A stretch of 64,000 bases of DNA from Gracilibacillus orientalis (GTDB lineage Bacteria > Bacillota > Bacilli > Bacillales > Amphibacillaceae). This document shows, piece after piece, positions 1-64,000 of this stretch (within the stretch, counting starts at the first letter, position 1; each line of letters opens with the position of its first letter). The notes below the pieces were generated by a model, which was not told the origin of the DNA, made no database searches, and worked only from the letters and a program-made list of their open reading frames with translations. The position numbers were made by a program, and so were the translations under genes. Where the stretch lies: assembly GCF_900114645.1 (NCBI RefSeq), contig NZ_FOTR01000010.1:1-64000 (forward strand), read 5' to 3'.

Positions 1-758
1 GGACCTGCTAATTGCGCTAAATAATCCGGCGTTGGTGTTGCTTCTTTTTCTACTTGATTAGTAAGCATGGTATATAGATCCACAAATAATTGATCATCCT
101 CATAACCTAAATCGCTTCCATCTTCAGCATATAAACGCTTTCCTTGTGTACGTAAATAATAGTTTAAGATGACATCAGCAGTATGACCATTATCAAAGTA
201 ATATCCTGCTTCTACTGCTTTATCAGATATTTCCATAAAATCGTCCCATGTCCATTCCTCTGGAATAGTATCTACACCAATTTCACTTAACACCTCTGGG
301 TTATATTGAAAACCTAAAGCGTTTACACCTAAATTGAACCCATAGAGTCCATCGTTGATTTCACCAGTATTCACAACATCTTCTGGAATATTGGATACAT
401 CAATTTCATTTCCAATAAAAGGTGACAAATCGGCTAACTGCTCCTTTTGAGCATACTGGGAGATATAAGATTGATCCATAGCAATAATATCAGGTAGTTC
501 GTTAGCAGCGGCTCTAGGCGGTAACTTTTGCCAATAGTCATCCCAATTTGCATGTTCTGGTTCCACAGTAATACCTGGATTTTCTTCTTCAAATAGTTCA
601 ATTACTTTTAAAGTATCCTCATTTCTTTTTTGATCCCCCCACCATGCAATTCTAATGGTGACTTCTTCATTATTTTCTTCACCTATTTCAGCCGTCCTTC
701 CATTACTGCTACAAGCAACTAATAAAACAACCATTAAAATGAACATGTTCTTTCTCAT
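1..758 (-). CDS. Sugar ABC transporter substrate-binding lipoprotein (partial)
   Basis: Extracellular solute-binding protein of the family-1 (carbohydrate) type. The gene runs off the left edge, so only about the first 252 residues are present. The N-terminus MRKNMFILMVVLLVACSS is a lipoprotein signal with a lipobox ending at Cys16. Further on are IRIAWWG, typical of the first strand of these proteins, and IIAMDQSYISQYA, a ligand-lobe segment. A GGAGG ribosome site lies 7 to 8 bases upstream of the ATG at 758. The upstream neighbours are a YesM/YesN two-component pair, which usually controls carbohydrate ABC transporters, so this is probably its target. The sugar cannot be told from the sequence, and the permeases must lie outside the window. 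Confidence 0.9.
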   Translation of the reverse strand, partial: MRKNMFILMVVLLVACSSNGRTAEIGEENNEEVTIRIAWWGDQKRNEDTLKVIELFEEENPGITVEPEHANWDDYWQKLPPRAAANELPDIIAMDQSYISQYAQKEQLADLSPFIGNEIDVSNIPEDVVNTGEINDGLYGFNLGVNALGFQYNPEVLSEIGVDTIPEEWTWDDFMEISDKAVEAGYYFDNGHTADVILNYYLRTQGKRLYAEDGSDLGYEDDQLFVDLYTMLTNQVEKEATPTPDYLAQLAG

Positions 759-860
759 TTAATAGCCTCCCTTTTCAAAAAAACTTCAGTAAAATACATG
801 GTAGAATATCGAGGCAACAAACATTCATTTTAAACCTTTTTGAACTATGTAATTAACTAC

Positions 861-901
861 AAAAAATATTACCAGAGTTCTATTAAAACTCTAGTAATAT
901 T
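861..901 (-). terminator. Intrinsic terminator after yesN-type gene
   Basis: A 15-bp stem with one mismatch (865-879 with 887-901) and a 7-nt loop. On the minus strand it is followed by six T (866-861). It separates the YesM/YesN operon from the sugar-binding gene, which must then have its own promoter. The rest of the 759-1191 gap holds a copy of a dispersed repeat (about 908-1034) and no gene. Confidence 0.75.
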
Positions 902-907
902 TATAAA

Positions 908-1034
908 GAGTGACTTCCATCAGTTGTTTTTTTTGATCACCATTGATGGTTAGTGAAACTTATCAGGGTGTTAGCGTCCGTTATTCTTGGAAGTTTGGAA
1001 GTCTATTGAACAATTAGCACCGCGATAAAATATT
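908..1034. repeat. Dispersed intergenic repeat, family B, copy 1
   Basis: Shares blocks with 60978-61083 in the same order: ATAAAG-GAG, TTCCATCAG, GTTAG-GTCCGTTAT and ATTAGCACC-GATA. The blocks are separated by unrelated spacers of different length. No reading frame is conserved. A shorter relative of the first block lies at 4573-4590. Confidence 0.5.
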
Positions 1035-1191
1035 ATTCTATTATGTTTCATAAAACTTATCGTTATCATCAAGATATTATAGAAAGTAAGATTAGTATAC
1101 CAAAATTACTATAATTCATTGATAGAAAAAACAGATATAATTGTGTAAAAAATAGTGAATTTTTCAGATATTTAAATGAATAAGTTATCTT

Positions 1192-2730
1192 TTAATCATG
1201 TGATTTTATAACCTCTGATGGGGTATAGCCTTTGATTCTCTTAAATAATTGGCTAAAATAATGAGGGTTATTGCCAAATCCCATTCTTTCTGCTAACTCA
1301 AAGACCCTTACTTCCTCTTCTGTTTCGATAATTTTTACAGCCTTATTAATTCTCAGATTCGTTACGTATGAAGAAAATCGTTGTCCTACTTCTTTCTTGA
1401 ATATTTTGCCTAGATAATCTGGATTCATATACAAACAATTATTTCCAATCCATCTTAAAGACAAATTAGGGTTCTCGATTTCTTTTTCGATACAGTCTAA
1501 CATCTGTCTTACAACTTTTGAATAATGTTTTGAATTTTGATCATTTTGCAATAAAGCATCGAACAAATCATGAAAAAATTGTTGAACATGTTGAATATGT
1601 AAGAAATTCTCCATTTTGGTTATAGAACCTATCCTATTCTCTTCTATATTTGAATTATATTTGCTTAATATTAATATATATATTTTAATAAAATAACTTT
1701 TTGCTATTTTGGGATGTATATAATAGTCTTGTAATTTTTGGCAAAACTCCTGAATTATCTGATTTGCTCTTTTCAATTCGCTTTTCTTCAAGTCAATTAT
1801 AATTTTATCTAAATCTATTTCTATATCATTTTTATCAGTATTTAGAAATGTAATCCAATCTTGACTTCTAATTACCTTAGAAGAACTTACATAAAAGGAC
1901 TGCGCAATTGCATTCTCTAAGCGAAAACTAGAGTTAAATATTTCATCTTTTGTAAAAGTTGGAGATATAATAGCAGTAATATTCTGATTACTCTGATCAG
2001 GTAAGTGCTGAAGGTATCTTGTTAGTCTATCTTCTATAGTTGGGGTATATTTCTCCATGATAACTACACTATCATCAACAATTGTACATATATGTTCATT
2101 ATTGTTTGTATTACTATACTTTTCTAATAACTTTTGAAGTAAAATATATTCATTTTCATCGTCTAAACAAAGAACGATAAAACAAATCAAATGATCATTG
2201 AATTTTTTTTCTAACATTACCTTAAGTTGTTTTATTAATTCATTGGGCAATTCTTGATAATTTAAATATTTTTTTAATATATCCTCATATTCATAATGAT
2301 ATAGCTTCAACGCTTCATCTTGCATTGATTGAAGATACTTTATAGCCTCATCTTCCTTTTTTTTCTCCGTTACCACTTCATCAAGCGCTTCTGCAATTTT
2401 TTCTTCATTACAAGGTTTGAGTAAGTAATGTTTTACTCCAAAACGTATAGCCTTTTGTGCATATTCAAATTCACTATAACCAGACAAAAAGATCCATTTG
2501 ATGTCTGGATACTCTTCCTTGGCTTTTGATACTAAACCAATTCCGTCCAGTCCTGGCATTGTAATATCCGTAATTACTATATCAGGACAATTATTTGCAA
2601 TACACTCCAAAGCTTCTAGACCATTCATTGCTTTATCAATTAATTCCACTTCATGTTTTTCCCAATCCACAATCTTTGCTATTCCTTCTAGAATCATCCT
2701 TTCGTCATCCACTAACAACACTTTGTACAT
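1192..2730 (-). CDS. YesN-type response regulator (REC + AraC HTH)
   Basis: Response regulator of the YesN family, 512 residues. The N-terminal receiver domain (about 1-120) has the acidic pair D8/D9, the phospho-acceptor D55 in DITMPG and the Lys of LLKPC near 105. The middle is a poorly conserved linker, and the last 100 residues form an AraC-type double helix-turn-helix (NPDYLGKIFKKEVG, then NPHYFSQLFKRIKG). AAAGGGGG lies 9 bases before the ATG. The gene overlaps the 3' end of the kinase gene by 26 bp, indicating translational coupling. The pair probably senses an extracellular sugar and activates the adjacent binding-protein gene. Confidence 0.95.
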   Translation of the reverse strand: MYKVLLVDDERMILEGIAKIVDWEKHEVELIDKAMNGLEALECIANNCPDIVITDITMPGLDGIGLVSKAKEEYPDIKWIFLSGYSEFEYAQKAIRFGVKHYLLKPCNEEKIAEALDEVVTEKKKEDEAIKYLQSMQDEALKLYHYEYEDILKKYLNYQELPNELIKQLKVMLEKKFNDHLICFIVLCLDDENEYILLQKLLEKYSNTNNNEHICTIVDDSVVIMEKYTPTIEDRLTRYLQHLPDQSNQNITAIISPTFTKDEIFNSSFRLENAIAQSFYVSSSKVIRSQDWITFLNTDKNDIEIDLDKIIIDLKKSELKRANQIIQEFCQKLQDYYIHPKIAKSYFIKIYILILSKYNSNIEENRIGSITKMENFLHIQHVQQFFHDLFDALLQNDQNSKHYSKVVRQMLDCIEKEIENPNLSLRWIGNNCLYMNPDYLGKIFKKEVGQRFSSYVTNLRINKAVKIIETEEEVRVFELAERMGFGNNPHYFSQLFKRIKGYTPSEVIKSHD

Positions 2731-4486
2731 ATGTTGTTTCCCCCTTTTTAGGAACCTTGATAATTACTTTGGTCCCTTGATTTTCTACACTCTCTATATA
2801 AATTCCATAGCTTTCTCCAAACAAAATTTTAATTCTTTCCTCTATATTCTTTAAACCTATCCCTGTACCTTTTGGTTGGTAGTCCCCAGTCATTATTTTA
2901 TTTAAATAATCTTCTTCCATACCAGGACCATTATCTGATACCGAGATTAATAAATCTTCATTTATTTCTTCCACTTCCACTTTTATAGTACAAACACCTA
3001 TCATTTCTTGTAAGCCATATCGAATGGAATTTTCTACAATTGGTTGTATGATTGATTTTGGTATCAATACTTCATCATACTTTGGTGGAATATTTTTACG
3101 AAAATCAAGTCTTTCTTCAAATCGAAAGCTTTGTATTGTTATATAATGTTCTACAATAGCTACTTCTTCTGCTAACGTAACAAAAGCTCCTTTCATATTG
3201 ATAGACGCTCTTAGTACATAGCCTAGAGATTCAGCCATTTGTGAAATTTTTTTCTCTCCTGCAATTTTAGCAGACCAATTTATCGATTCCAGTGTATTAT
3301 ATAAAAAATGTGGATTTACCTGAGCTTGTAGGGTTTTATATTCCGACTCTTTAATAAGCAGCTGCTTTTTATAATTTTCTACAATTAAATCATTGATTTG
3401 TTGCATCATTATTTGAAAATTCTCATGCATCTGTCCGGCTTCGTCTCTTGGATACTTTGGCTTTAGATCAGAATCATCATAATCGAACTTACCGGTCTGA
3501 ACTTTTTTCATTTTTCTATTAAGACTTTCAATTGGGTTCACAATGGTTCCTGTAAATTTAGATCCTAAAAAAATCATTAATAGAAATAAGCCAAAATAGG
3601 TTAAAAACACCGCAGTTCTTGTCTGGGTAATAACGTTAAAAAGATTGTTATATGGGGTTAAAATCATATAAGTCCAGCCTAAATGGTTCTCATCCGAATA
3701 TGTTAAAAAAAACCTTTCACCCTTGTATTTTACAATTTGATAGCCTTGTTCTCCTTGCTTATATTGTGATGGATAAATATTTTCTACTTGACTATTATTA
3801 GAAAAAATTCTCCTATCTTCACTATCAAAAATGAGAAAGCTAGTTTTTTGTTCTTCCAAATTATTTGTAAGATCATGAACAATCTCTTGGATATCCACTC
3901 TAACTCCAATTGTTCCTAGTTGTTCAAATGAAAAATCCATATATTCTCTTACTTCTCGTGTTGCAATTAAAGTTGGATCCTCTTCTGATGAAGAAACCCA
4001 ACTAACACCTCCCTCTTCTTCTGCTGCATTTTCTTTCATTGTATTCAATCTATCTTTTGATAATTTTATAATTAAATTACCACTCGCATATTCCTTATCG
4101 TTCCTATCATAAACTTGCATGGATTGGACATATTTATTCAGTGCTCCTATGGAGATAAGTCTTTTTCTTAACTCCATACCTATTGTAAATTTATTATAAT
4201 TAGAATCCGTATTATTTAACTCTTGTAAATAAGCTTGTACATACATATCAGTTGAAATTTGGTAAGATAATCGCTCCATTTTTTTTAATTCAGCTTCGAC
4301 AGAGTTGGTAGAAACTTGTATAGCTTGAGCAGATTGTCGATATATTTCGTTATTATATTTTTGAAAGGCATACTGTAATATCGATAAACCGCCGATGCTA
4401 AAAGCGAGTAATACTAGCGAAGTTAATATAACCATTTTATATTTTAAACGCAAGTCCATATAAATTTGACGAATTTTTCGTATCAT
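2705..4486 (-). CDS. YesM-type sensor histidine kinase
   Basis: Membrane sensor kinase of 593 residues. Transmembrane helix 1 spans about 17-37, an extracellular sensing region about 40-280, and helix 2 about 285-305, followed by a HAMP linker. The His_kinase domain carries the phospho-acceptor in NPHFLYNTLES near residue 393. The HATPase_c domain has NGPGMEE (G1 box) and GTGIGLKNIEERI (G2 box). The start is chosen because GGTGGAG lies 9 bases upstream of the ATG. It forms a coupled operon with the response regulator downstream. The ligand is unknown, although this family typically responds to oligo- or polysaccharide breakdown products. Confidence 0.95.
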   Translation of the reverse strand: MIRKIRQIYMDLRLKYKMVILTSLVLLAFSIGGLSILQYAFQKYNNEIYRQSAQAIQVSTNSVEAELKKMERLSYQISTDMYVQAYLQELNNTDSNYNKFTIGMELRKRLISIGALNKYVQSMQVYDRNDKEYASGNLIIKLSKDRLNTMKENAAEEEGGVSWVSSSEEDPTLIATREVREYMDFSFEQLGTIGVRVDIQEIVHDLTNNLEEQKTSFLIFDSEDRRIFSNNSQVENIYPSQYKQGEQGYQIVKYKGERFFLTYSDENHLGWTYMILTPYNNLFNVITQTRTAVFLTYFGLFLLMIFLGSKFTGTIVNPIESLNRKMKKVQTGKFDYDDSDLKPKYPRDEAGQMHENFQIMMQQINDLIVENYKKQLLIKESEYKTLQAQVNPHFLYNTLESINWSAKIAGEKKISQMAESLGYVLRASINMKGAFVTLAEEVAIVEHYITIQSFRFEERLDFRKNIPPKYDEVLIPKSIIQPIVENSIRYGLQEMIGVCTIKVEVEEINEDLLISVSDNGPGMEEDYLNKIMTGDYQPKGTGIGLKNIEERIKILFGESYGIYIESVENQGTKVIIKVPKKGETTYVQSVVSG

Positions 4487-4616
4487 CTAACATCACTCCA
4501 CCTTAATCTGACACCGCTTTCACCTAATTATATTGGTATACTGGTTACTCGTCAACTTTGGTTTGAACCATATAGTGAGACCTCCATCAGGGGGGATTTT
4601 GCGGATTTCAAATTCA

Positions 4617-4662
4617 CAAAAAAATATGACGGACACTCTAATATAAGCAAATGTCCGTCATA
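4617..4662 (-). terminator. Terminator of the beta-lactamase-fold gene
   Basis: Perfect 11-bp stem (4625-4635 with 4652-4662), with an A-run at 4618-4624 that reads as a T-run on the minus strand. It follows the gene ending at 4695. Confidence 0.8.
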
Positions 4663-4694
4663 AAAATTTCTCGTATTATCCTACAATGAAGAAT

Positions 4695-6080
4695 CTATCC
4701 TTTTTTCTTTATCACTCCATAGCCAAATGCCATTAGCCCATTAAATGTAAGTATTCCAATGATAATATATGTTAATAGTGCAATGTCAGGTGCAAACAAG
4801 CGAATCGTTTTCCATGGGGTGTCCAAGATACCAACATATATTGGGATTACACAAGCTCCCAACACAACAGAGCATATGCCGATTATATAGAAAACCAGTT
4901 GTCGTTTCCTTCTCTTGAGCATTATAAAATGAATAACCGTCAACAAAAGGAAGGTTATAATGGTTATAATTAAAGTCCACTGCGTAGCAAAGCTTTGATC
5001 TGGTAATGGATCTGGTTCATCCCCGTTTAGAATCGATTGAATACCATTCATAATATAGGTAACTTGAGCATCTTCTAAACTATGGTACTTATTCGTCAAC
5101 AAAACCGCAGCTACATCTTGATCAGGATTAAAATACATTTCGCTCCGATAATCTCTAGTTGCACCACCATGATAGGGAAAAGAATCTGTATTGGAAAAAT
5201 GCCAACCATACCCATATCTACCTTCATCCGGTGGGGTACTGATTAATGTTAATGATTCGTTCGATATAATCTCTCCGCCCCTTAACATTAATTTTAAAAA
5301 AGTCATTAAATCAGTCGAACTTGAAACCAAATAACCATAAGGAGCGCCAGCGTTATCAAAATACAACTTACCGGGTATTGGTTTTCCCATCCATGATCGA
5401 TAACCAGACACAAGCCCTTTTGTTAACGTGTTATCATAGTCAGCTGCTGACTGTGTCATTCCAAGAGGAGTGAAAATACTCTCGGTTATAAATTCAGCAT
5501 AAGTTTGATTAGTTACGTTTTCAATTATGGCACCTAATAATAAATAATTTGCTGAATTATAAGCATATTCCTCTCCTGGTTCTGTCGTTAATTTTACTCC
5601 ACTAAGTTCTTCGACTGCCTGAAAAATCGTGTTTTCACTGTCAGCTTTATCCGTTACTTTTAGGCCATCAAAAGGACTAATACCACTCGTTTGCTTTAAG
5701 AGCTCTGACACGGTGATTTTTTTTGAGCTTTTTGATTGATAAGTAAATTCAGACAAATATGTATCAATAGGTTCATCAAGGTTAATCTCGCCTTTTTCAA
5801 CTAGCATCATAATGGCAAGGGCGGTAATCGGTTTACTTAATGAGCCAATTAAAAAAGGGGTATCGGCTGTTACTTCCTTCCCATCACTCATTGTCCCCCA
5901 ATTATTATAAAACTCCTCACCATTGGTAAATACAGCAAGAGATGCTCCAGGTATTTGATACTTTTGTAGCGACAGCTCTACAAATTCGTTTATTTGTTCT
6001 TCTGTACTTATTTCTTCTGCTGAAAGGCTACCTGGCAAGACAAAAAAGAATATTAGCATACTAATTAATAATTTCTTCAT
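4695..6080 (-). CDS. Serine hydrolase, beta-lactamase/PBP4* family, membrane-anchored
   Basis: A class-C beta-lactamase/DD-peptidase-fold protein of 461 residues. There is a signal peptide (about 1-21). The catalytic SxxK motif is S80-L-S-K83, the second motif is YNSANY near 176 and the third is HGG near 300. The last 100 residues contain three hydrophobic segments (about 365-387, 395-417 and 428-455), so the enzyme domain should be tethered outside the membrane. This matches the PbpE/esterase branch, whose members act on cell-wall peptides or esters; true beta-lactam hydrolysis is not implied. The TetR gene lies 21 bp upstream on the same strand and may control it. Confidence 0.9.
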   Translation of the reverse strand: MKKLLISMLIFFFVLPGSLSAEEISTEEQINEFVELSLQKYQIPGASLAVFTNGEEFYNNWGTMSDGKEVTADTPFLIGSLSKPITALAIMMLVEKGEINLDEPIDTYLSEFTYQSKSSKKITVSELLKQTSGISPFDGLKVTDKADSENTIFQAVEELSGVKLTTEPGEEYAYNSANYLLLGAIIENVTNQTYAEFITESIFTPLGMTQSAADYDNTLTKGLVSGYRSWMGKPIPGKLYFDNAGAPYGYLVSSSTDLMTFLKLMLRGGEIISNESLTLISTPPDEGRYGYGWHFSNTDSFPYHGGATRDYRSEMYFNPDQDVAAVLLTNKYHSLEDAQVTYIMNGIQSILNGDEPDPLPDQSFATQWTLIITIITFLLLTVIHFIMLKRRKRQLVFYIIGICSVVLGACVIPIYVGILDTPWKTIRLFAPDIALLTYIIIGILTFNGLMAFGYGVIKKKG

Positions 6081-6101
6081 AATCTCTCCTCTAACTACAT
6101 T

Positions 6102-6653
6102 TTATTTTTTGGTATAGCTTACCATAATGTCTTGTAACATTTGATATGCGTTATCCATATTAAAATTTTCATCAAATAATTTTTGAAGTGCTATTCCGTC
6201 AAAACAAGCCAATAAAATACTAGCAAGCGCGTCAGTATCTTCCTGCTTATCGATATATTCCTGAAGGAATGATGCCAGACTTTCCCTTCCATCATTTAAA
6301 ATATGATTTACCTCAGACTGAAGATTTTCATCTTTTAAGCCTAAAGCATAAAGCTCAAATCGAAATCGGTACCAATCAGGAAAATTGTTTACTCGTTCTT
6401 TTATTTCGGTTAATACATTTGCAGGATCCACGTCTTTGTTATTTTGATATTGCTGATGGAAACTTTGCTGAATATCTCGCTGAACGGTTAATAATAACTC
6501 TTCTTTGCTTTTAAAATAGTAATGGATTAAACCAGCTGCAATCCCTGCTTCGTTAGCAATATCTTTAATGGAAGAACTATTAAATCCCTTTGTACTAAAA
6601 ACCTTATAGGCTGCATCAAGGATCTGTTGTCGTTTTTCCCCTTTTGCACTCAT
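6102..6653 (-). CDS. TetR family transcriptional regulator
   Basis: TetR-type repressor of 183 residues. The N-terminal helix-turn-helix is seen in IKDIANEAGIAAGLIHYYF, followed by an all-helical ligand domain. The start at 6653 (MSAKGEK) is preferred because GGGAGGGGAG lies just upstream of it; an in-frame Met 12 codons earlier has no such site. It is the first gene of a two-gene operon with the beta-lactamase-fold protein and probably represses it in response to an unknown small molecule. No convincing palindromic operator was identified upstream. Confidence 0.92.
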   Translation of the reverse strand: MSAKGEKRQQILDAAYKVFSTKGFNSSSIKDIANEAGIAAGLIHYYFKSKEELLLTVQRDIQQSFHQQYQNNKDVDPANVLTEIKERVNNFPDWYRFRFELYALGLKDENLQSEVNHILNDGRESLASFLQEYIDKQEDTDALASILLACFDGIALQKLFDENFNMDNAYQMLQDIMVSYTKK

Positions 6654-6956
6654 TTTCTCCCCTCCCTTTTTGTTTGAATAACCAACCAATTTCCTATAAG
6701 AAGAATATCAAACGATAATTAGAAACGCAAGTCCATATAAACTTGACTAGATTTCTTTGCTATCCAATTAAATTCAAGAATTATTGACTGCTCAAGATGA
6801 GTATGCTTTGACAGGTTTGATAAAATGAAGTTGCTTTAATATAGATTAAAAGTTTGTAATGTAAAAATAGCCAACAAGATTCCGATCAGACTTAATTTGA
6901 TACACTAACCATTGGTCATAAGCAATGGACAACATTCTATTAATAGGAGTTATTTA

Positions 6957-8624
6957 ATGATGACAAAGAAATTAGTATTATTATCGATGGTGTTTTTACT
7001 CATGTTTATAAGCAGTTGCAGTAACAAGCCAATAAAAGAACACTCTTTTTCCAGTCCTAACCTGACACCTTTAACAACTATTGAATCTAACAGCAGGTTA
7101 ATTACTCAGTTATATCAAATGGCTAAAACAGGAAAAGTATCAGAAGACAAATGGAAAAGTGGTGAAGACACCATTATGGAAGTGGAGAAAGACTGGGGAG
7201 TAGCTGATGACAAGGCAGAAGCTAGTTCTGGTACTTATTCGACATACGAAAAAAAACATAGAGTATTTGGATTTAATGAACAAGGTCAAATTTACGATAT
7301 ACGGTCTCATTCTAATAAATTACAACACATTACCCAAAATGAGACGGAACAAGTATTAGGTGCACCTGATGAAATAAGACATTTTCAAGACCAAAATATT
7401 TATGTCTATCAAACGAACCAAACATATCAATTAAAATTTATATTTCCTCCAGTAGCAGATGGTGATGATAGAAAGCTAAGTCATGTCTCTGTAGTTTATT
7501 TACCATGGGATCCTTCTGTTAAAGAAACGGAACCATCCTATGCTCTCGATTCAATGACAATACCCGAAAAAATTGGTCAGTTAATGATGATTGGATTGGA
7601 AGGTACAACCATCGATCAACAAGCTACGAATTATATAAAAGAAAATAAGGTTGGCGGGTTTATCTTATTTAAGAGAAATATTGAAAATACCCAACAAACA
7701 GTTGATTTAATTAATGACTTAAAACAGGCTAATGACAACCAAATACCTTTATTTTTAGGAGTTGATGAAGAAGGCGGACGAGTTACAAGACTTCCCGAAG
7801 AAATCATAGCAACACCAACAAGTCAGACGATAGGAGAAAAAAAGGACAGTGATTTATCATATCAAATCGGAAAACTACTAGCCAAAAAGGTAAAAGCATT
7901 TGGCTTTAATCTCAATTTTGCTCCTATACTCGATGTTAATAGTAATCCAGATAACCCTATTATTGGAGACCGTTCATTTGGATCTGAACCTTCTTTGGTG
8001 AGCGACATGGCAATCGCACAAATGCAAGGAATGACTGACAATCATGTCATTCCAGTCGGAAAACATTTTCCTGGTCATGGAGACACAAATGTTGATTCAC
8101 ACATCGATCTCCCTCTGCTTGATCATTCCATTGAAAGGTTACATCAAGTGGAGCTCGTACCTTTTCAACAAGCTATTAACCATGGGGCTGAAGCAATGAT
8201 GGTTGGTCATTTAATGGTACCATCGCTTGACCCTGACAATCCAGCTACTTTATCCAAAGAAATAATTCAAGGATTGTTAAGGCAGGAATTAGGTTTTGAT
8301 GGCCTTGTGATAAGCGATGATTTAACGATGGGGGCAATTTTAGAAAATTATGAGATTGGTGCTGCAGCTGTCAAAGCAATTCAGGCGGGAACAGATTTAT
8401 TACTGGTTTGTCACGGATATGACCAAATGAACGCAGTATTTCAAGCAATTGAAAAAGCAGTAGATAACGGAGATATTTCAATGCAAAGTTTGGATGATAG
8501 TGTGAATCGGGTATTAAAATTGAAGGAGAAACACGGCATAACAGATGAAAGAATAGAGTCTGTGGACGTAGAAAAGCTAAATCAAGATGTACAGGAAGTA
8601 TTAGACTCCTCCTCGCTAGACTAA
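6957..8624 (+). CDS. Lipoprotein: DUF4309-like domain fused to GH3 beta-N-acetylhexosaminidase-like domain
   Basis: About 555 residues. The start is the ATG at 6957, with AGGAG 7 bases upstream; an upstream in-frame TTG lacks a site. The signal sequence ends in a lipobox (ISSC, Cys near 20). Residues about 45-185 resemble the DUF4309/YjgB domain (LITQLYQMAKTGKVS, FGFNEQGQI, VSVVYLPWDP). From about 200 on is a glycoside hydrolase family 3 domain with the NagZ signature KHFPGHGDTNVDSHIDLP near 367, whose H and D form the catalytic dyad of this family, and VISDDLTMGA near 450. The likely role is removal of N-acetylglucosamine from muropeptides outside the membrane. It is one of few plus-strand genes here and is flanked by a bidirectional terminator. 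Confidence 0.9.
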   Translation: MMTKKLVLLSMVFLLMFISSCSNKPIKEHSFSSPNLTPLTTIESNSRLITQLYQMAKTGKVSEDKWKSGEDTIMEVEKDWGVADDKAEASSGTYSTYEKKHRVFGFNEQGQIYDIRSHSNKLQHITQNETEQVLGAPDEIRHFQDQNIYVYQTNQTYQLKFIFPPVADGDDRKLSHVSVVYLPWDPSVKETEPSYALDSMTIPEKIGQLMMIGLEGTTIDQQATNYIKENKVGGFILFKRNIENTQQTVDLINDLKQANDNQIPLFLGVDEEGGRVTRLPEEIIATPTSQTIGEKKDSDLSYQIGKLLAKKVKAFGFNLNFAPILDVNSNPDNPIIGDRSFGSEPSLVSDMAIAQMQGMTDNHVIPVGKHFPGHGDTNVDSHIDLPLLDHSIERLHQVELVPFQQAINHGAEAMMVGHLMVPSLDPDNPATLSKEIIQGLLRQELGFDGLVISDDLTMGAILENYEIGAAAVKAIQAGTDLLLVCHGYDQMNAVFQAIEKAVDNGDISMQSLDDSVNRVLKLKEKHGITDERIESVDVEKLNQDVQEVLDSSSLD

Positions 8625-8682
8625 TACAAAATAATGACAGAAGTGGCTCAACTAGATTGAAATGATTAGTAAATATGATCAA

Positions 8683-8720
8683 AAAAGTGCCAATAGCTTA
8701 AGCTATTGGCACTTTTTTAT
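8683..8720. terminator. Bidirectional terminator
   Basis: Perfect 38-bp palindrome: A6, then a 13-bp GC-containing arm, its complement, and T6. It sits between two convergent genes and can stop transcription from both sides. Confidence 0.92.
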
Positions 8721-8728
8721 AATTCTTC

Positions 8729-9628
8729 TTATTCAAGTAGACCATTGTCAGATAAATACTCTTCAGCAACGTCTTGCACACTTCGTTCTTCCACATCTAC
8801 CTGATAGTTTAATTCACGCATTGTTTCACTATTCAACTGCTCGGCCAATGGTTCAAAGATCTCTTCAATCTCTGGATAATTCTCATATACTTCACTTGTC
8901 ATGGAAATTGCTGCATTGTAAGATGGGAAGAACTGTTGATCATCTTCTAAGTTCATCAAATCGTACTCTCGAATTCGGCTATCAGTTGCAAAACCTACAG
9001 CAACATCTACTTCATCATTGTTAAGCGCATCATAGTTCAATCCATAGCTCATTTCAGAAACTTGGTCACTACCAAATTCAAAACCATATGCTTCATATAC
9101 ACCAGGAAGTCCATCAGGGCGGTTAGCAAATTCGGCATCAGTTGCCATCTTCAACTCTCCTGGATTATTGTTCACGTATTCTGCAAGATCACTAATACTT
9201 TTAATTCCAAGTTCATCTGACTGGTCAGAGCGCATAACAAGTGTATACGTATTATTCACCTCAGAAAGATTAGTCCATGTTATACCGTTCTCTTCCGTAT
9301 CAATTTCGTTTACTTTCTCATAAGCTTCTTGTTTGTCTGCAATTGGTTCTTGGTCATTATATGTTACCAATCCAGTACCAGTATAATCCCATGTAATATC
9401 CACTTGATCATTTTCAAGTGCCTTACGTAGGGCTGTAGATCCTAAGTTATCTTTCATATCAACTTCAAATCCATTTTCTACAAGGATTAATTCAGTCATC
9501 TTAGCAATTAAAAATTGTTCTGTGAAATTTTTCGCTCCTACTGTTACATGCTTCTCGTCATCTCCACAAGCAGAAAGGATAAGTGTAGTCAATAATATAA
9601 TGGTAAGTAAACCTAGTATTTTTTTCAT
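8729..9628 (-). CDS. Osmoprotectant ABC transporter substrate-binding lipoprotein (OpuCC/OsmF family)
   Basis: Glycine betaine/choline/carnitine-type binding protein of 299 residues. The signal peptide has the lipobox LSACG (Cys near 21). The mature part starts VTVGAKNFTEQFLIAKM, the hallmark of the OpuAC/OpuCC fold, and later has GLNYDALNNDEVDVAVGF. It is the last gene of a four-gene operon ordered permease-ATPase-permease-binding protein, which resembles the E. coli yehW-X-Y-osmF set more than B. subtilis opuC. Ligand aromatic-cage residues cannot be assigned without alignment. The shared bidirectional hairpin at 8683-8720 ends the operon. Confidence 0.93.
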   Translation of the reverse strand: MKKILGLLTIILLTTLILSACGDDEKHVTVGAKNFTEQFLIAKMTELILVENGFEVDMKDNLGSTALRKALENDQVDITWDYTGTGLVTYNDQEPIADKQEAYEKVNEIDTEENGITWTNLSEVNNTYTLVMRSDQSDELGIKSISDLAEYVNNNPGELKMATDAEFANRPDGLPGVYEAYGFEFGSDQVSEMSYGLNYDALNNDEVDVAVGFATDSRIREYDLMNLEDDQQFFPSYNAAISMTSEVYENYPEIEEIFEPLAEQLNSETMRELNYQVDVEERSVQDVAEEYLSDNGLLE

Positions 9629-9652
9629 ATATATTCCTCCTATTTTTTTCTT

Positions 9653-10405
9653 TTACACAGAATCTATTGCCGCTTTACGTGCTAAACGCAATCCTTTAGG
9701 AACTAACAATAGTTGCAGTCCTCGAAATAATAAATCTACAATTACAGCAAGCAATGTTACTGGTACGGCACCTGAAATCAAAAATGAATTATCAAATAAC
9801 TGTATACCTGTGAAAATCCATACTCCTAGACCACCCCCACCAATTAAATAAGCAAGGGCTGCAGTACCTATATTAAGTACCACGGCAGTTCGGACACCCG
9901 CTAGAATAGAATAAGCCGCCGATGGAAGCTCCACACGAAAGAGAATTTGTGTTGACGTCAGTCCCATACCTTTTGCAGCATCTTTAGTAGCAGGGTTTAC
10001 AGAATCAAGACCCGCTATTGTATTTTGTAAAATCGGCAGTAGAGAATAAATATATAATGCTACAATCGCTGCTTTAATACCAATCCCTAAAAACCCCATT
10101 GCCAAAGCTAATATGGCTAAACTTGGGATCGTCTGACCTAAATTAGCAGTATTAACTATCAACCATTCAAATTTACGGAATTTAGGACGTGTAATCAAAA
10201 TCCCCAAGGGAATGGATGTCAAAATTGCTATTCCTGCAGAAATACTTACTAGCTTTAGATGTGTTTCAAGAAGACTGATAAACTGGGCAGGCTGTTCAAC
10301 GATTTTTGAAAACATATGATTAGATAAAGCCCACCAAAAAAAGACTATAACAAGCAGCCAAAGTATAATCTTAGTTGTGGTAGCAAGTGTTTTTTTAGCA
10401 TTCAC
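9653..10405 (-). CDS. Osmoprotectant ABC transporter permease (OpuCB/CD family)
   Basis: Inner-membrane permease of 250 residues with about six hydrophobic helices. The cytoplasmic EAA-like loop reads KDAAKGMGLTSTQILFRVELP near 140-160 and would dock on the ATPase. It is longer at the N-terminus than the other permease of the operon, with one extra helix (IILWLLVIVFFWWAL). The two permeases share the LNIGTAALAYLIGGGGLG-type C-terminal block and form a heterodimer in this family. The gene lies 6 bp downstream of the ATPase gene and 24 bp upstream of the binding-protein gene. Confidence 0.93.
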   Translation of the reverse strand: MNAKKTLATTTKIILWLLVIVFFWWALSNHMFSKIVEQPAQFISLLETHLKLVSISAGIAILTSIPLGILITRPKFRKFEWLIVNTANLGQTIPSLAILALAMGFLGIGIKAAIVALYIYSLLPILQNTIAGLDSVNPATKDAAKGMGLTSTQILFRVELPSAAYSILAGVRTAVVLNIGTAALAYLIGGGGLGVWIFTGIQLFDNSFLISGAVPVTLLAVIVDLLFRGLQLLLVPKGLRLARKAAIDSV

Positions 10406-10411
10406 ATCTAG

Positions 10412-11389
10412 TCACCTCTCTTTACCTTTGACTTCTCTATGCAAGAATTTCTCAATTAAATTCAAGGTGAGACTTCCAAGTTGGTTATCTTGTTGATCAA
10501 CAATAACAATCTGATCTGCCTCTTGGTTTAGTAACATCGAGATAGCTACCCTTAACGAAGTATCAGAATGAATCATCTTCGTATCTGCTACTTCCTGTTT
10601 ACTTGATTCAAGATTAAATGCATCCACCAAATCTTGAACACTATAAAGACTCATACTTTTTAGTACCCGATCTTGACCGACAAATTCAGAGACGAATTCA
10701 TTTTTTGGGTGGGTCAATATTTCAGTAGGAGTATCATACTGCATGATTTTCCCTTCACGTATTAGAGCAATCCGATCACCCATTCGAATGGCCTCATCAA
10801 TATCATGACTGACAAATAGGATTGTCTTTTTAACTTCTTGTTGAATAGCTAAGAACTCGTCCTGTATTCGATGTCTGATTATCGGGTCTAGAGCACCAAA
10901 TGGTTCATCCATTAACATTACTGGTGGATCGGACGCCATAGCCCTGATTACTCCAATACGTTGTTGTTGCCCTCCTGATAGCTCATGTGGGAAACGTTTT
11001 CGATAGTCATCTGGATTCAAACCCACCAAATCCATCAAGTAGTTGAAACGATTTCTTTTCTTTTTTCTATCCCATCCTAGTAAGTCAGGTACAATCATCG
11101 TATTATCTTCAATCGTCATATTGGGAAACAATCCATTACTTTGGATAACATAACCGATATTTCTTCTAAGTTCAATCGGATTTAATTCTTTACTGCTTTT
11201 CCCTTGAACACGAATATCTCCCTCCGTTATGGATTCCAATACGTTTACCATTCGAAGTAACGTTGTCTTTCCACAGCCAGAAGGCCCTAGCAATATTACA
11301 AATTCACCGTCATTCACTGTCATATTAATATCATCAATAGCTTTTACATCGCCTTGATAAACTTTTGATACATTTTGAAACTCAATCAC
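10412..11389 (-). CDS. Osmoprotectant ABC transporter ATP-binding protein (OpuCA family)
   Basis: ABC ATPase with Walker A GPSGCGKTT (near 33), signature LSGGQQQRIG (near 135), Walker B VMLMDEPFGALD and the switch His in FVSHDIDE. The C-terminal 80 residues look like a single, weakly conserved CBS-type region (SLRVAISMLLNQEADQIVIVD), shorter than the two-CBS tail of B. subtilis OpuCA. I prefer the GTG at 11389 because AGAAGG is 9 bases upstream; a GTG three codons earlier abuts that site. CBS tails in this family sense ionic strength or nucleotides. Confidence 0.93.
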   Translation of the reverse strand: MIEFQNVSKVYQGDVKAIDDINMTVNDGEFVILLGPSGCGKTTLLRMVNVLESITEGDIRVQGKSSKELNPIELRRNIGYVIQSNGLFPNMTIEDNTMIVPDLLGWDRKKKRNRFNYLMDLVGLNPDDYRKRFPHELSGGQQQRIGVIRAMASDPPVMLMDEPFGALDPIIRHRIQDEFLAIQQEVKKTILFVSHDIDEAIRMGDRIALIREGKIMQYDTPTEILTHPKNEFVSEFVGQDRVLKSMSLYSVQDLVDAFNLESSKQEVADTKMIHSDTSLRVAISMLLNQEADQIVIVDQQDNQLGSLTLNLIEKFLHREVKGKER

Positions 11390-11413
11390 TTGAATCACCC
11401 TTCTTATACTTCT

Positions 11414-12073
11414 TTATTGAATCCCTTTCGGTGTAGCCTTTTTTTGAATCCACTTTAACAGAAAATCGGCAATTAACGCCAAAATAGAAACAAAGATAGC
11501 TCCCGTCATAACCATGTTAGTGTTGCCTCGACTGATACCTGAGTTAATCAAGACACCCAATCCGCCAGATCCAATAAAGGCTGCAATTGCTCCAATACCT
11601 ATATTTAAGACAGTAGCTGTGCGGACACCTGCCATAATTAGTGGCATACCGATTGGAATTTCCACTTTGATTAGCCGCTGAAAGTTCGTCATTCCAATTC
11701 CTTTTGCGGCATCACGAATATTTGGATCCACATTATTGATAGCCGTGTAAGTATTTCGAATAATCGGGAGTTGCGAGTACAGAACCAAAGCTATTAACGC
11801 TGGCAGAAAACCAATGCCCTGGCCAATATTAGATAGAATCGGAATCATAATACCAAATAACGCAATACTAGGAATTGTGATAAAAATAGATGCGATTTGT
11901 AGAATGGTTTCTGCTAATTCCTCATTAGTGGTTAAATATATACCTAAAGGAACACCAATTATGATTGCTATAAGAATAGCCAGTCCAACCAACTGAGCAT
12001 GTTCGATGGTGTATGTTATTATATTGCCTAAATCACTTTGAATATAATTAAATAATTGACTAATAGTAAACAC
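11414..12073 (-). CDS. Osmoprotectant ABC transporter permease, first gene of operon
   Basis: Permease of 219 residues with about five to six membrane helices and the EAA-type loop IRDAAKGIGMTNFQRLIKVEIP. It shares the C-terminal block LNIGIGAIAAFIGSGGLG with the second permease. The start is uncertain. The GTG at 12073 is directly attached to the Shine-Dalgarno sequence AGGAGG, leaving no spacing. An ATT three codons later has ideal spacing of 8 bases. No GbsR-type regulator is nearby. Upstream (12074-12218) are two overlapping palindromes at 12185-12204. Confidence 0.9.
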   Translation of the reverse strand: MFTISQLFNYIQSDLGNIITYTIEHAQLVGLAILIAIIIGVPLGIYLTTNEELAETILQIASIFITIPSIALFGIMIPILSNIGQGIGFLPALIALVLYSQLPIIRNTYTAINNVDPNIRDAAKGIGMTNFQRLIKVEIPIGMPLIMAGVRTATVLNIGIGAIAAFIGSGGLGVLINSGISRGNTNMVMTGAIFVSILALIADFLLKWIQKKATPKGIQ

Positions 12074-12218
12074 CTCCTAAACAGAATGGACATTTTAACT
12101 AGTTTCCAACTTTTCGATATCTCTAGTTTCAGCTTCTTTTATTTTCAGAAAATACTATGCAGGGTCTTGAAACCCTTATACTTAGCAGTAATCTGCATTA
12201 TGCACACAAAATTGCACT

Positions 12219-13661
12219 TTATTCTTCCATTGGAAAAATGGTCCCTTTATTCATAATTCCGTTTGGATCAAATGCTTTCTTCAAGGTTTCTAAGATGTAA
12301 TATGAAGAACCATACTCGTCTTTAATCCATGGTGTTCTGTGCTTACCAACACCGTGGTGATGAACCATGGATCCTCCTGCCTTAATGGTTTCCTCTACAA
12401 TTATTTTATTAATTGGATAATGATATTTTGTAATTTCTTCTTCAGGTTTAATATCAACCAAATCATAATAATAAATAAAATACATATTGGTACCGTTCAT
12501 ATAACTGTGAGAAGAATGTCCTCCTAACATTGTAATATGAGGGATTTCTTCTCTAATTCGCTTGATACAATTTTCATAAATATCATGGATTATTCCCCAT
12601 GAACCAGAAACTTCTGTAGTAAAGCCAATATTATTGGATTGCTTAATCTCCTTCCTCTCTTCCATTACATTGGAGGGATCCCAATTCAAATTTTCAAACC
12701 ATTCTTGAATCAAATGACTCTCTACTCTATCACTTTTGCCAGATTTAGCTACAATGTCTTCGATTGCTTTACCTGTTGCTTCTGCAATTGGCTTTGGACC
12801 TTCTGCCATGAAAATGAGTACACATTTACCTTCTGAGAAATCAAAATGATAGGCTGCATCTTCTGGATCATAAAGACGTGCTACAGATGGTCGATAGCCT
12901 TGAACCATTACTTCACGCAGCATTTCAAAACCAGTTTTCATATCATCCAACAAGTATCCATAGAACTGATTGTTTTCAGGCTTGTATTGGAAAACTTTCA
13001 CTGTAACTTCTGTAATGTAACAAAGAGCTCCCTCATTCCCAATAATAACATGCCTGATATCTGGTCCAGCAGCACGTCTTGGTACATTCTTAATTTTAGT
13101 GATTTCACCATTAGGAAAAACAGCTTCAACACCCACAACCATATCTTCAATACCACCATATAAAGTAGAAAGCTGTCCGATACTTCGGGTTGCCACAAGC
13201 CCTCCCATTTGAGCTAAAGGTTTAGACTGTGGGGAATGTCCTGTAGTTAGACCCTGTTCTCGCAACTTATCCTCCAAATTCTCTAATGGTACTCCGCATT
13301 GAACAGTAGCAAGCATGTTGTAAGGATCAATTTGTACAATATCATCCATTTCTGACCCATCAATTACTAAGGAGTTTTCTACTGCAGTTTCTAAACCACC
13401 CTCAGTCGCTGAACCACCTGTCCTAGGTACAGCATTGATTTTATGTTCATTCATATATTTCAGAATATGTGATACTTGCTCCTCATTTTTAATTTTCACC
13501 ACCGCTGCCGGTAATGGTTGTGTATAAACCTCGTGAATCGTCTCATATTTTCGAAAACGGTCTACACTATTTTCTCTTAACACTTCTTCATCTGTAATCA
13601 CTTGCGATTCTGATAAGATAGCTTTTACATCGCTCACTATTTGTTCTTTTGATAATACCAT
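12219..13661 (-). CDS. FAD-dependent oxidase, AGPS/YgcU-like
   Basis: FAD-linked oxidoreductase of 480 residues. The N-terminal PCMH-type FAD domain has PRTGGSATEGG and GHSPQSKPLAQMGGLVATRS (about 75-165). The C-terminal domain ends with VHHHGVGKHRTPW, matching the active-site HHHG-K motif of alkyldihydroxyacetonephosphate synthase and related flavoenzymes. AAGGAG lies 8 bases before the ATG. It is the third gene of the operon SDR-kinase-oxidase. The family oxidises or rearranges phosphorylated or hydroxylated polyols, and the presence of a GlpP-type regulator points to a glycerol-phosphate-like substrate. The gene set parallels E. coli ygcW/ygcE/ygcU. Substrate unknown. Confidence 0.88.
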   Translation of the reverse strand: MVLSKEQIVSDVKAILSESQVITDEEVLRENSVDRFRKYETIHEVYTQPLPAAVVKIKNEEQVSHILKYMNEHKINAVPRTGGSATEGGLETAVENSLVIDGSEMDDIVQIDPYNMLATVQCGVPLENLEDKLREQGLTTGHSPQSKPLAQMGGLVATRSIGQLSTLYGGIEDMVVGVEAVFPNGEITKIKNVPRRAAGPDIRHVIIGNEGALCYITEVTVKVFQYKPENNQFYGYLLDDMKTGFEMLREVMVQGYRPSVARLYDPEDAAYHFDFSEGKCVLIFMAEGPKPIAEATGKAIEDIVAKSGKSDRVESHLIQEWFENLNWDPSNVMEERKEIKQSNNIGFTTEVSGSWGIIHDIYENCIKRIREEIPHITMLGGHSSHSYMNGTNMYFIYYYDLVDIKPEEEITKYHYPINKIIVEETIKAGGSMVHHHGVGKHRTPWIKDEYGSSYYILETLKKAFDPNGIMNKGTIFPMEE

Positions 13662-13688
13662 TTCATGTACTCCTTTTTTAGTAAATTT

Positions 13689-15128
13689 TTAGCTATTGAA
13701 AAAAGAATAGGATTTCCGCAATATACCATCTGTATAAGCAGAAATATGTTGGTAAACTTCATTGTTCATTCGCGTATAGAATGCATGTTTATCCTCCTCG
13801 GGATGAAACATGTCCTTTACCTTCACCATATGTTTAGTGGCTTCCTCATAGGTAGAATAAACATTTAAAGCAACTGCTACATTAATAGCTGCACCTAAGC
13901 TAGCTGACCCATTCGTTACGTTCCGCTTAGTTGGCAGTCCAAAAACATTAGAAAGAATTTGCATCATTAAATCACTATTGGATCCACCGCCTGAAATAAC
14001 CATTTCTTTTATATTCTGATCCACCTCATCTAGCATGGAATCCATATTCGTCTTCATCGTCATGGCAATACCTTCTAAAATGGATTGATACATATGGGCC
14101 CTAGTATGTCGACTATCAAGGCCAATCATCATTCCTTTTTTAAAAGGTTTATCTGCTGGTGGCAGCCAATCGAGAACAGTCATCAGCCCATCACTACCTG
14201 GAGGCACCGACTTTGCTGCCTCCTCATTGAGGAATTCTTCCGGTGACATGCCGTGCTTTCGGGCTGTTACCGTTAATTCTTCTCCATAAAGATCTGTGAA
14301 CCAACTAACTGTCCACATTCCTCGACGGATTCCATTACTCTCGTAGAGATACTCTCCTGGAATAGATGCAAAATTGGTCCAAAAACTCTTGGAATTTTTG
14401 GTATTCTCTTGTCCAAGAATCATACCTGCTATATATGTACCTAAAGAGACTAGAGCGCTGTGACTCGATATAATTCCCGATCCCAATGCTTCAACCGCTT
14501 TGTCGTTAGCAGTCGCTATAACTGGAATATTAGCAGGAATTCCTGTTTCTTTGGCTGCTTTATCTGTCACATTTCCTAGAATTGTTCCTGGGTCTTGAAT
14601 AGTAAACAACATGTCTTGAGGTATATTATAATAATCGAATACCTCATCACTGTCACTCCATTGCCAGGTATCTGTATCAATGGGCCACATTCCCATATAG
14701 TTGGCATTCGTGTCCTTGAATTCATTAGTAAAGCGATGCGTGATATATCCCGATGATGTGGTAACATAGGCCACATCGTCATTTTTGTGTTCATAAGGCT
14801 TCGATACTCTATCATCCATCCAACTTATTGCTGGAGATGCTAGGGTGCCATCCATCTTTAGTAAACAGCGATTGAATCGAATGGTACAAAGCCCGATACC
14901 AATAATATCTTCCTCGTTACCAGGAAACGAACCCATCGCCTTTTGACTAGCCTTGCACAATGAATCCCATAAGTCATCACCTGGATGTTCAACTACGCCA
15001 TGATCAGGTGTGCTCATTGGTTGTAATCTTTCTTGGCCCCTGCTTACTTCGTTTCCATTTAAATCGAAGATAACTACTTTAGAACTCTGTGAACCTCCAT
15101 CTATACCGATAATGTACTTCTCAACCAT
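13689..15128 (-). CDS. FGGY-family carbohydrate kinase (YgcE/xylulokinase-like)
   Basis: Sugar or polyol kinase of 479 residues. The FGGY N-terminal domain opens with YIIGIDGGSQSSKVVIFD, the phosphate-1 loop. Later blocks are GVVEHPGDDLW, ATANDKAVEALGSG with the predicted catalytic Asp, and the adenosine motif VISGGGSNSDLMMQILSNVFG near 385. It lies between the SDR gene (48 bp upstream) and the FAD oxidase gene (27 bp downstream), so the three are co-transcribed. FGGY kinases phosphorylate glycerol, xylulose, ribulose, erythritol and related compounds. The acceptor cannot be decided here. Confidence 0.9.
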   Translation of the reverse strand: MVEKYIIGIDGGSQSSKVVIFDLNGNEVSRGQERLQPMSTPDHGVVEHPGDDLWDSLCKASQKAMGSFPGNEEDIIGIGLCTIRFNRCLLKMDGTLASPAISWMDDRVSKPYEHKNDDVAYVTTSSGYITHRFTNEFKDTNANYMGMWPIDTDTWQWSDSDEVFDYYNIPQDMLFTIQDPGTILGNVTDKAAKETGIPANIPVIATANDKAVEALGSGIISSHSALVSLGTYIAGMILGQENTKNSKSFWTNFASIPGEYLYESNGIRRGMWTVSWFTDLYGEELTVTARKHGMSPEEFLNEEAAKSVPPGSDGLMTVLDWLPPADKPFKKGMMIGLDSRHTRAHMYQSILEGIAMTMKTNMDSMLDEVDQNIKEMVISGGGSNSDLMMQILSNVFGLPTKRNVTNGSASLGAAINVAVALNVYSTYEEATKHMVKVKDMFHPEEDKHAFYTRMNNEVYQHISAYTDGILRKSYSFFNS

Positions 15129-15176
15129 ATGTCTATCACATTTCCTTTATATTCTTAATTCAATTGAAACTCTTTC

Positions 15177-15953
15177 CTAACGAACGAGATATCCTCCATC
15201 AACGGCTAATATGTGACCATTCACATAATCTGATGCTCTACTGGCCAGAAATACCGTTGCTCCCATTAAATCCATAGGATCACCCCAACGATTTGCAGGA
15301 ATATGATCCATAACCCGTTGATTTGCCTCTGGATCATTTCTCGTTTTTTTAGTAAGTTCTGTAGCATAATAACCTGGAGCAAGTCCATTCACCTGGATAT
15401 TATATTGAGCGAGCTCATCACAGTAAGCCTTTGTCAACCCAGCTATCCCATGTTTAGTGGCTGCATAAGCTGGTGACCCCTGTCCGCCATGAAATGAAAA
15501 CATCGAACAGATATTTATAATCTTCCCTTGGTGTTTCGTAATCATGTGCTTTGCCGCTTCATGACTTAATTCGAATGAAGCAGTTAAGTTAACATTAATC
15601 ATTGGATCCCATTTTTTCCTGCCGAATTCTTCAAATGAAGCAACTTTATTTAGACCAGCACTATTCACGAGAATATCTACGTCTCCCATCTTCTCGATGC
15701 ATTGATCGATAATCCGCTTCGGTGCTCCTTCATCAGTTATATCTACTTTCATAAATTCTATCTTAACACCTTCATTTTCTATTAGTTCTTTCGTCGTATC
15801 ATCGTCATCAATGATACTTGGGATGAATAGATTGGCTCCAGCCTTAGCTAACGCGAGAGAAAATGCCCTCCCGAGGCCAGAATTACCTCCTGTGACAACG
15901 GCCGTCTTCCCTTCTAAAGAAAAGAAATCCATTGTAAAATCAACCATATTCAT
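15177..15953 (-). CDS. SDR family oxidoreductase (YgcW/gluconate dehydrogenase-like)
   Basis: Classical short-chain dehydrogenase of 258 residues. The NAD(P)-binding glycine motif TGGNSGLGRA lies near 20, NSAG near 97, the catalytic Ser in ICSMFSFHG near 147 and the catalytic YAATKHG near 160. The closest familiar type is gluconate-5- or deoxygluconate dehydrogenase. It is the first gene of an operon with the FGGY kinase and FAD oxidase and is preceded by a leader with a strong terminator (16021-16071), so its expression should depend on antitermination. GGTGAG lies 5 bases before the ATG. Confidence 0.92.
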   Translation of the reverse strand: MNMVDFTMDFFSLEGKTAVVTGGNSGLGRAFSLALAKAGANLFIPSIIDDDDTTKELIENEGVKIEFMKVDITDEGAPKRIIDQCIEKMGDVDILVNSAGLNKVASFEEFGRKKWDPMINVNLTASFELSHEAAKHMITKHQGKIINICSMFSFHGGQGSPAYAATKHGIAGLTKAYCDELAQYNIQVNGLAPGYYATELTKKTRNDPEANQRVMDHIPANRWGDPMDLMGATVFLASRASDYVNGHILAVDGGYLVR

Positions 15954-16020
15954 TCTGTCTCACCGCCCTTCACTTCCATTTTTTATTTTCTCTTCACTTC
16001 TTTTATTTATTTTTTTGCTC

Positions 16021-16090
16021 AAAAAAAAGAGAGAAAAGCAGACTTCCCCCAAGGGAAGTTACTTTTCTCTCGGCTCTAGTAACTTTTAAC
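16021..16090 (-). promoter_or_regulatory. Leader attenuator (terminator/antiterminator) of the SDR-kinase-oxidase operon
   Basis: On the minus strand a GC-poor but long terminator stem is formed by 16071-16062 with 16038-16029 (10 bp), extended inside by 16059-16053 with 16048-16042 (7 bp), and followed by eight T (16028-16021). A competing 8-bp stem can form between 16085-16078 (AAGTTACT) and 16063-16056 (AGTAACTT). It uses the 5' side of the terminator, so the two folds exclude each other. The promoter lies immediately upstream. By analogy with GlpP acting on the glpD leader, the divergent GlpP-family protein is the likely antiterminator. Confidence 0.85.
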
Positions 16091-16097
16091 ATTACTT

Positions 16098-16126
16098 AGT
16101 ATATTGCTCCTTTACTAAACTGTCAA
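16098..16126 (-). promoter_or_regulatory. Sigma-A promoter of the SDR-kinase-oxidase operon
   Basis: TTGACA (16126-16121), a 17-bp spacer, then TATACT (16103-16098) on the minus strand. Transcription would start near 16091, only about 20 nt before the leader terminator stem. Confidence 0.82.
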
Positions 16127-16284
16127 CAGCTCACGAAAAAACATCTCTTAATACGGAAGATGTTCAAGGCTTTTTTTAGCATTTTTCTTCCGGTAACAGT
16201 TTAACTTTAAAGCAGAAACCTTTTAATTTACCTTAGCTTAATATATAATAGAGACAGTAATTTCTTAGAATTAGGAGATATATA

Positions 16285-16851
16285 ATGAAAGAAAAAATTT
16301 ATCAAGCTATGGAAGAAAATCCAATAATTGCAGCAGTGAAAAACGAAAAGGGCTTAGAGGAAGCTATCCAAACTGATTGCAATATCATTTTCATATTAAA
16401 TAGTAATATCATAAATATCGACAATATCGTCCGTAAAATTAAATCTCATAACAAACTAGCTTTTGTACATATTGACTTACTTGAGGGGACCTCTAACCAA
16501 GAAGTAGCCTTGGAATTCCTGAAGGAAAGTACTAATGCAGATGGGATTATTAGTACTAAAGCGCAGATGGTACGAGCAGCTAAAAATTACGGTTTCTTCA
16601 CCATCCATCGATTTTTTGTTGTCGATTCCTTCTCTTTTCACAATATCGATAAGCAGATTGCCAATTCCAACCCACACTTTATTGAAGTCTTGCCGGGTGG
16701 TATGTCAAAAATGATTGGTTGGGTGAAAGATAAAACGAACATCCCCATTATCGCAAGTGGACTTGTTTGCGAGAAAGATGACGTTGTTACAGCATTACAG
16801 GCTGGTGCAATTTCTATTTCAACAACTAACAACGAAGTATGGTACATGTAA
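16285..16851 (+). CDS. GlpP/YgcP-family antiterminator regulatory protein
   Basis: Protein of 188 residues matching the GlpP family (glycerol-3-phosphate-responsive antiterminator, a TIM-barrel-like RNA-binding regulator). Conserved blocks are LAFVHIDLLEG, ADGIISTK, RFFVVDS, FIEVLPGGM and PIIASGLV. AGGAG lies 7 bases before the ATG, and TATAAT at 16244-16249 is a plausible -10 element. It stands alone rather than beside glpF, glpK or glpD, and it is divergent from the three-gene operon whose leader carries an attenuator. I infer that it binds that leader in the presence of a phosphorylated polyol. E. coli YgcP is the counterpart in the similar ygc cluster. Confidence 0.9.
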   Translation: MKEKIYQAMEENPIIAAVKNEKGLEEAIQTDCNIIFILNSNIINIDNIVRKIKSHNKLAFVHIDLLEGTSNQEVALEFLKESTNADGIISTKAQMVRAAKNYGFFTIHRFFVVDSFSFHNIDKQIANSNPHFIEVLPGGMSKMIGWVKDKTNIPIIASGLVCEKDDVVTALQAGAISISTTNNEVWYM

Positions 16852-16862
16852 CTTTTTCTCCT

Positions 16863-16908
16863 AGAGAATACGGCAATAGGTTAATTAAAAACTTTGCCGA
16901 CATTCTCT
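16863..16908 (+). terminator. Imperfect hairpin after the GlpP-family gene
   Basis: AGAGAATACGGCAA (16863-16876) pairs with 16894-16908, with one bulge. No T-run follows, so termination is uncertain. Confidence 0.4.
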
Positions 16909-17178
16909 AAACCTCTCCTTTAAATTGCTACTTCAACTATTGATTTTGAAGAATTATCTTCATTAATTCATTCTTCTCGGCTTTTTACACAAATCATTTT
17001 TTAAGCCCCCTTCCTCTTCTATTTAAACAACTAAACAGAAAGTTCTACATGATAGGGAGAAGTTTACTCTAAGTTAATACTATAACTCTGTTCTACAAAC
17101 CTCTTTATAAATACTAGAAAGTAACCTGCTCATCCAGAATATTTTCTCACTTCACACCGATTAATGAGATTCGTACAT

Positions 17179-17217
17179 ACAAAAGAAGTAAGTGCTACAA
17201 GCACTTACTTCTTTTGT
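17179..17217. terminator. Perfect 18-bp hairpin in a gene-poor gap
   Basis: Stem 17179-17196 with 17200-17217 and a 3-nt loop. The arms end in T-rich sequence on both strands, so it may be a bidirectional terminator. The gap 16852-17475 otherwise holds no clear gene. A short minus-strand frame (17161-17275) starting at a TTG is considered in the findings. Confidence 0.55.
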
Positions 17218-17475
17218 AATTTTGTCAATGTCATAACACATCGTATCAGCAGCCTTTACAGGTACATGTCCATGCAAATGATTAGTCCCGTTTTAGCTTT
17301 CCTCCATTTATTTTAGATGATTATCGTTGCTTTTATAGCACCGTTAGAAAAGAATATAATTTTTCCTCAATAGTTAAATAAAATTAATTTGGTTAACCTA
17401 TAACCGTATAGTGGTACATGGAGATTTTTAGAAGGAATAATTAAGATGAATTTTAATTATGGAAAGGAGTTTGCT

Positions 17476-18180
17476 ATGGATTTAATAGAAATAACGATTA
17501 GAATTGTATCTGCATTCCTTGTTCTTTTAATTCTAACTAGAATAATGGGAAGAAAAGAGCTGCGTCAGCTAACATTTTTTAATTTTGTTTCTGGCATTGC
17601 AGTTGGTTCGATCGCAGCTTCACTTGTTGTGAATCAGAATTTAGACATCTGGGCTGGGATATATGCTTTAACTGGATGGACCATTCTAACCATCATAATG
17701 GGTTTAATTGATATTAAATCAAAGAATGCTCGAGAAGTTATCCAGGGGCAACCGATGATTCTTATTAAACAAGGAAAAATTATGGAAGACGAACTACGAA
17801 AGGCCAGATTAGATATCAATGCTTTAAATGCTATGTTAAGAAAGAAAAATGTATTTTCTCTTGCTGATGTTGACTATGCAATTTTCGAAAGTGATGGGAC
17901 ACTCTCTGTAATGAAAAAAGATAGTAAACAGACAATAACAAAAAGTGATATGAATATACAACAAGTAAAAACAGAACCATTTCCCATGTCTACCGAAGTC
18001 ATTTCTGACGGAAAGGTCAACACGTCAAATTTATCAAAATTAAATCTCGATGAAAATTGGCTTGAAAAACAATTAAAACAAGCTGAAGTTAATTCAATAT
18101 CCGAAATTTTTTTCGCTGAGATACAAAAAGATGGAACTTTATATATAGACACTAGGGATGATAATATTCCCAAGCAATAA
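17476..18180 (+). CDS. DUF421 (YetF-type) membrane protein
   Basis: About 234 residues. The start at 17476 is chosen because AAGGAG lies 6 bases upstream; an in-frame ATG ten codons earlier has no site. Three hydrophobic segments occupy the first 85 residues. The motif RIMGRKELRQLTFFNFVSGI is characteristic of the family. The cytoplasmic DUF421 domain follows, with LRKKNVFSLADVDYAIFESDG (about 128-148), and a predicted second subdomain closes the protein. The role of this family is unknown; it is common in spore formers and often near spore membrane genes. It is a single gene on the plus strand, convergent with ssrA. Confidence 0.9.
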   Translation: MDLIEITIRIVSAFLVLLILTRIMGRKELRQLTFFNFVSGIAVGSIAASLVVNQNLDIWAGIYALTGWTILTIIMGLIDIKSKNAREVIQGQPMILIKQGKIMEDELRKARLDINALNAMLRKKNVFSLADVDYAIFESDGTLSVMKKDSKQTITKSDMNIQQVKTEPFPMSTEVISDGKVNTSNLSKLNLDENWLEKQLKQAEVNSISEIFFAEIQKDGTLYIDTRDDNIPKQ

Positions 18181-18184
18181 TAAA

Positions 18185-18218
18185 ATGCAAGAAGGAATAA
18201 GCTCGTTCCTTCTTGCAT
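18185..18218. terminator. Hairpin between yetF-type gene and ssrA
   Basis: A 13-bp stem (18185-18197 with 18206-18218). T-rich sequence follows on the minus strand (TTTTATT), and none on the plus strand. It may insulate the convergent genes. Confidence 0.55.
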
Positions 18219-18266
18219 TCCAAATCATATCAAGAATTTGATGGGTATAAACTTTTAGTTACAAAA

Positions 18267-18296
18267 AATAAAAAACCACCAATTATGTATTGGTGG
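18267..18296 (-). terminator. ssrA terminator overlapping the encoded CCA end
   Basis: On the minus strand CCACCAA (18296-18290) pairs with TTGGTGG (18282-18276) and is followed by T6-A-T6. The 5' arm is the 3' terminus of tmRNA itself, including the encoded CCA. Confidence 0.85.
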
Positions 18297-18943
18297 AGAC
18301 GGTGGGACGTGCTCTTCCATGCTTTCGCCATGGCACTGACTATATCTTGAGCCTGCATAGTCTTAACAGGTTCCTCGGCGTATTATACAAAATTTAGATT
18401 TACTTTCTTATGACAGAAAGTAGCATTTTGCATCCTAGTACTACCCAAATAAAAGGGCAGTCTATAAGTCGATACACGGCTGTTGAATTACTTCACATAC
18501 CGCTCGATGTTGCCTTATTACCAAAATGGTAACGTAGGTTTCACCGATAAAGCCGAATTTTCACTCATGTGTTACCACATAAGGCGACTATTTTCTAATC
18601 GAACCCACGTCCAAAGATATCGCCACTCAGGCATCTACACGCATAGTCGGTATATTAAGAGTTCGCTAGCTCATCTGCCTACCAACAGGCGTCCGAGTAG
18701 CTAGTCTGATTAGTCTCTTCTACCGATCCCCAGACGGAGGATAGTAGCGTAGCCCACTAATGAGTGTGACCCTTCAATCTACCACATGGGCGATGGTAGG
18801 AAGGATCCTTCAACAGTGCTTACGCAGCTGCTAAAGAGTAATTGTTTTCTTTGCCAGTTATTATTGGCGTTAACGTTTTACGAGACGTAACCTCGACGCG
18901 CAACCTGAGCTCAATCTACCCCTGTCGAATCCGTAACGTCCCC
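18291..18943 (-). ncRNA. ssrA: tmRNA (ssrA), interrupted by a group I intron
   Basis: Transfer-messenger RNA for ribosome rescue. The 5' end GGGGACGTTACGGATTCGAC and the 3' end GTCTCCACCA are the classic tmRNA termini that pair into the tRNA-like acceptor. The tag frame (18855-18820) reads GKENNYSLAAA before TAA; with the charged alanine the tag is AGKENNYSLAAA, ending in the ClpXP-recognised LAA-type tail. The T-arm GTGGGTTCGAT is separated from its partner TCCCAC by a 290-nt insertion with group I intron features. Removing it leaves 363 nt, a normal bacillar length. The smpB and rnr genes follow upstream as in other Bacillaceae. Confidence 0.96.
18308..18597 (-). other. Group I intron in the tmRNA T-loop
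   Basis: A 290-nt insertion. The exon 1 end is T (18598), the intron's last base is G (18308), and exact joining restores TTCGATTCCCAC, a proper T-loop and T-stem. Both ends obey the group I rule (U before the 5' site, omega-G at the 3' site). The core is recognisable: GACTAT (18363-18358) pairs with ATAGTC (18343-18338) as P7, and the 3' strand lies in AAGATATAGTC, a typical P3/P7 sequence. A P9-like hairpin with a GAAA loop follows (about 18333-18316). GTCG near the 5' end can pair with CGAU of the exon as P1. No homing endonuclease frame is present. Confidence 0.88.
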
Positions 18944-18948
18944 ATATA

Positions 18949-18977
18949 AATATATAAGGGCACACGGACAAGAGCAA
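18949..18977 (-). promoter_or_regulatory. Promoter of ssrA
   Basis: TTGCTC (18977-18972), a 17-bp spacer, then TATATT (18954-18949). The mature 5' G is six bases downstream, so the transcript may start at or close to the mature end. Confidence 0.6.
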
Positions 18978-19066
18978 TCATGCTCTTATTCAATTATAGA
19001 TGTCCTGCCGATATTCTTATTATAACATAAAACATATGAAATTCAAGATAACTTACTTGGTAATAT

Positions 19067-19531
19067 TTAGCTTAGTCTATCTTTAATTGCTCGATCCATA
19101 TCTCGTTTTGCCTGTTTCTGTTTCAAGTCTTCCCGTTTGTCATATTTCTTTTTCCCTTTGCCTAATCCAATTAACACTTTAGCAAAGCCATTTTTAATAT
19201 ACACCTTTAACGGGATAATCGAATATCCTGTTCGCTGACTTTCCCCGATTAATCTATCGATTTGCTTACGATGTAATAATAATTTACGGGGACGAGTAGG
19301 CTCGTGATTATAACGGTTTCCTTGTTCATAAGCTGAAATGTGCATATTGTTTACGTACGCTTCCCCTTGTCTAATTGTTGCAAAACTGTCTTTTAAGTTG
19401 ACTCGTCCAGCCCTGATTGACTTAATCTCCGTCCCTTGAAGGACAAGTCCAGCTTCAAAGGTTTCCTCTATAAAATAATCATGATTTGCTTTTTTGTTTT
19501 GTGCGATTACTCTTCCATAACTTTTTCCCAT
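19067..19531 (-). CDS. smpB: SsrA-binding protein SmpB
   Basis: 154 residues, the usual length. SmpB binds the tRNA-like domain of tmRNA and delivers it to stalled ribosomes. Family blocks are visible: [29 protein letters not shown] at 12-40 in part, [21 protein letters not shown], and the basic C-terminal tail [20 protein letters not shown] that enters the mRNA channel. AGGAGG precedes the ATG. It sits directly upstream of ssrA, its RNA partner, and downstream of rnr, which degrades non-stop mRNAs; this is a functional cluster. Confidence 0.97.
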
Positions 19532-19658
19532 ATTCCGTTCCTCCTACTGCAACGTAAAGCTATTTTAACAAAAAATCGAGAAACGTGCGAATAGTTAGTA
19601 AGAAGTTTATTAACGTGGTTAAATAAAACGATTATTTCATACCTTGAATAGACATTCA

Positions 19659-19752
19659 GCAACTGGAATATATGAACCTCCTACGGTAGCAATTATCGTC
19701 TAAAACGTGGAGACTGAACCATACACCGTGGAAGCGAATATATTCCAGTTGC
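19659..19752. repeat. 94-bp imperfect palindrome between rnr and smpB
   Basis: Perfect 15-bp terminal inverted repeats (GCAACTGGAATATAT at 19659-19673 and its complement at 19738-19752). Pairing continues inward, imperfectly, for about 10 bp more (CTTCCACGGT with ACCGTAGGAG on the minus strand). No T-run follows either end, so it does not look like a simple terminator. It could be a MITE-like element or a structured RNA. Confidence 0.6.
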
Positions 19753-19774
19753 GTCGTACATATCTTATCGTTAA

Positions 19775-22048
19775 TTATTTCTTCTTTTTACGTCCTTGTT
19801 TCTTTTTCTTGCCATTTTCCCCTGATTTCTGTTTTTTTTTAGCTGTCTTCTTCAATTCTCCATTACCACGGTTGGCATTTATGACTTTCCCTGCTTTAGA
19901 AGGTCTGTTCTTTCTTGGTAACATTCCGACAACCTCAAAATCAACAGCCCGCTCATCTAAATTGACCTGCGCGACTTTAATCGTGATCGCGTCACCGACT
20001 TGAAATACATTACCGGTTCTTTCACCGATCATCGCATAGGCCTTCTCGTCAAAATGATAATAATCATCTGTTAAATAACTTACATGAACAAGACCTTCCA
20101 CTGTATTAGACAGTTCAACAAACAGACCAAAATTAGTAACTGAGCTGATTACACCTTCATACTCTTCACCGATTTTATCTTGCATGTATTCCGCCTTTTT
20201 CAAGTCATCTACTTCACGTTCAGCGTCTACTGCAGCTCTTTCTTTTAGTGAAGACTGTTTGGCAATGACTGGCATTTTATCTTTCCAGTGCTGTCTAGTC
20301 TGCTCATCTAATTTATTATCGATTAGATAGGTCCTGATCAAACGATGAACAATTAAGTCCGGGTATCTTCGGATCGGCGAAGTAAAATGGGTATAAAATT
20401 CTGTTGCTAAACCGAAATGTCCAATCCCATTTGGATCATATTTCGCTTGTTTCATCGAACGCAACATCAGTTTTGAAATAATCATAACTTCGTCTGTTCC
20501 AGCTACTTCATCTAAAACATTTTGTAAAGCTTGCGGATGAATTTCATTCGATGTCCCTTTTACAACATAACCAAATCTTGCAATAAACTCAAAGAATGTT
20601 TGCAGCTTAGCAGGGTCTGGATCTTCGTGAATACGGTGAATGAAAGGTACATCCATCCAGTGGAAATGTTCAGCTATTGTTTCATTGGCACACAACATAA
20701 ACTCTTCTATTAATCGTTCTCCTACTGAACGTTCTCGAATCACGACATCTTCTGCTTTTCCGTCGTCATTAACTAATACCTGTGCTTCTTTAAAATCAAA
20801 GTCAATCGCACCACGTCCAAATCGTTTTCCACGTAAAATCTTAGCTAAATCTTCCATCTCCTGAAACATAGGTACTAACGATTCATATCGATCAATTGTT
20901 TCCTGATCATTATCCACTAATATTTGGTTCACCGCTGTATAGGTCATTCGCTCCGTCGTTTTAATGACTGCCTGAAATATTTCGTGATTTATTACCTCAC
21001 CTTTTGTACTAATTTCCATATCACAACCTAATACCAGACGATCAACTTGTGGATTTAATGAGCAAATACCATTGGATAAACGGTGCGGAATCATCGGAAT
21101 AACTCGGTCGACTAAATACGCACTCGTCCCACGCTCAAAAGCTTCCTTATCAATAGGTGAATCTTCTTTTACATAATGGGTAACATCAGCAATATAAACG
21201 CCTAATTTATAATTACCATTATCTAATTTTTTTACTGTTACTGCATCATCTAAATCCTTCGCATCTGCACCATCAATCGTAACGATCGTTTCATCCCGTA
21301 GATCACGGCGCCCTTGGATTTCGTCCTCTCTTATTTCCTCGGAAATATTTTCCGCTTGTTCTAGTACTTCCGGTGGAAAATCAATGGCAATACCATTTTT
21401 ATAAATAATCGATAAAATATCCATGCCTGGGTCATTTTTATGTCCGAGGATTTTCAAAACACTGCCTTCAGCACTCTTCCTACCCTCTGGATATTTTGTG
21501 ATTTCCACAATAACTTTATGGCCATTTACTGCTCCTTTTGCTTGTCCTTTTGGTACAAATATATCATTTGGTATTCGTTTATCGTCTGCGATAACAAAAC
21601 CAAATGCACCGTTATCTTCATAAGTACCGATAATTTCTTTCGAATAACGTTCAATGATCCTTACGACGACGCCTTCTGCTCTTTTACCATCATCATCGCG
21701 TCGGTCGACACGGACAAAAACCTTGTCCCCATTCATTGCAGAGGCTAGGTCTGCATGATTAATATAAACATCTTCCATCGTTTCGTCATCAGGGAGTAAG
21801 AAGGCAAATCCTTTCGCATGCATCTGAATCGTTCCACGGATTAAATTCATTTTTTCCGGTAAACCATAACGATTCTTTCGGGTACGAATTAATTCACCTG
21901 ATTCTTCCAACATGTTTAAAGATTTCATCAATTCCGTAAACTGATCTGCATCTTCAAGTTCTAAAACCTCTTCTATTTCCTGTACAGATAAAGGCTTGGT
22001 AGCATTTTCTTTAAAAAAGTCTAGTATTTGTTGTTGTAGTGATTCCAT
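19775..22048 (-). CDS. rnr: Ribonuclease R
   Basis: 3'-5' exoribonuclease of 757 residues. An N-terminal helix-turn-helix region (1-70) is followed by cold-shock domains (about 75-225) and the RNB catalytic domain with [16 protein letters not shown] near 260, whose Asp residues bind magnesium. A C-terminal S1 domain ([19 protein letters not shown] near 640) follows, and a lysine-rich tail ends [17 protein letters not shown] precedes the ATG. In Bacillaceae secG-est-rnr-smpB-ssrA are neighbours, and RNase R acts with SmpB-tmRNA on defective mRNAs. Confidence 0.97.
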
Positions 22049-22086
22049 ATCGTCACCTCTTTCACCTTTTTTGTTTAGTATGGCTT

Positions 22087-22827
22087 TTACCAGTCTATTG
22101 ATTCTAAAAATGCTGTAACATCTTCATGTACTTGATCTTTTTCCTTACTAAATGTAATAATATGTCCGGCATTTTCATACCATTTAATTTGTTTATTATC
22201 CGATTCCACATTTTCATAAATATAATTCGCACTATCTGGATTAATCATTTCGTCATTAGTTGCCTGTACTACAAAGGTTGGGGTGTAAATCATATCCACA
22301 TTTTCTTTGACACGTGTAATCGATGTCTCAATTTCCCGGAATAGTTCTTTCGAATTTTCAAGTAATTGCTCAACCTCCTGTTCGATAGTGTCGTCGTCTT
22401 TTCCTTCTAATTGTTTATATTCTTTGGCAAATTTACGGAAACCAACCGTTAATTGCTTCTCATTGTCAAAGAACATCGGAGAACACATCGTGACAACTGC
22501 TTGTAATGGGGTATTACCAGCCAGCCGTAATGCTAATACTCCTCCAAGTGAAAGACCTACTACAGCAATTTTTTGGTAACCTTTGTCTTTTAGATGCTGA
22601 TATGCTTCCTGGACATCTTCCCACCACTCATCAGCAGTAACTCCGACTAACTCTTCCGGTGACTTACCATGACCACGGTAAATCGGAGCATAACAAGTAT
22701 ATCCTTCACTATTTAAATATCTGCCAAGCATTCTCACATCAGCAGAATGCCCAGTAAACCCATGTAATAATAATACCGCACGATCGTCCCCTTCAAACAT
22801 GAAAGGTTCTGGTTGCTTCATCTTCAT
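22087..22827 (-). CDS. est: Carboxylesterase (YvaK/Est type)
   Basis: Alpha/beta-hydrolase of about 246 residues, very close to B. subtilis YvaK/Geobacillus Est30. The HGFTG oxyanion segment lies near 19. The nucleophile is in GLSLGG near 93, the Asp in QATNDEMI near 195 and the His in ENAGHIITF near 225. The start at 22827 (MKMKQPEPF) fits homologues; the codons upstream up to 22872 lack a ribosome site. AAGGGG lies 11 bases upstream. It lies between secG and rnr, the conserved order. It hydrolyses short- to medium-chain carboxyl esters in this family; its natural substrate is unknown. Confidence 0.93.
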
Positions 22828-22941
22828 CTCTATGTAAACCCCTTTCGTGAATTTGCACTGTGAAATAAGCACATTATCGCCATTTCTCTTAACTATTAAT
22901 GTATATTTCCCTTTAAATCCCTTTTACATTCTTTACATCTA

Positions 22942-22976
22942 AACAAAAACATCCTCTGCACTTTGCAAAGGATGTT
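22942..22976 (-). terminator. Terminator after secG
   Basis: The stem AACATCC (22948-22954) pairs with GGATGTT (22970-22976), extended by partial pairing inside. The minus strand continues into TTTTTGTTT. Confidence 0.75.
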
Positions 22977-23011
22977 ATATTGATGCAATATTATTTTGTC
23001 CCATTTTTGGA

Positions 23012-23242
23012 TTATAATAAATAAGCAATTGCAAATGTAAGAACAAATAGTAAAACACCAGTTGTAACTGTCCCTCGGTGCAATATAGCATCGACACCTC
23101 TTGCTTTTTGCTTTCCAAATAATTGCTCTGCACCACCTGAAATGGCTCCAGATAGTCCTGCACTCTTACCGGATTGTAATAATACAAATACAATTAATAC
23201 GATAGCATCAATAATTAACAAAGTCATTGCAACGGTTAACAT
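23012..23242 (-). CDS. secG: Preprotein translocase subunit SecG
   Basis: 76 residues, exactly the usual bacillar length. Two membrane helices (about 4-24 and 52-74) flank the conserved loop [21 protein letters not shown]. The start at 23242 is supported by AAGGGGGG just upstream; the frame remains open 20 codons further but without a start site. SecG assists the SecYE channel. It is a single-gene unit with its own terminator, upstream of est and rnr. Confidence 0.96.
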
Positions 23243-23376
23243 GTTGCAAACCCCCCTTAGACGTACAAATACATACCTACAATGTAGCAAAAAGTATATC
23301 AAATAGCAAGAAGTTTTTACTAATTATATACTACTATCCATGATAACATAAACTAAAAGAAGGAGAGTGAAAAGGA

Positions 23377-24324
23377 ATGCTTGAAGAATCTTTTTGGTTT
23401 CATACCAATGATCAACACGAGCTTTTCGTAAAACACTGGCAACATACTTCATCACCAAAAGCAATTATTCAAATTGCACATGGCATGGTAGAACACATTG
23501 AGCGATACCATGAATTTGCAACATACCTGACAGAACAGGGATTCACTGTATATGGTCATGACCATCGCGGACATGGTAAAACAGGAGAAAACGCAAACTC
23601 GCTTGGCTATCTCGCTGAAGAAAACGGGTTTGATCGTGTTGTGCAAGACTGTATCGAATTAACAGAGATGATTGAGAAAAAATATCCACAAACACCTATT
23701 TTTCTTATGGGTCATAGTATGGGTTCCTTTATCTGCAGAAGATATATGATGTTAGCACCTAATCATTTAGCTGGAGCTATCCTAATTGGTACAGGTTTTC
23801 AACCAAGTGGATTGCTGAAAGTTGCTAAACAGATGGCCAAAACAGTTGGTTACTTCAAAGGCCGCAATACAGAAGCAAAATTAATGAATAAACTTACCTT
23901 TTTCGGCTATAACAAACATACAGACAATCAAACGGTTTTTGATTGGATATGTTCAGATCAACAAGAAGTAGAAAAATACACAGAAGATAAATGGTGTGGT
24001 TTTACACCTACCAATCAATTTTTTTACGATCTATATACTGGATTACAATGGATTCAATCAAAAGATAAAACCGCCAACATTCCAAAAGATCTCCCATTAT
24101 TTTTCGTGAGTGGAAAAGAAGATCCTGTTGGACAATATGGAGAAGGTGTTCAAAAAGCCGTCGCATTTTACCGTTCCATAGATATGGAAAACGTTAATTA
24201 TCATTTATACGAAAAAGGTAGGCACGAAATCTTGAATGAAACTAACAAAAAAGAGGTTTTTCACGATATTGTCACATGGATTCGAAAGCAAATGGCTTGT
24301 CACAACTTTACACAATCTTTATAA
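23377..24324 (+). CDS. Alpha/beta hydrolase, lysophospholipase/monoacylglycerol lipase-like
   Basis: 315 residues of the serine aminopeptidase S33/Hydrolase_4 family. The oxyanion motif HGMVEHIERY lies near 34, HRGHG near 67, the nucleophile elbow GHSMGSF near 113, the Asp in SGKEDPVG near 250 and the His in GRHEILNE near 282. The family acts on lysophospholipids or monoacylglycerols (compare B. subtilis YtpA, which makes bacilysocin). AAGGAG precedes the ATG. It is monocistronic, divergent from secG and upstream of ptsH. No clear terminator separates it from ptsH. Confidence 0.88.
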   Translation: MLEESFWFHTNDQHELFVKHWQHTSSPKAIIQIAHGMVEHIERYHEFATYLTEQGFTVYGHDHRGHGKTGENANSLGYLAEENGFDRVVQDCIELTEMIEKKYPQTPIFLMGHSMGSFICRRYMMLAPNHLAGAILIGTGFQPSGLLKVAKQMAKTVGYFKGRNTEAKLMNKLTFFGYNKHTDNQTVFDWICSDQQEVEKYTEDKWCGFTPTNQFFYDLYTGLQWIQSKDKTANIPKDLPLFFVSGKEDPVGQYGEGVQKAVAFYRSIDMENVNYHLYEKGRHEILNETNKKEVFHDIVTWIRKQMACHNFTQSL

Positions 24325-24427
24325 TAAGCATGTTACTTTATTATTTCTCTTGAAATATAACCTAGATAAAGAGTAAAATTAGGTTGTAGTACTATTCAAA
24401 TATAATTTTATTAGGAGGTTTTTCTTT

Positions 24428-24697
24428 ATGGCAGTAGAAAAAACAGTAACAATTACAGATGAAACAGGTGTTCACGCACGTCCAGCAACAGTATTAGTGA
24501 ATAAAGCAGGTAGCTTTGCATCTGATATGAACTTAGAATATAACGGTAAATCCATTAACTTAAAATCCATTATGGGTGTTATGTCTCTAGGTATCCCTCA
24601 GGGTGCTGAAATCAAAATCGTTGCTGACGGTTCTGATGAACAAGAAGCACTAGATTCAGTGGTTGAGGTAATTAAATCAGAAGGTCTAGGAGAGTAA
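24428..24697 (+). CDS. ptsH: Phosphocarrier protein HPr
   Basis: 89 residues. His15 in TGVHARPAT accepts phosphate from enzyme I. Ser46 in [11 protein letters not shown] is the regulatory site phosphorylated by HPr kinase, whose gene is at 57071-58033. P-Ser-HPr is the CcpA corepressor. TTAGGAGG is 9 bases before the ATG. It is followed after 7 bp by ptsI. Its paralogue Crh (48922-49179) lacks the His. Confidence 0.98.
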
Positions 24698-24704
24698 TTC
24701 ATCC

Positions 24705-26420
24705 ATGAGTCAATTAACAGGTATAGCTGCATCTAATGGAATAGCAATTGCTAAAGCATACAAACTCGCTATTCCAGATCTTTCTTTTGATAAAAAGAAA
24801 GTAGATGATACAACAAGTGAAGTCGAGCGTTTAACGAAAGCGTTGGATGTTTCTACATCTGAACTGGAAAAAATCAAAGAGCATGCTCGCGCTTCTTTAG
24901 GTGATGAGCATGCGGAAATTTTTTCTGCACATTTACTAGTACTAAGTGATCCTGAGCTCATCAATCCGATCAAGGATAAGATTGAGACTGAACAAGTCAA
25001 TGCAGAGTTTGCATTAGATGAAACGGCACAAATGTTTATTGAAATGTTCGAAAATATGGAGAATGAATATATGAGAGAACGTGCTGCGGATATCAAGGAT
25101 GTTACCAAACGAGTAATGGCACATTTATTAGAGGTTTCCTTTCCAAATCCAGCCTTAATAGATGAAGAAGTAATTGTCATTGCTGAAGATTTAACTCCAT
25201 CTGATACTGCACAATTAAATAAACAATTTGTGCAAGGTTTTACCACCAATATTGGTGGTCGTACTTCTCATTCAGCAATTATGGCTCGCTCTTTAGAAAT
25301 TCCAGCAGTTGTTGGGACAAAAGCAATTACAGAGCAAGTAAAAGAAGGCGACAACTTAATAGTGGATGGTATTGATGGTAAAGTACTCATCAATCCAACA
25401 GAAGATGAAATCAATGAGTATCAACAGAAGCAAGAAGACTATGAAAAACAGAAACAAGAATGGGCTAAACTGAAAGATGAGCCAACTGTTACCAAAGATG
25501 GTACACATGTTGAGTTAGTAGCTAACATTGGTACACCAAATGATGTAGAAGGTGTACTCAACCATGGTGGTGAAGGTGTTGGTTTATATCGTACTGAATT
25601 CTTATACATGGGTAAAACTGAACTTCCAACAGAAGATGAACAGTTTGATGCTTATAAATCAGTATTAGAACAAATGGGAGACAAGCCTGTAGTCGTTCGT
25701 ACACTAGATATTGGTGGAGACAAAGAACTTTCATATTTAGAATTGCCAGATGAAATGAATCCATTCCTTGGGTATCGTGCAATCCGTCTTTGTCTAGAAC
25801 GTGATGATATTTTCCGTACACAACTACGTGCACTTCTTCGTGCAAGTACATACGGAAATTTAAAAATTATGTTCCCGATGATTGCAACATTGGACGAATT
25901 CCGTCAAGCGAAGGCTCTTTTACTGGAAGAAAAAGAAAACTTAACAAAAGAAGGAACAGAAGTATCTGATAATATCGAAGTTGGTATTATGGTCGAAATT
26001 CCTTCCACTGCGGTTATTGCTCGTCAATTTGCTAAAGAAGTTGATTTCTTTAGTATCGGTACGAACGATTTAATTCAATATACATTAGCAGCTGACCGTA
26101 TGAATGAGCGTGTAAGCTACTTATACCAACCATACCACCCAGCAATCCTTAACCTTGTCAACAACGTGATTGAAGCAGCACATGCAGAAGGTAAGTGGGC
26201 TGGAATGTGTGGTGAAATGGCTGGTGATTCCATCGCAATTCCGATTCTTCTTGGATTAGGTCTCGATGAATACAGTATGAGTGCAACATCAGTCTTGCCC
26301 GCTCGTACACAAATGAAAGACCTGTCAAAAGAGGAATTAGCATCTTATAAAGATCAATTGTTAAGCATGGGTACAGCAGATGAAGTAGAAGCATTTATCC
26401 GTGAAAAAACAAATCAATAA
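24705..26420 (+). CDS. ptsI: PTS phosphoenolpyruvate-protein phosphotransferase (enzyme I)
   Basis: 571 residues, the normal length. The HPr-binding helical N-domain is followed by the phospho-histidine in [17 protein letters not shown] near 189. The PEP-binding barrel has RTEFLYMG near 296, [12 protein letters not shown] near 330, [14 protein letters not shown] near 445 and the C-terminal Cys in [11 protein letters not shown] near 500. It is co-transcribed with ptsH, and the AGGAG for ptsI lies inside the end of ptsH. There is no ptsG or glcT here, unlike B. subtilis. A terminator follows. Confidence 0.98.
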
Positions 26421-26430
26421 TGGTTAAAAC

Positions 26431-26463
26431 AACGACTCAGAATTTATTCTGGGTCGTTTTCTT
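26431..26463 (+). terminator. Terminator of ptsHI
   Basis: Stem AACGAC-CAGAAT (26431-26443) with its complement ending at 26458, then TTTTCTT. Confidence 0.85.
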
Positions 26464-26633
26464 ACTTCGATACTCCTCTACTATCAACACTTCAGTAGTA
26501 AAGCGCATACATAAAAGTCTAACAATTATTTTAATACGAAACGGATTTGATTTCAACAATTGAGGTATAAGGGCAAAGGTACTAATCCTCAAAAAACGGG
26601 ACGTTTCCCATGCCTCACTTCATCCTTCAGCTT

Positions 26634-28670
26634 TTACATTTTCCATTTATTTGATCGGTTCATTAACCATAGAAAATATGGAGCTCCGATGATGGCTACA
26701 ATGATTCCTGATGGTATTTCTTTTGGTACTAATAGAGTTCTACTTAGTACGTCAGCAACCATGAGAACTACGCCACCTAATAATGCTGTAGTGAAAAACA
26801 AGTGCTTGTGTGCTGGTCCTAGCATCAAGCGAGCAACATGTGGTGCGATTAATCCGACAAATCCTATCGTACCAACCGTTGCTACACTTGCAGCAGCTAC
26901 TACAGAAGCTAACAATGCTAAATTAAATCGCGTCTTCCACACCGACAATCCTAACCCTTTAGCCGTGTCATCTCCTAGTGCCAAAGTATGAATTCGATCA
27001 CTCACTAAATAAACGATTGGAACCAGAATAAGAAGTGGTCCTAATAAATAATAGTTCAATTCAGTCCAACTTGTCGCATAAGTCGTACCCGATAACCAAG
27101 TTAATGCAGAGGCTACCGCCATATCTGAACGCACAACCATAATTTGAATCACTGCTGAACCAAACGCTGATACACCAATACCTAGCAGTGCTAACAATGC
27201 CGGTTGGAATGCCGCACGATAAGCTAACAACATGACAACTAAAAAGGCAGCAAGCGCACCAATAAATGCTCCTAGTGGAACCCATACAGCTGAAATGGAA
27301 CCGATATATAGAAACATTAATGCTCCTACACCGGCACCTGATGTAATACCAATCACAGACGGATCAGCTAATGGATTACGTAATACCCCCTGAAAAATAT
27401 AGCCGCTAATGGCCAACAATACGCCACTTCCTGCCGCTACCAATAACCTTGGCAACCGTAAATCAAGTGCCATATTTTTAATGAATTCATCATTATTTAA
27501 AAAGATCGCCTGAAAAGTCTGAACTAATTGTATACCATTGTTTCCAGTAGAAATTCCAACAAAACCCACCAATAAAGCGACAACACTAAGAATGGGGATA
27601 ATCCATTTTCCCATTGTAGCAGAATTGATTTGTCCAGCTAGTATACCAGTATCCTTGCTACCATAATGCTTGTTTTGTTTGTTCATAATTAACCAGATTA
27701 ACCATGGAGCACCGATAAACGCTGTAATCGCCCCTACTGGCAATTCGGAAAAACTAGGATCTAACACTCTGGCCAGAACATCAGCACCTAGTAAGACAAC
27801 TGCTCCCCATAAAAATGAACCTAATATGACAACATAATGCTTTTGAAAGCCCAATAATTTAATAAGATGAGGTGCAATTAAACCAACAAACCCAATTGGA
27901 CCTACAACACTGACTGTAACTGACGTGAGAAAAACAGCAAGTATTACAGTAACCATCCTTGTTCGCTGTACTTTTTGCCCTAAACCAGTCGCCACTTCTT
28001 CTCCCAATTGAAACAAATCTAATGTTTTCGAGATAAATAATGAACCAATAAGTCCCATTATGATAAAAGGTAATGAGAATTGCACACCTTCCCAGTTATT
28101 TTGCACCAGTGTTCCTGCTCCCCATAAAAAAAGGCCAGCGGTTTCATTTTCAAAAAAGATCTGTAATAGCGAAGTGAAGGCTGAGAACATCATGGTAATA
28201 ACCATGCCTGCTAAGACCATTTTGACAGGATTCGAATTAGCAACACCTGCTAATGTGTAAACTAAAATCGCAGTTAAAATACCTCCCAGGAATGCGACCA
28301 GTAAGCCACTCCATCCACTTGTTGCAGAGATAAATACACTTGCAAATACTACTGCAAAATACGAGCCTGAATGGATCCCCAGTGTACCAGCAGATGCTAA
28401 TGGATTCTTTGTTATTGTTTGCAAAAGCACACCAGATACCGCTAAAGCACCACCCGCCAAGATCCCTATAATCGCTCGTGGCATTCGCAAATAACGAACG
28501 GTATGGTGCTCTAACTGATTTTCTGGCATAAAAATCGCATGGATGATTGTAGATGGCGCGATTGATACACTTCCTTGATTCATATGTATAAAAAATAATA
28601 AAAGCAAAAGGACGGTTCCGCCCCCGAAGGTCAGAACCGTTCTTCCTATATAACTCTGTTTTGACATCAT
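26634..28670 (-). CDS. Iron-siderophore ABC transporter permease, fused double FecCD
   Basis: 678 residues made of two tandem FecCD/BtuC-type permease halves (about 15-330 and 350-675). The repeats are seen as GPIGFVGLIAPHLIKLLG in the first half and GTIGFVGLIAPHVARLML in the second, and as LRMPRAIIGILAGGALAVSG and LRLPRLLVAAGSGVLLAISG. E. coli FhuB has the same architecture. The start at 28670 is chosen over an upstream frame extension that would overlap the binding-protein gene; only 4 bp separate the two. No ATPase gene follows, so a shared FecE/YusV-type ATPase must be encoded elsewhere. Confidence 0.93.
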   Translation of the reverse strand: MMSKQSYIGRTVLTFGGGTVLLLLLFFIHMNQGSVSIAPSTIIHAIFMPENQLEHHTVRYLRMPRAIIGILAGGALAVSGVLLQTITKNPLASAGTLGIHSGSYFAVVFASVFISATSGWSGLLVAFLGGILTAILVYTLAGVANSNPVKMVLAGMVITMMFSAFTSLLQIFFENETAGLFLWGAGTLVQNNWEGVQFSLPFIIMGLIGSLFISKTLDLFQLGEEVATGLGQKVQRTRMVTVILAVFLTSVTVSVVGPIGFVGLIAPHLIKLLGFQKHYVVILGSFLWGAVVLLGADVLARVLDPSFSELPVGAITAFIGAPWLIWLIMNKQNKHYGSKDTGILAGQINSATMGKWIIPILSVVALLVGFVGISTGNNGIQLVQTFQAIFLNNDEFIKNMALDLRLPRLLVAAGSGVLLAISGYIFQGVLRNPLADPSVIGITSGAGVGALMFLYIGSISAVWVPLGAFIGALAAFLVVMLLAYRAAFQPALLALLGIGVSAFGSAVIQIMVVRSDMAVASALTWLSGTTYATSWTELNYYLLGPLLILVPIVYLVSDRIHTLALGDDTAKGLGLSVWKTRFNLALLASVVAAASVATVGTIGFVGLIAPHVARLMLGPAHKHLFFTTALLGGVVLMVADVLSRTLLVPKEIPSGIIVAIIGAPYFLWLMNRSNKWKM

Positions 28671-28674
28671 TTTA

Positions 28675-29697
28675 TCACTTCTCTTGTAATATTGCTTCTT
28701 TAATTTGATTTGCAAAAACTTCTGCAGACAACGGACCACCAAATGTCCATGTATCACCCGGTAATCTATATGTTCTATCTTCTTTTACAAATGCAAGCTC
28801 TTCCCATGCCGGATTGCCTGCCAATTGATCACTAAAAACATTGTCATCTTCCTGAACAATATAGAAGAAATGTGCATCTTGTGCTGTTTGTAATGACTCT
28901 ACACTAGTTTCATCAAATCCGTATAGTTGGAATTCTTCTGACTGATAGGCATTATCCAAACCGATATTAGTCATAATCTCCGTAGCCATCGCATTATCTT
29001 TAAATAAGCGTATAACAGGGGTATTCTCAGAACTGAACGCTTGAGATAAAACAAAGTCAGTATTCTCAATTCCAGCATTAGCAATTTCTGCTTCCGTATC
29101 CTGATAGGTTTGATCTAGGTCAGCTAAAATTTCGTCTGCTTGCTCTTCTTTCTGCACAAGTTTCCCCATTTCTTTGAAGGTAGCTTCCATTTCCTCATAC
29201 TGTGTACCTTCTCCTTCTTCAGGATATGAATTATAAGCCAATGTCGGAGCAATGTCTTTTAAACTGTCAAGGATTGCTTCATGGCGAGAATTTGAAGTAA
29301 TAATTACATCTGGATTTAAAGCGTGAATTGCCTCTAAATTTGGCTCCTGACGGGTACCTACATCTTCTACGTTTTCACCTAGTTCAGGCTCAATATTTAC
29401 CCAAGATTGGTACCCTTCAATATCTGCCATCCCGACAGGTTGTACACCTAGTGCCAATAAATCCTCAGCATACACCCACTCTAGGACTACAATACGTTCT
29501 GGAACTTCTTCAAACGTTTGCTCACCATATATATCAGATACGGTAATGGAACTATTTTCTTCTGCAGATTCATCTTCTGTATTTGTTTCTTCCTGGTTTT
29601 GCTCTTTTTCTGTTGTCTCACTGTCGTCAGTTCCACAAGCAACAGCGAATACACTCACGAATAAACCAATGAATAATAACAGTAAACTCTTTTTCAT
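28675..29697 (-). CDS. Iron-siderophore ABC transporter substrate-binding lipoprotein
   Basis: FecB/YfmC-type helical-backbone metal-receptor protein of 340 residues. The signal peptide has the lipobox AVAC (Cys21). An acidic, Glu-rich linker (about 25-50) comes next, then the binding domain, with ERIVVLEWVYAEDLLALGVQPVG and NLEAIHALNPDVIITSN. The C-terminal LPGDTWTFGGPLSAEVFANQI is typical. Substrate is probably a ferric siderophore. A Fur-box-like sequence lies 36 bp upstream, which explains regulation by iron. It is co-transcribed with the fused permease. Confidence 0.94.
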   Translation of the reverse strand: MKKSLLLLFIGLFVSVFAVACGTDDSETTEKEQNQEETNTEDESAEENSSITVSDIYGEQTFEEVPERIVVLEWVYAEDLLALGVQPVGMADIEGYQSWVNIEPELGENVEDVGTRQEPNLEAIHALNPDVIITSNSRHEAILDSLKDIAPTLAYNSYPEEGEGTQYEEMEATFKEMGKLVQKEEQADEILADLDQTYQDTEAEIANAGIENTDFVLSQAFSSENTPVIRLFKDNAMATEIMTNIGLDNAYQSEEFQLYGFDETSVESLQTAQDAHFFYIVQEDDNVFSDQLAGNPAWEELAFVKEDRTYRLPGDTWTFGGPLSAEVFANQIKEAILQEK

Positions 29698-29732
29698 ATA
29701 AAGATTAGCCCCTCTCTTATGTATTTTCTAAT

Positions 29733-29747
29733 TGAAAAAGATTATCA
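29733..29747 (-). promoter_or_regulatory. Fur box upstream of the siderophore importer
   Basis: On the minus strand TGATAATCTTTTTCA, matching the 7-1-7 Fur consensus TGATAATNATTATCA at 13 of the 14 to 15 defined positions. It is placed 36 bp before the start codon. Confidence 0.7.
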
Positions 29748-29875
29748 ATTGCAACAATAATTATATTACATGCCTGCTAGCAGTCTGTCAAGTAGATTTC
29801 TGTTTCGGTTTAAGTACTGATCTAATTGTACTTGGCATTAAACTCATGCATGGAGGGGCAGAATATTATTACATA

Positions 29876-29916
29876 TAAAAAAGACCTTCAACCTATGTAT
29901 CTTGAAGATCTTTTGG
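29876..29916. terminator. Terminator between DUF4256 gene and siderophore operon
   Basis: AAAGACCTTCAA (29880-29891) pairs with TTGAAGATCTTT (29902-29913) with one mismatch, with A- and T-runs on both flanks. The rest of the gap 29698-29994 holds only the Fur box. Confidence 0.75.
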
Positions 29917-29994
29917 TTTTATAGCTTTGCAATTATGATATTAAAGCCTTTCCCTAGATGAATCGTTCTCCAATTTTGCTGTCTATGCCAAAAT

Positions 29995-30561
29995 TCAGAC
30001 CCTTAGCATACCACGGAATCCCCTGGCACCATAATAGGATTCTGCTCCATTGTGGTACACAAAGACAGTATCGTAGCGACGATCACAAAATAGAGCTCCA
30101 CCGAGTTTTCTAATATTAGCAGGTGTTTGCACCCAGCTAGATGTTTTCAAATCGACATTATCAAGTTTCTGCAATTCGCGGTATTTTTCTTCTGTTAAAA
30201 GTTCTATGTCCATAGCAGTAGCCATATCAATAGCGCTATTTTCTGGTTTGTATTTTTTTCTTGACTCCAGCGCTTCCCTGTCATAACAAACACTTCTACG
30301 GCCTTTAGGACTTTCTGCCGAACAATCATAAAAAAGGTATTCGCCCTGCTTCTTATCATGATCAACAACATCCGGTTCACCGCCAGTTCTTTCCATTTCA
30401 TGGAGTGACCAAAGTTTTTCAGTATTAGCTTCTAGCTTTGCTTGAACTTTAGCCCATTCAAGACCATCATGACGGTGCATGTTCTTTTCAAAACGGTCCT
30501 TCAATACTTCGAGTATTTCTTCACGTTGTTCTAGTGATAACTCCTTATTTTTCTTTGTCAT
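29995..30561 (-). CDS. DUF4256 domain protein
   Basis: 188 residues, almost entirely the DUF4256 domain. Visible family blocks are SLHEMERTGGEPDVV, YLFYDCSAESPKGRRSVCYD, LLTEEKYRELQ, GGALFCDRRYDTVFVYHNGAESYYGARGFRG. There are no membrane segments and no recognised catalytic motif, so it is a soluble cytoplasmic protein of unknown function. AAGGAGG precedes the ATG. It stands alone, and a dyad-rich stretch upstream (30595-30624) may be an operator. Confidence 0.88.
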   Translation of the reverse strand: MTKKNKELSLEQREEILEVLKDRFEKNMHRHDGLEWAKVQAKLEANTEKLWSLHEMERTGGEPDVVDHDKKQGEYLFYDCSAESPKGRRSVCYDREALESRKKYKPENSAIDMATAMDIELLTEEKYRELQKLDNVDLKTSSWVQTPANIRKLGGALFCDRRYDTVFVYHNGAESYYGARGFRGMLRV

Positions 30562-30594
30562 ATTAGTTTCCTCCTTATTATTTTTACTAATAAT

Positions 30595-30624
30595 AGTTAA
30601 CGACTAACTGTCAATTAGTTGACA
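30595..30624. promoter_or_regulatory. Possible operator upstream of the DUF4256 gene
   Basis: The stretch carries related half-sites: AGTTAACGACTAAC, then TGTCAATTAGTTGACA with overlapping dyad symmetry. TTGACA on the minus strand could be a -35 element. No regulator is encoded nearby, so the binding protein is unknown. The gap 30562-30898 otherwise holds only the eno terminator. Confidence 0.35.
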
Positions 30625-30742
30625 AAAAACACCTCAATATTAAATAACTTTCTATTAATTATACATAAAATTTTATAAATATAAAAGCGAGTGGTGGGGA
30701 CGGATGGTTGAAGTACTTTAACAGCGCATTCGATCTATTTAT

Positions 30743-30797
30743 TTAACATAAAAACCCCCTATTCATTGTGATTTAATCACATGTAAATAGGGGGGTT
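30743..30797 (-). terminator. Terminator of the glycolytic operon (after eno)
   Basis: AACCCCCTATT (30753-30763) pairs with AATAGGGGGGTT (30786-30797), with an inner GTGATTTAATCAC stem. The minus strand continues TTTTATG. Confidence 0.88.
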
Positions 30798-30898
30798 CCG
30801 TAATAAATAGTTGTATGTCTTAATTCAGTGTATGACTAAATTTCGAACTCACAAACATGTTGTGTACAACCTAACTCAATTTTTTTCTGTTTGTATCA

Positions 30899-32203
<1,305 letters not shown>

Positions 32204-32213
32204 TTATAAAAAA

Positions 32214-35709
<3,496 letters not shown>

Positions 35710-35767
35710 TAAAATGAACCTCCTTAAGGACTTTGATTTCAGCTGTATTTACGTCTTGATAGTAGGC

Positions 35768-35800
35768 AAAAACGGGAGGAGGACCATTCCCCCTCCCGTT
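35768..35800 (-). terminator. Partial terminator between gapA and pgk
   Basis: AACGGGAGG (35771-35779) pairs with CCTCCCGTT (35792-35800), and the minus strand continues TTTTTGCC. It would end part of the cggR-gapA transcript, as is known for the B. subtilis operon. Confidence 0.75.
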
Positions 35801-35812
35801 CATTTGTTACAC

Positions 35813-36853
<1,041 letters not shown>

Positions 36854-36868
36854 TTATATTTAAAGGGA

Positions 36869-37888
36869 CTAACCCTTTAACAACTGATTTGCTGCCGCTT
36901 CATCTGTGATTAACACACTACTTTTTCCTTGCTTAAAGTAAGATTGAATGGCTTTTGCTTTTGAAGAACCACCAGCTACAGCAATAACATATTGCGCACG
37001 TTCCAGTTCTTCTAATTGCATACCAACAGTGCGAACCTTGTAAACGACCTTCCCTTGCTCATCAAGGTAATAGCCAAAGGCTTCACTCACAGCGTTACCA
37101 CTTCCTAATTCATTTAACACTTGTTCAGAAGCTTTACGGCGTTTTGCCATCGTAATTGCGTCACCAATACTGTGAAGTACTATTTTAGTATCATGAATCA
37201 TTGCTAAAATATCCTTAATAGTTGGTTCTTCAATAATCGAATGGTATGTTTCCTCACTTAATGGGTCAGGGACATATAACATGCGATAATTACCATTTGC
37301 TTTTTTAGCCATCTGTGCGCAAATGGTATTAGCTTGGTTTTCTACTTGCTCTCCTAGCCCACCTCTTGCTGGAACAAAAGTACAATTCGCAGCATGTTCT
37401 AAAGGCTTCATCTGGTTGGCAACTTCCGCCATAGATGTACCACCTGTAACTGCTATTGTTTGATTGGAAGTTAATATGGAACTTAAAAATTGCACACATG
37501 CTTTCCCCATATCCTGTTTAACAGATGATTGTGTGTCACTATTCCCCGATACGATAATGACATGCTCCAATTGTAATTTATCCTTAATTTGAGATTCTAA
37601 AACACGAAATTCAGAAATTTCATTCATAAATGACGATAACTTCTCAATAATCGTGTCCCCATCATCAGTAAGGCGCATTCCCTTTGAGGTCACCATGATA
37701 AATCCATGCTTGCTTAAAAATTCAATTTCACTACGAACTACTCGTTCTTTTAGTTTGATATTATCTGACAAGCTACGGCGTCCGATTGGCTGCATCATTT
37801 GTATGTATTGAAGTATTTTGTATCTTTTCTGCATGATATCGAGTAAATCAGGGTACAATTTTTCTTGAATATCTAGTAAGTCCTTCAA
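36869..37888 (-). CDS. cggR: Central glycolytic genes regulator CggR
   Basis: SorC/DeoR-type repressor of about 339 residues. The start is the TTG at 37888 (read as MKDLLDIQEKLYPDLL), with AAAGGAG 9 bases upstream and good agreement with the 340-residue B. subtilis protein. An upstream ATG at 37960 would place part of the operator inside the coding region. A winged helix-turn-helix (IGRRSLSDNIKLKERVVRSEIEFL, about 35-60) is followed by the sugar-binding domain with VTGGTSMAEVA, FVPARGGLGE and VAGGSSKAKAI. Fructose-1,6-bisphosphate releases it from DNA in B. subtilis. Confidence 0.97.
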   Translation of the reverse strand: MKDLLDIQEKLYPDLLDIMQKRYKILQYIQMMQPIGRRSLSDNIKLKERVVRSEIEFLSKHGFIMVTSKGMRLTDDGDTIIEKLSSFMNEISEFRVLESQIKDKLQLEHVIIVSGNSDTQSSVKQDMGKACVQFLSSILTSNQTIAVTGGTSMAEVANQMKPLEHAANCTFVPARGGLGEQVENQANTICAQMAKKANGNYRMLYVPDPLSEETYHSIIEEPTIKDILAMIHDTKIVLHSIGDAITMAKRRKASEQVLNELGSGNAVSEAFGYYLDEQGKVVYKVRTVGMQLEELERAQYVIAVAGGSSKAKAIQSYFKQGKSSVLITDEAAANQLLKG

Positions 37889-37914
37889 TCGGAAACGCTC
37901 CTTTATTTTTACCG

Positions 37915-37949
37915 GGGAATATTTGTCCCTCGCAGTCGCATTCCGTCCC
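37915..37949 (-). promoter_or_regulatory. CggR operator
   Basis: Two tandem half-palindromes on the minus strand: GGGAC-N6-CGAC, then after about 5 bp GGGAC-N6-TCCC. The arrangement matches the B. subtilis operator (GGGAC-N6-TGTC, twice). It lies between the promoter and the cggR start, so bound repressor would act on early elongation. Confidence 0.88.
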
Positions 37950-37982
37950 ACACAGAACAAAAAAAATCAACTTCCATAAATA

Positions 37983-38011
37983 ATTGTATCAAATGGTATA
38001 GCATCTCTCAA
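37983..38011 (-). promoter_or_regulatory. Promoter of cggR-gapA operon
   Basis: TTGAGA (38011-38006), a 17-bp spacer, then TACAAT (37988-37983) with an extended TGA. The -35 element overlaps the stop codon region of the glutaredoxin-like gene. Confidence 0.8.
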
Positions 38012-38265
38012 CTATTTTCTGAATTATTTTTCATCTTTAGATAGTTTTCGACCTTATCCATGTCAATTATTTCGGTGTCTACAACGGTATCTTCGTCTTT
38101 GACTACTGGGATCATGAGTTGATAAGTTTCTAACAACTCATCATCATTATAAATATTAATTTCTTCTATTTCAAATAAATAGTCTTGTTGCAACATTTCC
38201 AGTGTTGCTTTCGCATCGTCACAAAGGCTACAATTTTCTTTACCATATAGTTTTAATTTCATCAT
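38008..38265 (-). CDS. Glutaredoxin-family (DUF836-like) protein
   Basis: About 85 residues with a thioredoxin fold. The redox motif CSLC is near residue 14 (YGKENCSLCDDAK), and the cis-proline appears in LMIPVVK. The start at 38265 is chosen because AAAGG lies 6 bases upstream; a GTG two codons earlier would overlap it. In many Bacillaceae a gene of this type precedes cggR. Its stop overlaps the -35 region of the cggR promoter. Substrate unknown. No rpoN gene is seen upstream, where a repeat-rich gap begins. Confidence 0.85.
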   Translation of the reverse strand: MMKLKLYGKENCSLCDDAKATLEMLQQDYLFEIEEINIYNDDELLETYQLMIPVVKDEDTVVDTEIIDMDKVENYLKMKNNSENS

Positions 38266-38331
38266 TCCCACCCTTTGAGTTGATTAGAAATCCTTCTCTT
38301 CTTCTTTTTAATGAGTGCTAGGATACGCTAC

Positions 38332-38445
38332 GGCAAGATACTGCGCTTTCCACGGGCACGGCCTCAGCTTCCTCAAAAAACAAAGAACGTTTTCTTGCGG
38401 GATCTTCGGCTCGCGCTGTTCCCGTAGGAGTCTGCGTATCTTGCC
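38332..38445. repeat. Palindromic repeat family A, copy 1
   Basis: 114 bp with perfect 10-bp terminal arms GGCAAGATAC / GTATCTTGCC. The interior has CGCTTTCCACGGGCACGG, GGGATCTTCGG and GTTCCCGTAGGAGTC, shared with the other copies. Inverted relative to copy 2. Confidence 0.8.
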
Positions 38446-38545
38446 TCCGCTTAGGGTATTGTTCTGATTTTTTGAAAGAATAAATTCACAGGAATTAATT
38501 TTTATGATTTTCCACTTTTAAAAGATAGAATGATTGCTTAGTGGA

Positions 38546-38661
38546 GGCAGAATACGGAGACTCCTGTGGGAACAGCACGGGCTGAAGATCCACTTGATAA
38601 TGTGGTTTTCTTTATCAAGTTAGCTCAAAGCCTGTGCCCACGGAAAGCGCAGTATTCTGCC
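38546..38661. repeat. Palindromic repeat family A, copy 2
   Basis: 116 bp with perfect 10-bp arms GGCAGAATAC / GTATTCTGCC. The interior has GACTCCTGTGGGAACAGC, CTGAAGATCCAC and GTGCCCACGGAAAGCG. The gap 38272-38847 contains copies 1 and 2 and no gene. Confidence 0.8.
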
Positions 38662-38847
38662 GGAACGGTATTCCAGCATTATCTTTGGAAAGAATGGAAG
38701 AAAGTCTCACTATAATAAATTTCACTAGTTCACAGTTTTTATCTTTATCGATTTAGCAGTGCAGGTTTTGTTAGGAAGTAAATTCACGCCAAAGTTTTTG
38801 AGCACAAATGTTTAAACTTTCTAATTTTATCAGGAAACTACGTGTGT

Positions 38848-39810
38848 TTAGTTTATTGCTTTCATTCCTGTGTCGATCATTTCTTGGATGACTGCGGCGG
38901 ATTCGTGTAGTTGTTGGGATTCTTTTTCGGTTAGGTCTAGTTCTATGACTTCGCGGATGCCGTTTTCGTTTAGCAGTGCCGGCACGCCGATGTAGAGATC
39001 ATTTAATCCGTATTGCCCCTCTAATTTTGCTGAAACGGTTAAAATAGCATTTTCATTGTTTAAGATTGCTTTTGTTAGTCGAACTAATCCCAGGCCAATG
39101 CCATAATAGGTTGCACCTTTCCGTTCAATAATATGATAGGCAGCATCTCGTACATTCTCAAATATTTCTATCATGTCCTTATTTTGATAAAGGTTATCGA
39201 TATCTGCATATTGGCCTAATGGTACACCACCAATTTGCACATGACTCCATACCGGCAACTCTGAATCTCCATGTTCTCCAATAATATAAGCATGAACATT
39301 TCGAGCATCCACTTCAAAATGTTCTCCTAATAAGTAACGGAACCTAGCAGTATCTAAAATAGTTCCAGAACCAATTACACGTTCTTTTGGTAAGTTGGAT
39401 ATTTCTCTTGTCAGATGTGTTAAAATATCGACCGGATTGGTTGCAACAACAAAAATGCCCTGAAAGTCAACATCCATAACTTTAGTGACAATGCCTTTAA
39501 AAATTTTCGCATTTTTGGTTACAAGGTCTAACCTAGTTTCTCCTGGTTTTTGATTAGCACCTGCAGTTATGACAACTAAATCTGCATTATGACACTCTTC
39601 ATAATCCCCTGCTTTAATACGCATTGGATTGCCAAACGCCATACCATGATTTAAGTCACGAGCTTCTCCTTCTGCTTTTGCTTCATCCAAGTCAATCAGT
39701 ACCAGTTCATTGACCACACCTTGATTTAACAAAGCATAAGCATAACTAGTTCCTACAAACCCTGTTCCAATAATAACTACTTTTCTTAATTTCGTCTTAC
39801 GAATTGGCAT
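38848..39810 (-). CDS. ldh: L-lactate dehydrogenase
   Basis: About 320 residues. It reduces pyruvate to L-lactate with NADH. The NAD motif is [10 protein letters not shown]. Substrate Arg residues lie in NQKPGETR and in TARFRYLL. The catalytic His is in [13 protein letters not shown] near 178. The ATG at 39810 is preferred, with GGAAGG 10 bases upstream; a TTG two codons earlier has short spacing. Its presence suggests fermentative capacity. It is monocistronic, after the terminator at 39892-39922. Confidence 0.96.
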
Positions 39811-39891
39811 AAACAACCATTCCTTCCGTTATTAGAAAGTCTTAGTCTTACTTATACTATCATCCATAAAATCTGTTACGCTTATATTACA

Positions 39892-39922
39892 AAATGGGAT
39901 ATAGTTATACTATATCCCATTT
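39892..39922 (-). terminator. Terminator after the FMN-oxidase-like gene
   Basis: Perfect 13-bp stem AAATGGGATATAG with its complement and a 5-nt loop, followed on the minus strand by TTTTG. Confidence 0.85.
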
Positions 39923-39954
39923 AAGATATTTATGAAACAGACTCTCTCTGACAA

Positions 39955-40872
39955 TTATGTGAATAAATGAGCAATTGCCTCTTCTGCCCCTAAAACACCC
40001 GATGTCGCTAATCCATAAATATAACTTTTTCGTATCGAAATAGCATCAGCACCTTGTTGTAGATAGTGATTTAATTCCTCTTTCGCTTTCACTTCTGTTT
40101 CAACAACAACAGTTAACCTTTCACTTGCTATAATATCGATTTTTTCCAGTAAATCAAGATTAGATTGATTAATATTAGACAGGATAATACCTTCCACTTG
40201 CTGCTCTAGTGTCGAACGAACATCATCAAGTGACAAATCTCCGTAAATAAAAATCGGTAACGTTGTAAATTGTTTTAGATATTGAATATCGTCCCAGTTA
40301 ATGTAGCGCTTTTGATATTCGTGAGCTATTTGTTCAGTCAGAGTACTTTTACTAAGATAATTTTTCTTGGTAAAAATCGGATCCACTACAAAATTGGCCG
40401 TTCCTTTTACTAATTGATCTGCTTGGTGATGAATCTTATCATTCGAAACGGATAAAATAATTGCTTGATATCCTGCTAATTCAGCACGCTGGATAAAATG
40501 TTTGGTAAGTTCTAGATCCTGAAAAATATGAGCTTGAAACCAAAGTTCACTATCTGGTACAGCATCACTAATTTCTTCCATGCTATAGGATGAATGACTA
40601 CTAACGATAAAAGGTACCCCTTGCTTACTAGCAGCTTGTGCGGTTGCTAATTCACCATCTTCGTGAAAATAGGTCTGAGCACCAACCGCTCCTAATAAAA
40701 GTGGAGAAATTTTTAGTTTTGATGGTGATGTGCGATTGAGTATGAATGATGTAGAATTTAGCTTTGGAGATGTTACTTGATCTAAAAATAATTTTGCTGC
40801 TTCTGATAATTGTTTTTCAGCTACTTCCTCTATATCCTCTACGACACTTTTTTTTACTTTTGTTTTTACCAT
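39955..40872 (-). CDS. Degenerate FMN-dependent alpha-hydroxy-acid oxidase-like protein
   Basis: 305 residues related to lactate/glycolate oxidases. Recognisable blocks are HEDGELATAQAASKQGVPFIVSS, the Q-containing strand WFQAHIFQD, RAELAGYQAIILSV, and the FMN phosphate loop GADAISIRKSYIYGLATSG. Key catalytic positions are changed. The family's WFQLYVY Tyr is replaced, the Lys of the IKG strand reads IYG, and the His and Arg of SNHGGRQLD read SNINQSNLD. The usual N-terminal 60-70 residues are also shortened. It may bind FMN without oxidase activity. AGGAGG is 9 bases before the ATG. A SAM-I riboswitch directly upstream places it in the methionine/sulfur regulon. Confidence 0.82.
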   Translation of the reverse strand: MVKTKVKKSVVEDIEEVAEKQLSEAAKLFLDQVTSPKLNSTSFILNRTSPSKLKISPLLLGAVGAQTYFHEDGELATAQAASKQGVPFIVSSHSSYSMEEISDAVPDSELWFQAHIFQDLELTKHFIQRAELAGYQAIILSVSNDKIHHQADQLVKGTANFVVDPIFTKKNYLSKSTLTEQIAHEYQKRYINWDDIQYLKQFTTLPIFIYGDLSLDDVRSTLEQQVEGIILSNINQSNLDLLEKIDIIASERLTVVVETEVKAKEELNHYLQQGADAISIRKSYIYGLATSGVLGAEEAIAHLFT

Positions 40873-40898
40873 GTTATATTTCCTCCTAATAATTCAGG

Positions 40899-41060
40899 GA
40901 AACAAAAGGTCCCTCTTGATAAACAAGAGAGACTCTGGCGATTATCTCCCTCTTATTTTCCAAACTAAAGTTTGCAGGATTTAGCACCTTTTAAGCGTAA
41001 ATCACTTAAGGTTGCCGGGTTTCTTCGGGCCAGTCCCTCCACCACTCTTCATAAGAGTAT
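40899..41060 (-). promoter_or_regulatory. SAM-I riboswitch (S-box), internal to the operon
   Basis: On the minus strand the aptamer opens CTCTTATGAAGAGTGGTGG, continues GAGGGACTGGCCCGA and ACCCGGCAACC, and closes with ATAAGAG near 40956-40950 (P1 pairs with CTCTTAT). The terminator stem (40933-40924 with 40918-40909) is followed by CCTTTTGTTT. The closing strand AAGAGGGAGA can alternatively pair with the terminator's first arm, giving an antiterminator. SAM binding should therefore switch expression off. The aptamer begins only about 10 nt after the stop of the acyl-CoA synthetase gene. Confidence 0.94.
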
Positions 41061-41069
41061 CTATATGTT

Positions 41070-42752
41070 TTAATTTTTCACTTTATTAGCTCTTTCTATT
41101 TCTAATGCTTTTAATTGTCTTCTTAAAATCTTTCCACTAATTTTTGTTTTCGGTAATTCATCCATTACTTCAATTTCTCTTGGTGCGGCATGTGCTGATA
41201 GGTTTTTTCTAACATATAATCGAATCTCTTCTAATAATTGCTCTGATTCTTGATATCCAGATCTTAATGTAATAAATGCTTTGACTAATTCCCCGCGTAA
41301 TTCATCAGGTTTACCAATTACGCCTGCTTCCTCAACTGCCGTGTGTTCGATCAACTTACTTTCCACTTCAAATGGACCAATGCGCTCACCAGCAGAGTTG
41401 ATCATGTCATCGTTACGTCCCTGGAAGAAGACATAGCCTTCTTCATCCTGTAACGCTAGGTCTCCGGAGATATACCAGCCCTTATATTGGAAATAGGATT
41501 TAAACTTATCCTGATTTCCCCAAATCTCTTTCATTAGTCCTGGCCATGGTGTACGAACCGCTAATTGACCAACTTCACCATGAGGCAATTCATTACCTTC
41601 CTCATCTAAGATACCAACCTGTATGCCAGGAAAAGATCTCCCCATCGAACCTGGTTTAATTTTCTCAGCAGGAAGATTTACGATTAAATGTCCTCCTGTC
41701 TCCGTCATCCACCATGTATCATGAATACGGACATTTAAACTGTTCCATGCCCATTGGATTACTTCAGGGTTTAATGGCTCACCGACACTTAGCACATGTC
41801 GAACAGATGATAAATCATAATCTTTGTAAAGATCGCCTTTTGACAGTAGCATACGGAAAGCTGTCGGCGCGCTATACCAAATCGTTACCCCTAATTCTTC
41901 AATTAAGGAATACCAATTCTCGGCACTGAAACGCCCGCCTTGGATCACAACTGTTGCTCTGTTCAGTAGTGGAGCAAACAAACCGTAGACACTTCCTGTG
42001 ACCCAGCCTGGGTGGGACGTACACCAATAAACATCGTCATCTTTAATATCTAGTACCCATTTACCTGTTACGATATGGTGTTGAGCAGCACGATGGGCAT
42101 GTAATACCCCTTTTGGTTTACCAGTAGAACCGCTTGTATAATGAATGATTAAACCATCTTCCCAGTCCACCCATTCCACATAGTCGTCACCGTCAACCGG
42201 TTGTAAAGGTTCTTTTTCAATATCCTCCACAAATAGGGTTGTTTCCAATGATGGAATATCTTTTTTGGGAACGCGTTTCACTAATTGCTGATCCGTAATC
42301 AATAACGTACCATCACAATCATTGATACGATCTCTAACTGCATCTTCCATAAAAGCTTCAAATAAAGGACCAGCGATTGCACCTACTTTAATGACAGCCA
42401 ATATGGCAATATAGCATTCTGGTGTTTTAGGAAGAAAAACAAATACACGGTCTCCTCTTGTCACACCATGTCTTTTTAATATACGAGCGTAATGATCGGT
42501 TTGATCTTTTACTTCTTTAAACGTATAAGATCGCTTTTCACCCTCATTAATATAGTGAAGGGCTATTTTATCTCCATATCCTTCATCTACATGACGATCA
42601 ATCGTTTCATATGCTGCATTAATCTTTCCTGTTTTAGCAGCAGATAATAATGCTTTTGCGTCTGACCAATCAAAATTTTCACGAATTTCATCATAGTTGT
42701 TAAGGTTATATTCACCTTCAATTGTTTCTATATGTGTTGTTGCTTGTGACAT
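41070..42752 (-). CDS. acsA: Acetyl-CoA synthetase (AcsA-like)
   Basis: AMP-forming acyl-CoA ligase of 560 residues, close to B. subtilis AcsA along its whole length. The P-loop is HYTSGSTGKPKGVLHAH near 205; YWCTSHPGWVTGSVYGLFAP, WYSAPTAFRML and DTWWMTETGG follow; the hinge is GRNDDMINSAGERIGPFEVE; and the catalytic Lys is in the C-terminal motif KTKISGKILRR near 545, the site acetylated in AcsA proteins. It activates acetate, or a similar short acid, with ATP and CoA. It is the last gene of the SAM-riboswitch operon metY-ssuABC before the internal riboswitch, which is unusual company for acsA. Confidence 0.9.
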   Translation of the reverse strand: MSQATTHIETIEGEYNLNNYDEIRENFDWSDAKALLSAAKTGKINAAYETIDRHVDEGYGDKIALHYINEGEKRSYTFKEVKDQTDHYARILKRHGVTRGDRVFVFLPKTPECYIAILAVIKVGAIAGPLFEAFMEDAVRDRINDCDGTLLITDQQLVKRVPKKDIPSLETTLFVEDIEKEPLQPVDGDDYVEWVDWEDGLIIHYTSGSTGKPKGVLHAHRAAQHHIVTGKWVLDIKDDDVYWCTSHPGWVTGSVYGLFAPLLNRATVVIQGGRFSAENWYSLIEELGVTIWYSAPTAFRMLLSKGDLYKDYDLSSVRHVLSVGEPLNPEVIQWAWNSLNVRIHDTWWMTETGGHLIVNLPAEKIKPGSMGRSFPGIQVGILDEEGNELPHGEVGQLAVRTPWPGLMKEIWGNQDKFKSYFQYKGWYISGDLALQDEEGYVFFQGRNDDMINSAGERIGPFEVESKLIEHTAVEEAGVIGKPDELRGELVKAFITLRSGYQESEQLLEEIRLYVRKNLSAHAAPREIEVMDELPKTKISGKILRRQLKALEIERANKVKN

Positions 42753-42778
42753 TCGATTATCCCCCTTGAAGGCAATTA

Positions 42779-43504
42779 CTATTTGTTTAAGTCTAAAGAT
42801 TCCAAAATTTCTGATTTAAAATGTGCTAACTCTTCACTTCCGCGATCTCTTGGTCGTTTTTGACTTATGATGAATTCTCTATCTACTTCTCCCGGCTGTC
42901 CTCTTAAGATAACAACACGGTCACATAGATAGTTTGCTTCATCAATATCATGTGTTACTAAGACGATAGTAGATTGATATTTTTTCCACACTTCTAATAA
43001 TAGATCTTGTAATTGCATCTTTGTGAAAGCATCAAGTGCACTAAATGGTTCATCCAAAAGGAGAATTTCTGGTGATGTCACCAACGCTCTTGCAATGGCT
43101 ACACGTTGAGCCATACCTCCTGATAGTTCACGAGGATATAACCTTTCTTTCCCCCTTAAACCAACACTTTCTAAATAATCAATAGCTTTATTTTCCTTTT
43201 CTTTACGACTACCTGTCAACCCGAATGTCACATTATCTAACACATTTAACCACGGAAGCAGTCTCGGCTCTTGGAAAATGAAACCAGTTGTATCGTGAAT
43301 TTCTTTTGATACTGTGCCATTTATTTCAATTTCACCATCATATTCTGAATCAAGTCCTGAAATTGCTCTTAATAAGGTACTTTTCCCACATCCACTTGTT
43401 CCAAGCAAACCAATAATTTCACCAGGTTTCACTTCTAAATTGACATTCTTCACGGCAGTAGTTCCATTAAATGTACGGCTTACATCTCTTAGTGCTAGAC
43501 TCAT
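42779..43504 (-). CDS. ABC transporter ATP-binding protein, SsuB/TauB type
   Basis: About 241 residues. Walker A is GTSGCGKSTLLR, the Q-loop FIFQEPRLLPW, the signature ELSGGMAQRVAIARAL, Walker B ILLLDEPFSALDA, and the switch His VTHDIDEA. The LPWLN and LSGGMAQR wording is typical of nitrate/sulfonate/taurine importers. The start at 43504 is preferred since the ATG at 43513 abuts the AAAGG site. It is encoded 6-15 bp downstream of the permease gene and energises the SsuABC-like importer. Confidence 0.93.
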   Translation of the reverse strand: MSLALRDVSRTFNGTTAVKNVNLEVKPGEIIGLLGTSGCGKSTLLRAISGLDSEYDGEIEINGTVSKEIHDTTGFIFQEPRLLPWLNVLDNVTFGLTGSRKEKENKAIDYLESVGLRGKERLYPRELSGGMAQRVAIARALVTSPEILLLDEPFSALDAFTKMQLQDLLLEVWKKYQSTIVLVTHDIDEANYLCDRVVILRGQPGEVDREFIISQKRPRDRGSEELAHFKSEILESLDLNK

Positions 43505-43519
43505 TTCTTTCATCCTTTC

Positions 43520-44377
43520 TTATTTCTGAACACGGTCCTGCCAATGCAAAGAACGATCTTCTACAAGCTTTAAAATCCAGTCGGTTAGTTTACCGATAAT
43601 CGCGAATAGAATAATACTTGCTAAAATTGTTTCAGGACGTGTCATATTCTGTCCAAAGACAAGTAAGAATCCTAAGCCTTGGCTAGCCCCCATCAGTTCT
43701 GCTGCTACCACGAACATCCAACCAAGCCCTAAACCACTACGCATGCCTATTAAAAAGGAAGGTAATGAAGCTGGTAGAATAATCCGTTTCACCAATTGAA
43801 AAGTATTTAATCCGTACATTTTACCAACTTCAATTAATTTACGATCTACACCTAAAATGCCACTGAAAATATTTAAATAGACAGGGAAAAATACCCCAAC
43901 TGCAATCATCGTTACTTTTGATGTTTCACCAATACCCATCCATAAAATAAACAACGGGACCCATGCTAAAGATGGAATGGAGCGAAATGCCTGAACCATC
44001 GGGTCAAAAAGCTGTTCTACCTTTTTATAAAAACCGACAAGTGACCCAAGTATAACTGCTGCAACGGTTCCGATCACAAACCCAGCAAGTACTCGATATG
44101 TTGTAATCCAAACATGCCCCCATAGTGACCCATCCTGTGCCATACTTACAATTTTATCAAGAATAGTAGTCGGTGCAGGAAGTTGATTAGGAGGGACAAC
44201 ACCAGCACGACTTAAGATTTCCCATAACACAATTAAAGCAACGGGAATAATACTACCTATTAATACAGTTTTAAGCAGTGAATCTTTATTTGTTTTGCTT
44301 GCTGCTTTTTTTCCGCTCACTTCTGATTGTACTGTTTTTACGTATCCAGCCGATACTTCATTTTGCTGCTCAGCCAT
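43520..44377 (-). CDS. ABC transporter permease, SsuC/TauC type
   Basis: 285 residues. A hydrophilic N-terminus (about 1-35, with AGYVKTVQSEVSGKKAASK) is followed by six membrane helices. The cytoplasmic EAA-type loop IEVGKMYGLNTFQLVKRIILPASLPSF interacts with the ATPase. GLGLGWMFVVAAELMG is a hallmark of sulfonate/nitrate permeases. AGGAGG precedes the ATG. It stands between the binding-protein and ATPase genes of the operon. Confidence 0.93.
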   Translation of the reverse strand: MAEQQNEVSAGYVKTVQSEVSGKKAASKTNKDSLLKTVLIGSIIPVALIVLWEILSRAGVVPPNQLPAPTTILDKIVSMAQDGSLWGHVWITTYRVLAGFVIGTVAAVILGSLVGFYKKVEQLFDPMVQAFRSIPSLAWVPLFILWMGIGETSKVTMIAVGVFFPVYLNIFSGILGVDRKLIEVGKMYGLNTFQLVKRIILPASLPSFLIGMRSGLGLGWMFVVAAELMGASQGLGFLLVFGQNMTRPETILASIILFAIIGKLTDWILKLVEDRSLHWQDRVQK

Positions 44378-44404
44378 TTTTGTCCCTCCTAATTCCTCAA
44401 ACAG

Positions 44405-45412
44405 TTATTCGATAACTGCTTCTGCATACTCTGGATTGATAAGTTCATTCGTTAATGTTTCCACATCGTCTTCTTCCGTTAAAACCTCTGCATTTTTCAG
44501 TACATTCCCTGCAGCGGCAATTGCTTCCACATGTTCATCTCCAGGTAATGGATTAGTTAAATCTGTTCTTTCTACTAATTGAATATTTGCTACATCTACA
44601 CTAATCTCAGCTTGTTCTGCTAAAAGTTCTGCCGCTTCTTCTGGATTATCAAGTGTCCATTGACGAGCACGTTCATATAATTCAATTACTTTTTCAACGT
44701 ATTCCGGATGATTTTCAGCAAATTCTTCTCGAACATTTAAAAATCCATATGTGTTAAGATTGATATCTCTGAAAAATAACTCCGTACCTGATTCCAATTC
44801 ATGTTTTGCCATGTGTGGATCAAGTCCTGCCCATGCATCTACATCACCATTAACAAGTGCATTGCCACCATCAGCATGTTGTAAATTGACAAGTTCAATA
44901 TCATCAATAGACATTCCAACCGAGTCAAGTGCTCTTACTAAGAAAATATAAGGATCTGTACCAAGAGTTGCGGCTACCTTTTTCCCTTGTAAATCCTCAA
45001 TCTTTTCAATACCTGAACCTTTATTGGTAACTAATGCAGTCCACTCCGGCTGAGAATACACATACACATTTTCTAAAGGTACGTCGTTAGATTCGGCGAT
45101 AAGCGCTGCTGCACCTGCAGTAGAACCGAAATCAACACTGTCACTATTTAAATATTCAATTGCCTTGTTACTTCCTTGACTTAATGTCCACTTTACATCA
45201 ATATCTTCTTCACCAAATACTTCTTTAGCCCATTTGAATTCCTTTAATACGATACTTGTTGGTGAATAATAGGCATAGTCTAATCGGATCTCAGATGGTT
45301 TTCCTTCGTCAGCTTGGCTGTCTGATGAGCACCCTACTGCTAAGATGATAATAATTCCAAATGTCACAATCGCAAGAAAGCTTCTTAAATCAATTAATGG
45401 TATCTTTTTCAT
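44405..45412 (-). CDS. ABC transporter substrate-binding lipoprotein, SsuA/NMT1 type
   Basis: About 335 residues from 45412, where AGGGGG lies 9 bases upstream. The lipoprotein signal ends LAVGC. The mature domain has YYSPTSIVLKEFKWAKEVFGEEDIDVKW, LQGKKVAATLGTDPYIFLVRAL and the hinge block HADGGNALVNGDVDAWAGLDP, all typical of sulfonate/aliphatic sulfur or thiamine-precursor binding proteins. It shares its operon with metY and the SAM riboswitch, so a sulfur compound usable for methionine is the likely ligand. No SsuD desulfonase is present in the window. Confidence 0.92.
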   Translation of the reverse strand: MKKIPLIDLRSFLAIVTFGIIIILAVGCSSDSQADEGKPSEIRLDYAYYSPTSIVLKEFKWAKEVFGEEDIDVKWTLSQGSNKAIEYLNSDSVDFGSTAGAAALIAESNDVPLENVYVYSQPEWTALVTNKGSGIEKIEDLQGKKVAATLGTDPYIFLVRALDSVGMSIDDIELVNLQHADGGNALVNGDVDAWAGLDPHMAKHELESGTELFFRDINLNTYGFLNVREEFAENHPEYVEKVIELYERARQWTLDNPEEAAELLAEQAEISVDVANIQLVERTDLTNPLPGDEHVEAIAAAGNVLKNAEVLTEEDDVETLTNELINPEYAEAVIE

Positions 45413-45436
45413 AATTGATATCCCCCTAAATTTCAA

Positions 45437-47236
<1,800 letters not shown>

Positions 47237-47264
47237 TTATTTCCTCCCCAAGTACAATTTCTAA

Positions 47265-47437
47265 AAATTCAAAAAAGCCTTCTTCGATAAGAAGAAGGCT
47301 TTAACTGACATAACAGTAGACTTCCTCTTATCTTTCAGGATTAGTATCCTGCAGGAATTAGCACCTTTTAAGCTGTTGCTTAATGGTTGCTGGGCATCAT
47401 CGGGCCAGTCCCTCCGCCTCTCTCGATAAGAAGTATA
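47265..47437 (-). promoter_or_regulatory. SAM-I riboswitch (S-box) upstream of metY
   Basis: On the minus strand: CTTCTTATCGAGAGAGGCGG, GAGGGACTGGCCCGATGATG, CCAGCAACC, then the closing strand GATAAGAGGAAG (47333-47321). The terminator is a 12-bp stem (47302-47291 with 47285-47274) followed by TTTTTTGAATTTTT. The closing strand is also nearly complementary to the first terminator arm (CTTCTTCTTATC), giving the antiterminator of this transcriptional OFF switch. Confidence 0.96.
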
Positions 47438-47480
47438 TAATTCCGAGTTGTTTACTCGTTTTTAACTTTAGATATCTAAC

Positions 47481-47509
47481 ACTTTAGCATGACGTCAAAA
47501 TGATGTCAA
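47481..47509 (-). promoter_or_regulatory. Promoter of the metY operon
   Basis: TTGACA (47509-47504), a 17-bp spacer, then TAAAGT (47486-47481) with an extended TGC. A TGACGTCA palindrome lies in the spacer. The gap 47234-47637 contains this promoter, the riboswitch and the clpP terminator. Confidence 0.65.
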
Positions 47510-47599
47510 TATATTTTCTGAAAATTAACTCAAATTAAGTAGATAAGCACTAATCCGAGTTGAAGTTAACTATCAACTTCATCATTTAAATTTTCCCAC

Positions 47600-47631
47600 A
47601 AAAAAAAGCGGCGGTTAGTTCCGCCACTTTT
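47600..47631 (-). terminator. Terminator of clpP
   Basis: AAAAG-GGCGG stem with CCGCC-CTTTT and a short loop; the minus strand ends in eight T. Confidence 0.9.
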
Positions 47632-47637
47632 GGTTCT

Positions 47638-48234
47638 TTAGTTTAATTCTGATGATTTGTTTTCCATTACTTTATCGATTAAACCATATTCTTTTGCTTT
47701 TTCTGCTGACATGAAATTGTCGCGATCTGTATCTTTTTCCACTACTTTAAGTGGTTGACCTGTACGGTCAGCAAGAATTTGATTTAATTTCTTACGCATT
47801 TCGATGATACGGTTAGCATGAATTTGAATGTCAGAAGCTTGACCTTGTGTACCACCTAATGGTTGGTGAATCATTACTTCACTGTTTGGTAATGCAAAAC
47901 GTTTACCAGGTTCACCAGCTGCTAATAAGAAAGCACCCATGGATGCTGCCATACCGATACAGATAGTTGATACATTTGGTTTAATGAATTGCATCGTATC
48001 ATAAATCGCCATACCAGCTGTAATAGAGCCACCAGGAGAATTGATGTATAGTGAAATATCCTTATCTGGGTCTTCTGCTGCTAAGAATAACATTTGTGCT
48101 ACAATACTGTTTGAAACATTATCATCGATTCCACTACCTAGCATAATAATTCGGTCTTTTAAAAGGCGTGAATAAATATCATATGCGCGTTCGCCTCGGT
48201 TGGTTTGTTCAATTACTGTAGGGATTAAGTTCAT
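47638..48234 (-). CDS. clpP: ATP-dependent Clp protease proteolytic subunit
   Basis: 198 residues. Serine peptidase forming the double-heptamer chamber used by ClpC, ClpX and ClpE. The catalytic Ser is in [16 protein letters not shown] near 98, the His in MIHQPLGG near 123 and the Asp in [11 protein letters not shown] near 172. The N-terminus [30 protein letters not shown] is near-invariant in the family. AAGGAGG precedes the ATG. A CtsR box overlaps the promoter, so it is induced by heat and protein stress. tmRNA-tagged proteins are among its clients. Confidence 0.98.
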
Positions 48235-48289
48235 GAAAAATTCCTCCTTTTAGCACTTACTTTTTCATTCATGAATTGTAACTATTTTT

Positions 48290-48318
48290 ATCTTAACTGA
48301 ATGGTCAAAAAAGGTCAA
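48290..48318 (-). promoter_or_regulatory. Promoter of clpP
   Basis: TTGACC (48318-48313), a 17-bp spacer, then TAAGAT (48295-48290). The -35 element lies within the CtsR box. Confidence 0.75.
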
Positions 48319-48319
48319 A
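48303..48319 (+). promoter_or_regulatory. CtsR operator
   Basis: Tandem heptads GGTCAAA-AAA-GGTCAAA, an exact match to the CtsR consensus (RGTCAAA-N3-RGTCAAA). It covers the -35 region of clpP. Confidence 0.93.
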
Positions 48320-48403
48320 CGATTTGATTTTCTAACTTCATCCTACCCTTAACTTTAGCGAATTAAACATGTAAGATCAAATATTCAAAGTTTGATAAAT
48401 GTG

Positions 48404-48432
48404 TTGAAATTATACGTACACTTCGCTATAAT
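48404..48432 (+). promoter_or_regulatory. Promoter of tRNA-Arg
   Basis: TTGAAA (48404-48409), a 17-bp spacer, then TATAAT (48427-48432), 20 bases before the tRNA. Confidence 0.8.
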
Positions 48433-48451
48433 TATTCTTGTCGCATTTTAT

Positions 48452-48524
48452 GCGCCCGTAGCTCAGGGGATAGAGCAATGGTTTCCGGTACCATGTGTCG
48501 GGGGTTCGAATCCCTCCGGGCGCA
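48452..48524 (+). tRNA. tRNA-Arg (anticodon CCG)
   Basis: Cloverleaf: acceptor GCGCCCG pairs with CGGGCGC; D-arm GCTC-AGGGGATA-GAGC; anticodon stem ATGGT/ACCAT with loop TTCCGGT giving anticodon CCG (reads CGG); T-arm GGGGG-TTCGAAT-CCCTC (one G-T pair); discriminator A. The 3' CCA is not encoded. It has its own promoter and terminator and is transcribed against its neighbours. tRNA-Arg genes are common integration sites, but no integrase or direct repeat is seen beside it. Confidence 0.97.
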
Positions 48525-48551
48525 CTAATAATAACAGGTAATCCCTAACTA

Positions 48552-48595
48552 ATGCATTTCTCACGCTCTGAAGCAGATTGAGAAGTGCATTTTTA
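48552..48595 (+). terminator. Terminator after tRNA-Arg
   Basis: ATGCATTTCTCA pairs with TGAGAAGTGCAT with one mismatch, followed by TTTTTAT. Confidence 0.8.
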
Positions 48596-48663
48596 TATGA
48601 TTAAAAAGCTTTAAAATCATACCAAGAAAAAGATAGACTGCCACGAGCAAAGACTATTCACTC

Positions 48664-48686
48664 CGGGATCTTCAGGCCGAGCTGTC
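48664..48686. repeat. Degenerate fragment of palindromic repeat family A
   Basis: Contains GGGATCTTCAG and GCTGTCC, the conserved core of the family, but no preserved terminal arms. It lies in a stretch (48596-48850) with no gene. Confidence 0.4.
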
Positions 48687-48849
48687 CTTATCCTGCTATT
48701 CAAACAATTTTCTAACAGCTTTACCTGCTGTCTTGAAGCTTGAAGTGGGGATCTTACAGATGGTTTATTTTCGATTTAAGACTCATGTCGTTACCCCTAA
48801 CGTTTATCTCCTACTTTCCCTATAATATTGCGATATTAACAATTTTTCA

Positions 48850-48875
48850 ATAAAAAACACTGCAAGAGCAGTGTT
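48850..48875 (-). terminator. Terminator of crh
   Basis: AACACTGC (48856-48863) pairs with GCAGTGTT (48868-48875), loop of 4, then a T-run on the minus strand. Confidence 0.88.
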
Positions 48876-48921
48876 AATCATCAGTAACACGATTCATTTT
48901 TTCAACAGATAGGTACTACTT

Positions 48922-49179
48922 TTATTTTTTTCCTTCGACAAAATCCACAAGTTCGTCTAATGCTTCTTGATCATCACTGCCATCTGTAATAATTTTAATG
49001 GTATTTCCTTTTGACAAAGCCAGACTCATTAGCCCCATAATGCTTTTAGCGTTAATGCGTTTATTTTCTTTCTCAATAAAGATTTCCGAAGTAAAACTAT
49101 TTGCCTTTTGGACAAATTGAGCCGCTGGTCTTGCTTGTAACCCTGGATCTACTGCAATAACAACTTCTTTCTCTAACAT
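48922..49179 (-). CDS. crh: Catabolite repression HPr-like protein Crh
   Basis: 85 residues, HPr fold. Position 15 is Gln (DPGLQARPAAQFV) instead of the PTS histidine, and Ser46 is kept in AKSIMGLMSLA. It therefore cannot carry PTS phosphate but can be phosphorylated by HPr kinase and act as CcpA cofactor; in B. subtilis unphosphorylated Crh also controls methylglyoxal synthase. It is the end of the rapZ-yvcK-whiA-crh cluster. A hairpin without T-run (49256-49277) separates it from whiA. Confidence 0.97.
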   Translation of the reverse strand: MLEKEVVIAVDPGLQARPAAQFVQKANSFTSEIFIEKENKRINAKSIMGLMSLALSKGNTIKIITDGSDDQEALDELVDFVEGKK

Positions 49180-49280
49180 GCTAACCCCTCCTGTTTAGTA
49201 AGCGCTATCATTTCATTCTACTATAGAACAGCTTATCTTATTCTTATAATATAGTAGAGGAGGAAAAATCCTCCTCTTGT

Positions 49281-50228
49281 TTATTTCATTGTTATTTCTT
49301 CTTTTCGTAGTTGATCAGCAAATTGATCGATTTTTTTCAGCCGGTGATTGATGCCAGATTTACTAATCTTACCTCCGGATACCATTTCACCTAATTCTTT
49401 CAAAGAAATATCTTGATGCTCCATTCTCAGCTTTGCGATTTCGTTCAACTTACCTGGTAATGCATCCAATCCCACCGTTCTGTCAATAAAACGGATATTT
49501 TCAACTTGTCTGAATGCTGCACCAATCGTTTTATTTAAATTAGCTGTTTCACAATTCACCAATCGATTAACAGAATTTCTCATATCTCGAACGATTCTTA
49601 CATCTTCGAATTTAAATAATGCTTGGTGTGCCCCAATATAATTTAAGAACTCGGTAATTTTCTCAGCTTCTTTAATGTATGCAATAAACCCTTTTTTGCG
49701 TTCCAAAACGCGAGCATGAAGCTCATATTCATTTAATAAATCACACAACGATTGATTGTGTTCTTCATGAAAATTATATATCTCTAAATGATAGGAAGAA
49801 GTTTCTGGATTATTAACCGACCCACCGGCTAAAAAAGCTCCTCGCAAATAAGCTCTACGACAACATTGTTTTTTAGTATATTTTTTAGATATTGTAGGGA
49901 TAAACCGTAGTGGTTCCTCTAATATCTCCATGTCTTGAAGCATTTCTTTTACGCCCTCATTCATTCGAACGATATAGACGTTATTCTTTTTCAGTTTCAT
50001 TTTTTTTCGAACTAATAATTCTACCGGTATTTGGTATATTGATTTAATTAACGTATAAATACGACGTGCGATTGCTGCATTCTCTGTTTGTACATCTAAG
50101 GAATAATGATTTTTTGAAAACGAGATGGCGCCATTCATGCGAATCAATGCCGCTAACTCTGCTTGCTGACAACAATCATCACTTTCGATTTTCGTTAACT
50201 CTTTTTTTATTTCTGCTGCGAACGACAA
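49281..50228 (-). CDS. whiA: DNA-binding protein WhiA
   Basis: About 315 residues from the TTG near 50228 (read as [15 protein letters not shown]), with GGAGG 7 bases upstream. The frame stays open upstream but without a site. The N-terminal part is a degenerate LAGLIDADG homing-endonuclease fold ([27 protein letters not shown]). The C-terminal helix-turn-helix follows ([28 protein letters not shown]). In Bacillus it affects chromosome segregation and division; in actinomycetes it controls sporulation. It is next to yvcK with a near-zero gap, the universal Firmicute arrangement. Confidence 0.95.
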
Positions 50229-50261
50229 CTTTCTCCCTCCCCTCTTTCCAACCACTTCCAA

Positions 50262-51215
50262 CTACATTAACGAATACAACACGTTTGCTACTTTATCCGT
50301 ATCATGACGTAGTGAGTGATTACGTTCTTTCACAATATCCTCTTCAATAATTTCCAAGCCCATTTGACGTAACCTGTCAAGATCATATTTTACCGGTTCT
50401 GCATTTTCCTCGGCATATACCATCTGCACGTTACGGGCGATTGTTTTATTGTGAACAATAACGGATTGAAGACATCCAGTACCAATATGATCCATAATTG
50501 CCTGTACATGGTCTGATGCAGTATAATGATTAGTTTCACCAGCTTGGGTCATAACATTACACACATAGACAACTTTTGCCTTCGTCTTGCGCAATGCCTC
50601 ACCAATTTGCGGAACAATCAGGTTTGGTAATGTACTGGTATATAAACTGCCTGGTGCAATCACGACTAGATCTGCTTCATGAATAGCTGACATTGCTTCT
50701 GGTAAAGGAAGTACTGGGTTTGGCTGTAGAAAAACGCGTTTAATACGTTTATTAGCTTTTGGTATATTGGATTCTCCTACTACTACTTCCCCATCTTCAT
50801 ATTCCGCATGAAGAAACATACTTTGATTGGCAATCGGGTAAATGTTCCCTTTTACATTTAATACGCGTGAAATTTCTTTAATGCCGTTGTAAAAGTCGCC
50901 GGTAACAGATGTCATTGCTGCTAGTAAGAGATTACCCATGGAGTGTCCTGAAAGTCCATTTCCTTTTGTAAAACGATGTTGAAATAAATCCATCAACATT
51001 GGTTCGACATTTGAAAGTGCTACAATTACATTACGGATATCTCCTGGTGCCGGCATCTCCATTTCCGTCCGTAAGCGCCCAGAACTGCCACCGTCATCAG
51101 CAACAGTTACAATCGCGGATAAGTCAATGGGTTGTTTTTTTAGTCCTCGGAGAAGAACTGGCATACCCGTTCCACCACCGATAACTACTACTTTTTTTAA
51201 GTCGGATTGTGACAT
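50262..51215 (-). CDS. yvcK: YvcK/GlmR family protein (gluconeogenesis factor)
   Basis: 317 residues of the CofD-like family. The N-terminus VVVIGGGTGMPVLLRGLK is a Rossmann-type UDP-sugar-binding loop. TVADDGGSSGRLR and DIRNVIVALSN follow, and IAPGSLYTSTLPNLIVP lies near 200. In B. subtilis the protein binds UDP-GlcNAc and stimulates GlmS, linking carbon flux to cell-wall synthesis. It is situated between rapZ (2 bp upstream) and whiA. Confidence 0.96.
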   Translation of the reverse strand: MSQSDLKKVVVIGGGTGMPVLLRGLKKQPIDLSAIVTVADDGGSSGRLRTEMEMPAPGDIRNVIVALSNVEPMLMDLFQHRFTKGNGLSGHSMGNLLLAAMTSVTGDFYNGIKEISRVLNVKGNIYPIANQSMFLHAEYEDGEVVVGESNIPKANKRIKRVFLQPNPVLPLPEAMSAIHEADLVVIAPGSLYTSTLPNLIVPQIGEALRKTKAKVVYVCNVMTQAGETNHYTASDHVQAIMDHIGTGCLQSVIVHNKTIARNVQMVYAEENAEPVKYDLDRLRQMGLEIIEEDIVKERNHSLRHDTDKVANVLYSLM

Positions 51216-51217
51216 TT

Positions 51218-52099
51218 TTATCCCTTTCGTTTCTCTATATCACGATGACTGACATGTGTGACATAATTTTTTTGGAAATGCTTTGCGAGTTGCTCGGCTA
51301 TTGCAACAGACCGGTGTTGCCCACCTGTACATCCAATCGCAATTACGAGCTGGCTTTTCCCCTCACGCTTATATTGTGGAAGCATAAATTGCAATAAGTC
51401 GATCGTTTTCTCTAAAAATTTCTGAGTGTCAGACCATTTAAATACATAAGACGATACTTCCGTATTTAAACCAGTCAGCGGACGCATTTGCTCCACATAG
51501 TGTGGATTCGGTAAGAATCGGACATCAAATACGAGATCTGCATCTATCGGTAAACCATATTTAAATCCAAAAGAAACAGTATGGACAGAAAATATTTCTT
51601 GGTCCTTTTTACTATAGCGTTGCACAATTTCTTCGCGCAATTCCTTTGGTTTTAATTTAGACGTGTCAACGAAATGTTGTGCCCGCCCGCGGAGTTCATC
51701 TAATATTTTCCTTTCAGCATGAATTCCCTCTAATGGTAGTCCGTCCTGTGCCAATGGATGAGATCGTCGTGTTTCTTTATAACGGGATACAAGAACCTGG
51801 TCATTTGCATCTAAAAATAATATGTGTTCTTCTAACCATTCCACTTGTCCGAGTGTGTCTAGTGCTTCAAATAATGTATCAAAAAATTCTCGGCCTCGTA
51901 GGTCCATTACCAGTGCTACTTTTTGGATATTATTAGTGGCGTCTTTCATGAGTTCAAGGAATTTCGGCAGGAGTGCTGGTGGAAGGTTATCGACACAGTA
52001 ATAACCGAGATCCTCAAAACTTTGAACGGCAACTGTTTTACCGGCCCCTGACATCCCAGTGATAATCACTAACTTTATTTCCTCAGATTGTCTCCCCAA
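51218..52099 (-). CDS. rapZ: RNase adapter RapZ / YvcJ nucleotide-binding protein
   Basis: About 293 residues starting at the TTG at 52099 (read as [15 protein letters not shown]), with AGGAG 9 bases upstream. The open frame extends further but without a site. The P-loop is TGMSGAGKT near 16, and [24 protein letters not shown] and [20 protein letters not shown] follow. [18 protein letters not shown] near 265 is the C-terminal ligand motif. YvcJ hydrolyses GTP/ATP and affects competence in B. subtilis; the RapZ RNA-adapter role is known from enterics. Confidence 0.95.
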
Positions 52100-52347
52100 G
52101 TTCAAACACTCCTCTCTTTCACAAATTGATGTAAGAATACTACATTTGTTTATATCTCTATTATACACAGAGTGAAGAACCTCTACCACCAAAAAAGCTG
52201 ATAATACTTACTAAGTAATATGTCTAATAGTAGCCGTTATTGCAGAATTTTCTTTAATTTCCATTATTGTGTCCATTAGCTCTCACTTATCGATCTGACG
52301 TAACATGATATTATAGTATGTTGCTCTCAGCTTTAGTTTCTAAACTC

Positions 52348-52382
52348 AAAAAAAATTGGCATAGGTATGAAAAACCTATGCC
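52348..52382 (-). terminator. Terminator of trxB
   Basis: GGCATAGGT pairs with ACCTATGCC; the minus strand continues into eight T. The gap 52193-52506 holds nothing else recognisable. Confidence 0.85.
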
Positions 52383-52506
52383 GTCAAGTTTTATATTTAT
52401 TAAAAGGGGGTCAATTAGTTAACTACATTATATCTAATTTATATTTCGTCCGTGTTACAGCCACGTTAATTTCTAATTACGTATTTATGTCAAAAGATTA
52501 CAGAAA

Positions 52507-53481
<975 letters not shown>

Positions 53482-53527
53482 TTAAAACCATTATCCTATG
53501 GTCCCAATAAAAGGTCTACTATTTTGC

Positions 53528-54589
53528 TCACTTTTGCCATTTCCATGGAGGTGTCTGTATGGCTAAGATATTATGTTGCCTACAGCCTTCATCCCATAAA
53601 CGCTGCGCTGTTTCTTCCATTCCTAAAAAATACTGACAAGTACTATACCATCTATAATAGGAAGGATGGCCTTTTAGTTTTGATTTATGCAACATTTTGA
53701 ATCGGAGCAATGCTTTTTCGTAAAGGCCGATTTGAGTTAACGTCACCGCAATTCTTAGTTTTTGTTGCTCATGTATCGGATAAATATTATCAAGCATCTC
53801 GGTATAATACTTTAACTTTTCCTTATCTGTTTCGTGTGCATAAAAAATCGCTAAATTCATACAGCTGAACAATGCATCAGGATGATCTTTTAAATATTTT
53901 TCTTCCTTTTCAATGGCTTCTTCTCGTTCTCCTACGAAAAATAACGCATAATGATACTCATGTCTTGCTTGTGAAAACTCTGGAAACAAGGCGATCATAT
54001 CTTCTAACACGGCAATCGCTTCTTCCCATTCTTCACGCTCTAAGTGATAAAAAGCTGTTTCCTGATAAATTAAAACGTCGTCTTCTTCCTCTAACGCCCA
54101 CTCATCGTCATCGTCTTCTTCCTCTTCATCAAAGTCTAATATTTCTAATAAGGATTGCGCTTCTTCTGTAAACTCACCATCTGGCGCTCTTTCTACATAC
54201 AATTCGGCATATTTCATCGCTTCCTGTAGCAGGCCTAAATGTGCATAGTTATTAGCTAGTAAGTAATAACAATCGACATAATCTTCACCATGTGTTGACA
54301 GTACTTTCGTCAACAATTGATTAGCTAAATGATACGAACCTATTTCCGTATAGACAATCGATGTCTGACATTTATATAGTGGGTTATCGGGCTTTTCAGC
54401 AATCGCTTTTTTAAACCATTTTAAGGAGAGGTCAAATTTTCGTTTTTGAAAGGCTTCTACTCCCTTTGAAAAATAAAAATCCCCTTCAGGTATGAAAGGT
54501 ATGATGTTTCCTTCTATTTGATATGGATTAGACACGCTTCGTATTCCCCTCCCATTCTTACTATAACTTCTATATGGTCGTTCCTTCAT
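53528..54589 (-). CDS. Tetratricopeptide-repeat protein (YvcD-like)
   Basis: 353 residues. Several TPR units are visible: FDLSLKWFKKAIAEKPDNPLY near 52, LLQEAMKYAELYVERAPDGE near 117, REEWEEAIAVLEDMIALFPE near 180, and EEAIEKEEKYLKDHPD near 217. A highly acidic insert (about 150-172, EEEEDDDDEW and EEEDDV) separates two repeat groups. There is no signal peptide, so it is a cytoplasmic scaffold of unknown partner. It precedes trxB as in other Bacillaceae. Confidence 0.88.
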   Translation of the reverse strand: MKERPYRSYSKNGRGIRSVSNPYQIEGNIIPFIPEGDFYFSKGVEAFQKRKFDLSLKWFKKAIAEKPDNPLYKCQTSIVYTEIGSYHLANQLLTKVLSTHGEDYVDCYYLLANNYAHLGLLQEAMKYAELYVERAPDGEFTEEAQSLLEILDFDEEEEDDDDEWALEEEDDVLIYQETAFYHLEREEWEEAIAVLEDMIALFPEFSQARHEYHYALFFVGEREEAIEKEEKYLKDHPDALFSCMNLAIFYAHETDKEKLKYYTEMLDNIYPIHEQQKLRIAVTLTQIGLYEKALLRFKMLHKSKLKGHPSYYRWYSTCQYFLGMEETAQRLWDEGCRQHNILAIQTPPWKWQK

Positions 54590-54932
54590 TTAAATACAAT
54601 GACTTTAGCATTATAACACATTTTCACTACAATGAAATAGCTTTTTATAAGGCGGAGGCGCTTTAGAAGGTTATTTTGACACCCGTTGGTCCAAACCAGG
54701 TGCCAAATATGCAATATATCTTTTGGAAAAAAAGAGCTAAGAAGTAAAATTGATTAAATCCGACTTGATTCCTTAAACAAAAGGATAGATAGCAATTGGC
54801 GAACAATCAGCAGAAATCGCAAGTTATGGCTGATATAAGTATATGTTTATTACTGCAAATTCGGGAATAACCACTGTCAATAGTTAGCTAGGAAACGTCA
54901 AAAAATCACTGCCAGCGCAGAGAAAACCTGAT

Positions 54933-54970
54933 AAAAAGCTGATGATCTCATGTTTGATCATCAGCTTTTT
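54933..54970 (-). terminator. Terminator overlapping the acetyltransferase stop
   Basis: 15-bp stem AAAAAGCTGATGATC with its complement. The last codons of the gene at 54948-55490 form its first arm. The gap 54590-54932 holds no gene, only an imperfect palindrome GACACC...GGTGCC at 54680-54711. Confidence 0.85.
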
Positions 54971-55490
54971 GGAAGAAAGTATCATTTTGTTTGCGTTCCT
55001 GCATTTCTTCTTTCGTAAAGATCATACGCATCGGGTTACCTGCAACAAAAGTTCCAGCTTCGACATCCTTATGTACAACCGTACCTGCTGCAACAACTGC
55101 TCTATCACCAATCGTCACTCCAGGTAAAACGGTACTGTTGGCCCCAATCATTACTTCCTCACCAATATAGACCTCCCCTAATCGGTATTCTTCAATTAAA
55201 TATTCGTGAGCTAAAATCGTGGTGTTATAACCGATTACCGTATTTTCCGCGATATGAATTTTTTCTGGGAACATGATATCTAACATGACCATTAGTCCAA
55301 ATGCGGTTTCGTTCCCGACATCCATCCTCAAAAAAGTGCGATACATTGCATTTTTCAGTTTTAGAAAAGGGGTGTATCTAGCAAGTTGGATGATAATAAA
55401 GTTTTTGATAACTTTCCAGAAAGGAACAGTTTTATAGACATGCCATAAGCTATTGGCACCATGGACACGATATCGATCTGTTTTTCGCAT
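54948..55490 (-). CDS. Hexapeptide-repeat acetyltransferase (YvoF-like)
   Basis: 180 residues of left-handed beta-helix acyltransferase type. Hexapeptide turns are visible in IHIAENTVIGYNTTILAHEYLI and VYIGEEVMIGANSTVLPGVTIGDRAVVAAGTVV. AGNPMRMI closes the helix. It is related to maltose/galactoside acetyltransferases that transfer acetyl from acetyl-CoA; the acceptor is unknown. It is the last gene of the hprK-lgt-ppaX-yvoF operon, starting 2 bp after ppaX. Confidence 0.9.
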   Translation of the reverse strand: MRKTDRYRVHGANSLWHVYKTVPFWKVIKNFIIIQLARYTPFLKLKNAMYRTFLRMDVGNETAFGLMVMLDIMFPEKIHIAENTVIGYNTTILAHEYLIEEYRLGEVYIGEEVMIGANSTVLPGVTIGDRAVVAAGTVVHKDVEAGTFVAGNPMRMIFTKEEMQERKQNDTFFQKADDQT

Positions 55491-55492
55491 GT

Positions 55493-56134
55493 TTATTCCA
55501 CTCCAACGATTTGTAATAGATCACTCATTTCTTCTAACATATAATTCGGATCATGGTCTTCTAAAATCTTTCTTCCTTTTATCGTCCAGGCAACACCAGC
55601 TGTTTGAACGCCAGCATTATGACCTGCTTCAATGTCATGATAGTTATCCCCAACCATCATCGTTGTCATCGGATTTGCTTTTAATTCATCAATAGCTTTT
55701 AAAATTGGCTCCGGATGCGGTTTGGCATTATCAACATCATCAAGACCGATTAAAATATCAAACAGTTGATCCATACCTGTTATCTTTAAACCTAGTTTAG
55801 CGGTATCGCTCAGTTTTGTAGTGACAATTCCCATCTGAAATCCTGATTCCTTCAATTTTTTCATAGTATCGACTACTGTTGGATATGCTTCCACATATTT
55901 TTCGTGATTAGCATAGTTATGCTCACGATAGGCAGTAATCATTTCTTCCACTTTGTCTGGGTTTACTTTTTTCAGACTATCTACTAAAGGTGGGCCGATA
56001 AAATCAAGAATTTCTTCCCTCGTATAAGTACGGTCACCGTATTTTTCCAGCGTATGGCTAAAGGAAGCAATAATCAATTCATTTGTGTTGATTAACGTTC
56101 CATCTAAATCAAATAATATCGTTTTTGTTTTCAT
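55493..56134 (-). CDS. ppaX: Pyrophosphatase PpaX
   Basis: About 213 residues from the ATG at 56134, where GGAGGT lies 9 bases upstream. HAD-superfamily motifs: LFDLDGTLINT with the nucleophile Asp, VTTKLSD (motif II), Lys in DNAKPHPEP and MVGDNYHDIEAG (motif IV). PpaX hydrolyses the pyrophosphate that HPr kinase/phosphorylase makes when it removes phosphate from P-Ser-HPr by phosphorolysis. Its place in the hprK operon matches that role. Confidence 0.95.
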   Translation of the reverse strand: MKTKTILFDLDGTLINTNELIIASFSHTLEKYGDRTYTREEILDFIGPPLVDSLKKVNPDKVEEMITAYREHNYANHEKYVEAYPTVVDTMKKLKESGFQMGIVTTKLSDTAKLGLKITGMDQLFDILIGLDDVDNAKPHPEPILKAIDELKANPMTTMMVGDNYHDIEAGHNAGVQTAGVAWTIKGRKILEDHDPNYMLEEMSDLLQIVGVE

Positions 56135-56201
56135 GTTTTTTTTACCTCCAAATGACGTGAAACGAGCTTTTGCCTGAACATAGCAAAAGCTCATAGTTCC
56201 A

Positions 56202-57047
56202 TTATTTTTTCTTATCTTGTGTTATTTTTTTACCTTGATACGTACGATCTGCTAAGCCTTTTTTACGACGGTAGATCATAGTAAGTACTGCACCAACGAT
56301 TAACAGAATCGAAATAAACTGTGCCGTTCTCAGGTCTCCAACAATATATAAACTATCAGTTCTCATACCCTCAATAAAATATCGGCCGAATGAATACCAA
56401 ATTACATAAGTTAAGAACATTTCACCACGACGCAACGAGTATTTGCGCAATATTAATAATAAAATAAATCCCATGATATTCCAAACTGATTCATATAGAA
56501 AGGTTGGGTGATACATCGTACCTTCAATACACATTTGATTCATAATGAAATCTGGTAAGTATTGATGGAAATTTTGATATGTAGCTTCTGAAATAGGTCC
56601 ACCATGTGCTTCCTGATTCATAAAGTTACCCCAACGCCCAATCGCTTGCCCTAAAATAATACTAGGAGCTGCAATATCAGCAATTTGCCAAAAGGATAAT
56701 TTTTTAATACGAGTATAGATGATAGCCGTTAACACAGAACCAATCAAAGCACCATGTATGGCAATACCACCTTCCCAAACGGCAAACATTTTCCACCAAG
56801 GTTCTCCGACATAACGATCCCATTCAAAAATTACATAGTATACTCTTGCAGATAAAATAGCAATTGGAATAGCAAACACTACTAAATCGACAATATAATC
56901 CTTTTTTACACCTAATCTGTCTGCTTCCATCGTCGCAATCCATAATCCTAAAAAAGCACCTGTTGCGATAATTAAGCCATACCAATAGATTGGTAATGGA
57001 CCTAGTTGCAGGAAAACGGGATTAAGTGCAGGAGCTTCACATGCCAA
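56202..57047 (-). CDS. lgt: Prolipoprotein diacylglyceryl transferase
   Basis: 281 residues, seven membrane helices. The Lgt signature [15 protein letters not shown] lies near 135-150, with the catalytic-region residues in [18 protein letters not shown] near 235. It starts at a TTG (57047) with GGAGGAG 7 bases upstream. It attaches diacylglycerol to the lipobox Cys and so serves the lipoproteins encoded in this window (1-758, 8729, 28675, 44405, 6957). The basic C-terminal tail is cytoplasmic. Confidence 0.97.
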
Positions 57048-57070
57048 AGTCGATCTCCTCCGTTCATTTA

Positions 57071-58033
57071 TTAATCCATATCAAGATCTGTTTCAAATTC
57101 TGATATTTCTTGTTCCCCATTTTGAATCATTCTCGATAATCGTTGTGAGAACTCTTCTGCTGCATTGACACCCATTCGTTTCAGACGGAAGTTCATCGCA
57201 GCCACTTCTATAATAACAGCTAAGTTACGACCAGGTCGAACAGGAAGTGTTGCTTTTGGAATTTTCACATCAATAATTTGCATGGTTTCCTCTTCTAACC
57301 CTAATCGATCATACTGTTTCTTTTGATCCCATGTTTCAAGATTAATAACTAATGAAATTCGTTTATGTGAACGTACTGATCCGGCACCAAATAATGTCAT
57401 GACATTAATAATGCCCAGCCCTCTTATTTCCAGTAAGTGCTCAATTAGAGGAGGAGATGATCCAATCAAACGGTCATAGTCCTCTTGGCGAATTTCAACA
57501 CTATCATCTGCAACAAGGCGATGTCCTCTTTTCACTAATTCCAGTGCTGTTTCACTTTTACCAACTCCACTTTGCCCTGTAATCAGAACACCTATCCCGT
57601 AGATATCGACTAAGACTCCATGCACTGCTGTAAAAGGAGCAAATTTCGCCTCTAAAAAGTTCGTAATACGACTGATGACGCGTGTTGTTTTATATGGTGA
57701 ACGCATTAATGGCACACCTGAAGCTTCACAAGCTTCCACTAATTCATCTGGGACAGCCATATCTCTTGTTACGACAATGCCCGGCGTGATATCTGTACAT
57801 AAACGATAAGAACGGTCCTTTTTTTCCTCTTGTGTTAATTCGGAGAAAAAAGATAATTCCGTTTTCCCTAATAATTGCAACCGATCTTTCGGATAATATT
57901 TAAAATAACCTGTCAACTCAATGCCCGGTCGAGAAACTTCACTCATGAAAATCTCACGATGAACTCCCTCCGCACCAGCAATCAGCTCAATCTGAAAACG
58001 ATCCAACAAATCCTGTGTACGCACCTTCGCCAT
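57071..58033 (-). CDS. hprK: HPr kinase/phosphorylase
   Basis: About 320 residues from 58033 ([10 protein letters not shown]), where AAGGGGG lies 8 bases upstream. The N-domain is followed by the catalytic domain with [23 protein letters not shown] near 140-162 (Walker A) and the HPrK signature [16 protein letters not shown] near 205. It phosphorylates Ser46 of HPr and Crh at high fructose-bisphosphate and reverses this at high phosphate. It is the first gene of hprK-lgt-ppaX-yvoF. A GGGACA palindrome (58053-58083) lies in its leader. Confidence 0.97.
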
Positions 58034-58052
58034 ACAAAAAGCCCCCTTATTT

Positions 58053-58083
58053 TGGGACAGAGGGACAGTGTGTCCTTGTCCCA
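58053..58083. repeat. Palindrome in the hprK leader
   Basis: TGGGACAGAGGGACA, then a short loop, then TGTCCTTGTCCCA. The internal repeats of GGACA could form a hairpin just before the hprK ribosome site. Similar GGGACA...TGTCCC units are common intergenic repeats in Bacillaceae. Confidence 0.5.
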
Positions 58084-58381
58084 TTCTTTCTCATCTTTTT
58101 TATTTCATGATGTAACTATTGTAGCACTTTTTGAAAGATATAGTACAGATTTGGTCGAAAAAATTCGAGTCTATTTGATAGCCTCACTGTTACCAAAGTA
58201 TATGAGCAGAGTAACTGATATATTTCCATATTAAATACTTATGCATGTCTGTGCTTGAATAAGAAAAACAAAGACGGATCGATACTTATTAGCCCAAAAT
58301 AGATGGTGCGAAGTAATGAAAATTCTCTATTTAATGAGGCTTGTATCCATTCTTTTGTGAATGAGTGGTAAACCATCGCTG

Positions 58382-58445
58382 CGGAAAAACGCTCCCTTTC
58401 CGTGTGGAACGCTTCTTGCGGGATCTTCAGTGTCGCATTTTTCCG
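58382..58445. repeat. Palindromic repeat family A, truncated copy 3
   Basis: About 64 bp with 8-bp arms CGGAAAAA / TTTTTCCG and the core GGGATCTTCAG. Shorter than the other copies. Confidence 0.55.
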
Positions 58446-58542
58446 GAGCTGTGCCGATATAGTAAGAAAAACCTGGATAATGTTCGCTAACCAAGTTAGA
58501 AATGATGCCATGTTTTCATCTACTACGGCAACCGCTTCGGCT

Positions 58543-58649
58543 GACCGTTTCGCTTTCCGGGGGCCTGCTCTTCAGCTAACTTTGAAAAGAAAAACGCTTT
58601 TCAAAGTGGATCTTCAGATCATGCTCATTCCCCAGGAGTCGAAACGGTC
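58543..58649. repeat. Palindromic repeat family A, copy 4
   Basis: 107 bp with perfect 10-bp arms GACCGTTTCG / CGAAACGGTC. The interior has CTTTCCGGGGGC, TCTTCAGCTAACTT, GTGGATCTTCAG and ATTCCCCAGGAGTC. Confidence 0.8.
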
Positions 58650-58966
58650 GGCCTGCGCTATGGTTATGTTCTACAACTTATTATATAGCATCATTTTTAC
58701 GTTTACTGCATCATGTAGAACCCTATTTTCTATCGCTATAAAAAGCCAACATATTAGCTATCACCATAAGTGTAGAACCTATCTTAAAGCGTAAAAAAAG
58801 CAATAACGATTATGTTGAAAGTTATCGTAGAGGTAACACTCACTTCGGCATGCTCGTCAGCTCTACATTTGCTGTGGGTAGTGATAGAATAACTGTGCAT
58901 TCCTCGCTTTAAAAACTCGATATGTTCCGTGTCTCAAACGTTGTAGCATCATTTTTAGCGAAGGCC

Positions 58967-59076
58967 GGCTGCTTCCACTCCTGTGGCAATAGTTTTACCT
59001 GAAGATCCACTTTTTAAAGCGATTTTTGCTTAAAAAAGTTAGCTGAAGGTAATACGCCACGGAAAGGGAAGTAGCC
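58967..59076. repeat. Palindromic repeat family A, copy 5
   Basis: 110 bp with arms GGCTGCTTCC / GGAAGTAGCC (one G-T pair). The interior has ACTCCTGTGGC, CTGAAGATCCACTTT, AGTTAGCTGAAGG and GCCACGGAAAGG. The gap 58085-59205 contains only these repeats and no convincing gene. Confidence 0.8.
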
Positions 59077-59175
59077 AGCCGTAGCGATTCAAGAGCAAGC
59101 TGTGCTTTTCAAAGTAATCCATTTATGATTGCCAGAAATCCTATGATACCGCACATTTTATACTTTCTTTCCTTA

Positions 59176-59207
59176 TAAAAAACCGTTATGTGGGTACATA
59201 ACGGTTT
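59176..59207 (-). terminator. Terminator of yvlC-yvlD
   Basis: 12-bp stem AAACCGTTATGT with its complement, T-run on the minus strand. It overlaps the yvlD stop codon. Confidence 0.85.
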
Positions 59208-59547
59208 AGTCTTTTACAATCTTATTTATGACTAAGTTCATAATCGAGAATAGTATGGCTGCGATAAATGCAGTGCCAAATCCTTCGATGATGAAATTGT
59301 CACCTAATAACGCTTGTGTAAGCCATAAAGTAACGGCATTGATCACTAATAAAAATAACCCTAATGTTATTATCGTGATTGGTAACGTTAGTACAACTAA
59401 AATTGGTTTCACAATAGCGTTTAATACTGCAAGAATAACACTAGCAATCAAAGCGACGACAAAGCTGTCAATGATAAAGCCATCAAACAGATAGTCAATT
59501 AACATTAACGCTAATGCATTAAATACGAGCGATAGAATCCAGCGCAT
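59206..59547 (-). CDS. yvlD: YvlD-type membrane protein (phage holin family IV)
   Basis: 113 residues with four hydrophobic helices. The blocks LNAIVKPILVVLTLPITIITLGLFLLVINA are characteristic of the DUF360/Phage_holin_4_2 family. Despite the name it is a chromosomal envelope-stress protein, not evidence for a prophage. It is encoded 2 bp after the PspC-domain gene, which matches the end of the B. subtilis yvlABCD operon; yvlA and yvlB are not seen here. Confidence 0.92.
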   Translation of the reverse strand: MRWILSLVFNALALMLIDYLFDGFIIDSFVVALIASVILAVLNAIVKPILVVLTLPITIITLGLFLLVINAVTLWLTQALLGDNFIIEGFGTAFIAAILFSIMNLVINKIVKD

Positions 59548-59549
59548 GC

Positions 59550-59747
59550 TTAATGAACACCTCTTTTTGGTATGATGATAGAAGCTGCTATATATAGAAT
59601 AAATAATGGTATTCCTGCTGTAAAAATAAGCAAGATGATGTAAATTAATCGTAAGATCGTAGCATCTAAGTTGGTCATTTCTGCGATCCCACCTATTACT
59701 CCAGCAACCATTTGATTTGTTTCGGACCGATATAATTTATTATCCAC
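59550..59747 (-). CDS. yvlC: PspC-domain protein (YvlC)
   Basis: 65 residues. The PspC domain starts KLYRSETNQMVAGVIGGIAEM and ends in a membrane helix (LIYIILLIFTAGIPLFILYIAASII). PspC proteins take part in envelope-stress responses, often with LiaF/PspA-like partners. It forms a two-gene operon with yvlD. AGGAGG precedes the ATG. Confidence 0.94.
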   Translation of the reverse strand: MDNKLYRSETNQMVAGVIGGIAEMTNLDATILRLIYIILLIFTAGIPLFILYIAASIIIPKRGVH

Positions 59748-59847
59748 CCTGTTGCTCCTCCTATGACTGTGTTGTGTTATTACATTTCCACAAAACAGCG
59801 AGAATAAACCTATGTTATTATGCTATGTTGATGATTAAAGTTGATGC

Positions 59848-60504
59848 TTAAAATTTCCAAGTGTAAAAAGATTCTACACCTAGCCATTGCTTAGTTGCTT
59901 CTACGATATCATCTGCTTCATTTCTTACCTTTGAGAGCATTCCATCAGCCTGTGATTTATGCGCTTGTATCGTCTCGAATTTTTTGGTGAACACTTCACT
60001 TACATCGTTTTGGATATCCGGTTCACCTACATCTTCCAGGTGGTTACGACTAATTGCTTGTGCCCATACTGTTGGACGTTCATTTTCAGGAAGTTTTTCT
60101 ACCGCTTTAATTGCTGCTGCCCCAAATGCATCATGATCAGGGTGTACTGCATGTCCAGGGTAATGTGTAATCACCAATGATGGCTTAATTTTCTCTAAGT
60201 AAGAAAAAAGATGTGCTGCAACTTCCTCAGTTGATTCAAATTCTAGTGTTTTATCACGATACCCCAGCATCTCCAAGTTGATATCAAGTACTTCACATGC
60301 TTTGATGAGTTCTTTTTTTCTTATCTCTGGTAGAGTTTCCCTTGTTGCAAAAGTAGGGTTCCCCATATTTCGACCCATCTCACCTAACGTACCACATAAA
60401 TAAGTTACCGGAATTCCTTTTTCCCGAAACGTAGTGATGGTTCCTGATGCACCAAACGCTTCATCATCTGGATGTGGATAAATAACGACCACGTGCTCTG
60501 TCAC
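59848..60504 (-). CDS. bshB2: Bacillithiol biosynthesis deacetylase BshB2
   Basis: 218 residues of the PIG-L/LmbE zinc-deacetylase family. Metal and catalytic residues: PHPDDEAFG near 11-19 and HYPGHAVHPDHDAFG near 113-127. It removes acetyl from GlcNAc-malate in bacillithiol synthesis, the main low-molecular thiol of Bacillaceae. It starts at a GTG with AGGGGG upstream. It follows the yojF-type gene by 18 bp, the same pair as yojF-yojG in B. subtilis. Confidence 0.95.
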   Translation of the reverse strand: MTEHVVVIYPHPDDEAFGASGTITTFREKGIPVTYLCGTLGEMGRNMGNPTFATRETLPEIRKKELIKACEVLDINLEMLGYRDKTLEFESTEEVAAHLFSYLEKIKPSLVITHYPGHAVHPDHDAFGAAAIKAVEKLPENERPTVWAQAISRNHLEDVGEPDIQNDVSEVFTKKFETIQAHKSQADGMLSKVRNEADDIVEATKQWLGVESFYTWKF

Positions 60505-60522
60505 AATAATTCCCCCTATAGA

Positions 60523-60876
60523 TTAATACTGAAATGGTGTTTCACTTATTTGTAAGGCTACCATTAATCTTCCTTCACGATCATGTCCTGCCATTAAAAG
60601 TTTATTTTGATCTTCTACTTCATACTGGTTGACGCCTTCTGCATAAATCCAGCCAATATCAAGCTTTAATCCTACACGATACGTAGTTCCTGTTCCAACT
60701 ACTTTTCCTCGCTGATAGGTCACTTGGGCGTTACGAATAAATGCACCTACATTGTAGGCATCTTGGTTAAAATGGCTTGCATATGCTCCATTGGTTGTTT
60801 CCAAGTGAACATATACTTCTTTATTTGCAAGTTTATCAATATGGTTTTGTAGTTGATTAATTTCAATTGGTTCCAT
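60523..60876 (-). CDS. yojF: YojF family protein (DUF1806)
   Basis: 117 residues of the DUF1806 family, soluble. Recognisable blocks: NKEVYVHLETTNGAYASHF, AFIRNAQVTYQRGKVVG and GLKLDIGWIYAEG. Function unknown; its constant link to bshB2 suggests a role near bacillithiol metabolism. GAGGAG lies 10 bases before the ATG. It is the first gene of the pair. Confidence 0.93.
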   Translation of the reverse strand: MEPIEINQLQNHIDKLANKEVYVHLETTNGAYASHFNQDAYNVGAFIRNAQVTYQRGKVVGTGTTYRVGLKLDIGWIYAEGVNQYEVEDQNKLLMAGHDREGRLMVALQISETPFQY

Positions 60877-60977
60877 AGAAAATGGACTCCTCCTCTTCCT
60901 GATTCTTGTTCTATTCTAGCATAGTATGAGCTGAAGTTCTCGTCTTAGAATTATAGTGATCTATTCACTAATATATT

Positions 60978-61083
60978 ATATAAAGCGAGAGTTCCATCAG
61001 GTTGTTAGTATCCGTTATCCCTCACTTAACTTCTTTGATTTACTCACCTTGATATCGGTTTTCACGGACGATTAGCACCATGA
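60978..61083. repeat. Dispersed intergenic repeat, family B, copy 2
   Basis: Carries ATAAAGCGAGAG, TTCCATCAGGTTGTTAG, ATCCGTTATCC and GATTAGCACCATGATA, the same ordered blocks as 908-1034. It lies between uvrA's terminator and yojF. Confidence 0.5.
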
Positions 61084-61093
61084 TATACATACC

Positions 61094-61130
61094 AAAAGAT
61101 GACTGACCAACTACTGGACAGCCATCTTTT
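61094..61130 (-). terminator. Terminator of uvrA
   Basis: AAAAGATG-CTG arm with complementary CATCTTTT arm and an inner GACCA/TGGAC-type extension. The T-run is short. Confidence 0.7.
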
Positions 61131-61132
61131 CA

Positions 61133-63988
61133 TTAACTTCCTATCTTCGCTTCCATTCTTGCTTTGTCACGTTCTAAAATTGGTTTCAAATATCTGCCTG
61201 TATGGGATTCCTCGACTTCTACTATTTCTTCTGGTGTCCCGGTTGCAACAATTGATCCACCACCGTCTCCTCCTTCTGGACCAAGGTCAATGATGTGATC
61301 TGCTGCTTTGATTACATCCAAATTATGCTCGATAATAATGACGGTATCTCCATTGTCTACAAGACGTTGGATCACGGCTAACAAACGGGAGATGTCATCG
61401 ATATGCAAACCTGTTGTCGGTTCATCTAAAATGTACAATGATTTTCCATTGGAGCGACGATGTAATTCACTTGCCAATTTCACACGTTGTGCTTCCCCAC
61501 CAGATAACGTTGTTGCTGATTGTCCAAGTCGAACATAACCTAAACCAACATCATAAATCGTTTCTAATTTTCGTCTGATCTTCGGAATGTTTTCAAAGAA
61601 TTTTAATGCTTCTTCGATAGTCATATCAAGAACATCGGCAATATTTTTCCCTTTATATTTCACTTCCAATGTTTCGCGGTTATATCGTTTACCTTCACAG
61701 ATTTCACAAGGAACATAGACATCTGGTAAAAAGTGCATCTCGATTTTTATAATCCCATCGCCACGACATGCTTCACAACGGCCACCTTTAACATTAAAAC
61801 TGAAGCGTCCTTTTTTATAACCACGAATTTTAGCCTCATTGGTTTGAGCAAAAACATCACGAATATTATCAAAAGCACCAGTATATGTTGCCGGATTCGA
61901 CCGAGGAGTTCTACCGATTGGAGATTGATTGATATCGATAACTTTCTCTAAATCCTCGATACCCCTAATTTCTTTATGCTTACCCGGTTTTTGTTTGGCA
62001 CGGTGTAATTGAACGGAAAGACTTTTGTGTAATATTTCATTGATTAAGGAGCTTTTTCCCGATCCAGAAACACCGGTAACTGCTGTATAAATGCCGATCG
62101 GAATCTTTACATCGACATTCTTTAAGTTATTTTCTTCGGCACCAACGATTTCGATAAAACGTCCGTCAGATCCAGAACGTTTAGCAGGAATTGGTATGAA
62201 CTGGTCTCCTGATAAATATTGACCAGTTAAAGATTTTTTCTTTTTCATTACTTGCTTTGGTGTCCCTTGTGCTACAATCTCTCCACCATGTTCACCGGCA
62301 CCTGGCCCGATATCAATTAAATAATCTGCTGCTAACATCGTATCTTCATCATGTTCAACGACAATCAGTGTATTACCGAGGTCGCGCATGCGTTCCAATG
62401 TCTGAAGCAATCGATCATTATCTCTTTGATGTAAACCGATTGATGGTTCATCCAGCACATAAAGCACCCCTGTTAATGCAGAACCAATCTGTGTTGCTAA
62501 GCGAATACGCTGTGCTTCCCCGCCTGATAATGAACCAGCAGAACGGGATAAAGTAAGATATTCCAATCCGACATTTTTCAAAAATGATAAGCGATCATCT
62601 AATTCATTAATGATCATATTTGCTATCTGTTCTTCTTTTTCTGATAGTTGAAGTGTGGTGAAAAATTGATGTGCTTCTGTCACTGACAATGCTGTTACTT
62701 GACCAATGTGCAAGTCATTTACCTTAACTGCGAGTGCTTCATCATTTAAACGGTAAGCTTCACACGTTGGACAATCATTAGTTGCCATATATTTTTCCAT
62801 TTGCTCACGGATGAAATCTGATGATGTTTCGCGATAACGACGAGCTATATTGTTTAATACACCTTCAAAATAAATATCATTTTCGCGAAGCATACCATAA
62901 TCATTTTCATAACGGAAATGGATTTTTTCTTTACCACTACCATATAAAATCTTCTCTAGTTGTTTTTTAGGCAGTTTGTTCACTGGTACATCCATGTTTA
63001 TTTTGTAGTGCTTACAAACACTTTTCAGTAATTCCGGATAGTATTGTGAACTTGTCGGTTCCCATGCAGCAATCGCCCCCTGGTTGAGGGTTAAGTCTTT
63101 ATTCGGGATTACCAGTTCAATGTCTACTTCCAATTGTGAACCGAGGCCATCACAAGTTTTACATGCTCCCCATGGGCTATTAAAAGAAAATAGTCGCGGT
63201 TCCAATTCGTCGATCGAAAATCCGCAAATCGGACAGGCATGATTTTCGCTAAATAACAGTTCTTCATCTCCGATAACATCGACAATGACTTTGCCATCAC
63301 CTAATTTTAATGCTGTTTCCAAGGAATCAGACAAACGACCTGTGATACTGTCTTTTACAACAATCCGGTCGACCACAACTTCAATCGAATGTTTTTTGTT
63401 TTTGTCTAATTGGATATCATCGCTGATTTCTCGCATTTCTCCATTGATGCGTAAACGGATATATCCTTCTTTTTGTAGATCTTCCAACACTTTTACCTGT
63501 GTTCCTTTACGACCAGAGACAACTGGTGCAAGTATTTGCAATTTTGTACGTTCCGGATAATCCATAATTCTATCAACCATTTGCTCAACGGTTTGTGAAG
63601 TGATTTCTTCGCCGTGAATCGGACAAATCGGATGTCCAATTCTTGCAAAAAGTAAACGCATATAGTCATAAATTTCTGTTACGGTACCAACTGTAGATCG
63701 TGGGTTACGACTTGTCGTTTTCTGATCGATAGAAATGGCAGGCGACAAGCCTTCAATAGAATCAACGTCCGGTTTGTCCATTTGCCCTAAAAATTGACGA
63801 GCATATGCCGAGAGTGATTCTACGTACCGACGTTGTCCCTCAGCATAAATGGTATCAAAAGCTAATGATGATTTACCTGAACCAGACAATCCTGTTAAAA
63901 CAACTATCTTATCCTTTGGAATCTCGATGGATATGTTTTTTAAGTTATGTGCACGTGCTCCTTTTATGGAAATGGATTTTTTAGCCAT
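61133..63988 (-). CDS. uvrA: Excinuclease ABC subunit A
   Basis: 951 residues, complete. Two ABC modules: Walker [15 protein letters not shown] near 32 and [13 protein letters not shown] near 638; signatures [12 protein letters not shown] near 487 and [12 protein letters not shown] near 830; Walker [10 protein letters not shown] and ILDEPTTGL. Zinc modules have [27 protein letters not shown] in part near 253 and [10 protein letters not shown]...CEICEG near 738. UvrA dimers find bulky DNA lesions and load UvrB, whose gene should lie just beyond the right edge. Confidence 0.98.
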
Positions 63989-64000
63989 TCATTTCACCCT

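Follow-up and report, generated by a model that had tools for sequence, protein, structure and literature searches.

A group I intron, probably of the IA type and free of an endonuclease gene, in the tmRNA T-loop of Gracilibacillus orientalis

The split ssrA gene and its boundaries

The window analyzed, i.e., the first 64,000 nucleotides of contig NZ_FOTR01000010.1 of Gracilibacillus orientalis, carries ssrA, the gene for the tmRNA that rescues stalled ribosomes, on the minus strand (18291–18943), interrupted in the T-loop at TTCGAT|TCCCAC by 290 nt (18308–18597). The precursor of 653 nt consists of a 346-nt 5' exon running from the acceptor-stem GGGGACG to the T-loop TTCGAT (18598–18943), the insert, and a 17-nt 3' exon (18291–18307) comprising TCCCAC, the acceptor CGTCTCC, an A and the encoded CCA. 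Joining of the exons by script gave a spliced tmRNA of 363 nt, in which the T-arm (GTGGG-TTCGATT-CCCAC) and the acceptor stem (GGGGACG/CGTCTCC, with one G-U pair) are complete, and in which the tag reads GKENNYSLAAA (18820–18855 with the stop, minus strand). The initial annotation had described a 290-nt split between TTCGAT and TCCCAC whose removal restores a canonical T-arm and a 363-nt RNA, and its coordinates, length and junction proved exact. Of the tmRNA models suggested there as a check, RF00023 recognized the 5' part with 155.6 bits, but its alignment broke at the T-loop.

A terminator-like hairpin (18276–18296, minus strand) overlaps the CCA end, although the consensus scan that found it is expected to give 0.5 such hits by chance in the region. 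Directly upstream of ssrA and on the same strand lies an open reading frame (19067–19531) that we take, from its sequence and the gene order, to be smpB, the gene of the partner protein; a Priestia record has smpB annotated in the corresponding position. Across the whole genome, the assembly of which is rated 100% complete, one tmRNA match lies over the cut-off and eight weak ones lie below it. ARAGORN, as run, omitted the ssrA gene from its list. Elsewhere in the window, two SAM riboswitches were detected on the minus strand (40950–41057 and 47325–47432, with 89.0 and 94.9 bits).

As had been proposed, the insert is free of an endonuclease gene, its longest stop-to-stop frame being 44 aa without a Pfam hit, and it lacks the mark of a homing (mobile) group I intron. 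An endonuclease was also considered, and rejected, for the longer introns of the host family (412–430 nt), where the extra length corresponds to P5 or P7.2 extensions; two frames from such introns (genomes G079 and G110) gave no Pfam hit. Four introns of 423–430 nt (G066, G079, L103 and L119) have in common a P5 insertion of about 140 nt that looks related, and the longest frame of the one in G079 is without a Pfam hit. Outside the family, an Omnitrophota MAG (L107, 500–1180) contains a 661-nt tmRNA intron with a 183-aa LAGLIDADG-like frame, scoring slightly below the Pfam cut-off of 22.5 bits (20.4 bits, E 6.4e-4).

Among 17 Gracilibacillus genomes, the insert was found in six (272–290 nt), while in the remaining 11 the site is uninterrupted, TTCGAY being followed directly by TCCCAC. 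These 11 genomes show the ligated exons, so the intron boundaries are observed rather than guessed. The junction follows from the empty sites except for the usual one-base ambiguity, which is resolved by the rule of a U at position -1 and a terminal G. In all six genus introns found by BLAST the -1 U takes part in the U·G pair of P1, and all six end with a G before TCCCAC (18308 in the window), so that the claim that both splice sites obey group I rules holds within the genus; for the loci from named genomes described below, the terminal G was required by the script. According to the position rule in PMC11915505, the insertion point lies between T-loop nucleotides 6 and 7, and the T-arm is rebuilt on excision. 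A separate observation concerns the 73% complete genome G008, which has two intronless tmRNA copies (on C8 and C46), the one on C8 without an encoded CCA.

Comparative fold and recognition by Rfam

A pattern scan of named genomes returned at least 117 loci, and among the matches listed 69 were called tmRNA introns by script; one (L154) was rejected by eye, leaving 68. The first alignment (A1) holds 48 introns, namely that of the window, the five others of the genus and 42 of the 68, with 26 omitted (introns of other phyla, those of two distant Bacillota, L082 and L094, and long introns). The second (A2) holds 36 diverse introns, namely that of the window, four others of the genus and 31 of the 68, Proteobacteria and an Anaerolineae MAG included. 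The structure scored has 80 pairs, five of which belong to the T-stem.

In A1, 99.0% of the cells are paired in a P1–P9 group I fold with P7.1 and P7.2, compared with 31.6–38.7% in slid controls. Double changes occur at 31 of the 80 pairs and in 192 cells, whereas shuffles averaged 47.8 such cells and none of the 500 reached the observed number. In A2, pairing reaches 92.5%, with double changes at 52 of the 80 pairs (0/500 shuffles as good); P8 (78.2%), P9 (71.8%) and P6a (72.7% and 84.8%) are paired less well, probably in part due to misalignment. Additionally, the fold of the window intron has a z of -3.97 relative to shuffles (0/200 as good), and unconstrained folding of the window precursor recovers most of the same nested helices.

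All helices are on the minus strand. P1 (18585–18601) pairs exon CGAU with the guide GUCG, a U·G pair marking the 5' splice site; since its letters belonged to the search pattern, conservation of P1 among the 42 named relatives is by choice. P2 (18564–18583) is capped by a GUAA tetraloop and shows double changes at 5/8 pairs. The core P3–P8, with P7 crossing P3, is present: P3 is formed by UUCGGC (18552–18557) and GCCGAG (18374–18379), P4 and P5 occupy 18504–18547, P6 and P6a with a GUAA tetraloop 18477–18502, and P8 18351–18371, with double changes in A1 at 3/6 pairs of P3, 1/5 of P4, 2/3 of P6 and 2/5 of P8. P5 is also the site of the extension of about 140 nt in some relatives. The GAAA-capped P9-like hairpin noted in the initial annotation was found, together with P9.0, at 18309–18336, immediately ahead of the terminal G. 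P9.0 sets the position of the 3' splice site, and in A2 all three of its pairs show double changes. Inspection by eye revealed no conserved P10.

The 5' strand of P7, GACUUAUA (18463–18470), is the true partner of UAUAGUC (18338–18344). TCGACTYATAG is found in 48/48 introns of A1 and UAUAGUC is invariant in the same 48. P7 is paired in 100% of the A1 cells, yet it is invariant and therefore without covariation support, its assignment being based on agreement with the RF00028 alignment; in A2, six of its pairs are invariant and the seventh fails in 13/34 rows. The P3/P7 core recognized earlier stands, but the pairing given for P7, AAGATATAGTC with GACTAT, was wrong. GACTAT (18357–18362) sits in the loop of P8, is carried by only 2/48 introns and shows no covariation, and a P7 of GACTAT with ATAGTC pairs 41.0% of the cells as against 37.3–44.0% for slid versions. 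The true 5' strand at 18463–18470 of the minus strand is GACTTATA.

In the comparative fold both P7.1 and P7.2 lie between P7 and P3 (18385–18460), and P7.2 covaries (double changes at 7/9 pairs). This arrangement is a feature of subgroup IA, and the intron is probably of the IA type. The phage T4 td intron is a group IA intron with P7.1 and P7.2, and resembles the window intron in these two extra stems, while the host genes differ.

The Rfam group I model, also suggested as a check, matched 18317–18607 of the minus strand with an E-value of 3e-5 for the 801 nt searched and of 4.2e-5 genome-wide, but its 28.7 bits fall below the gathering score of 50, which is a curator's cut-off and no defining feature of group I introns. 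When nine other tmRNA-intron loci were searched whole, one scored above the gathering score (51.3), two below it (41.2 and 36.8), and six, including four genus relatives, were absent at E 0.1. RF00028 thus detects this class poorly, and its match alone would not have settled the group I identity. Within the intron it was the sole Rfam family above chance, and no riboswitch was found. The same genome holds a second group I intron (G000:C23:181458–181894, i.e., L009 1501–1937), which with 59.6 bits is over the Rfam cut-off; the gene that it breaks resembles what we presume to be a ribonucleotide reductase, probably of class II.

Known class, distribution and turnover

Group I introns at position 7 of the tmRNA T-loop were reportedly first described by Williams in 2002. 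According to a 2025 survey (PMC11915505), 883 of 97,179 unique tmRNA sequences are of the intron form, most with the intron at T-loop position 7, mainly in Bacillota and from 21 phyla in all; endonuclease genes occur in 36 of the 883. The window intron agrees with this class in the gene, the loop position 6/7, the -1 U and the terminal G, and its 290 nt compare with a mean of 293 nt in the 843 founding introns of the survey. As here, the class is mostly without an endonuclease gene and predominantly from Bacillota, and no difference of kind appears against that description (PMC11915505). The tmRNA intron of Clostridium botulinum, as described in PMC2729099, was previously shown to self-splice and has the same P1 substrate CGAU and similar lengths (287 nt, with a 5' exon of 338 nt). 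It belongs to another genus, and its 3' exon is given as 24 nt, whereas that of the window is 17 nt. The window intron is therefore a member of the known position-7 class, real and ordinary, and not new in kind, as hundreds of other bacteria are known to have a tmRNA gene split in this way. A literature search on tmRNA group I introns in Oceanobacillus, or on their loss in Bacillaceae, found no paper in the collection searched.

In the host family, Amphibacillaceae, three patterns were run against 159 genomes, of which 30 matched none and are unclassified. Of the 129 classifiable genomes, the intron is present in 37, and the site is empty in the others, with -1 T in 55 and with -1 C in 37 (38 places, G008 having two). 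The intron occurs in 17 of 46 genera, eight of which also contain empty sites. The comparison of ssrA in related genera, as proposed earlier, thus yielded both states, and the statement that such introns are known but rare is correct world-wide (883/97,179 unique sequences, PMC11915505) but not within the family (37/129). Three introns have identical counterparts in named records, that of G080 in Oceanobacillus profundus and those of G157 and G158 in Virgibacillus halodenitrificans. No intron follows a -1 C in any of the 159 genomes with the pattern used. A link between -1 T and the intron was considered but not demonstrated; Fisher's test gave p 3e-7 ignoring kinship, but the median over independent pairs was p 0.125.

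A quick tree from smpB and the exons was built for 113 of the 129 genomes, 16 being dropped because no smpB turned up in the stretch examined; it is unrooted and has many weak branches. Intron presence requires at least 25 changes on it, 19 of them forced by supported branches, and on an unrooted tree such changes do not separate gain from loss. With shuffled labels a mean of 30.2 changes was needed and 4/500 shuffles were as low, so that presence is only mildly clustered. The 16 rows of the genus alone account for four changes, and the nearest tree row to the window genome (G012) is intronless. In the intron tree there are two changes within the genus, at weak branches, and a single origin within the genus was not recovered. 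Intron distances correlate with smpB distances (r 0.62, 0/2000 permutations, 35 genomes) and with exon distances (r 0.54), the correlation between exon and smpB distances being 0.69. Because the intron tracks smpB about as the exons do, these data suggest inheritance that was for the most part vertical, with frequent clean loss. Sideways transfer is suggested by some pairs, for example G065 and G067, whose introns are 5% apart as against 17% for the exons and 24% for smpB.

BLAST found no relatives of the intron in phage records and, in plasmid records, one partial match, to an intronless Priestia ssrA. On viral contigs, tmRNA genes with apparent T-loop introns were seen in L197 (507–1570), L207 (207–1361) and L206 (102.4, 65.8 and 102.4 bits, respectively), of which RF00028 listed L207 alone (41.5 bits). 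L197 and L207 have endonuclease-like frames on the opposite strand. The former (1036–1479) matches Pfam LAGLIDADG_3 above the cut-off (E 3e-5) and a PHROGs HNH family, and the latter (776–1330) matches a PHROGs endonuclease (E 1.6e-17) and, in Pfam, gives a weak Myb match only. Phages could spread these introns. Two further viral tmRNA genes (L202 1–425 and L204 1064–1497; 106.6 and 91.9 bits) carry a guide-like GTCG soon after the T-loop; intron ends were not found in them.

Proposed explanation, alternatives and significance

What was observed, namely a split gene with empty sites in relatives, a covarying fold and a patchy distribution, is almost certainly best explained by an endonuclease-free, probably IA-type self-splicing group I ribozyme, inserted between T-loop nucleotides 6 and 7 and probably behaving as a near-neutral selfish element. 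The transcript would fold around P3/P7, with the guide GUCG paired to exon CGAU. An external guanosine would then attack after the U; the exon end released in this way would in turn attack after the terminal G, held by P9.0, thereby joining TTCGAT to TCCCAC and restoring the T-arm. Judging from these features, the intron very probably self-splices in G. orientalis. As for its history, it would persist mainly by inheritance, often being cleanly lost and occasionally moved sideways; the direction of these changes and the neutrality are inferred.

It has also been proposed that splicing could control ribosome rescue, i.e., that the efficiency of splicing depends on the condition of the cell and determines how much working tmRNA there is. 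Such a switch would act on a gene that is the only one over the cut-off in the genome, so that tmRNA would have no second source if the transcript stayed unspliced, and there is a precedent in C. difficile, where a group I intron has been co-opted into a c-di-GMP switch (PMC3984707). However, no riboswitch or other Rfam family rises above chance within the intron, and intron presence changes 25 or more times over 113 genomes, supported branches forcing 19 of these changes. Sister species thus often lack the intron, which speaks against its having a regulatory function that is essential. The proposal is unsupported, turnover among close relatives makes it less likely, and we consider a switch very improbable. 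Even less credible is a decayed, splicing-incompetent relic that leaves ssrA non-functional. The RF00028 score below the gathering score would be in line with it, but the core, P1 and P9.0 are intact, as are the tag frame and the acceptor stem, smpB is retained, and a 100%-complete assembly offers, apart from eight weak matches, no tmRNA other than this one.

A further possibility is that the intron is kept for interrupting the T-loop and 3' end of ssrA, which integrating islands use, and so protects the gene. In the genomes that contain the ssrA 3' 17-mer in at least one exact copy (one intron-containing and 17 intronless genomes without it being excluded), a second copy was present in 0/36 genomes with the intron and in 8/75 without it (p 0.052, kinship ignored). 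Counting two displaced cases, the latter becomes 10/75 (p 0.029, kinship again ignored and the inclusion chosen after the table was seen). The second copies are possible traces of islands. However, only three (or four) of the 51 intronless genomes with the same -1 T have one, the statistics ignore kinship, and the displaced cases entered late. The counts are no more than suggestive, and protection from islands is in our opinion very unlikely, if somewhat less so than a switch.

For annotation, our results carry a warning, as ARAGORN as run omits the split ssrA and the Rfam group I model scores its intron below threshold. It is an improbable idea that the intron is tolerated or favoured for breaking the ssrA 3' end, where genomic islands like to insert; if that were true, its repeated gain and loss in the family would reflect ongoing competition of a ribozyme with integrases over one site. 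Finally, since the intron is clean and well bounded and has intron-free sister species, the family provides a natural test of what a ribozyme costs or brings its host in an important RNA gene.
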